NCBI RefSeq assembly: GCF_014646875.1
Contig: NZ_BMOC01000022.1
Location: 1-32,828, forward strand
DNA length: 32,828 nt
DNA from: Halobellus salinus
GTDB lineage: Archaea > Halobacteriota > Halobacteria > Halobacteriales > Haloferacaceae
Direction of reading: 5' to 3'
The notes under the pieces were generated by a model. The model made no database searches. It was not told the DNA's origin and saw nothing but the letters and a program-made list of their open reading frames with translations. The position numbers and the translations under genes are program-made. Position 1 is the stretch's first letter. Each line of letters opens with the position of its first letter. Of this stretch, positions 1 through 32,828 are shown one piece after another.

Positions 1-2
1 TT

Positions 3-284
3 AGTTTCGCGGCCTCTTGGATCGATGATCATCTCGGTGACTATCTTCAAAAGTTACGCTAGGTACTATTCGGGGTAACCAACCTCAACGTAGATGTAAT
101 CGGAGAGGACAAGGCACTCAATAAACAGGAAGACGCCGAAAGGGATATTGAAGACTACCTGAACAACCGGGCTGCCTCCCGTGGAGCCGAGTATGGTATT
201 GCCACTGACGGAATCAACTGGACTATTATCCGAATCGAACTCGGCGGCGACTATCTTGATTACGATAGAATTGGACCAACGCCG
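3..284 (+). pseudogene. 5' part of the type IIG restriction-modification gene, interrupted by an in-frame TAG
   Basis: The frame of the downstream methyltransferase gene stays open back to a TAG at 60-62 and still looks coding before it (WIDDHLGDYLQKLR, then stop, then VLFGVTNLNVDVIGEDKAL). The stretch from 63 to 284 contains GAEYGIATDG and WTIIRIELGGD, which resembles the N-terminal nuclease region of type I and type IIG restriction enzymes. No ATG, GTG or TTG occurs in frame between the TAG and the TTG at 285. The simplest reading is one long gene starting left of the window and broken by a premature amber codon or a sequencing error. Recoding of the TAG is possible but there is no evidence for it. 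Confidence 0.6.
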
Positions 285-3263
285 TTGGACTTTCGAGATG
301 AACTTCTGAAGATTGCCTCCGAGCGAACCTCGGTTTCTTACTCAGGCGCATCGGAAATAAATACAGACGAGAAAGTTCAGGAATTCGTCGAAATTTTCTT
401 TAAGGATAATCTGAACCAACTGCTCACTCAGGATGCTCCGAAGCAGATTCGCCGGAGAAAACAGGCCGGAATTGAGGAGTTTTACGATTTATATGTCCAG
501 CTGCTGTTCGGGGAAGGATCAAAAAGTTATGACTATGACACTACACTAATTGACACAATCAGATCTCCTAGTTCTGCCTCAGACGCCGACGTTCGGAAGT
601 TCGCGATTAAATTGGTAAATCGTCTTCTGTTCGTCAAGTTCCTCGAAGATAACGAAGTGCTTCCTGAGAAGTTCTTGACCGAACGAGTTGAGAAGTATAG
701 GGAAGCCAGTGAGGTCGATCAGCTCACAGGTGGACTCTACAAGACTCAACTCCAGCCAATCTTCTTTTCTCTGTTCAACACAGAAAAAAACGACCGCATC
801 TCGAAGCACAAAGGTGGGTGGTTTGATAGTGTTGAGTACTTGAACGGCAGCTTGTTTGCTCCCTCTGAAGACGAGCGAAAGTACGACGTAGACGACGATA
901 TGCTAATTAACGTCGTCAGAGACCTCATCGAGGGCCACAAACTCGAGGAAGACAATGGGAGTCTCGACCCGTCTGTTCTCGGCCAAGTATTCGAGATGAC
1001 GATCAACCACATCAACAGTGGTCAAAGCCAGAAGGACGAAGGTGCCTACTACACTCCGAACGACGTAATTCAGCTGATAAATAAAAAAACGATTGATCCG
1101 AAGGTCCACGAAATTCTAGTGGATACTTACAGCAAGCAGATAGTAAAAAAATCTGGGATGGAGCCAGAGAACGCCAGAGAGTTTGTCTCTTCCAACGGTC
1201 TTGGGGAGATGCTTGGACAAATTGAGCAAGGAGAAGGCTACTTTGGTGACACGGATGCTTTGAAGGAGGCATACGAGCGTCTTGGAAGGCTGAGAGTGAT
1301 TGACCCTGCCTGCGGTTCCGGTCACTTTCTAACGGGTGTTATGGACGAAATTCACAGGGTACGAATGTCGTTACTTCGTGGCTGGAAAGGCGACAGCCTG
1401 GAAGATGCCGATATATATGATGCGAAGAAAGAGTTGGTATTAAACTCAATTTATGGCGTCGATATCAACCCGATCGCTGTCGAGATTGCGAAGCTGCGTG
1501 TGTGGCTGAAAATGGTCGAAGAGGGCTGGGAACCAGATTACGGCGAGCTCCCAAACATTGATATCAATATCGTTGCAGGAAACTCTCTGGTTGGTATTCC
1601 CGCGATCAGTGTAGGCCAGTCCCAACTACAGGACTTTGACTTAGATATATCCGAACTTCGACAAGTTCGAGAAGAATATAAGGAGGGAGAAATTACTCGC
1701 CGCGAACTGGATAACAAGATCGAGTCTCTACGGCCTGAATTAGATGAGAGCTTCCTTTCACAAATCAACCATTATTTCGAGGAAACAATCAGCAAGGAGA
1801 ACGAGTGGCTGAAACTAACTGACGGGTTAACAAATCTCTATCCATCTATCAAAAAAGTCACAATACGGAGGGTGGATGAAGAACAGCTTACTGACAAACA
1901 AAAAACTAATATAGAAAATGAAGGCTTCTACGTTGAACCGAGGTATGAGAAGAGTGCGAAGGTCGAGGAAGGAGATATTGACAATATAGACGATTTCAGC
2001 CAGTTCCTGAACAACGGCCTCAAGCTGGAACTGGAGCGGCAGCCTCTCCAAACAGATCTTAGACTGCTACAGAATCTCCGAAGTCATATAAACTCCCCAG
2101 ACCTCGCATATGGGCCCTTCCATTGGCCAGTTGAATTCCCCGAAGCCGCAACGGAAGATCAGAACGGGGACTACGACGTAGAGTTTGATTTGGTAGTCGG
2201 TAATCCGCCCTACGGTGATGTTCAAACCGAGGTGGAGAAGCAGTTCACTAAGGGCTACAAGACCGGGAACGTGAACGATGTTATTGCCCCATTCATAGAA
2301 AGACAAGTTAATATTCTGAAAGACGGCGGATACTTTGGTAATATTGCCGCCTTGCTTTTCGCCTATCAAGGAACTGCGTCGAACATTCGAGAGGTTATTC
2401 GCGACGGGCTGGCAAATCCAGAGGTAGCTTGCTTTAGTCGGAGGCCACAACAGGTGTTTGCAGGGTCTCAAGCCCGAACTGGTATCATCACTGCTAAGAA
2501 GGAGGATGTGGATGATAGTTCAATTTACACTAGCAAGTTCCTGAGGTTCAGTGAAAATAATCGACGTAAAGTATTCAATAGTATTGAGTACGAGTCAACC
2601 GACGGTCTAACCCTCGGAAATAGAATTGGCGGTGGAAAGGATAAGAGTCTTCCAAAAATCGGGAGTAGCACTCTTCGAAGTATCCTCGAGAAACTGAAAC
2701 AGAACTCTGATAATACGATAGATGATGTCTCAACTCGCTCTACTGAAACAAGCTATGCGGTTTGGAGGTCAAGACACCCTGCGTACTTCATCAATCCTTG
2801 CTTAGATAATTTGTATCCGGCAGGGGAGAAACCCCAGGACTTCGATCCATTCTACTTCAGTTCCGAGATAGAGCAGAAGGCGGCGTTCGTCGTCCTCCAC
2901 TCAAATCTTTTCTATACTTACTGGATGGTATACGAGAACGAGAGAGACCTGAATTGGAAATCTATTGACCCGTTCCCTCTACCAAAAAAAGACAGGCTGG
3001 AGGCGAAAGAAGATGAGATCGAAGAGGTTGCCAACGAGTTGTGGGATGAAATTCAGACACGGTTCGTCGGTGACGACAAAGAAGTAATTGAACAGGCTGG
3101 AGCTCTGAAACCAATTGCGGATGCCACGGACGAGCTTTTTGGCCCGATGTTCGACTTGACAGACGAGGAGATTGAATATGTACAAGAGTACGACAAAGAG
3201 TACCGGCTGAATGACGTAGACCAAACTCAACTGGTTTCTAAGTCGTTCAGTTGGCAAAACTGA
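285..3263 (+). CDS. Type IIG restriction-modification protein, methyltransferase and specificity part (Eco57I class)
   Basis: This 992-residue frame carries the two hallmarks of an N6-adenine methyltransferase: a SAM-binding motif I (DPACGSGHFLTG, near residue 340) and the catalytic NPPY motif (VVGNPPYGD, near residue 638). The wide gap between them is usual in the Eco57I/type IIG and PglX-like group. The last 300 residues should hold the target recognition region. Such enzymes methylate one DNA strand of their site and cut unmodified DNA when the fused N-terminal nuclease domain is present. Here that domain is upstream (63-284) and has no start codon of its own, so the TTG at 285 is only the first formal start. 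If the TAG at 60-62 is real, the product may be a solitary methyltransferase or be inactive. A BREX PglX is an alternative, but no other BREX genes are seen. The gene converges on the cluster at 3444-5128. Confidence 0.8.
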   Translation: MDFRDELLKIASERTSVSYSGASEINTDEKVQEFVEIFFKDNLNQLLTQDAPKQIRRRKQAGIEEFYDLYVQLLFGEGSKSYDYDTTLIDTIRSPSSASDADVRKFAIKLVNRLLFVKFLEDNEVLPEKFLTERVEKYREASEVDQLTGGLYKTQLQPIFFSLFNTEKNDRISKHKGGWFDSVEYLNGSLFAPSEDERKYDVDDDMLINVVRDLIEGHKLEEDNGSLDPSVLGQVFEMTINHINSGQSQKDEGAYYTPNDVIQLINKKTIDPKVHEILVDTYSKQIVKKSGMEPENAREFVSSNGLGEMLGQIEQGEGYFGDTDALKEAYERLGRLRVIDPACGSGHFLTGVMDEIHRVRMSLLRGWKGDSLEDADIYDAKKELVLNSIYGVDINPIAVEIAKLRVWLKMVEEGWEPDYGELPNIDINIVAGNSLVGIPAISVGQSQLQDFDLDISELRQVREEYKEGEITRRELDNKIESLRPELDESFLSQINHYFEETISKENEWLKLTDGLTNLYPSIKKVTIRRVDEEQLTDKQKTNIENEGFYVEPRYEKSAKVEEGDIDNIDDFSQFLNNGLKLELERQPLQTDLRLLQNLRSHINSPDLAYGPFHWPVEFPEAATEDQNGDYDVEFDLVVGNPPYGDVQTEVEKQFTKGYKTGNVNDVIAPFIERQVNILKDGGYFGNIAALLFAYQGTASNIREVIRDGLANPEVACFSRRPQQVFAGSQARTGIITAKKEDVDDSSIYTSKFLRFSENNRRKVFNSIEYESTDGLTLGNRIGGGKDKSLPKIGSSTLRSILEKLKQNSDNTIDDVSTRSTETSYAVWRSRHPAYFINPCLDNLYPAGEKPQDFDPFYFSSEIEQKAAFVVLHSNLFYTYWMVYENERDLNWKSIDPFPLPKKDRLEAKEDEIEEVANELWDEIQTRFVGDDKEVIEQAGALKPIADATDELFGPMFDLTDEEIEYVQEYDKEYRLNDVDQTQLVSKSFSWQN

Positions 3264-3443
3264 TGTTTCCCGAGGTTCATCCACTTCGCACGATTCCCAC
3301 ACTAACAGCGACTCCGAACGTCTCTTTCGCCATCTACAGCAAGCTAAGAACAGCGTACATCAAGTGTACAGCGCTTTCAATTCGTTAGAGCTTATCTACC
3401 GACCCGTGTGAGTTTTTATAAAACCCGCTATGTACTAATGATG

Positions 3444-3671
3444 TCACTCTATCGGGGGACGGAGATCTCGACGCCGGAAGTCCATCGTCTGACCTGACTC
3501 AAATTCAACTCGGTACAAGCGGGCATCCTGCTCATCTCCGATAATCTCGTCTACATCGTCACTCAACGCAGAGACAATGGTTCCGTGCTGTCCGTGGTAT
3601 TGCTGGTGATCAACGTCAGTCTCGTCAGGGATATCTACCCGAACGCGGTCTCCTTCGCTAAACTCTATCAT
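3444..3671 (-). CDS. Small SH3/KOW-like hypothetical protein
   Basis: The gene encodes 75 residues that are rich in Asp and Glu. The opening FSEGDRVRVDIPD, the central HGQHGTIV and the later YRVEFESGQTMDFRRRDL form the usual pattern of a five-stranded SH3-like barrel (KOW or L21e-like), common in small haloarchaeal proteins. No catalytic residues are evident and its partner is unknown. It is the last gene of a minus-strand cluster, 18 bases after the zinc-ribbon gene, and faces the end of the restriction-modification gene. The fold assignment is inference from the hydrophobic pattern; no function is claimed. Confidence 0.7.
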   Translation of the reverse strand: MIEFSEGDRVRVDIPDETDVDHQQYHGQHGTIVSALSDDVDEIIGDEQDARLYRVEFESGQTMDFRRRDLRPPIE

Positions 3672-3689
3672 ACCGAGATTAAGACAATG

Positions 3690-3887
3690 TCACCGGTCTA
3701 ACTTACTGTACGGAATCATCTCTGACCACTCATAACCACACGAATTACACGTATAGCATTTCTTGATCCCGGAGCCTTCCTGTTTTTCCTGTATCCATAC
3801 GTCGCTGTCGCGGTTACATTGAAGACAGCGTTCGGAGACTTTGCGAGCAACGTCCATTTCTGTGTTTGAGTGTCGCCGTTTGGTCAT
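3690..3887 (-). CDS. Zinc-ribbon protein resembling TFIIS/RpoM C-ribbon
   Basis: The protein is 65 residues long when started at the ATG at 3887. A 21-residue longer frame starts at 3950, but its extension (TAASPAVCRRLLYPILNN) does not look like part of a ribbon domain. Two knuckles, CLQC and CNSCGYEW, are separated by about 22 residues containing a charged stretch, matching the C-terminal zinc ribbon of TFIIS and RNA polymerase subunit M, where the ribbon reaches the active site. The acidic DE pair of true cleavage factors is not present, so transcript-cleavage activity is doubtful. It may simply bind nucleic acid. It lies between the nuclease-domain gene and the SH3-like gene and is probably cotranscribed with them. 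Confidence 0.75.
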   Translation of the reverse strand: MTKRRHSNTEMDVARKVSERCLQCNRDSDVWIQEKQEGSGIKKCYTCNSCGYEWSEMIPYSKLDR

Positions 3888-3946
3888 ATATTTGTTATTC
3901 AGAATAGGATACAATAACCGTCTACAGACCGCTGGTGAAGCCGCAG

Positions 3947-5128
3947 TCAAATCACGTCTTCAGTTGTCGTTGCGTTCCTGAAACTGGCTAAATCAGAGTA
4001 TACCCTACCTTGCGGAGCTTTTCGCTTGTAGGGAATAGGATCCTCAAGTTCATATAGCGTTCCTGGTTCAAAGATCACTACTTCGTCGCCAGGATCAAAC
4101 CCTGCTTCATCTCCTGTGTATGATTCTGCTTCGCGTGCTAAGGTGGCTTCCTCAGCCGGAACAATCTCCTTGATGCTAGCGATGTAGCGTATCTCCTGTG
4201 GCTCCCCTGCAACGTAGAACGCGGCGTACTCTGGATTCTGACCAACTCGAACGAAGCCCCACGCATTGTTCTCTTTGAGGAACTGAATCCCGGACTTACG
4301 AGTGGGGAATATAGCAGTTTGAGAGTCACCAGCACCAGATATTTCACTTCGTGGAATACTCCCTACTATTGCGTTCCTCCCTTGGCCAGGTACCCACTCA
4401 GCACTATCCTCCTTCTGGAGTTCTTGCTCGCCCGCCCACTCAAACTGGACTCCGTCCTCACTCTGCTGTTTGAGGGACGTTGATAATACATCGACAAACT
4501 GTTTTGCTCCATCTTGGACCGTCTGCGAGACAGAGTCCCCAATCTCGTCTGTGACGACTTGTGTGATACGATTAGCAATTGTAGCCTTCTTTTCACGAAG
4601 ATCAGTCGCTGCTCGTTGAGTCGTCTCGATATTTTCTGCAATTCGCTCCGCCTCGCCAGTCTTGATTGATTCTCGAGAGAGCGTATGTAGGAGATGAGCG
4701 TTGTTTTCGAGATTACCTAAAGAGATTTCGCCGAGTGAGACCTCGTCGGGGCGTTCTCTACCCTTCTTCCGCTTCAGTAATTCAAACTGAGTGCCATTAG
4801 TCAGCAGTCCCCAATCTACACCTACCTGCCGCATATAAATCTTCAGTTGATTCCGGTGCGAATCTGAAATAGCCGTATCGACTCCCTTGGCTTCCACAAA
4901 GACAACCGGAGCACCCTCAATCATCAGCGCGTAATCCACTTTCTTCGTGCCTACCCCCATCTGAACTGAGTACTCTAGTTCGACATCTTCAGAGAGCATA
5001 TTCCAACCCAAGATCTCCAATAGTGGCTCGATAAGTTTTCTCCGAGTGTTCTGCTCGTTCATCTGGGGAGAGGAGTCAATAAGCGACTGAGATCTCTCAA
5101 CATAATCGGCTAACTCATCTTTGTTCAT
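3947..5128 (-). CDS. Protein with type I restriction HsdR-N-like nuclease domain
   Basis: The N-terminal 140 residues match the stand-alone HsdR-N family: NTRRKLIEPLLEILGW near the start, then KVDYALMIEGAPVVFVEAKG, where the Asp and the E-x-K of a PD-(D/E)xK nuclease core are all present, followed by QLKIYMRQVGVDWGLLTNG. The middle (about 150-230) is helical and may be a coiled coil. The C-terminal 150 residues include a small region like those attached to such nucleases, but I cannot name it. No helicase motor is present, so it is not a complete HsdR. Such orphan proteins are frequent beside methyltransferases and on mobile elements. It starts the minus-strand cluster that ends at 3444 and faces the type IIG gene, so a shared defence role is plausible but inferred. 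Confidence 0.75.
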   Translation of the reverse strand: MNKDELADYVERSQSLIDSSPQMNEQNTRRKLIEPLLEILGWNMLSEDVELEYSVQMGVGTKKVDYALMIEGAPVVFVEAKGVDTAISDSHRNQLKIYMRQVGVDWGLLTNGTQFELLKRKKGRERPDEVSLGEISLGNLENNAHLLHTLSRESIKTGEAERIAENIETTQRAATDLREKKATIANRITQVVTDEIGDSVSQTVQDGAKQFVDVLSTSLKQQSEDGVQFEWAGEQELQKEDSAEWVPGQGRNAIVGSIPRSEISGAGDSQTAIFPTRKSGIQFLKENNAWGFVRVGQNPEYAAFYVAGEPQEIRYIASIKEIVPAEEATLAREAESYTGDEAGFDPGDEVVIFEPGTLYELEDPIPYKRKAPQGRVYSDLASFRNATTTEDVI

Positions 5129-5254
5129 AAGTCGAGTTTTTTACCGCTGATACATATGAATAAGGGTACCATCTAAAGTTAGCGGCGGTTATGAAACGTT
5201 GATCTTACTATTTCTCAACGGTAGCAGCGTCTGGTAAAATAAACAAGCAATTAG

Positions 5255-5368
5255 CAGAAACCGAGTCGACAAGCGGCTCAAGAAGCCCTCATAGAGCACT
5301 TTGAGCAGGTGGGTCTCGGTAGGAAACAAGCTGCAAAATTAGCACAAGAGTTCACTGCTGAGAGGTAA
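5255..5368 (+). pseudogene. Remnant of a small helical protein gene
   Basis: The frame directly after the TAG at 5252-5254 reads QKPSRQAAQEALIEHFEQVG followed by LGRKQAAKLAQEFTAER and a stop. It has the amphipathic pattern and Ala/Glu/Arg content of a real helical C-terminus, but there is no start codon and the frame upstream is closed. It looks like the tail of a decayed gene. The parent family is not recognised. Confidence 0.3.
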
Positions 5369-5620
5369 CTAGCTATAGCGACCGGAGAACTGGGTTCATC
5401 AAGCATTACCCCTACCATTCGCATATTTTGATTGATTACTGGACATCTGCGTCTGAAATCCCCTCGTTCACGGCCTGTATCGTCGGAATTTTCACCGGAA
5501 TCACGGTGTGTCCCCACGGCCTGGGGATTGGCGATAATCCGAAATTTCTGCTACTACAGTAGGTATTTCTACTTTCACTCCGGTTGGCGATTCTTTTAGT
5601 CGGTTAAGCTCGACATCTAA

Positions 5621-5662
5621 GATAAGGGAGTCAGCAGTTGTCACACGCTCAGACTCCCTATC
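5621..5662. repeat. Inverted repeat just upstream of the zinc-finger microgene
   Basis: The arms GATAAGGGAGTC and GACTCCCTATC pair over 11 of 12 bases around a 19-base loop. The right arm ends 8 bases before the ATG at 5670. It could be an operator, a 5' UTR hairpin or a terminator of something upstream. The position favours control of the following gene. Confidence 0.55.
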
Positions 5663-5669
5663 CCCCCCT

Positions 5670-5807
5670 ATGTCCGCTCAGCGATCGCCCCTTGGCAGCT
5701 GTCCGTTCTGTGGTGAAGAGATACCACAGAGTAACATCCTCATTGAGTACGAGGGTGGGATCTTCGCGGAGTGTCCTGAGTGCGAAGTTCCGGTTGAGCC
5801 AGAATAG
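5670..5807 (+). CDS. 45-residue zinc-finger microprotein
   Basis: This small frame starts at an ATG and encodes CPFCGEEI in its first third and CPECEVPVEPE at its end. That is a pair of CxxC knuckles separated by about 20 residues, the layout of a small zinc ribbon, with an acidic tail typical of haloarchaea. Such microproteins are abundant in haloarchaea and are often missed by gene callers because of their length. Longer overlapping frames on both strands lack any such pattern. A hairpin sits immediately upstream. The role is unknown; protein or nucleic-acid binding is the general expectation. A second protein of exactly the same length with a CPHCG knuckle lies at 9712-9849. Confidence 0.7.
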   Translation: MSAQRSPLGSCPFCGEEIPQSNILIEYEGGIFAECPECEVPVEPE

Positions 5808-6075
5808 AGGGACCGGGCTACTCGGCCAATGTAATATCTCAATTGGACGTGCTTGTTCAACGCTGAACGACTATACGAACGGTGGATTGGCCGCAGAGGG
5901 AGTGTAGCAGCGATCAGGCCAGTCAAATTATTACAGTCCCAATCGAGCGTCTTCTTTCTGTACGAAATTAGAGCGAGATCTGTAGCTGGGAGATCGGTCG
6001 GCTCAAGCGATTTTGCTATCACTTACTCCATTCACGTACAAACTCGAGAAGCTACCTACATAGGTCAATCATCGA
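5808..6075. other. Non-coding stretch of 268 bases
   Basis: I see no convincing gene. Two overlapping frames cross this region but have atypical composition and start inside the zinc-finger gene or its shadow. No hairpin or repeat stands out. Confidence 0.4.
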
Positions 6076-6153
6076 ATGGCTTCTGAAGACTATACCCTCC
6101 TTGTAGAACTAAAAGAAGAGGGAAAATTGATATTATTGGATAATCGACCTTGA
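6076..6153 (+). CDS. Possible 25-residue leader peptide
   Basis: An ATG opens a frame reading MASEDYTLLVELKEEGKLIL and ends three bases before the ATG of the beta-propeller gene. The composition is haloarchaeal-like, but the likely TATA box of the next gene lies inside it, which argues that it is chance or a relic of an upstream-initiated transcript. Confidence 0.25.
   Translation: MASEDYTLLVELKEEGKLILLDNRP
6126..6135 (+). promoter_or_regulatory. Probable TATA box of the beta-propeller gene
   Basis: The sequence ATTGATATTA is centred about 26 bases upstream of the ATG at 6157. This is the spacing expected for a leaderless haloarchaeal transcript. Confidence 0.45.
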
Positions 6154-6156
6154 GTT

Positions 6157-7479
6157 ATGAGTACTCGGCGAGAAGTTATGAATTATATCGGGACAGCCGC
6201 GATTGGGGGTATTGTTGGGTACTACGTTGGAGCACAGGAACTCCTCGGTATCCAATCAGAAGAGGTAGTGAGGAGTCCTGAACCTGAAGAGACAACAGAA
6301 AATTCAGTAGAAGAATCGACAGAAGAGCCGACAGAAGAACCGACAGAAGAACCGACAGAAGATAACACTGGAAGCGAATCGGGACTTGTCAGTTCGGCGT
6401 TCCCTCGTTTTCAGTATAATAATCGAAATACGGGCCATCCCCCAGACATAGAAGGCCCGGCAGGATCGCCAACAGCCCGCTGGACATTTAGTGTAGATGG
6501 TAATAATCACACTACGCCAGCTATTCACCAAGGTACTGCTTATTTCGGTGGTGGCGGCGGAAAAGAAAACCAGAATAAGAACGTATACGCGGTGAATACC
6601 TCCAGTGGAAGTGAAATCTGGCGGTTCGAGAATGACGCTGCTTTCCAGTCCAGTGCAGCAGTTGGCGAACGTGCAGTATATATTGCGGATAACAACGGAG
6701 AATTATTTGCGCTTGACCCGGATGACGGATCAGTAATCTGGAGTGCTGATTTTGGACAGGCAAGTTACACTGCGTCTCCAGTCTTAGCGAATGATACTGT
6801 GTACATTGGCGATCCGGACACCGGGGGTGTATTCGGCTTCGATACTCAAACCGGTGAGCAGGTATGGGCGTTCAGTACCCAGGGGGGTGTCACTGCTTCC
6901 CCAGCATTAGCAGGTGGAAATGTTTATTTCGGTACTGAAATGGGGGATGTCTACGCAGTCAATACGGCTGACGAAAGCGTTAGATGGGAGTTTGCTGCTG
7001 TCGGAGAAGTGACCGGCGCACCCGTCATCCAGGATGGACTGGTATTTGTGACAACTGCTACGGGGACGGTTCAGGCCATCACAACCGAAAACGCACAGGA
7101 AGAATGGAGAACAGAGACTGATGAGCAGATTCGTTCATCTCCTGCGATTGATAGCTCCTCCCTCTACGTCGGTGATGGCGAACTATTTGATAGGCCAGGA
7201 AAACTCTACTCACTAGATACGGACACTGGTGAAATCGAGTGGTCATTTGATACTGAAGGATCATTTGGTGGTCGTAGAGGCGCAATAATCCGTTCCCCTA
7301 CTGTAGGCTCAGAACGTGTGTATTTCGGAGTCGACTCAAACAAAGTGTACGCAGTTAACAAAGATGACGGGACAGAGGTATGGCAGTTTGATACCGGTGT
7401 TGTGCTCTCTTCACCCGCTATTTTTGAGGATGTTCTTTATTTAGGGGCAGACAATGACACAGTCTACGCGCTTGAATAA
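6157..7479 (+). CDS. Exported PQQ-like (WD40-type) beta-propeller protein with Tat signal
   Basis: The protein has 440 residues. It begins with a twin-arginine signal (MSTRREVMNYIG followed by a hydrophobic stretch of glycines and alanines), so it should be exported folded and possibly stay anchored by this segment. Residues 35-75 are an acidic linker built of repeated STEEPTEEPTE units. From about residue 90 to the end there are seven or eight repeats of the pattern VYAVN/ALDPDDGSxxW, each about 38-40 residues. This is the PQQ-like beta-propeller repeat typical of surface-exposed haloarchaeal proteins. No enzyme residues for a quinoprotein dehydrogenase are evident, so a binding or scaffold role is more likely. 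It stands alone on the plus strand with its own promoter. The neighbouring genes give no hint of a substrate. Confidence 0.88.
   Translation: MSTRREVMNYIGTAAIGGIVGYYVGAQELLGIQSEEVVRSPEPEETTENSVEESTEEPTEEPTEEPTEDNTGSESGLVSSAFPRFQYNNRNTGHPPDIEGPAGSPTARWTFSVDGNNHTTPAIHQGTAYFGGGGGKENQNKNVYAVNTSSGSEIWRFENDAAFQSSAAVGERAVYIADNNGELFALDPDDGSVIWSADFGQASYTASPVLANDTVYIGDPDTGGVFGFDTQTGEQVWAFSTQGGVTASPALAGGNVYFGTEMGDVYAVNTADESVRWEFAAVGEVTGAPVIQDGLVFVTTATGTVQAITTENAQEEWRTETDEQIRSSPAIDSSSLYVGDGELFDRPGKLYSLDTDTGEIEWSFDTEGSFGGRRGAIIRSPTVGSERVYFGVDSNKVYAVNKDDGTEVWQFDTGVVLSSPAIFEDVLYLGADNDTVYALE
6310..6362 (+). repeat. 12-base tandem repeat encoding the acidic linker
   Basis: About four imperfect copies of a unit like GAAGAACCGACA encode the EEPT units that join the signal region to the propeller. 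Copy number is likely to vary between strains. Confidence 0.75.
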
Positions 7480-7569
7480 ACTGAAAATGTCGTAGAATGG
7501 CTCCCGAATCTGAGTAGGGATTATCCACTACAGAGGCTATCTGTAGCTTCTGATGAGCAGCCCCGCTTC

Positions 7570-7812
7570 CTACTCGGCTGGTTTGCCGTACTCAATCTTG
7601 TCCTGTAAAAAGCATCGAAGACATTTCCACTCCTCATCGGCTGCGGAATCAGATACTCCGATAACACGTTTCCCAACAGATTCAGAGACGAGTCGGTACT
7701 CAACAGCAGGTTTACACGCAGGCGTCTTTGGGCTCTCTTCAGACAAGGGCTTGTGCAGCTTTGTCTTCGACGTATCGCCTGTTGCGACGAGGTACTGCTT
7801 CTTAGTCTCCAC
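7570..7812 (-). CDS. Small hypothetical protein with paired cysteines
   Basis: The gene encodes 80 residues from a GTG start. There is one Cys in the middle (TPACKPAVEYRLV) and a CxxC near the end (WKCLRCFLQDKIEYG), which together could bind a metal. The composition (Glu, Lys, Ser) fits its neighbours. A plus-strand frame of similar length overlaps it and looks like the shadow. I do not recognise the family; similar small Cys proteins are common on haloarchaeal plasmids and viruses. It would be transcribed towards the end of the beta-propeller gene. Confidence 0.45.
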   Translation of the reverse strand: METKKQYLVATGDTSKTKLHKPLSEESPKTPACKPAVEYRLVSESVGKRVIGVSDSAADEEWKCLRCFLQDKIEYGKPAE

Positions 7813-7993
7813 AGATGGCGTAGAAAATGGCTGTAAGTGTAATAAATCTACATCTGGTAGAGTGAGTTATAGAAGGATTCGCAGGATGTGACTGTCCCAA
7901 GCTTGCCAAGACTAGAGTTCAAGATATGGAGCACAAGTCCTGCCCAGAGACGTTACGAAATTAGTTTGTGCCTGCCAACAAGTTGCCAACAGT

Positions 7994-8227
7994 ATGAGAC
8001 TTCCCTCCCCCTCATACAGAGAGCACGTAGAACTTGTAGCGACTGTTCTCGTAACTATCACAATCCTCCAATATCTCGGCGTCTTAGGACGCTCTGGAGA
8101 CATTGACGTAGTATTTCTTGTCGTTTTGGGGATTACCCTTCCAATATTCACCTACCTTCTGACAGTTGCTGGTGAAAATATTGAGTGGATGTCAAAGTGG
8201 GATAGAATGGTTCAGGCCGATGAATGA
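7994..8227 (+). CDS. Small two-helix membrane protein
   Basis: The protein has 77 residues. A charged start (MRLPSPSYREHVE) is followed by a hydrophobic helix (LVATVLVTITILQYLGVLG), a short polar turn (RSGDID), a second helix (VVFLVVLGITLPIFTYLLTV) and a charged tail (ENIEWMSKWDRMVQADE). This is a helical hairpin with both ends probably on the cytoplasmic side. The family is not recognised. Frames on the other strand and frame here have no comparable pattern. Holin-like or regulatory roles are possible, but nothing in the context supports one. Confidence 0.6.
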   Translation: MRLPSPSYREHVELVATVLVTITILQYLGVLGRSGDIDVVFLVVLGITLPIFTYLLTVAGENIEWMSKWDRMVQADE

Positions 8228-8305
8228 CCCCGGTTAGGACAAGTAAATATGTCAGTCTCAACATCGCATCTGAACCTTACTTCACCCCACTCGGAAATGA
8301 CAGTC

Positions 8306-8488
8306 TCAATCCTCAGATCCTACCGGCTCGCAACGAAGAACTATCGTCCCATCTTCTCTTACATCCTTCTCAATCTCGTACTGTCCAGCCGTTAGTAAGC
8401 CAGAAACATTCATCAGGCAGCTCCCAGAGTTATCCTCCCAGACACTCCTTTCTTTCACTACTTCTGTCTCTTCAAATGAATCAGCCAT
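8306..8488 (-). CDS. Small hypothetical protein, third gene of a three-gene operon
   Basis: The gene encodes 60 residues from the ATG at 8488 (MADSFEETEVVKERSVWEDN). It overlaps the end of the 181-residue gene by 8 bases, which is the coupling typical of haloarchaeal operons and decides this start over the longer frame. The middle (SGSCLMNVSGLLTAGQYEIE) and the end (REDGTIVLRCEP) suggest beta strands, somewhat like AbrB/SpoVT swapped-hairpin domains, but this is a weak resemblance. Function is unknown. Confidence 0.55.
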   Translation of the reverse strand: MADSFEETEVVKERSVWEDNSGSCLMNVSGLLTAGQYEIEKDVREDGTIVLRCEPVGSED

Positions 8489-9026
8489 CAACCTGATCAG
8501 AGCCTCGTTTGTTTGCTGCCGCCTGTGCCATACTAGGAGAGGCAGCCGGTACTGTGTCTGGTCCAGAATCCTCCTCTCCATTCAAAATCTCACTGATCTT
8601 CACTGAAAATGTCGTACTGGAGCTATCCTTTACTTGGATGCTACCCTTCTCTACCAGAGCTATTTCATCTGCATTCTTGTGCTCTTCTGCTAAAGTGTTC
8701 GCCGCTTGGATCTCTTCATCACTAGGTGACTCAAGCTCAATATTCACCCCATCTTTGGGAGTGACCGTTGAATCGTCCTGATCAGTCTCATTCTTCTCTT
8801 CCGTCTTGGTCTCAGTGTCTGACCGACTCGGACTTCTGTTTGTTCTCGTTCTGCTGGATGTTTCACCTCCAAAGGCTGATATTAAGCTCCGACGTTTCTC
8901 AATAATAGAGGCGCGTCTATCTGTGGGGTTCTTCCTTCCTGCTGCAAGATCCTCGAGAGTCCTAATTCTTAGATTCAGATTTCTCCGGACAGCTCTGATC
9001 AAAGTAGTTCTAGATTGAGTCGACAT
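8481..9026 (-). CDS. Hypothetical acidic protein, second gene of the operon
   Basis: From the ATG at 9026 the protein has 181 residues. The N-terminal 65 residues are basic and rich in Arg and Leu (LIRAVRRNLNLRIRTLEDLA). A Ser/Thr/Glu-rich linker follows. The last 80 residues form a more ordered part (IELESPSDEEIQAANTLAEE, then a strand-rich stretch TTFSVKISEIL). The start codon lies one base beyond the stop of the winged-helix gene, so the two are translationally coupled, and the longer frame starting at 9110 would lie inside that gene. No family is recognised. A DNA- or membrane-binding basic head is possible. The operon probably belongs to the mobile element. Confidence 0.6.
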   Translation of the reverse strand: MSTQSRTTLIRAVRRNLNLRIRTLEDLAAGRKNPTDRRASIIEKRRSLISAFGGETSSRTRTNRSPSRSDTETKTEEKNETDQDDSTVTPKDGVNIELESPSDEEIQAANTLAEEHKNADEIALVEKGSIQVKDSSSTTFSVKISEILNGEEDSGPDTVPAASPSMAQAAANKRGSDQVDG

Positions 9027-9027
9027 A

Positions 9028-9297
9028 TTATAACACCTCAGCGACTTGTTTTCCGTCGTTAGTGGCTTTATAAATCTTATGGTTGTACTTCGATTCAGTG
9101 AGGTCTTCAACTAGTCCCCTCTCTTGCAGCCATTTGACTTGGCGTCTGGCCCATTTTGTTGAGACATCCAGTTCATCAGCCAGTTCCGAGTTCATCTGGG
9201 GCTTTCGAGTAAGTTCTTTGAGGACCTGAGTTCGTCTCTTGGAGGCCTTGACTTGGCTAATCAAGTCCCAGTCTAATTGCTCGAAATCAACTGTCAT
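9028..9297 (-). CDS. Winged helix-turn-helix DNA-binding protein
   Basis: Starting at the ATG at 9297 the protein has 89 residues. It is almost entirely one winged-helix domain: KASKRRTQVLKELTRKPQMN, then SELADELDVSTKWARRQVKW as the helix-turn-helix with its recognition helix, then LQERGLVEDLTESKYNHKIY as the wing. Proteins of this kind (ArsR/MarR/PadR-like fold) act as small transcription regulators in haloarchaea. The longer frame from 9450 adds a His-rich segment unlike a protein domain and is rejected. It heads an operon with the two hypothetical genes to its left and could regulate it from the GC-rich palindrome region upstream. Confidence 0.78.
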   Translation of the reverse strand: MTVDFEQLDWDLISQVKASKRRTQVLKELTRKPQMNSELADELDVSTKWARRQVKWLQERGLVEDLTESKYNHKIYKATNDGKQVAEVL

Positions 9298-9711
9298 ACG
9301 CTCTCTACTGACCACTCTGGGATGAACCCTAATTAAGTCAGGGGAGGCTATTTTGCGTGAGTATGTCACATATATTATGGGTATGACACTGGTGGCAAAA
9401 TGAGGATGAATATGACTATGGCTATTGGGTAGGATCGGCGCGGCCCCCACGGGACAACACGGAAAGGTAGGCAGGCGGGAGGGGCCTCCATTATAGTAGA
9501 GGGTGGGTTCACATCCTCTGAAAAGGCGATGCCCCCGTCCCCCCGTGGGGACCTATCTTAGACAGATCAATGGTAATTCCAAGATTGGATCATTTCTAAG
9601 AATCGCATCTAATTTCCCTTCGCGCGTACCCCTAAGTCTGGGTTCGGCTCAATCTATTAGTAACATATCACAGAAACTACCTATATCCGGCTGGGACGTG
9701 TAAGATCATAT
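9298..9711. other. Intergenic region of 414 bases with GC-rich palindromes
   Basis: This gap separates the minus-strand winged-helix operon from a plus-strand microgene, so it should hold divergent promoters. Its centre (about 9430-9555) is far richer in G+C than the surroundings and contains GTCCCC-CCGT-GGGGAC as an inverted repeat, and another CCCACGGG arm about 100 bases before. No gene is visible. Confidence 0.5.
9537..9552. repeat. Short GC-rich palindrome
   Basis: The arms GTCCCC and GGGGAC pair perfectly around the loop CCGT. A partial relative of the arm (CCCACGGGAC) lies near 9446. This could be a regulator or replication-protein site. Confidence 0.5.
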
Positions 9712-9849
9712 ATGGCAGCGAAATGCCCCCACTGTGGCCAAACAATAGAAAGATCAGAGGAACACAACGCTGAGAAGGTCCGATTAAAGCCCTGTGATCA
9801 TCTTCTCCGTGTCGCTGTTCCAGCAGTCGACTATCCGAGCTTTCCTTAG
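9712..9849 (+). CDS. 45-residue zinc-finger-like microprotein
   Basis: The frame starts MAAKCPHCGQTIERSEEHNA and continues with KPCDHLLRVAVPAVDYPSFP before a stop. The CPHCG knuckle plus a downstream Cys and His give a plausible zinc site. The length is identical to the microprotein at 5670-5807, but apart from the knuckle the two are not obviously alike. It ends 16 bases before the first copy of the dispersed repeat end. Function is unknown. Confidence 0.6.
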   Translation: MAAKCPHCGQTIERSEEHNAEKVRLKPCDHLLRVAVPAVDYPSFP

Positions 9850-9864
9850 TATCTGACTTTTCCA

Positions 9865-9936
9865 CAGGGTGTCATAGAAGAGTTGCCACGGTGTTTATAT
9901 CACGATCTCACAGCCGAATCAGCCGTGAGGTCTTGA
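9865..9936 (+). repeat. Dispersed repeat end R1 (about 69 bases)
   Basis: The copy starts AGGGTGTCATAGAA and contains GGTGTTTATATCACGA and CAGCCGTGAGGTCTT. Aligned without gaps to the reverse complement of R6 (12456-12524), the three blocks match at 13/14, 15/16 and 15/15 positions, while the 10- and 14-base spacers between them differ. It faces R2. Confidence 0.7.
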
Positions 9937-10039
9937 TCGCGTATCGGCCATAACGCCGAAACTGCTGGTGAAGAATAATTAAGCGCGAATCTACTTGATT
10001 AGGCAAAATACTAATATTAGGACTTGATTCATTCAGCAT

Positions 10040-10255
10040 ATGCCCTCCGTCGTAGACAAACTAAACGATTTTAGAGGAACACGCCCAGCACAGGCCATCT
10101 CCGCTGCGATGTTGCTTATATTGGGCTTGTACAATCTGTTCTACAAGCCTGGGGTACTTGCGCTCATTTTCGGTATCCTGTTTTCTGTTGCCGGAGTACT
10201 CGCAGTCTACAAATTGATCGTCGGGGAGAGTATCGTGCAGTCAATTTCGTCTTAA
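10040..10255 (+). CDS. Small two-helix membrane protein
   Basis: The protein has 71 residues. A short polar start (MPSVVDKLNDFRGTRPAQ) is followed by two hydrophobic segments (AISAAMLLILGLYNLFY and LALIFGILFSVAGVLAVYKL) joined by KPGV, and an exposed tail ending VQSISS. The family is not recognised, but such helical hairpins are frequent in haloarchaeal plasmids. It is the only gene between repeat ends R1 and R2, so it may be cargo of a small mobile unit. Confidence 0.65.
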   Translation: MPSVVDKLNDFRGTRPAQAISAAMLLILGLYNLFYKPGVLALIFGILFSVAGVLAVYKLIVGESIVQSISS

Positions 10256-10485
10256 TTCTGTGTTCATCGGACCCGATTTCTTAGAAGCACACGCAATTCC
10301 ACACAGTACATTCGCACATCTATCTGACGGTGTTTCGTCACTGGCTGGGCGAGACAAACGATAATCAACGGTTGTATAGAACCTCTGTATCTCGCAAAGC
10401 GTTCTTGATAGATACAGAATAGTTCAACCGACTAATTGGTACGTCAATTCCCTGTACTGATCAATTCCAGTTTGGTGTGGGGAGT

Positions 10486-10500
10486 CTTCTATGACACCCT
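10486..10500 (-). repeat. Dispersed repeat end R2
   Basis: On the minus strand the copy reads AGGGTGTCATAGAAG, identical to R1 over its first 15 bases and in opposite orientation. Together R1 and R2 enclose about 635 bases. Confidence 0.7.
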
Positions 10501-10590
10501 CACGCGTTAGCTCACAGGCCGGGGATGGGTACAGTTCCATTTTAAGTTTTGAGGGACTTTTTGATTCTCCTGCCGCCATACAGAGATGAG

Positions 10591-11361
10591 ATGACGCAGC
10601 AAAGCTTAGATATTCGTTCCGCACTCACGAACGGCCTCGGTCGGGTCAGTAATCGAAACGGTGGAATACTGATTATGGCGGCTGCAGTGCTCGGAACGTT
10701 GTGGCAAGTCCTATTCAACAGTGTTTTTGTTCAGATGCTCCCGCCTGATTATTCTGGCTCGCTTGGATTAACGATTGATTTGCCCTTTGGAATCCTAGCT
10801 GGTAGTAGCCTCATCGTATTCGTTCTCCTTTCGTACCTCACGATAGTCGCCACGAGAACCTTCGTTGCTGGCAAAACGACCCAACTCCCAACTGAGTTTC
10901 TTCAGCGTCAGATTCCGTGGGTTATTGCCAATCTTATTGTGGGGGGTATCGTGTTCACCCTTCTGCTGTTCATCGGATCTCTCCTGTTTGTTATTCCGGG
11001 ACTCGTCGCCTACCTGTCGTTGCTATTTATGACCTTCTTCATCGCCGTTGATGACGACAATTTCATCAGTGCAATGACCAGTAGTTGGCACCTCACCAGA
11101 GGAAATTGGATTCGACTCTTCATCCTTCTCGCCATCATCATCGTTCCCACCGCAGTCGGGTCTGCACTTGTCTCAACAGCATCCGTGATGGCATTCGGCG
11201 CTAATTCAGCGGCTTCGCAGATCGCCACCGGCCTCATCTCATTGCCAGTTAGCATTCTTATCCTCGGCGTGTTAGCCGAAACATTCGTTCAACTTCAGGA
11301 AAGGCACCACGAGACCTCACCTGGATCGGCTACTACCGATCGCTCCACACCTGAGTATTAA
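10591..11361 (+). CDS. Multi-pass membrane protein of a haloarchaeal family
   Basis: From the ATG at 10591 (MTQQSLDIRSALTNGLGRVS) the protein has 256 residues with about six hydrophobic segments, near residues 25-45, 60-85, 110-140, 145-160, 180-205 and 215-235. The pattern, including PGLVAYLSLLFMTFFIAVDD and a C-terminal VLAETFVQLQERH, resembles the haloarchaeal DUF7847-type family, related to the membrane domain of glycerophosphodiester phosphodiesterases. No enzymatic residues are seen and no function is assigned. A longer frame from a TTG at 10549 adds 14 residues; an equivalent in-frame extension precedes the gene at 21124, so the upstream segment is conserved, either as promoter or as N-terminus. 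The gene lies between repeat ends R2 and R3. Confidence 0.72.
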   Translation: MTQQSLDIRSALTNGLGRVSNRNGGILIMAAAVLGTLWQVLFNSVFVQMLPPDYSGSLGLTIDLPFGILAGSSLIVFVLLSYLTIVATRTFVAGKTTQLPTEFLQRQIPWVIANLIVGGIVFTLLLFIGSLLFVIPGLVAYLSLLFMTFFIAVDDDNFISAMTSSWHLTRGNWIRLFILLAIIIVPTAVGSALVSTASVMAFGANSAASQIATGLISLPVSILILGVLAETFVQLQERHHETSPGSATTDRSTPEY

Positions 11362-11384
11362 TACGGCTCTTGCCGAACACGGTG

Positions 11385-11408
11385 ACAGCGTGTCATAGAG
11401 CTCTTCAC
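11385..11408 (+). repeat. Dispersed repeat end R3
   Basis: The copy reads GCGTGTCATAGAGCTCTTCA after ACA. It matches the core TGTCATAGA of the family and has a CACAC-TAT stretch in common with R5. Confidence 0.55.
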
Positions 11409-11459
11409 ACACTATAGTCAGTCTAAGTATCTTTACAGAGCTGTGCCGTCGCAAAAGAA

Positions 11460-11476
11460 CGTGCACCCGGTGCACG
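11460..11476. repeat. Perfect short palindrome
   Basis: The arms CGTGCAC and GTGCACG flank CCG. It lies inside the R3-R4 unit and could form a hairpin in single-stranded DNA or RNA. Confidence 0.5.
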
Positions 11477-11629
11477 GCGCTTAGACATCTTCAAACAGTA
11501 CCTCTTTATTCCGGAATTCTGATTGTTTTGACCCGGATAGCGTGATACACCCGGCAACCGTGGTTCCTTCAGAGTGGCTTACAGCAGCATCGGGGCTGGA
11601 ACCGCCGGATCTGCCGATGACCTTATGAA

Positions 11630-11648
11630 CCCTTCTATGCCACCCTGT
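11630..11648 (-). repeat. Dispersed repeat end R4
   Basis: On the minus strand it reads ACAGGGTGGCATAGAAGGG, one mismatch from the R1 core, in opposite orientation to R3. Confidence 0.55.
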
Positions 11649-11682
11649 TTCCAAATTAAAGCTGTAATACTGTAGTTGATAG

Positions 11683-11751
11683 ATAGGGTATCATAGAATC
11701 GTTAGCACACCTATTTCAATCGGTAAGTACAGCCGAACGCTGTATCACATC
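11683..11751 (+). repeat. Dispersed repeat end R5
   Basis: The copy begins AGGGTATCATAGAA. At the same distance from the end as in R1 it has ACAGCCGAAC (R1 has ACAGCCGAAT), which supports a common origin well beyond the core motif. It faces R6. Confidence 0.6.
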
Positions 11752-11850
11752 GGATCGTCTTCTGCTCAGAATCTGCCAGGAGCGACCCGGTGGGTAGAGA
11801 GATCCAAACCACAAAAATTTCATTTGTCACGTAATGAATACTCGCTGTCG

Positions 11851-12327
11851 ATGCCCTCCAATTTCGGTAAACTGTTACTGGTTGGGATCCCTTGCCTGAT
11901 AGTAGCGTTATCGGGGTGTAGCGGCTTCTCACCGGCAGGTCAGCCGACTGACACCACGGATAGACCTTCGACTGTGACAGACGTACCGTCGACCGTAACG
12001 GAGGTACCACCGAAGCCTACAGAGTCACCAACGACTGAGACAGTGTCACGTGGAGGTCTGCTGGTTGTCGAGCCAGTAGAGAACACGACCGGAGCGAACG
12101 AGAGCAAGATCGTGCAGTATAACCAGACGAGACTCTCTCAATCGCCAACACTGAACGATGCAGTCACGGAAGCGATTTCTACCAAAACTACACAACAGCG
12201 AGACCTCTCAGGTCAGGAAGTCCAACGAGTTGAATCAGTGGCAGAAGTGTATAACGCGCCGACCGGGGGATTCATACTCTTGAATAATGAAACAGGAGTT
12301 CGCGTCTCACTCGCATATGAACTGTGA
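11851..12327 (+). CDS. Small secreted lipoprotein
   Basis: From the ATG at 11851 the protein has 158 residues: MPSNFGKLLLVGIPCLIVAL is the hydrophobic signal and SGCSG a lipobox with the lipid-bearing Cys at residue 23. A TTG start nine codons upstream is possible but unnecessary. A Thr/Pro/Ser-rich linker (TVTDVPSTVTEVPPKPTES) follows, typical of haloarchaeal surface lipoproteins and probably glycosylated. The last 90 residues form a small domain (VEPVENTTGANESKIVQYNQ to GFILLNNETGVRVSLAYEL) that I do not recognise. It is enclosed by repeat ends R5 and R6. Confidence 0.7.
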   Translation: MPSNFGKLLLVGIPCLIVALSGCSGFSPAGQPTDTTDRPSTVTDVPSTVTEVPPKPTESPTTETVSRGGLLVVEPVENTTGANESKIVQYNQTRLSQSPTLNDAVTEAISTKTTQQRDLSGQEVQRVESVAEVYNAPTGGFILLNNETGVRVSLAYEL

Positions 12328-12779
12328 ATATAGGTCGGGTTCTCAGCAGTTCGTAGCGTCAGCATTGGTCTGGTGACTGGCTTGCGCGTTGTATTCAGCA
12401 CGCCCTCGTGAAGATCAAGAAATCTGGTGGGACCTACAGCGGTACATTCGCACCTAAGACCTCACGGCTGGCGTAGTCGTTGAGTCGTGAAATAAACACC
12501 CCAATAAGAGTTCTATGACATCCTAGTTGATAGAGACAAAGTCTGGGCCAGCAGTCCAGCAGTGATCTTATTCCAACAGTCGGTCAGGCATCCCAACTGG
12601 GCCTGTATCCAATGGCCTGTGCCTGGGGCGTATCTCGCAAAATATTCGCTGCTCTTTGACTCCGTACAACAACAGGTGTGCGTGGATCTGAATTCTGGTG
12701 TTATTCTGGAGTAATTAATTCCTGTCGAGCAAGAAGATATAATTAATCTGATGGCCGCTCCGAGTAGCAGAAGCTTGGG
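12328..12779. other. Intergenic region of 452 bases
   Basis: The first 200 bases contain repeat end R6. From 12525 to 12779 I see no gene and no clear repeat. Confidence 0.45.
12456..12524 (-). repeat. Dispersed repeat end R6 (69 bases)
   Basis: On the minus strand it starts AGGATGTCATAGAA and carries GGTGTTTATTTCACGA and CAGCCGTGAGGTCTT at exactly the same spacing as R1. With R5 it encloses about 840 bases that contain the lipoprotein gene. Confidence 0.7.
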
Positions 12780-13067
12780 CTAAAACGACTGTTGATCTCT
12801 GCTATTATGAGTTGACCCTCGATCGTCGTAGTTCGCTCTCCCGACGCTTCCTCGTGGTGCTAAAGACATCAAAGTGCCCCGGAGCTCATCACTTGAATCA
12901 AATGTCTCGGGGGGATCATCAAGGAGGTCAAGCATCTCCCCAAGAGTCGTTTCAGAGCCGTCTTGAAACTCAACCGTCAGATTTTCGCAGTTATCTTTGA
13001 TATCGTCTATATTGGCTGGATACTCGCAATCACACAACTCGTCCAGTGCCTGGTTGAGTTCCATCAT
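12780..13067 (-). CDS. Haloarchaeal DUF5789-like small protein
   Basis: The protein has 95 residues. MMELNQALDELCDCEYPANI is followed by VEFQDGSETTLGEMLDLL and by DELRGTLMSLAPRGSVGRAN with YDDRG close to the end. This arrangement of a short helix, a strand pair and a conserved basic P-R-x-x-V-G-R segment resembles the small DUF5789-type proteins found in many copies in haloarchaea. Function is unknown. Two adjacent start codons (13067 and 13064) cannot be told apart. No neighbour overlaps it. Confidence 0.65.
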   Translation of the reverse strand: MMELNQALDELCDCEYPANIDDIKDNCENLTVEFQDGSETTLGEMLDLLDDPPETFDSSDELRGTLMSLAPRGSVGRANYDDRGSTHNSRDQQSF

Positions 13068-13621
13068 ACACTATCATTACACAGCGTGTATACCTATGAA
13101 GCTACTGCCGTGAGAGGATGCTTCTATCTGTTCGATGATCTCGTCGAAGAATGAAAGGATATCATCGGGGTAAATAGATAGTCTTCCTGCTGGCGGGGAT
13201 CAAGACAGCGTGGTCATAACAACAGATGAGAGTAAGGAACTGTTCAGGGCCTCTGTTCGCTTTATCCCATCATAGTATTTTGTCCTTCGAACTGAACCGC
13301 AGCAAACAGGGTGTGAATGTCTCTATGAAACACTAATCTAGTGAGCTATTGTGGACTATGTGGAATTAGTACTGATTGTTTATAAGACGTAGAGATTCTG
13401 CCCAGCATCGAAACTTCTTATTTTTCCGAATGAATCTTGAATCAGCTGATAGAACCTGCCTGCATACTAACCGGCGAGGTTTCTCCTAATTCGACAATAG
13501 GTTCCGCTATCCCCGCAAGATACAAACCGCGAGTCGGCTGCCGAGTCATCTCTGATTGTTGCTACTGAATTGTCGGAGTGCTGACCAAGTGCTTATTTAC
13601 TTTACAATAGAATTCGGAACT
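13068..13621. other. Intergenic region of 554 bases
   Basis: The region is A+T rich and separates two divergently transcribed genes. A TATA-like box for the right-hand gene is at 13593-13599. I see no other coding frame or repeat. Confidence 0.45.
13593..13599 (+). promoter_or_regulatory. Probable TATA box
   Basis: TTATTTA is centred about 26 bases upstream of the ATG at 13622, matching leaderless haloarchaeal spacing and supporting that start over the upstream frame. Confidence 0.45.
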
Positions 13622-14125
13622 ATGGTTCTTGACAGATATGACACAGACCCGGTAATCAAAAGTTGGCAGAAACTTCTTGAACAAGAAGCAGAGTCGCGGG
13701 GAACTGAGGTTGATTTCCAGTCCTCCACTTTTCATTTCATCCTCGAAGACAATCCACAGCTTGTTGCGGGGGTAGTTCATAAGAGAAAAAGTTGGGAATA
13801 TAGTCCACCAAATACGGATCAGATATTCTTCGAGGGTTCACGCGAGTTGGATGCTGAAAGTAGATTATCTGAATGCGTTATATTTTCGGTGATTTTGGAT
13901 TTGTACTCTCAATCGAGAGAGTTTGATCCTGAGAAAGATCATTTCCTCATTGTACCTCCAGAAGACAGAAAGATCCTACCCGGGAACAATGACCGTTTTA
14001 ACATATACGTGGACAATCCCAGCAAAGGGGGCTCATATTATTATTATAAATCGTCTCCTGGATCAAACAGGAAGAATATAAAAGGGGGTGACTGGGGTAG
14101 TATGTTTAAAAAGCTGATTGAGTAG
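13622..14125 (+). CDS. Hypothetical protein
   Basis: Starting at the ATG at 13622 (MVLDRYDTDPVIKSWQKLLE) the protein has 167 residues. It has a helical start, a mixed middle (FHFILEDNPQLVAGVVHKRK and SECVIFSVILDLYSQSREF) and a strand-rich end with a Tyr run (GGSYYYYKSS) and a basic tail. No signal peptide or membrane helix is present. The family is not recognised. The 22-residue extension in the longer frame reads as non-coding and lies across the promoter. Base usage is A+T rich like the rest of the element. Confidence 0.6.
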   Translation: MVLDRYDTDPVIKSWQKLLEQEAESRGTEVDFQSSTFHFILEDNPQLVAGVVHKRKSWEYSPPNTDQIFFEGSRELDAESRLSECVIFSVILDLYSQSREFDPEKDHFLIVPPEDRKILPGNNDRFNIYVDNPSKGGSYYYYKSSPGSNRKNIKGGDWGSMFKKLIE

Positions 14126-14570
14126 TACAGATATATGTCAGTTGTTTCACCCTTGAGAAAATAAAGTGAAGATCATACGTCTATTCACTACCATCTCTAT
14201 ACTCAGCAACTTATTTGTGACAAATCTTGAGTAGATGGCAATCTGATTTGATACGGCATCCGTCTGTATTGGCTGATACAGCCTGATCTGACCGTTCAAT
14301 AATTTATTGCGATCTAAGCTCGTTGTATTTTCAGCCTTGGGTGGTCCTTTGGAGTCTTGAGTGGGACTCTTTCTCAAGATTTGTTAAGAGCGTACTGTTG
14401 CACTAACGGAGAATCAGTATCTATCCAGATCGGGTCCGTCGTGTGGGGGCAGCACCTCAGGCGTTAGGTCCCTCAGAAAATCACCTATCCCGGATATTGT
14501 CAACTGATTATTAGGAATCACAGAATGAATTCTCTATGGGTTTCCTGATAATATTTTTATATATCAGGCT
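14126..14570. other. Intergenic region of 445 bases between convergent genes
   Basis: No coding frame looks real. A GTGTGGGGG stretch near 14441 and CCCCCACAC at 14575 (inside the helicase end) match the C-rich motif of the candidate origin at 19461-19695. Confidence 0.4.
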
Positions 14571-16346
14571 CTACCCCCACACTCCCGGGATTGGTCCGCT
14601 TCCTTCCTCAATCAACTCAAACCTATCACTCTTTTTTAATTCTTTGCTGATACTGCTTCTACTCGCTTCAATCTCATCTTTTATATCGTTTATTTCGAAC
14701 TCATCTATGCCCTCACTCTGAAGATATCTGAGTATCTGATTTTCAGTAGAAACATAGGAACCACCAACTGTCTCTTCAGGTTTTTTACTAACTGGGATGT
14801 CGTCAGGGATAGCAGCCGTATGAACATATACTGTACTCTGATCAATTGACTCATCCCTCCCGAATCTAAGGATAGCCTGTCCTACTAGATCATCCCTGAA
14901 AGCCCTCATAATTGGATCTCCAACGTCTCCAAATGACTTGTCAGTCCCTTTCTGACCATCCCACTCGATGGACTGGTTCATAAAGGCTCCAATGAGCTTA
15001 GCTTGATGATGGATCCTCCATTCAGGACTCCCAAGAACGACTCCAACGTCTTCGTTTTTGAACTGATTATTTGACTCGACGTTAGCAAAGTTCATTTTAG
15101 AGCTAATTGGCAGCTCGTCCTCGTCGTATAGATCAAGAGCTTTCTTCGTACTGATTATCGGAATATCCTTGTCGTGATTTTTATCCACTATCCTGATCAG
15201 CTTCCTGTCAGCTCCCTTGGTGACGTATTCACCGGATGAGTATGGCTTCACGTTCTCAGAGGTCTGGATGACAGACAAACCCATAATTTCAGAGTAGTAT
15301 TTCTGTCGTTCTGCAAGAGATAGAGGTTCAACGAGTTCAGTGTGTACTCCTAACCTCCAGTTCAGCCATACAGGAGATGATATATTTTCGTGCTCGACCG
15401 GATAGCCGTTGAGAACGATGATGGTATTAGGAGAGATCCTGGGTTTGTTTCCCCCAAATCCAGGCCTATTCAGTAGATACACGCTGCCATCTCCGTCTTT
15501 TACTCCGATATAATCCTCTCTATCTGAACCGTCAGTATCTCCGTAGCCATAGACAGCAAACCCGTTGCCCAGATCTTCTGATTTCAAAATCGTCTCAACG
15601 ATCTTCACAGCATCGGAATGTGTGGTCGAGCCTTCGTCTGTCCGTAGTTCAAACTCTAGATCATTCAGAGCATCAATTGCTCTCTGTCGGACTCTTTCTG
15701 AGCCTCTAGCCTCGTAGAGAGAGTCAACAGAATTGCAAGGGAAGGAGTCATTCTGTAAGATAGCAGTCAGCTTGGATTCGTTAACCTCGTGCTCTTTGAT
15801 GAACGCTTGTTTTGATATATCATCGAAGAATACAGTCCGGTCTCGGACGAAGGGCTCTACGTGAGAGTGTTTTGTGTGGCCTATGAGGACATCGTACTTG
15901 CTGAGTGGGATGTCTTTCTTGTACTCTCCTTCCAGCTCTGGAAGCTTTCGAGCGTACTCACACGCTGAGTGGCAAGCATCCGTCTCCCGGTGAATGGTTT
16001 GAGGTGAGATTCCCCTATGATACAGTTTGTGCGCTTTGCTCGGAGCAGAGTTGCCTTCGTCTGAGTCATAGCTGTCGCAATCCTCCGGCATTGAGGGGAG
16101 TATCTTCACTGTCAGTCCTCGGTCCTCACACCACTGTTTGAACTCTCCGTAGAGATCTCGACGAGCAGTGAAGTACGCTGCGTGAATCCCTTTGTCAGCA
16201 ATGACCTGAGCACTGCTGTATGATTTGCCTGAAGAAGGGGGAGCCTTGATTACACAGTCGAGTTTGTTCTCAATGCTGTCAGATATTGTTTTCTTGACTC
16301 TGTCGTATACGTCCTGTTGAGATTCTAGCGGGCTCTTGGCTTTCAT
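14571..16346 (-). CDS. Superfamily 2 helicase, XPD-like, probable replication or repair helicase of the element
   Basis: The protein has 591 residues. A Walker A motif (APPSSGKSYSS, residues 35-45) and a motif II region (VFFDDIS, 172-178) define a superfamily 2 core. Near the C-terminal part, GQAILRFGRDES looks like motif VI (Q-x-x-GR). Between Walker A and motif II there are four cysteines (about 73, 90, 125 and 129), the place where XPD, FANCJ and DinG helicases hold an iron-sulphur cluster, and YDVLIGHTKHSHVEP resembles the segment before motif II in those enzymes. The last 70 residues form a winged helix (LRYLQSEGIDEFEINDIKDE). It is the last gene of the minus-strand operon that starts at 17745, opposite the MCM-like gene, which suggests a role in copying the element. 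The XPD-like identity is inference from the motifs. Confidence 0.65.
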   Translation of the reverse strand: MKAKSPLESQQDVYDRVKKTISDSIENKLDCVIKAPPSSGKSYSSAQVIADKGIHAAYFTARRDLYGEFKQWCEDRGLTVKILPSMPEDCDSYDSDEGNSAPSKAHKLYHRGISPQTIHRETDACHSACEYARKLPELEGEYKKDIPLSKYDVLIGHTKHSHVEPFVRDRTVFFDDISKQAFIKEHEVNESKLTAILQNDSFPCNSVDSLYEARGSERVRQRAIDALNDLEFELRTDEGSTTHSDAVKIVETILKSEDLGNGFAVYGYGDTDGSDREDYIGVKDGDGSVYLLNRPGFGGNKPRISPNTIIVLNGYPVEHENISSPVWLNWRLGVHTELVEPLSLAERQKYYSEIMGLSVIQTSENVKPYSSGEYVTKGADRKLIRIVDKNHDKDIPIISTKKALDLYDEDELPISSKMNFANVESNNQFKNEDVGVVLGSPEWRIHHQAKLIGAFMNQSIEWDGQKGTDKSFGDVGDPIMRAFRDDLVGQAILRFGRDESIDQSTVYVHTAAIPDDIPVSKKPEETVGGSYVSTENQILRYLQSEGIDEFEINDIKDEIEASRSSISKELKKSDRFELIEEGSGPIPGVWG

Positions 16347-16385
16347 ATGGTTAACCGGTATGATGATTTGGAGGCGTAGGAAGGA

Positions 16386-16841
16386 TTAGTAACAGAGTCT
16401 CTGCATTTCTCGTTGTTCTCTTTTAATGCACCAGTCCAGACCCATCGCATCAATCTTATTGTAATACTCGGTGAATTCTCCAGTGAAGACGATGACTTCC
16501 TTCTCACAATCAAAGAACAGCAGGCCGCGCTCTTTCGCCTCGTCCTTTAGATCCGTTGAGATATTCTCTTTTACATAGTGAGGCTCTAGCTCAAACATAG
16601 TAAGTGTTCCATCCTTGGATATCCACGGAGAGTACGGCTTGTCTTCGAGGTCTTTGAGAAATTCCTCTGAACCTTTTAATTCGTTTATAAGATTCTCAAG
16701 ACCATCGGAACTCTGTCTATTAGGTTCCGTCTCAGAGTTCTGTGCTTCCGTGTTCCCCCCGGAGTCCTGTGCTTCTGTTTCGTTTTCAGAATCTTGCGAC
16801 TCTGCTCCTGTTTCAGAGTCTAGAAAGTGTTCAATTCCCAT
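16386..16841 (-). CDS. Hypothetical acidic protein with repetitive N-terminus
   Basis: The protein has 151 residues. The first 50 are a disordered acidic segment of repeated units such as ESQDSENETEAQDS and NTEAQNSETEP, encoded by degenerate short repeats. The remaining 100 form a compact domain (LENLINELKGSEEFLKDLED, then LTMFELEPHYVKENI and LLFFDCEKEVIVFTGEFTEY). No family is recognised. It lies 39 bases before the helicase gene and 29 bases after the 106-residue gene, so it is clearly part of the replication-module operon and may be a helicase partner. That role is inferred only from position. Confidence 0.6.
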   Translation of the reverse strand: MGIEHFLDSETGAESQDSENETEAQDSGGNTEAQNSETEPNRQSSDGLENLINELKGSEEFLKDLEDKPYSPWISKDGTLTMFELEPHYVKENISTDLKDEAKERGLLFFDCEKEVIVFTGEFTEYYNKIDAMGLDWCIKREQREMQRLCY

Positions 16842-16870
16842 CTGAGGATATAAGTTCTAAATTGTTATTT

Positions 16871-17191
16871 TTAATTCTCTTTCAGCTCGATATTCTTACT
16901 TCGTACGACTTCTACTTCTTGATCGGTCAATATATTACAAAGTCTTATTAGATCCGTGGGATGATTTTCTTTTTTGCATTTAACTGCTGCAGCAATAAGC
17001 TTTCCAAAGAATGGAATCCGGTGAGTAGAAAGCTTTCTTTTTATATACAGAGCGGCCTCAAAATGTTTTCTAGCGGCTTGATCCCGTCTGTATACCTCAG
17101 GAATTTCCTTAGCTTCGGGATTATGGAACGTAATCCTAGTCGTCTTCGGTTCTTCTAGCTCGTCACTTTCGCTGTTTGCGTCGGTTGTCAT
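16871..17191 (-). CDS. Hypothetical protein, paralogue of the gene at 17348-17617
   Basis: From the ATG at 17191 the protein has 106 residues. After an acidic start it reads TTRITFHNPEAKEIPEVYRR, then AARKHFEAALYIKRKLS and FFGKLIAAAVKCKKEN. The order (a TxITF-N strand, an acidic turn, a basic K/R-x-H-F/Y-x-A-A helix, then a hydrophobic helix) is the same as in the protein encoded just upstream, so the two are paralogues that have diverged strongly. A longer frame from 17245 would extend into the structured region and is not preferred. The helices are basic enough for nucleic-acid binding. Function is unknown. Confidence 0.6.
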   Translation of the reverse strand: MTTDANSESDELEEPKTTRITFHNPEAKEIPEVYRRDQAARKHFEAALYIKRKLSTHRIPFFGKLIAAAVKCKKENHPTDLIRLCNILTDQEVEVVRSKNIELKEN

Positions 17192-17347
17192 TTCTCTAAA
17201 TTCTCCGTTGGTCGTTTGTCTGCCTGCTTGAATCGCTGGATACAATGCCTCCAGCAGGGCGGAAGCCCGCTTGACAGAATCGAACTGTCAATAATGCGCC
17301 AGCGCGGGCTAAACCATCTTGCTAAGCGTCAGGTCCCAGGTGTGGGG
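17192..17347. other. Structured GC-rich spacer inside the operon
   Basis: This 156-base gap between two paralogous genes is much richer in G+C than its surroundings and packed with inverted repeats: GCTGGA...TCCAGC around 17234-17255, GGGC-GGAA-GCCC at 17257-17268, and the tRNA-like structure at 17264-17330. It may be a non-coding RNA or a replication signal. Confidence 0.5.
17264..17330 (-). ncRNA. tRNA-like element or tRNA remnant
   Basis: On the minus strand a perfect T-arm is seen: stem TGACAG (17290-17285), loop TTCGATT (17284-17278, the T-psi-C consensus) and stem CTGTCA (17277-17272). It is enclosed by a 7-base stem, AGCCCGC (17310-17304) with GCGGGCT (17270-17264). Only 13 bases lie between the 5' stem and the T-arm, so there is no normal D-arm or anticodon arm. 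A longer fold is also possible, with CGCTT near 17328 pairing to AAGCG and a D-loop-like AAGATGGTTTA, but that gives only about 65 nucleotides and no clear anticodon. It may be a decayed tRNA, an old attachment site or a tRNA-mimicking structure. Confidence 0.35.
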
Positions 17348-17617
17348 TTAGCCTGAGAAGCCCTCAAATAACTCCTCGATGGCTCCCTCATTACCCTGAG
17401 TAACTTCTTTATCAACAGCTACGAGGAAATCTCCGACTATCCTCTTTCGATTGACAGAAGTGTCTTTGAGGGATTTAGCAGCTTGATAGTGCTTTCTCAT
17501 CTTCTCTTCCTCAGCATAATCACCTCTCGAATCTGGGTGATCTACGTTCGAGAATGTTATGTGAGTCTGCTTTTGTTGGCTCTGTCTGTCGTCTGTGTAG
17601 TCTTCAAGTCCAGTCAT
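17348..17617 (-). CDS. Small hypothetical protein, paralogue of the gene at 16871-17191
   Basis: The protein has 89 residues: a polar start (MTGLEDYTDDRQSQQKQ), then THITFSNVDHPDSRGDYAEE, a basic helix (KMRKHYQAAKSLKDTS) and a final helix (RIVGDFLVAVDKEV) with an acidic end. Its start codon overlaps the stop of the ribbon-helix-helix gene (ATGA), so the two are coupled. It shares the order of elements with the 106-residue protein downstream. No family is recognised. A partner or anti-regulator role with the preceding DNA-binding protein is a reasonable guess because of the coupling, but it is only inference. Confidence 0.65.
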   Translation of the reverse strand: MTGLEDYTDDRQSQQKQTHITFSNVDHPDSRGDYAEEEKMRKHYQAAKSLKDTSVNRKRIVGDFLVAVDKEVTQGNEGAIEELFEGFSG

Positions 17618-17745
17618 TCTGCTTCCTCCTCGATTCTTTGGTCGATATAGTTCTCGATGACTTCATTGATTGTCTTGTTTCGGGATACGGTTTCTTTGAA
17701 TTCTATCCACTTATTGTCTGGAATGTCTAATTTGTAGGTAGTCAT
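17614..17745 (-). CDS. Ribbon-helix-helix DNA-binding microprotein
   Basis: This 43-residue frame reads MTTYKLDIPDNKWIEFKETV, then SRNKTINEVIENYIDQRIEE. A short N-terminal strand (YKLDIP) followed by two helices with a turn at SRNKT is the pattern of MetJ/Arc/CopG repressors, which bind operators as dimers through the paired strands. It is the first gene of the operon that runs to 14571, and its stop overlaps the next start. Repression of its own operon from the 17746-17832 intergenic region is likely. The gene is short enough to be missed by routine calling. Confidence 0.72.
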   Translation of the reverse strand: MTTYKLDIPDNKWIEFKETVSRNKTINEVIENYIDQRIEEEAE

Positions 17746-17832
17746 ACCCGATCACACCTGTTGATTGGTCACTTGCGGTGATAAATGTTTCTTCTATGAT
17801 AAAATAGGGGTCCCAACAATCGCCCCAATCCA

Positions 17833-18075
17833 ATGGGCAAATATACGGTATACATATCGGGCGTATTTCGGCCTCACACGGATTATACGAGAGTGATAAC
17901 CTTTCCCCAATCATCCAACCACGATGGCCATACGCGGCGTGTGATGGAGTTCAATCACCGGCGGGGTGATCTTCAGTTGGAAGGGTACATAACTGGTACA
18001 AATAATATCACTACTTTCCATAGATTTAGCAGATATCAAGAATATGAGACGGTAAGCTACGACCTGTACGTATAA
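17833..18075 (+). CDS. Possible small hypothetical protein
   Basis: The frame encodes 80 residues with alternating hydrophobic and polar positions (KYTVYISGVFRPHTDYTRVI, later GDLQLEGYITGTNNITTFHR), suggesting a small beta-rich protein. It has an ATG, ends 52 bases before the MCM-like gene, and an A+T-rich GATAAAATAG stretch lies about 30 bases upstream. The minus-strand frame that overlaps it (17911-18279) would run into the MCM-like gene and is rejected. No family is recognised. Confidence 0.5.
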   Translation: MGKYTVYISGVFRPHTDYTRVITFPQSSNHDGHTRRVMEFNHRRGDLQLEGYITGTNNITTFHRFSRYQEYETVSYDLYV

Positions 18076-18096
18076 TAAGAGGAGCTCGCGACTGAA

Positions 18097-18104
18097 TTTT
18101 ATAT
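18097..18104 (+). promoter_or_regulatory. Probable TATA box of the MCM-like gene
   Basis: TTTTATAT is centred about 27 bases upstream of the ATG at 18128, as expected for a leaderless haloarchaeal transcript. Confidence 0.55.
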
Positions 18105-18127
18105 GAGCATAGATACTTGCTCTAATT

Positions 18128-19390
18128 ATGCCCAGCGAAGAAAAGTCCGAAGTTGATCTGTCTGATCTGAAGAGCCTATTTGAGCTAGTTGGAGAGGCAG
18201 GAGAACGTAGATACGGCACAAAAACCGCTAGACACGTATACGAGGAACTCGCGCTCTCGATTGCCTCAATGAAGCTCAAGCAGGCTTACGGAGTTGAGGT
18301 AAATAAAGTCAAGATGCCTCGACATATGCTGATTTTTGGGCCCACGGAGACATTCAAATCACAGATTGTCTCCGATTTCATAGACCACTTTCTACCTAAA
18401 ACTATATCTGGGGATCAGATAGACTCGTCTACCCCGAGGGCACTGATGGGGAGTGCCGACAGAGATAGTGGGGATGTCTATCCACCGTCTTTCACTACTA
18501 ACGACCTCGTTCAGATTGAGTGGGACACTCTAACGACGATGGAGGACTCCAGCCAAATTCAGGGCATCTTCTACAAAGCGCTTGAGGACAACGTCATTAG
18601 AAATGATATGGTCTCTGTCGCTAAGTCGGATATTGAGGACCGGGATTATCTCTCTGACAACAACCAGATGAGGTTAGAGTTTCCTGTAAAGTCGGTTATT
18701 ATCGGAGTTGTTCATCAAGAGAGTTCGTTCTGGAAGGAATACGACAAGGCATTCTACAACCGGTGGTGGCCGGTGTTCAACGATCCTCCGAGCGGCTATA
18801 TTGCTGATGCGAGGGAACATCAAGATCAGTTAGGTCAGGATGAGAAAGAGATCAAACGGAGATTCCGGCAGCTCTTCGACGAGGTAGCCCTAACTGGCGA
18901 ATTCAAGTCGGTCAATTCAGATGTATATCGGAATGAATTTGTGAATCTGTACGATCAAGAATCTCCGAGAATTTTCAACAAGACGAACGTTACGCTGTCG
19001 TGCAAAGCTTTACTCGAAGGTCACATTGAGGACGGGAATATCGAACCGACTCAAGACGATATAGATTGGCTGAAAACGCGAATCAAAGAGAAGTATAATC
19101 CCCACTACAATGAGATGCTATCCTATGCGGAGACGAGTCAAGAAAACCTCAAAAGAAGAAATGATAAGATTGAATTGCAGGCTCGGATGCTCAAGTATAT
19201 AATAACCAATGGTGGAGCGACGAAGCAAAACCTCGCAAATAGGTTTGATCGACCAGCGGGTACTATTGAACAATATTTGACTGAAACTGGAGGAATTCTT
19301 AGCGAGATGATTACACACGAGAAGGAGGTGACGAGCTATGGTAAGAAACCAGTATATCGAGTCGAACAGAATAGAGAGGACTCAGATTAA
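18128..19390 (+). CDS. Divergent MCM-like AAA+ ATPase, candidate replication initiator or helicase of the element
   Basis: The protein has 420 residues, much shorter than a haloarchaeal MCM (about 700). It lacks the N-terminal oligonucleotide-binding part. The ATPase core follows MCM in order: GPTETFKSQIV (71-81) in place of MCM GDPGTAKSQLL; STPRALMGSADRD in place of the S-A-x-L-T-x-S segment; LVQIEWDTLTTMED (128-141) where MCM has CIDEFDKM; FYKALEDNVI where MCM has HEAMEQQTI; SVIIGVVHQES as sensor 1; and FYNRWWPVF where MCM has LSRFDLIF. Walker A has Phe instead of the second Gly, and Walker B lacks the usual Asp-Glu pair, so ATP hydrolysis may be weak or altered. The C-terminus is a winged helix (KYIITNGGATKQNLANRFDR). 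It faces the helicase operon and is followed by a candidate origin. Confidence 0.68.
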   Translation: MPSEEKSEVDLSDLKSLFELVGEAGERRYGTKTARHVYEELALSIASMKLKQAYGVEVNKVKMPRHMLIFGPTETFKSQIVSDFIDHFLPKTISGDQIDSSTPRALMGSADRDSGDVYPPSFTTNDLVQIEWDTLTTMEDSSQIQGIFYKALEDNVIRNDMVSVAKSDIEDRDYLSDNNQMRLEFPVKSVIIGVVHQESSFWKEYDKAFYNRWWPVFNDPPSGYIADAREHQDQLGQDEKEIKRRFRQLFDEVALTGEFKSVNSDVYRNEFVNLYDQESPRIFNKTNVTLSCKALLEGHIEDGNIEPTQDDIDWLKTRIKEKYNPHYNEMLSYAETSQENLKRRNDKIELQARMLKYIITNGGATKQNLANRFDRPAGTIEQYLTETGGILSEMITHEKEVTSYGKKPVYRVEQNREDSD

Positions 19391-19946
19391 ACTACAATTA
19401 CAACGGCTGGATAGGCGTGTGAAGAGATGTTGTCAGAGAATTTGTATAAACTCCTCATACCCCCACACGCCCTGTGTGGGCAATAGAGTATATTTCACAC
19501 AATTATAAGTAAAATAAACTTAGTTAACGTTTATCTTCCTCTAACCCCACGGTGGCACACGGGATGGTGGGGGGTGTGAGGAGGACGTGACAAGCATCTT
19601 TTACATTTTCATTCCCCATTCAAGCTATGGACCTCGAACAGCGTGCCAGACTGAAACTAATTGGATGGTATACCCCCCCACCGGACGTGTGGGTACGCGT
19701 TTCTGTCCCCGAGATCAGCTATGTTTCAGCGTATTATAGAAGATATTAAACGGTTATCTCAGCACTTTCCAATATCTCTGTTAGGAGTCTAAACTTAGGA
19801 GAGTGGTCAAAATAACAGGCAAATGGAGTAGAAATCAACGTCTGTCTATGTGATTCAACTAGAGCTCAAGAATATCTTTACAGCTTGATACCTAGAAATG
19901 CGTACTGTTCGTAATGCCCTACGAGTCGAAAACCCAGCAACCGTGT
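19391..19946. other. Intergenic region of 556 bases, candidate replication origin
   Basis: No gene is visible. A strongly A+T-rich tract (about 19485-19540) is flanked by G+C-rich repeats: a perfect inverted repeat CCCACAC-GCCCT-GTGTGGG at 19462-19480, a CCCCACGGTGGCACACGGG stretch near 19545 followed by GGTGGGGGGTGTGAGG, and CCCCCCCACCGG with GTGTGGG near 19672-19692. An A+T-rich unwinding region between repeats beside a replication ATPase gene is the usual layout of an origin. The assignment is inference. Confidence 0.45.
19462..19480. repeat. Inverted repeat in the candidate origin
   Basis: CCCACAC and GTGTGGG pair perfectly around GCCCT. Related CCCACAC or GTGTGGG strings occur several times in the same gap and near 14441, 14575 and 17339. 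Confidence 0.55.
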
Positions 19947-20378
19947 CTATACTTTCTTCCAGTTGTCCTCTCTATGGGCTTGAATGACCTCCGCGATATC
20001 AAAGTTCTCTCGTACAGTCTCCATCTCCACGGTAACTGTATCTCCCGGTTCCGTATCTGGCACTATCACAACATAACCCCCTCCAATCTTACCGAGCCCG
20101 TCTCCTTGATCTCCTACCCCTTCAGTTTCGACCCTTCTGATATCGCCCTCATCCACGGGAGGGCTTGGCTCCGAGTCAGCTGGTTGCTCACGTCCTGATG
20201 AGTCCCGTGGGGATTCAGTCTTGTCTGAAGGGGTTGCTACCAGCGCTACTTTGTATACCTCTTCAAGCGAGAGATCTCCGTTCTGAACTTCTTGTCCGGG
20301 GGCCTCAAGCACGTATGAGTCTTCTTGCTGCTCAACAGTAGCGTGATACAACCAGGGGAGTTCTTCGGAGATTTGCAT
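19947..20378 (-). CDS. TRAM-domain protein
   Basis: From the ATG at 20378 the protein has 143 residues. The first 60 (MQISEELPWLYHATVEQQED and on) are mixed. A Ser/Pro/Glu linker follows. The last 65 residues form a TRAM domain: DEGDIRRVETEGVGDQGDGL, GKIGGGYVVIVPDTEPGDTV and TVEMETVRENFDIAEV, which is the small beta-barrel RNA-binding fold of single-domain haloarchaeal TRAM proteins. It lacks the usual second strand ending, as the Phe-Ala of FAxA is FDIA here. It may bind RNA as a chaperone-like protein. It is transcribed towards the MCM-like gene across the candidate origin. Confidence 0.75.
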   Translation of the reverse strand: MQISEELPWLYHATVEQQEDSYVLEAPGQEVQNGDLSLEEVYKVALVATPSDKTESPRDSSGREQPADSEPSPPVDEGDIRRVETEGVGDQGDGLGKIGGGYVVIVPDTEPGDTVTVEMETVRENFDIAEVIQAHREDNWKKV

Positions 20379-20595
20379 CTGATACAATCGTAGAACAGCA
20401 AGAGTGGTTTGGGTTTGTTGAAAACCCGGCTCTGCAGTTTATACACACTCCTCAGGGTGAAGATCCGTGAACGATAGCATCGGCTGTCGACGTCATATAT
20501 GTCTCGGTCATAGTAGAACGTACAGAGTTCAGTTACTTATGAAAATCCTGCTTCTACGCGCGCCATTGACCAGGGTCCGCAACTCGCCGCTGGGG

Positions 20596-20886
20596 TCAAG
20601 ACACTTCCCTCCACTGAGACAATTCCCCAGTATACCGCGAGACTTTAATATTATCTGTGTCCTCACGGAGGATGTCATCAACGCCCTTCCCATACTCGTC
20701 TTGTAGTTCTTCGTCAATGTCTTCACATATATCCTCCAGAAAGCCCGCGATAATAGCACTATCAACAGCCGAGAGTTTCATTTCATCATCCATTTCCACC
20801 CGTAATACCTCGTTATCATCGACAGCCACCTCGACAAACTCATCAAATCTCTCTGACTCTGGGGGGTGTTCGGAAGATTCGCCCAT
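20596..20886 (-). CDS. Small acidic hypothetical protein
   Basis: From the ATG at 20886 the protein has 96 residues. MGESSEHPPESERFDEFVEV is followed by a strand pair (VAVDDNEVLRVEMDDEMKLS), a helix (DSAIIAGFLEDICEDIDEEL) and a tail ending YTGELSQWREVS. It is highly acidic and cytoplasmic. No family is recognised. The longer frame to 20901 only adds MCATN. A plus-strand frame rich in Ser overlaps it and is its shadow. Confidence 0.6.
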   Translation of the reverse strand: MGESSEHPPESERFDEFVEVAVDDNEVLRVEMDDEMKLSAVDSAIIAGFLEDICEDIDEELQDEYGKGVDDILREDTDNIKVSRYTGELSQWREVS

Positions 20887-21123
20887 ATTCGTTGCACACA
20901 ATTTGACTGAAAGTTAAATATCTACTGGTCTTGCATATTACTCAGGAAATTCCGTGGTCGGAATCATCCATCTTTTCTATCGCCTACATCATACTCTCAG
21001 TTCAACGTGCAGAGCCGGATTGAAATTCAGAGGCTCGCCGCTCGGATTCACTCGTGAGTATGTATAGCGTCCCTTTGAGCATTGACTGAGTTTTTGACGA
21101 TCCTACGCCTATACGAATACAAG

Positions 21124-21321
21124 ATGACTCAGCAAACACTCTATCCCGTGTTCATAGGGTTACTTGATCTTGGATTCGCTGGACTACTATTCCTGGTCGT
21201 TCCAGTGCTGGGAGTATTGATGGGAGCTATCGGCGCTCTTGTCGTGGGAACGTGGCTTGTTCAGCATCTGAACCTCTCGCCTGTAGAATCTGAATCTGCG
21301 ATAGTAGGTAATGTGCGGTGA
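21124..21321 (+). CDS. Small two-helix membrane protein
   Basis: From the ATG at 21124 the protein has 65 residues: MTQQTLYPVFIGLLDLGFAG, LLFLVVPVLGVLMGAIGALV and a tail ending VESESAIVGNVR, giving two hydrophobic segments. The MTQQ start and the 40 bases before it resemble the start of the larger membrane protein at 10591; the segment between the upstream TTG and the ATG has the same length (14 codons) in both genes. The rest of the proteins are not alike. Function is unknown. Confidence 0.6.
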   Translation: MTQQTLYPVFIGLLDLGFAGLLFLVVPVLGVLMGAIGALVVGTWLVQHLNLSPVESESAIVGNVR

Positions 21322-21451
21322 GAGAGTATCTAAGGGTCCGACTCTAAGATCATACGACTGAAGTTGTATTGACCGGCTACCCTGAACAGTTGAGCTGTTA
21401 TAGAGCGTAGAGAGCCGCTGTATTTAATCGAGATCCGGTAGTGTCTCTTAA

Positions 21452-21625
21452 TCAGTCGTCGGATCCGGCACCTTCTGCTGTTTCAGCCGGATCTGCTTTC
21501 TGTTGGTTAGCGACATCAATATATTGACTGGCTGTTCGGAGCTTGAATCGCACTTCGCTGTCATCTACTTCTTCGATAGCATCATTTAGTTGTTGCTTCA
21601 CTATGCTAAGAGGGTCCTCAGACAT
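21452..21625 (-). CDS. Small hypothetical protein of a haloarchaeal type
   Basis: From the ATG at 21625 the protein has 57 residues: MSEDPLSIVKQQLNDAIEEV, DDSEVRFKLRTASQYIDVAN and an acidic end (AEGAGSDD). It is a helical hairpin with an amphipathic second helix, a layout seen in many short haloarchaeal chromosomal and plasmid proteins. The longer frame from 21751 adds 42 residues of different composition and is less likely, although it cannot be excluded. No function is known to me. Confidence 0.55.
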   Translation of the reverse strand: MSEDPLSIVKQQLNDAIEEVDDSEVRFKLRTASQYIDVANQQKADPAETAEGAGSDD

Positions 21626-21975
21626 ATTCGATCCAATTTTTTCTATTGGTAAATAGTATTCGGTGGATGTGTGGCAGTCTTTCACGGCTACATACTGACG
21701 GTCTATATCAGGTGGACAGTTCAAGAGAGCTAATTGACTCTCTGAAGCCAACTGACGATCTAATCCGATAGCTATAGTGTAGGTATTTCGTGTGGCTTGG
21801 CCGTAAATTCTCGGTGATTCGTCTATGAAATAATAGATGGGAATGGTCGTATTAGGGGCTCTATCACCAATCTAGTGATCTGCAAAAAGGAAAATATGGA
21901 GGGCTTTGACCTAGTACTACGTTGTGAACGTGGAACCACTACCCTGGATCGGCTCGAAACGTGGTTCTACATCAT

Positions 21976-22275
21976 CTATAACCCCTCAGAGTACTTTTTC
22001 ATAGCTTCGAGCGCTGCGTGCTCGGCGTCTTCGACATACTCCAACTCCATTCCCACAGCGATCTCTTCGACTCCATCATCTGGATCGACTAGGATCACAC
22101 GATGAGCATTGCAGAATCCAGGCTGATCAGAGTACGTTTTGTACGGCATACAGCGCACTTCAGCACCTGATTCTTTGTGCTCAAACTCAGCGATTAGTTT
22201 GAAATTGCCACTGAATTTGTACTGAGAGACAGTCCATCCGTCTGGAATCTCGATGTCCGGCTCTTCCTCTCTCAT
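21976..22275 (-). CDS. Hypothetical protein, last gene of a four-gene operon
   Basis: From the ATG at 22275 the protein has 99 residues: MREEEPDIEIPDGWTVSQYK, then NFKLIAEFEHKESGAEVRC and AHRVILVDPDDGVEEIAVGM, ending with a helix (YVEDAEHAALEAMKKYSEGL). The start overlaps the stop of the preceding gene, so the two are translationally coupled and this start is preferred to 22290. The alternation of short strands suggests a small alpha/beta fold. No family is recognised. The context is viral or plasmid-like. Confidence 0.65.
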   Translation of the reverse strand: MREEEPDIEIPDGWTVSQYKFSGNFKLIAEFEHKESGAEVRCMPYKTYSDQPGFCNAHRVILVDPDDGVEEIAVGMELEYVEDAEHAALEAMKKYSEGL

Positions 22276-22823
22276 ACGTCCTTTCCCCACTTTTCGACTG
22301 CGTCAGCGAGTGATCCCTCGAACTGCCAGTCAGCAACCTCGAAAGCATCCTCAGTTGGTCCATCCCAACGAGGGAAACCACAGTGCTCGCTGATCTTGAT
22401 TTGCCAGTCACTCGGCTCATCAAACGGGCTTCTGTTCGGGAGTTCGACAATGTAGAGATACTCTTCATCTCCGTGGATCCCACACGATGGATCCTCAACG
22501 CCGTGACCCAGCAAGTATGATGGAGTCCGCTCAAGATCCTCCCAACTTTCGGGGGAGAGCACTCCTTCAACCGAGTCTGGTAGGTCACTGTAGAGTCCGT
22601 CTTGACAACGGAACGTCCTCTCTATGTACCGGAGTTTGTCGATTAAGATGAACTGAGCCGCTGCGTAACCTGAGTCACGATGAGTCCCAGTAGCGTGGAG
22701 TAGTTCTTGGAGATGCTCCAAGAGCGGGATGATCCCTTCAGGATACCCATCCGAGTGACGGTAGACCTGAGCCACACGGTCTGTCTTCTCGTCGGTGAAT
22801 CGAAGTTGACAACGTGTGCTCAT
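22272..22823 (-). CDS. Phage-type hypothetical protein
   Basis: The protein has 183 residues. It opens MSTRCQLRFTDEKTDRVAQV, then YRHSDGYPEGIIPLLEHLQE. The string Y-R-H-x-D-G-Y-P-E after a short strand is characteristic of a family of uncharacterised proteins found mostly in bacteriophages and haloarchaeal viruses. The middle holds RYIERTFRCQDGLYSDLPDS and the end is FEVADWQFEGSLADAVEKWG. No enzyme motif is visible. It overlaps both neighbours by a few bases. Its presence supports a viral contribution to the element. Confidence 0.68.
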   Translation of the reverse strand: MSTRCQLRFTDEKTDRVAQVYRHSDGYPEGIIPLLEHLQELLHATGTHRDSGYAAAQFILIDKLRYIERTFRCQDGLYSDLPDSVEGVLSPESWEDLERTPSYLLGHGVEDPSCGIHGDEEYLYIVELPNRSPFDEPSDWQIKISEHCGFPRWDGPTEDAFEVADWQFEGSLADAVEKWGKDV

Positions 22824-23047
22824 AGGCTGGAGTACTTGATAGGATCGAGGTCGGTGTTCCGTGAGATCGACTGGACTCGTTCGAGCTGGTACTCTCCAGT
22901 GGCTCGATCACTGCTCCCCCACGAACAGGCCGGACAGCCGTTACCCCGGAGAACGTCTTCTTTCTTGTCTCCATCCAACTCGTGGGTCAGGTAGTAGAAT
23001 TCCCATCTGCTGCCACACTGACCGCAGGTAACGTCATTCATCTCCAC
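22820..23047 (-). CDS. Small zinc-ribbon protein
   Basis: The protein has 75 residues from GTG at 23047 (73 from ATG at 23041). CGQCGSRWEFYYLTHEL and GCPACSWGSSDRATGEYQLE give two CxxC knuckles about 25 residues apart, a zinc ribbon. The remainder (RVQSISRNTDLDPIKYSSL) is polar. It overlaps the gene before it by 8 to 14 bases and the gene after it by 4, so the operon order is fixed. It probably binds nucleic acid or a protein partner. Function is unknown. Confidence 0.68.
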   Translation of the reverse strand: MEMNDVTCGQCGSRWEFYYLTHELDGDKKEDVLRGNGCPACSWGSSDRATGEYQLERVQSISRNTDLDPIKYSSL

Positions 23048-23543
23048 TACCTCCAGTCGGGGCGTGAGTTGGCCAGACGACAGAAATTCCCATACTCGCC
23101 ATCGGCCCTTCTTGTTCCTCGACTTCTTGCCACTGCTCTACGGTTTCGAGTAACTGCTCTGCCTTCTCCGGGTTACCTTGCTCTATAGAAACCCAGTGCC
23201 CTCGGGCTGATTCGATGAGAGAATCAAGATCTCGGTTGAACACCGCAGCCCCTCTCTCACAGTAGGCAGCAGAGCCGTCTTGCCTGAAGTCCTTGACGTG
23301 CTTTGCTGCGTGGGCCGGACTTGCGTAGCCAATACTGTCGTCGACGATAGCAGCGATGAGTTCCTTATCGCTCATCTCCTCCGCCGAGTGGGTGTTCGTC
23401 TCCTTCGCGCAGTCTCGACAGAGACGCTCATATTCGTCCGGTACTCGATACTGTTCACAGTACTCGACTCCGACAGCCGACCAGGAACCACAGCGGTCAC
23501 AAGATCGGCTGGAGAGACTCTCGTCTGCTGAGTTTTCTGTCAT
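23034..23543 (-). CDS. Zinc-binding hypothetical protein, first gene of the four-gene operon
   Basis: The protein has 169 residues. An N-terminal four-cysteine site (SCDRCGSWSAVG, YCEQYRVPDEY and LCRDCAKE) forms a zinc finger over residues 15-47. A helical part follows (MSDKELIAAIVDDSIGYASP, AAKHVKDFRQDG) and then a helix-rich region (PEKAEQLLETVEQWQEVEEQ). No family is recognised. GGGAG lies about 8 bases upstream of the ATG and could act as a ribosome-binding site, and an inverted repeat sits at 23562-23594, where an operator would be expected. Confidence 0.65.
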   Translation of the reverse strand: MTENSADESLSSRSCDRCGSWSAVGVEYCEQYRVPDEYERLCRDCAKETNTHSAEEMSDKELIAAIVDDSIGYASPAHAAKHVKDFRQDGSAAYCERGAAVFNRDLDSLIESARGHWVSIEQGNPEKAEQLLETVEQWQEVEEQEGPMASMGISVVWPTHAPTGGSGDE

Positions 23544-23561
23544 AGCGAAATCTCCCTTCAG

Positions 23562-23594
23562 GAACCGGCTGTATTGCGATAATTACGCCGGTTC
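23562..23594. repeat. Inverted repeat upstream of the four-gene operon
   Basis: GAACCGGC and GCCGGTTC pair perfectly around 17 bases. Seen from the operon, the repeat spans about 20 to 50 bases before the ATG at 23543, overlapping the likely promoter. Confidence 0.55.
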
Positions 23595-23665
23595 AGCAGA
23601 CGTAGACGGTGATTTGGTATTTAAATTCTATTCAAAATAGGATATAAGATACCACTATAGATTAT

Positions 23666-24436
23666 TCAAACGTGTTTCTTTGGCATTAGATCCTGGAAAT
23701 CTTGAGAATCTAACCACTCACAGAGCTTGACTAATTGTGCTGTCGCTTCCTCAAACATTTGCTCTCCTTTTTCGGCTGTTGCATCAGTCTGGTCTCCAAG
23801 GACTCCGTTATCAGTATTATCGGCAGCATCGTAGAATGTTCGTGCTCCAAATTTTGTTGTTTCTGCTTCATCAATACTTTTCAGCCCCCCATCTCGGGCA
23901 TCTTCAAGACGGTCTTCGCGAACCAGTTCTGGCCTTAGATGTTGAATCATCGCTGTTTCTTTTGGACCACCGTGAGGGCCATTCTGGTCGAATAAGTCAT
24001 CGACAAGATCTGGGATACTATCATTCCACATCCACTCAATCGCATATAGCACCTCTTCATCACGAAGATGCCGACCCACCTCTCGCAGATGTTCAACATT
24101 CCCTCCGTGGGCATTCACGTAGATCACTCGATCAATTCCGTGATAGGCAAGGTTCCGAGTAAAGGATTCAACATAGTTCCTGAATGTAGGTGCATCAACC
24201 CACATTGTTCCGTGAAACTGCCTATGATGAGGGCTTACTCCGATGTTGATAGTAGGAGTACAGAGATAGCCAGTTCTTTCAGCTGCTTCTCGTGCGTAGG
24301 CCTCTGCTATAATATGATCTGTTGCCAATGGAAGATGAGGTCCGTGTTGCTCGGTTGAGCCCAATGGAACAAGGGCTATTGATTCATCCTCAAGGTAATC
24401 CCCAAGTTCCGGCCAGGTTTCATCAGCAATATACAT
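23666..24436 (-). CDS. Complete creatininase-family amidohydrolase carried by the element
   Basis: The protein has 256 residues, the normal length of the family. Metal-binding motifs are intact: PLGSTEQHGPHLPLATDH (Glu29, His31, Asp40), NAHGGN (His110) and the second-half HGGPKETA. The family includes creatininase, mycofactocin MftE and the archaeal ArfB deformylase of riboflavin and F420 synthesis; the last is a plausible role here but cannot be settled by reading. The N-terminal 135 residues are about 80% identical by eye to the fragment at 26676-27086, but the DNA is far more A+T rich. It lies 49 bases after the HNH gene and shows no promoter of its own, so it is probably expressed with the integrase. 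It looks like a replacement for the gene split by the insertion. Confidence 0.9.
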   Translation of the reverse strand: MYIADETWPELGDYLEDESIALVPLGSTEQHGPHLPLATDHIIAEAYAREAAERTGYLCTPTINIGVSPHHRQFHGTMWVDAPTFRNYVESFTRNLAYHGIDRVIYVNAHGGNVEHLREVGRHLRDEEVLYAIEWMWNDSIPDLVDDLFDQNGPHGGPKETAMIQHLRPELVREDRLEDARDGGLKSIDEAETTKFGARTFYDAADNTDNGVLGDQTDATAEKGEQMFEEATAQLVKLCEWLDSQDFQDLMPKKHV

Positions 24437-24485
24437 ATTATGGATTGATGAATGGCGCTCTCTTCAATCTATGGAAGCCCGTATT

Positions 24486-24701
24486 TCAATCGATCAGTCC
24501 GCGCTGTTTTGCCTCTTTCCTTGTTAACTCGGGCTTTAGTTCAGGATATTGATCCGTCAGGTGGATCTTCGGATGACAAGACTGACACACTGGTACACGG
24601 ATATTCTGCTTATATGAAACGTGATGTGCTACTAAATTTGGCTTGACTTCACCACAGGCTGAACACCTGTGCCTTGGGTCGTTTACTCTTTCACCGCACA
24701 T
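24486..24701 (-). CDS. Small HNH-type zinc protein, possible endonuclease
   Basis: The protein has 71 residues. Two zinc knuckles (CSACG at 13-17 and CQSCH at 39-43) flank LVAHHVSYKQNIRVPV, and KIHLTDQYPEL follows. The HH pair in the first strand and the final His are the layout of HNH nucleases (short H-N-H with zinc knuckles). It is smaller than most and could be a stand-alone nicking or DNA-binding unit. It starts 5 bases after the integrase gene ends, which is unusual and suggests a role in recombination or in defence of the element. Nuclease activity is inferred. Confidence 0.75.
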   Translation of the reverse strand: MCGERVNDPRHRCSACGEVKPNLVAHHVSYKQNIRVPVCQSCHPKIHLTDQYPELKPELTRKEAKQRGLID

Positions 24702-24705
24702 TGGC

Positions 24706-25983
24706 TCATTCAGCAGTTCCTCCGGGGCCGTACTGCCGGTAGCGCTCTCGAAGGTCGGCAGTAATCAAGTCGAGATATTCTTTCGTAGTATCTAGACTAT
24801 CGTGACCCATAATGTCGGCTAGGGTCTTGATATCTATTCCATTTTTTAGAGATTGAACTGCAAATCCGTGTCTTAGAGTGTGGGCAGTGATTTTGTACCT
24901 ACTTTGTCCGTTTCCATCAGTATACATTTCTCGTTGGATTCCTGCGTTCTTCGCTGACTTCACAATGATCTGGTTGATCTGGTGAGGATTTAGGCGGCCA
25001 CTTCTCTCTGATACAAAGAGATGGTCTGAGGTTTCTGCGGAATTGTAACTACTTCTGTAACCGCCGTCAATCCATATACCAAGCAATGTATCCAAAGATG
25101 GCTGGTAGAAAACATCTCTACTCTTGCTGTTCTTTCCTCGAATCTTTATTTCTCGTTTGTCTCTGTCAATATTGTTCAACGTTACATCCGCGGCTTCTTT
25201 CCGGCGAAGTCCTGTCTGCCACAGAAATTCAATGAGAAGCTCATTTCTGAGCTTTGGACCCGGGCAGTTGTCTTTGATCGCTTCCTTCTCTTCTTTTGTT
25301 AGATAGATAGTGTCTTCCGCGAGTTTATCGCTCTGCCTCGTCGGATTCTGGTAGTCAACAATGTCTGCGTCGTCAAGATTGACATCCTTTACAGGGTTCT
25401 GCTCAATGGATTCTTGTTTTTCGTGTAAAAACGTGTATAGAGTTGAGACGGTTGCGAACTTGTCTTTAATTGTCGTATCGCCGTAGCCTTTCCGAGAGAG
25501 GTATACGGCATAGTCCTCCAATCTCAGCGGAGTGAATTCTTCAAGAGTATCCTCCCGCTGGTTTTCAAACCATTCTGTGAACTGGATTAACCCGAGTTCT
25601 CGGTTTTGAACCGTGCCATCAGCTTTTGTAGCGCGAATTCGTTGGAGATATCGTGACGCATCATTGAGGATGATGCAGTCGACAATATCTATCTCCTCAC
25701 ACGGATTTTGGTCTACCCGGTCTTCTTCGATCAGATACTCGAAATATTTTTCTAAGCTTCGGAATATCTCTGATCGGATCTTACCGTAGGATGCTGAGTT
25801 ATCTTGCTTGATCCATTTAATAAGTTCCCGTATCTGCTCCGGACGAAACTCCTCTACAGAAAGCCCCTGACTTTCACACCAGGTAGAGAATAAGTCCAGC
25901 GAGCGTGTATGGCCCTGGATAGTCGATTCGGCATAATCACACTCTTGACACTCACGGATGAAGGCTTCTGCTGACCTAAGCAT
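24706..25983 (-). CDS. Tyrosine recombinase (integrase) of the element
   Basis: The protein has 425 residues. The catalytic domain is complete: Arg260 in TGLRRKEA, His368 and Arg371 in HTLRHGFA, His394 in MGHDSLDTT and the nucleophile Tyr403 in KEYLDL. The N-terminal 210 residues appear to contain two successive SAM-like core-binding domains (about 1-100 and 108-205), each with the pattern of helices seen once in XerC/XerD; this duplication is less common. The enzyme should carry out site-specific insertion and excision of the element, most likely at the site 26662-26699, less than 1 kb away. It begins 5 bases after the gene at 25989 and shares its promoter. Confidence 0.9.
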   Translation of the reverse strand: MLRSAEAFIRECQECDYAESTIQGHTRSLDLFSTWCESQGLSVEEFRPEQIRELIKWIKQDNSASYGKIRSEIFRSLEKYFEYLIEEDRVDQNPCEEIDIVDCIILNDASRYLQRIRATKADGTVQNRELGLIQFTEWFENQREDTLEEFTPLRLEDYAVYLSRKGYGDTTIKDKFATVSTLYTFLHEKQESIEQNPVKDVNLDDADIVDYQNPTRQSDKLAEDTIYLTKEEKEAIKDNCPGPKLRNELLIEFLWQTGLRRKEAADVTLNNIDRDKREIKIRGKNSKSRDVFYQPSLDTLLGIWIDGGYRSSYNSAETSDHLFVSERSGRLNPHQINQIIVKSAKNAGIQREMYTDGNGQSRYKITAHTLRHGFAVQSLKNGIDIKTLADIMGHDSLDTTKEYLDLITADLRERYRQYGPGGTAE

Positions 25984-25988
25984 AGGAA

Positions 25989-26621
25989 TCAGTTGTTTTT
26001 GTAGTACTGCGTCGTTCCTGCTTCCGACTCAGTTGAACTTACAGAGTGGGTAGTACTCTGTAATCTTTTGACAGCTAATTGTACGGCTTCTTCATCTGCA
26101 TCAAGCATCGCAGCAATATTAGCTATCGAGCCGGTACAAGCAAGATTTTCAGATGGATCGTGACTTTGCGACGCAGAAGCAGTTTCTTGACTATCATCTC
26201 CCATTGCTTCTATCATATATTCACCGCTAGACTGAGGTCCACTGACTGAAGATGTATCCTCGTTCTGCGCTATGGCGCTTTGGATCTCTGCAATGGAATT
26301 CGGGAGAATACGGTAAATTTCCGTAGCTAACGTTGTGAGATCCTCATCACCGTAACGTTCTGATTCGATGGCAGATAGCCGCCGGTCTACAGACTGGAGT
26401 TTATGAGATATTTGTTCTAGCTTGTTGGTCACTTCAGGTGCTGGTTCCTTTGATTTGGGATCTCCTTTTTCAAGCGGATTCTCGCGAGCAATTTCTCTCT
26501 CAGTGGCGATGCGTACCAACTGTGACAGCGTAGGCTGATTGCTTTCCTCAACATAATCTTTCCATCTTTTCTTCTTTTCTTTGGATATTCTTACTGTTAA
26601 CATCTCATATTCGTCCGACAT
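25989..26621 (-). CDS. Putative ribbon-helix-helix regulator or recombination accessory protein
   Basis: The protein has 210 residues. The first 50 (MLTVRISKEKKKRWKDYVEE followed by TLSQLVRIATEREI) look like a ribbon-helix-helix DNA-binding domain. Residues 65-90 are a short coiled coil (EVTNKLEQISHKLQSVDRRL). A Ser-rich linker follows, and near the end NIAAMLDADEEAVQLAVKRL is a helical unit like a small HTH. It is the first gene of the integration operon and lies nearest to the attachment site, as do directionality factors or integrase repressors in other elements. Its exact job is inferred from position. Confidence 0.65.
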   Translation of the reverse strand: MSDEYEMLTVRISKEKKKRWKDYVEESNQPTLSQLVRIATEREIARENPLEKGDPKSKEPAPEVTNKLEQISHKLQSVDRRLSAIESERYGDEDLTTLATEIYRILPNSIAEIQSAIAQNEDTSSVSGPQSSGEYMIEAMGDDSQETASASQSHDPSENLACTGSIANIAAMLDADEEAVQLAVKRLQSTTHSVSSTESEAGTTQYYKNN

Positions 26622-26647
26622 TGCAGAAATGCGTTACACGGGAAAAC

Positions 26648-26659
26648 AATATAAAAATT
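26648..26659 (-). promoter_or_regulatory. Probable TATA box of the integration operon
   Basis: On the minus strand AATTTTTATATT lies about 27 to 38 bases before the ATG at 26621. It sits between the start of the operon and the putative core site, so binding of the integrase could affect transcription. Confidence 0.5.
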
Positions 26660-26661
26660 TT

Positions 26662-26699
26662 CTCTACAAAATGAGTTATGTCCACTCGACCGCGTAGAG
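26662..26699. other. Putative attachment core site (attR) at the element-chromosome junction
   Basis: The sequence is symmetrical in two steps: CTCTAC, five bases, GAGT, the seven-base centre TATGTCC, ACTC, six bases, GTAGAG. Paired arms around a 6- to 8-base centre are typical of tyrosine recombinase core sites. The right half is creatininase coding DNA, the left half is element DNA; homology to the family ends near 26681. Confidence 0.5.
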
Positions 26700-27086
26700 T
26701 GTCCCGTCGTCGCGGAGGCGGCGCCCGACCTCGCGGAGGTGCTCGACGTTGCCGCCGTGGGCGTTGACGAAGACCACCCGGTCGATCCCGTGATACGTGA
26801 GGTTCCGGGTCAGCGACTCGATGTAGTCGCGGAAGACCGGTGCGTCAACCCACATCGTGCCGTGGAACTGCCGGTGGTGCGGGCTGACGCCGACGTTCAC
26901 CGTGGGGGTACAGAGGAATCCACCGCGGTCTGCTGCCTCGCGGGCCAGTCCCTCGGCGATGAGGTGGTCGGTGGCCAGCGGGAGGTGCGGGCCGTGCTGT
27001 TCGGTTGAGCCGAGCGGGACGACCGCGACCGACTCCTCGGCGACGTAGTCTCCGAGCTCGGGCCACGTCCGATCTGCAGCGTACAT
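26676..27086 (-). pseudogene. Creatininase-family gene truncated by the element
   Basis: From the ATG at 27086 the frame encodes MYAADRTWPELGDYVAEESV and remains typical of the family through NAHGGN to LYAVEW. It then ends within one codon at the junction with element DNA, giving 136 residues in place of about 250. The metal ligands of the first half are present, but the second half with its HGGPKET segment is lost, so the product should be inactive. The DNA is as G+C rich as the rest of the right-hand chromosome, in contrast to the complete copy at 23666-24436. The missing 3' part should be on the far left side of the element, outside the window. Confidence 0.88.
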
Positions 27087-27272
27087 ACCGAGGCGAGGCG
27101 GCGGGCGATAAAGAAGGTAGGGCACACTGAGGCGACGACGGCCGCCGCGCGGGTTTTGTCGGGGCGAACAGTCGGCACTCCCCGGTCCCGCGCCGACGTG
27201 CTGAGCGACCGCGACCCGACGCGGGCGACTCCCTACGACGTACCACGGGTGGCCGCCCGATCGGTGATACCC

Positions 27273-28409
<1,137 letters not shown>

Positions 28410-28520
28410 ACTGAATCACCGGAGGGGACAACTCACAGCGGATGTGGTACGACGATCGACATAAATCCCCGAGATCCGACGCGGCATGGGTTTTTACCCA
28501 CCGGTGGTGTGGCTGACGGT

Positions 28521-29498
28521 ATGGAGTACACCACACTGGGCGACACCGGCACCACGGTCTCGAAGATCTGCCTCGGGTGTATGAGCTTCGGCGACAACGA
28601 CTGGCGGGAGTGGGTGCTCGACGAGGCGGCCGGCAGGGAACTGGTCGACCGCGCGATCGAACTCGGCGTGAACTTCTTCGACACCGCAAACATGTACTCC
28701 CGCGGCGGGTCCGAGCGGGTGCTCGGTGACGCGCTCTCCGATCGCGACCGCGACGAGTTCGTGGTCGCGTCGAAGGTGTACTTCCAGATGGACGACGACG
28801 ACCCCAACTCCGGAGGGCTGTCGCGGAAGGCGATCGAGCAGGAACTCGACAACTCCCTGGATCGGCTCGGAATGGATTCGCTTGATCTCCTCCAGATCCA
28901 CCGGTGGGACGACGACACCCCGATCGAGCGGACGATGCGGGCGCTCGACGCCGCCGTCGACCGCGGGAAGACCAGATACCTCGGCGCGTCGTCCATGTGG
29001 GCCCACCAGTTCGCCGAGGCACAGCACGTCGCCGACCGCGAGGGGCTCACGCCCTTCTCCACGATGCAGAACCACTACAACCTGCTCTACCGGGAGGAGG
29101 AACGCGAGATGCTGCCGCTGTGCGACAAGCAGGGGGTAGGCGTCATCCCGTGGTCGCCGCTGGCGCGAGGTCGACTCGCGCGTCCACACGAGGACGCGGA
29201 AGCGACGACTCGCGGCGAGACCGACGACTACGCCTTCGAACACCCGTATCTGGAGAGTGGCGGCCGCGAGGTCAACGAACGCGTGCAGGAAATCGCCGCC
29301 GAGAGGGGCGTGAAGATGGCCCAGATCGGGTTGGCGTGGCTGTTCGAGTCCGACACCGTGGACGCCCCAATCGTGGGCACCACGAGCGTCGAACACCTCG
29401 AGGACGCCGTGGAGGCGCTCTCGATTGAGCTCACGGGTTCGGAGATGGAGTACCTGGAGGCGCCGTACCAGCCGGTGCGGGTGTCGGGTCACGAGTAG
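28521..29498 (+). CDS. Aldo/keto reductase
   Basis: Started at the ATG at 28521 the protein has 325 residues; a GTG four codons upstream is possible. The AKR barrel is recognisable: MEYTTLGDTGTTVSKICLGC at the start, NFFDTANMYSRGGSERVLG with the catalytic Asp and Tyr, FVVASKVYF with the catalytic Lys, LQIHRWDDD with the His, and the C-terminal PIVGTTSVEHLEDAVEAL for the cofactor. It should reduce an aldehyde or ketone with NADPH. The substrate is not known; this group (close to YajO/Tas-type reductases) is broad. A TTTTTAC box about 30 bases upstream could be the promoter. Its stop codon lies inside a 32-base tandem repeat. Confidence 0.9.
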   Translation: MEYTTLGDTGTTVSKICLGCMSFGDNDWREWVLDEAAGRELVDRAIELGVNFFDTANMYSRGGSERVLGDALSDRDRDEFVVASKVYFQMDDDDPNSGGLSRKAIEQELDNSLDRLGMDSLDLLQIHRWDDDTPIERTMRALDAAVDRGKTRYLGASSMWAHQFAEAQHVADREGLTPFSTMQNHYNLLYREEEREMLPLCDKQGVGVIPWSPLARGRLARPHEDAEATTRGETDDYAFEHPYLESGGREVNERVQEIAAERGVKMAQIGLAWLFESDTVDAPIVGTTSVEHLEDAVEALSIELTGSEMEYLEAPYQPVRVSGHE

Positions 29499-29566
29499 CG
29501 CCGCCCTGACGTGGGTGCGGTCCCGAGTAGCGCCGCCCTGACGTGGGTGCGGTCCCGAGTAGCGCT
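29492..29566 (+). repeat. 32-base tandem repeat over the aldo/keto reductase stop codon
   Basis: Two full units beginning CGAGTAGCGCCGCCCTGACG are followed by a third partial unit (CGAGTAGCGC) with a period of exactly 32 bases (29492, 29524, 29556). The first unit contains the last codon and stop of the reductase. Confidence 0.85.
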
Positions 29567-29635
29567 GGTTGGCTGTGTTCAACCCCTACTTCAGGTGACA
29601 CGAGTGAACACACAAGTATCGAGCCCGTCGAACGT

Positions 29636-29995
29636 ATGAATATGGCATCAACGCTTGCCGACGAGGAATGTGTGGCCTGTACATCAGAGGACGAACCGCT
29701 CACAGAGGCGGAGTACGCCGAGTACCTGACTGAAATCGATACTGATGTCTGGGAAGTCATCGACGATCATCACCTCGACGGAGCGTATTCGCTCGAGGAC
29801 TTCCGCGATGCACTCGAGTTCACGTACGAGATCGGTGAGCTTGCCGAAGAGGAGTGGCACCACCCGGACATCCGGCTGGAATGGGGCGAGGTTCGAGTCG
29901 AGATGTGGACGCACAAGATCGACGGACTCCACAAGACCGACTTCGTCATGGCGGCGCGTATGGATCGGATACACGAGGAATACGCTCCGGAGTAG
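29636..29995 (+). CDS. Pterin-4a-carbinolamine dehydratase (4a-hydroxytetrahydrobiopterin dehydratase)
   Basis: Started at the ATG at 29636 (an ATG at 29642 is equally possible) the protein has 119 residues. It carries the family signature in order: [60 protein letters not shown] and IDGLHKTDF, with the paired His residues and the second conserved H-x-x-x-(L)-x-x-x-D at the active site. It dehydrates the 4a-carbinolamine of tetrahydropterin cofactors, and in archaea may also act with molybdopterin-related pathways. The longer frame from 29543 includes the tandem repeat and is not used. No pterin-dependent hydroxylase is next to it. Confidence 0.92.
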
Positions 29996-30095
29996 GAGGT
30001 GTCTGCGCCGTCTATGAGCTACGGCCGCCGGGATCAATCACCGAATGGGTTGTTGAACGAAGCCACCTGGTTCGGCCCCGGCCGTTGTCCCCGAC

Positions 30096-31298
30096 TCACT
30101 CCGCCGGCCGCACCACCGAGCGACCGCGTTCCTCGGAGCCGCCGGAGAGCCGCCACACGGCTCGCGCGGCCGCGAGTGCGATCGCGACCTCCGAGAGCCC
30201 GACGGCGAGAAACGCCGCGAGGTAGCCGGCGGTTGAGGTGGTGAGCCCGCCGAGCAAAAACCCCGCGAGGAAGCCCAGACTACCGAAGACGTTGAACCCG
30301 CCGAGCGCCGCGCCGCGGGTTTCCGGCGTCGCGACGTCGGTGACGAGCGCCATCGTCGCGGGCGCGACCAACGCCCCGAGCGCGCCGACCGCGACCATCG
30401 CCGCGACCGCGACCCACAGCACGGGCGCGACCCCGACGGCGACGATGCCGAGTCCGTAGCAGATCGACCCCGCAACCACCGGGATCGCCCGCCCGATTCG
30501 GTCCGACAGCATCCCCGCGGGGTACTGCAGAAGCGCGAACGGCAGAAAAAAGGCCGCGAGCGCCAGCCCCGCACCCGCGGCGTCCAGCCCGAACGTCGTC
30601 CGGAAGTAGAAGACGCCAACCAGAGCGAAAAACCCCGCCGTCATCCGGTCGATGAATCCGAACGCGTAAGGAACCGTGAGCGCGGGCTGTCGACGGAGTC
30701 CACCGAGTGCATCGCCGAGGCGGCGCGGGTCAGCATCGATTTCGGCCTCCGATACCGTCAGAAACAGCAGGCCGACGGCCGCAAGCGTCGCCGCCGCGGC
30801 GTACACTGGGTAGAAGGGGTCGGCGTCCGCCAGCCGACCACCCACCACCGACCCCAGCGCCGCGCCGAGTCCGATCGCGATCCCGGCGGCACCCATGTTC
30901 CGGCCGTTGCCGCCGGCGAGGTCGGCCAGGGCGGTGATCGACAGCGAGAACGCCCCGATGGTGGCGGCGCCCCCGACGACACGGACGACGAGGACGCCGG
31001 CGAATGGGGCACCGAAGGCAGGTGTGGCGGCGAGCACGAGGTAGCCGGCCGCGCCCCCGAACGCTCCCGCCGCCGCAAGCGGCATCCGCCGGCCGAGAGC
31101 GTCGCTCGCCGCACCCCACACGCTCGCGAACGCGACGAACGCAGCGAACTCCGCGACCAGGAACCACATGCCGGCGCGCACCGTCGCGCCACCGCCGAGC
31201 GCGACGACGATGTCCTCAACCCCGGGGTAGAGGAACACCTGCGAGACCAGCACGCCCCACACGCCGACAGCGAGTCGGAGCCGTGTCCCGCCAATCAC
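30096..31298 (-). CDS. Major facilitator superfamily transporter
   Basis: The protein has 400 residues from a GTG start. Twelve hydrophobic helices can be counted, nearly all rich in Ala, Gly and Val. GAASDALGRRMPLAAAG between helices 2 and 3 matches the MFS motif G-x-x-x-D-x-x-G-R-R, and a second half repeats it as AGMLSDRIGRAIPV. The protein should exchange a small solute against protons or act as a drug exporter; the substrate cannot be told. It is transcribed alone, between the dehydratase and the Tat lipoprotein, and is divergent from the latter. Base composition is that of the chromosome. Confidence 0.88.
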   Translation of the reverse strand: MIGGTRLRLAVGVWGVLVSQVFLYPGVEDIVVALGGGATVRAGMWFLVAEFAAFVAFASVWGAASDALGRRMPLAAAGAFGGAAGYLVLAATPAFGAPFAGVLVVRVVGGAATIGAFSLSITALADLAGGNGRNMGAAGIAIGLGAALGSVVGGRLADADPFYPVYAAAATLAAVGLLFLTVSEAEIDADPRRLGDALGGLRRQPALTVPYAFGFIDRMTAGFFALVGVFYFRTTFGLDAAGAGLALAAFFLPFALLQYPAGMLSDRIGRAIPVVAGSICYGLGIVAVGVAPVLWVAVAAMVAVGALGALVAPATMALVTDVATPETRGAALGGFNVFGSLGFLAGFLLGGLTTSTAGYLAAFLAVGLSEVAIALAAARAVWRLSGGSEERGRSVVRPAE

Positions 31299-31418
31299 AC
31301 CACGAAACTAGGCCTCGGGGGACATAGCCGCGTCGCTTCGGGCGGTGGGAGCCGGGGGCCGCACCAAGGCAGCCACGCGAACAGAACCCATTTCACCGTC
31401 TACGCGCTATCAGTCGGT

Positions 31419-32726
31419 ATGGACGATGGCGGAGCCGACGCCTCGCGCCGGGAGGTGCTGAAAGCCGCCGTTGCGGCCGGCGGTGTATCGGCGCTGTCGG
31501 CGTGTCTGGAGGCGACTGAGGACGACGATCCCGTGCCGACGGGCCCCGACGACCTCTCGGTGCTCACCGAACGGCAGCACGCCTGGAACGATCGCGTCCG
31601 GACCGACGACCACGGCAACACGCTCCTCCCGCGGCACCAGGTGCTGCTGTACCTCACGCTCCCCGGGTCGGGGCCGCCCGACGGTTCGGACCGCGAGTCG
31701 GTGGCGGCTGTCCTCCGGACGCTCGAGCGGGCGTACGAGCGGAGCCACGACGGACTCCTGTTTTCGATTGGGTACTCGCCGCGGTACTTCGGTCGGTACG
31801 ACGCGTCGCTGCCGGCGTCGATCGACCTCCCGGAGCCACGCCGGCTGTCGCCGTTCGAGTCGCCCACGTTCGACCGGCAGGACGCGATGATACACCTCGC
31901 GTCCGACCGCGCGGCGGTCGTACTCGCGGCTGAGGCGGCGCTCACCGGGGCGGAGGCGACAGTCAACGGCGTTTCGATGGAACAACCCCTCACCGACACC
32001 GTTGAGATCGCAGACCGCCGGACGGGGTTCGTCGGCGCGGGGATGCCCGCCGAGCGGCAGAACGGCCTGGCCGGGATCCCCTCGTCGAACCCTGTCCCCG
32101 AAGAGTCCCCGCTGTTCATGGGGTTCATCGCGGGGTTCCGGCAGAACCAGGCCACCGAAGACTACGTTACGCTCGCCGGCGGGCCCTTCTCGGGCGGGAC
32201 CACCAAACACGTCTCGAACCTCCGGATGCGGCTGGACGACTGGTACGACGAGCAGTCGTACGACCAGCGGGTCGCGGAGCTGTTCTCGCCGGCCCACGCC
32301 GACCGGGGGTTGGTCGAGGGCGTCGGGGAGAACCTCGGCGACGACAACGGGGTGACCCCGGAGATCGCCGATTCGATCCGCGACCACGCCCGCGAGTTCG
32401 CCCGCGTCGGTCACGCCCAGAAGGCCGCCCGCGCCAACCGCGACGACGAGGGGCGGGTCCGGACGCTCAGGCGACACTTCGAGTCGACCGACGACGACGA
32501 GGCGAGCCTCCACTTCCCGAGTCTTCAGCGGGAGATCACGACGTTCGAGGAGGTCCGGAAAGCCATGAACGGGACCGACCTCACCGACGAGCCCGCGATC
32601 CGACAGCGGGTGAACAACGGGATCCTCGAGTACATCTTCACCAAGCGCCGGGGGAACTTCCTGGTCCCACCGCGGTCGCTCCGCGCGCTCCCGACGCCCG
32701 ACGGTCGGGCCCCGGGCGTGGAGTGA
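31419..32726 (+). CDS. Tat-exported lipoprotein, possibly of the haloarchaeal DUF7405 (Dyp-peroxidase-like) family
   Basis: The protein has 435 residues. A twin-arginine signal (DASRREVLKAAVAAGGVSAL) ends in the lipobox SACLE, so it should be exported folded and anchored by a lipid. The mature part is very acidic. LPRHQVLLYLTLPGSGPP near the start, GFVGAGMPAERQNGLAGIPS in the middle and VTLAGGPFSGGTTKHVSNLR later resemble a group of haloarchaeal proteins distantly related to Dyp-type heme peroxidases. The GXXDG motif of true Dyp peroxidases is not visible, so enzymatic activity is uncertain. It stands divergent from the MFS gene and ends about 100 bases before the window edge. Confidence 0.62.
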   Translation: MDDGGADASRREVLKAAVAAGGVSALSACLEATEDDDPVPTGPDDLSVLTERQHAWNDRVRTDDHGNTLLPRHQVLLYLTLPGSGPPDGSDRESVAAVLRTLERAYERSHDGLLFSIGYSPRYFGRYDASLPASIDLPEPRRLSPFESPTFDRQDAMIHLASDRAAVVLAAEAALTGAEATVNGVSMEQPLTDTVEIADRRTGFVGAGMPAERQNGLAGIPSSNPVPEESPLFMGFIAGFRQNQATEDYVTLAGGPFSGGTTKHVSNLRMRLDDWYDEQSYDQRVAELFSPAHADRGLVEGVGENLGDDNGVTPEIADSIRDHAREFARVGHAQKAARANRDDEGRVRTLRRHFESTDDDEASLHFPSLQREITTFEEVRKAMNGTDLTDEPAIRQRVNNGILEYIFTKRRGNFLVPPRSLRALPTPDGRAPGVE

Positions 32727-32828
32727 GAGGCAGTGTCGGACTCATCCGCGCGCTAAAGCACTGTCTCTTACCCACAAACCGAGTCGGTGCTAGGATCGAT
32801 GAATCCGAACGAAAATCCTGTATCTACC

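Follow-up and report, generated by a model that had tools for sequence, protein, structure and literature searches.

We analysed a window of 32,828 nucleotides, which represents the whole of contig C22 in the draft genome of Halobellus salinus (G000; 3.07 Mb, 54 contigs). The GC profile divides this window into two parts, with values of mostly 0.42–0.55 up to about 26.67 kb and of 0.63–0.72 beyond. The first part (positions 1–26675) was assigned to an integrative element based on this profile, on family matches and on the region of contig C5 described below. It contains two cargo genes recognised by family matches, a type IIG-like methyltransferase (285–3263) and an HSDR_N nuclease (3947–5128), and four small open reading frames of 169, 75, 183 and 104 aa (21976–23543, minus strand). 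The latter belong to a conserved right arm, since homologues were found in the same place in another archaeal genome, G193 (169, 75 and 104 aa), and in Natrinema zhouii (75, 183 and 104 aa). The GC-rich part is host flank (27273–32726) and comprises bactofilin-like, AKR, pterin dehydratase-like, MFS and peroxidase-like genes, four of which are located upstream of an intact creatininase-family gene in other Halobellus genomes.

The element DNA next to the host flank is occupied by four minus-strand genes separated by gaps of 5, 4 and 49 bp. The first one (25989–26621) encodes a protein of 210 aa; its N-terminus is RHH-like by motif only, family profile searches gave no match, and homologues adjacent to the integrase occur in G193 (61%), N. 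zhouii (37%) and a third genome, G014 (28%). It is followed by a tyrosine recombinase of 425 aa (Int; 24706–25983; PF00589, E 6e-30), with the catalytic residues R, K, HxxR, H and Y conserved in the alignment, and by a 71-aa HNH-like or zinc-binding protein (24486–24701), assigned from weak matches to HNH PHROGs and 83% conserved in G193. A domain similar to this small protein is fused to an integrase in genome G165. The last gene (23666–24436) is a complete creatininase-family gene of 256 aa (PF02633, E 1e-73), referred to below as the replacement copy. It has a GC content of 0.46, is 79% identical to the truncated host gene over residues 1–136, and is sister in the tree to the copy of the G193 element, which comes from another family. 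The initial annotation had described a complete gene of this kind, about 80% identical and with the composition of the element, in the same apparent operon as the integrase, and our results agree with both statements. In G000 the operon begins 54 bp behind the truncated gene and on the same strand; because of this proximity a host promoter could read into it, here as well as in G193. An A+T-rich, TATA-like stretch precedes the RHH-like gene and suggests that the operon may also have a promoter of its own.

The truncated host gene (26676–27086, minus strand; PF02633, E 1e-47) corresponds to codons 1–136 and ends with LYAVEWT and a stop codon, where the GC content drops from about 0.70 to about 0.45. 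A search of the whole genome recovered four creatininase-family matches: the replacement copy, this 5' part, a 3' part on contig C5 and a 40% paralogue on contig C1. The 3' part (residues 132–256) is located outside the window, at C5:155119–155496, beside A+T-rich DNA; a missing 3' part had been predicted in the initial annotation. Read on the gene strand, the junctions are GCGGTCGAGTGGACATAACTC on C22 and GTCATATCGAGTGGATGTGGG on C5, and they have in common a core of 9 bp, TCGAGTGGA (26681–26689, minus strand). The two halves fused at this core form one frame without stops. The G193 junctions show the same core bases, and so do those of G014, shifted by one. An earlier proposal had placed the core between CTCTAC-type arms; the actual core adjoins these arms, and the CTCTAC arm is not conserved in the host site of G193.

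Relatives of the genus Halobellus provided the empty site: there a single unbroken gene is flanked by the neighbours known from G000, with bactofilin-like, AKR, MFS and peroxidase-like genes to one side and genes for a HalX regulator, a photolyase and CSP to the other. In the tree, the joined host gene of G000 has as its sister the gene of another Halobellus genome, G092 (support 100/98). The GC drop at the border and the 3' part on C5 bear out that an A+T-rich element splits the gene at LYAVEW; a 3' remnant exists, and the relatives lacking the element did not have a natively short gene together with a complete copy. The 5' part runs into a stop codon just behind the core, which sets this insertion apart from displaced-end repair of the tRNA type, while the intact Int and second recombinase, together with a core inside the host gene, set it apart from the products of SSV-type (suicidal) integrases.

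The other known part of the element (C5:155497–162124) is A+T-rich up to the contig end and comprises a 97-aa open reading frame, two larger ones and a second tyrosine recombinase of 336 aa (Int2), at the end of the element opposite to Int. Comparison of the C5 and C22 ends detected no overlap, and the element of G000 is not closed across them. Among the element proteins scanned there was no clear virus structural gene such as would characterise a haloarchaeal provirus; one PHROG match was obtained on C5, to a group without assigned function, and no informative match to a viral relative was found in viral_contigs or phage records.

The replacement copy scored 247.7 bits against PF02633 (gathering threshold 31.3), covering profile positions 2–237 of 238, and the closest solved structures are creatinine amidohydrolases. 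Two specific names were tried and rejected: ArfB, the deformylase of riboflavin and F420 synthesis (NF033501; 31.8 bits, cut-off 180), and MftE, the mycofactocin peptidase (TIGR03964; 145.7 bits, cut-off 172). No named NCBIfam equivalog reached its cut-off; based on these profile scores the gene is best called a creatininase-family (PF02633) protein. The suggestion that it is arfB-like was therefore not upheld, with the copy far below the cut-off and nothing above it anywhere else in G000. The idea, tied to that role, that the orthologue is essential for the host likewise gained no support: the gene is widespread and not universal, being absent from an entire genus (g74), and in one family 11 of the 96 good genomes yielded no match at E<=1e-60.

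Searching for other integrases with an adjacent creatininase gene and an insertion in the host copy, as the initial annotation had proposed, recovered two more loci. Among 391 genomes sampled from the class, the only other close relative of Int (72%) was that of G193, a closed chromosome of 2.91 Mb belonging to another family than the window. Its module comprises the creatininase-family gene, cut at residue 136, the genes for the RHH-like protein, Int and the HNH-like protein, and a complete copy that shares 89% identity with that of G000. The 3' part starts at residue 133 and adjoins a left arm homologous to that on C5 (Int2 80%, 97-aa open reading frame 79%); Int2 was found only in G000 and G193 among the sampled genomes. 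L041 and L042, of the same genus as G193, have an intact gene between the 5' and 3' neighbours. The two element ends of G193 are 830 kb apart, pointing to a later rearrangement or an assembly fault. Among the 146 genomes of its family, G193 alone combined a copy with a fragment of the orthologue.

The second locus, in G014, belongs to the window's own family and holds an element of about 14 kb that is only distantly related, with an integrase 41% identical to Int. Here the RHH-Int pair adjoins the 3' part of the host gene (junction ACTACGCCGAGTGGATGTGG), and the 5' part, ending TACGCGGTCGAGTGGATGG, is found about 14 kb from the 3' junction. A complete divergent copy (69% identical to that of G000) is situated about 60 bp beyond the 5' fragment and in opposite orientation, tail to tail, thus at the element end opposite the RHH-Int pair. 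Being convergent with the fragment, this copy needs a promoter of its own. Once joined, the host gene forms one frame, with the Halobaculum litoreum gene as its sister in the tree (support 100). Comparison of the G014 locus with those of G000 and G193 thus reveals two layouts that target the same ten bases, each with a full gene. The three element copies did not form a single clade in the best trees, and an independent origin of the G014 copy is favoured by these trees, although an AU test did not reject a single clade (p 0.29).

In total, elements with this arrangement were present in at least three genomes (G000, G193 and G014). A related element on a plasmid of N. zhouii (Int 52%, Int2 69%) is devoid of a creatininase copy, and the chromosomal creatininase-family gene of that species is intact; we looked for the insertion target of this element and did not find it. 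Integrases about as distant from Int as that of G014 had no part of the orthologue within 1.5 kb on each side, and beyond G000 and G193 no second close copy was detected when 17 genomes of the genus and 146 of another family were searched. Within the window's own family, the integrase search extended over every genome available and the creatininase search over the genus. Two candidates were discarded: a gene of G095 apparently cut at residue 127, where the cut is a run of N, and a creatininase paralogue upstream of the G165 integrase, which is a complete gene of a 39% group and probably only a neighbour. Haloarchaeal plasmids, too, carry members of this creatininase family.

We then compared the constraint on element copies and host halves. 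Between the copies of G000 and G193, dN was 0.07 and synonymous sites were near saturation, from which we infer that the protein has been kept by purifying selection. A set of 104 sites, each conserved in 97% or more of 95 native genes, showed 1, 1 and 2 deviations in the element copies (1 in that of G000); native genes had 0.47 deviations on average and never more than 4. The joined host halves showed 0 deviations in G000, 4 in G014 (one of which is a GTG start) and 10 in G193, and the end branch of the joined G193 host protein was 0.94 long in the tree, against a median of 0.083. On the simplest reading of these sequences, the insertion would be recent in G000 and old in G193, where the host halves would have lost constraint and the element copy would be the working gene.

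The core itself differs in the element copies. The same C is changed in all three of them (TTGAG, TAGAA and TGGAG), in line with the earlier idea that a changed core protects the copy from integration. Val and Ile codons of the copies, however, end without C in 19/26, 15/26 and 15/26 cases, so codon usage alone gives a chance of about 0.24 for the shared change, and A+T-rich native genes likewise lack that core C. We therefore rejected the altered core as proof of immunity: the shared base change stands, and a core recoded to be immune to re-insertion is possible, while codon usage explains the change equally well.

Taken together, these observations make it very probable that the element inserts by means of a tyrosine recombinase within codons 133–136 of a conserved creatininase-family (PF02633) gene, splits it, and lets its own full-length copy take over. 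Int, perhaps with Int2, would recombine a site of the element with the host core of 9–10 bp, and the insertion would separate the two halves at codons 133–136. In G000 and G193, expression of the copy would come from the integrase operon, possibly aided by read-through from the host promoter, and the copy would supply the lost activity; precise excision would restore the host gene in G000. If the element copy takes over the function, the host loses little through the insertion, and from then on the working gene belongs to the element. That an element splits its target and carries a whole replacement, as first noticed in the window, was thus recovered as a site-specific arrangement in three genomes; its presence in two more archaeal genomes, one of them with a different element, makes it look like a repeatable strategy and not an accident.

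Alternatively, the copy could be primarily a decoy or addiction device that makes loss of the element harmful, because the working gene leaves with it. The state of G193 agrees with this, as precise excision would leave its host gene damaged all the same, and loss of the element there would mean loss of the function; we nevertheless consider it unlikely as the original arrangement, because the joined host gene of G000 deviates at none of the 104 conserved sites and precise excision would therefore restore it, which makes dependence a later result and not the initial design. Less probable still is that the copy represents chance cargo that happens to belong to the family of the target and is kept for dosage or competition, and not for rescue. 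Family members on haloarchaeal plasmids would fit such an origin, but all three elements in the site hold a full-length orthologue, in two places and orientations, whereas no copy is present in the related element of N. zhouii, which is not known to occupy this gene, and the host halves of G193 have decayed. Finally, an ordinary host duplication with an only apparent split, due to an unrelated element or to misassembly, is hardly credible even though G000 is a draft of 54 contigs with the halves on different ones, given that conserved element genes surround the copy, whose composition is element-like and whose nearest relative is the copy of another element in a different family, that the host genes on either flank correspond to those around the intact gene in relatives, and that the cut falls at identical codons in three genomes. 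Returning to the rescue by an element-borne copy, we only tentatively consider its broader form, which we would not favour as a whole: that such insert-and-rescue evolved at least twice against the same codons, with copies recoded as non-targets and a host that would become dependent once its halves decay.

Integrases are generally assumed to prefer tRNA genes and the ends of genes, since there a short end brought along by the element mends the target. The present elements point to an alternative to such end repair, namely the use of the middle of a conserved protein gene, which is broken and replaced as a whole. A replacement of this kind makes element and host mutually dependent, and it carries diverged forms of a conserved gene from one family to another, which can explain odd gene phylogenies; haloarchaeal genetics also gains a new insertion site together with its integrases. 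SXT is a site-specific island in prfC and, together with SGI1 in trmE and the dusA islands, resembles the present element in its site-specific use of a protein-coding gene; those islands, however, insert at the ends of genes, and the target stays functional or becomes a hybrid gene, whereas the present element cuts the middle.

Closer to our case in host domain, integrated elements of Thaumarchaeota share protein-coding targets and short att sites with the present ones, but their targets are 3'-distal gene regions, and the parts of that account considered here describe no full replacement copy (PMC6563490). In the literature searched, with subscription literature outside its scope, we found no archaeal case of whole-gene replacement of a target. 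The elements in tRNA and tmRNA genes compiled in Islander also make good a split target by sequence inside the element (PMC4383910); they carry the displaced end of the target, whereas here an entire gene is carried and the host gene is left broken. Engineered cleave-and-rescue or toxin-antidote drives disrupt a resident gene and bring along a functional version that is itself resistant (PMC7951863, PMC7046741), but they rely on engineered nucleases in sexual eukaryotes, and the likeness is one of analogy only, without homology.

The closest precedent is the recA mobile element of Vibrio cholerae S24, which occupies a fixed site in the middle of recA and has a complete recA copy, 23% divergent, near one end (PMC4405046). 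It is A+T-richer than its host and has two site-specific recombinases, its precise excision restores the host gene, and the study describing it proposes that, through the carried copy, the host is spared the loss of recA (PMC4405046). The element of G000 corresponds to it in having a fixed internal split site in a conserved protein gene, with both halves there and an empty site in relatives, a complete, conserved and divergent copy of the target, a composition richer in A+T, and two recombinases, Int and, at the other end, Int2. The recA element is bacterial, targets recA, has been described from one lineage, and holds its copy and integrase at opposite ends. The present elements, described here from sequence, are archaeal, target a creatininase-family gene and come in two layouts, one of which has the copy within the integrase operon.

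All three elements inserted in the creatininase-family gene (PF02633) carried defence-type cargo. The Halobellus salinus element encoded a type IIG-like enzyme and an HSDR_N nuclease (window 285-5128), that of G193, a genome of another family, an Hma-like helicase/methylase/ATPase trio with an IS66 transposase (locus L168, 2004-14197), and that of G014, from the same family as H. salinus, a type IIG enzyme and a D12-class DNA adenine methyltransferase (locus L201, 15226-19994). In G193, the ends of the element were separated by 830 kb of a closed chromosome (L162 and L168, at about 1549 and 720 kb of G193:C1), while their host flanks neighbour each other in relatives; the gap reflects either a rearrangement at a later time or a faulty assembly.

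The initial annotation had raised the possibility that the interrupted gene is ArfB-like. No protein in the whole H. salinus genome scored above the cut-off that applies to the archaeal model for ArfB; since only one of 14 control genomes exceeded it, haloarchaeal ArfB proteins may simply escape this model. Haladaptatus pallidirubidus had two creatininase loci (L071 and L072) on one chromosome, separated by 550 kb and with the same identity to the query, possibly a duplicated segment.

A 508-kb Natrinema zhouii plasmid bore an element of the same family (L206; NZ_CP084882.1, about 447500-477650); it lacked the creatininase copy and its insertion site was searched for but not found, and it comprised the recombinases Int and Int2 and the small right-arm ORFs. 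Finally, an HNH-like domain was encoded by a separate 71-aa ORF in H. salinus and G193, and in genome G165 it was joined to a related integrase at the C-terminus of the latter (L202, 8928-10106); judging from this fusion, the domain is probably part of the integration machinery.
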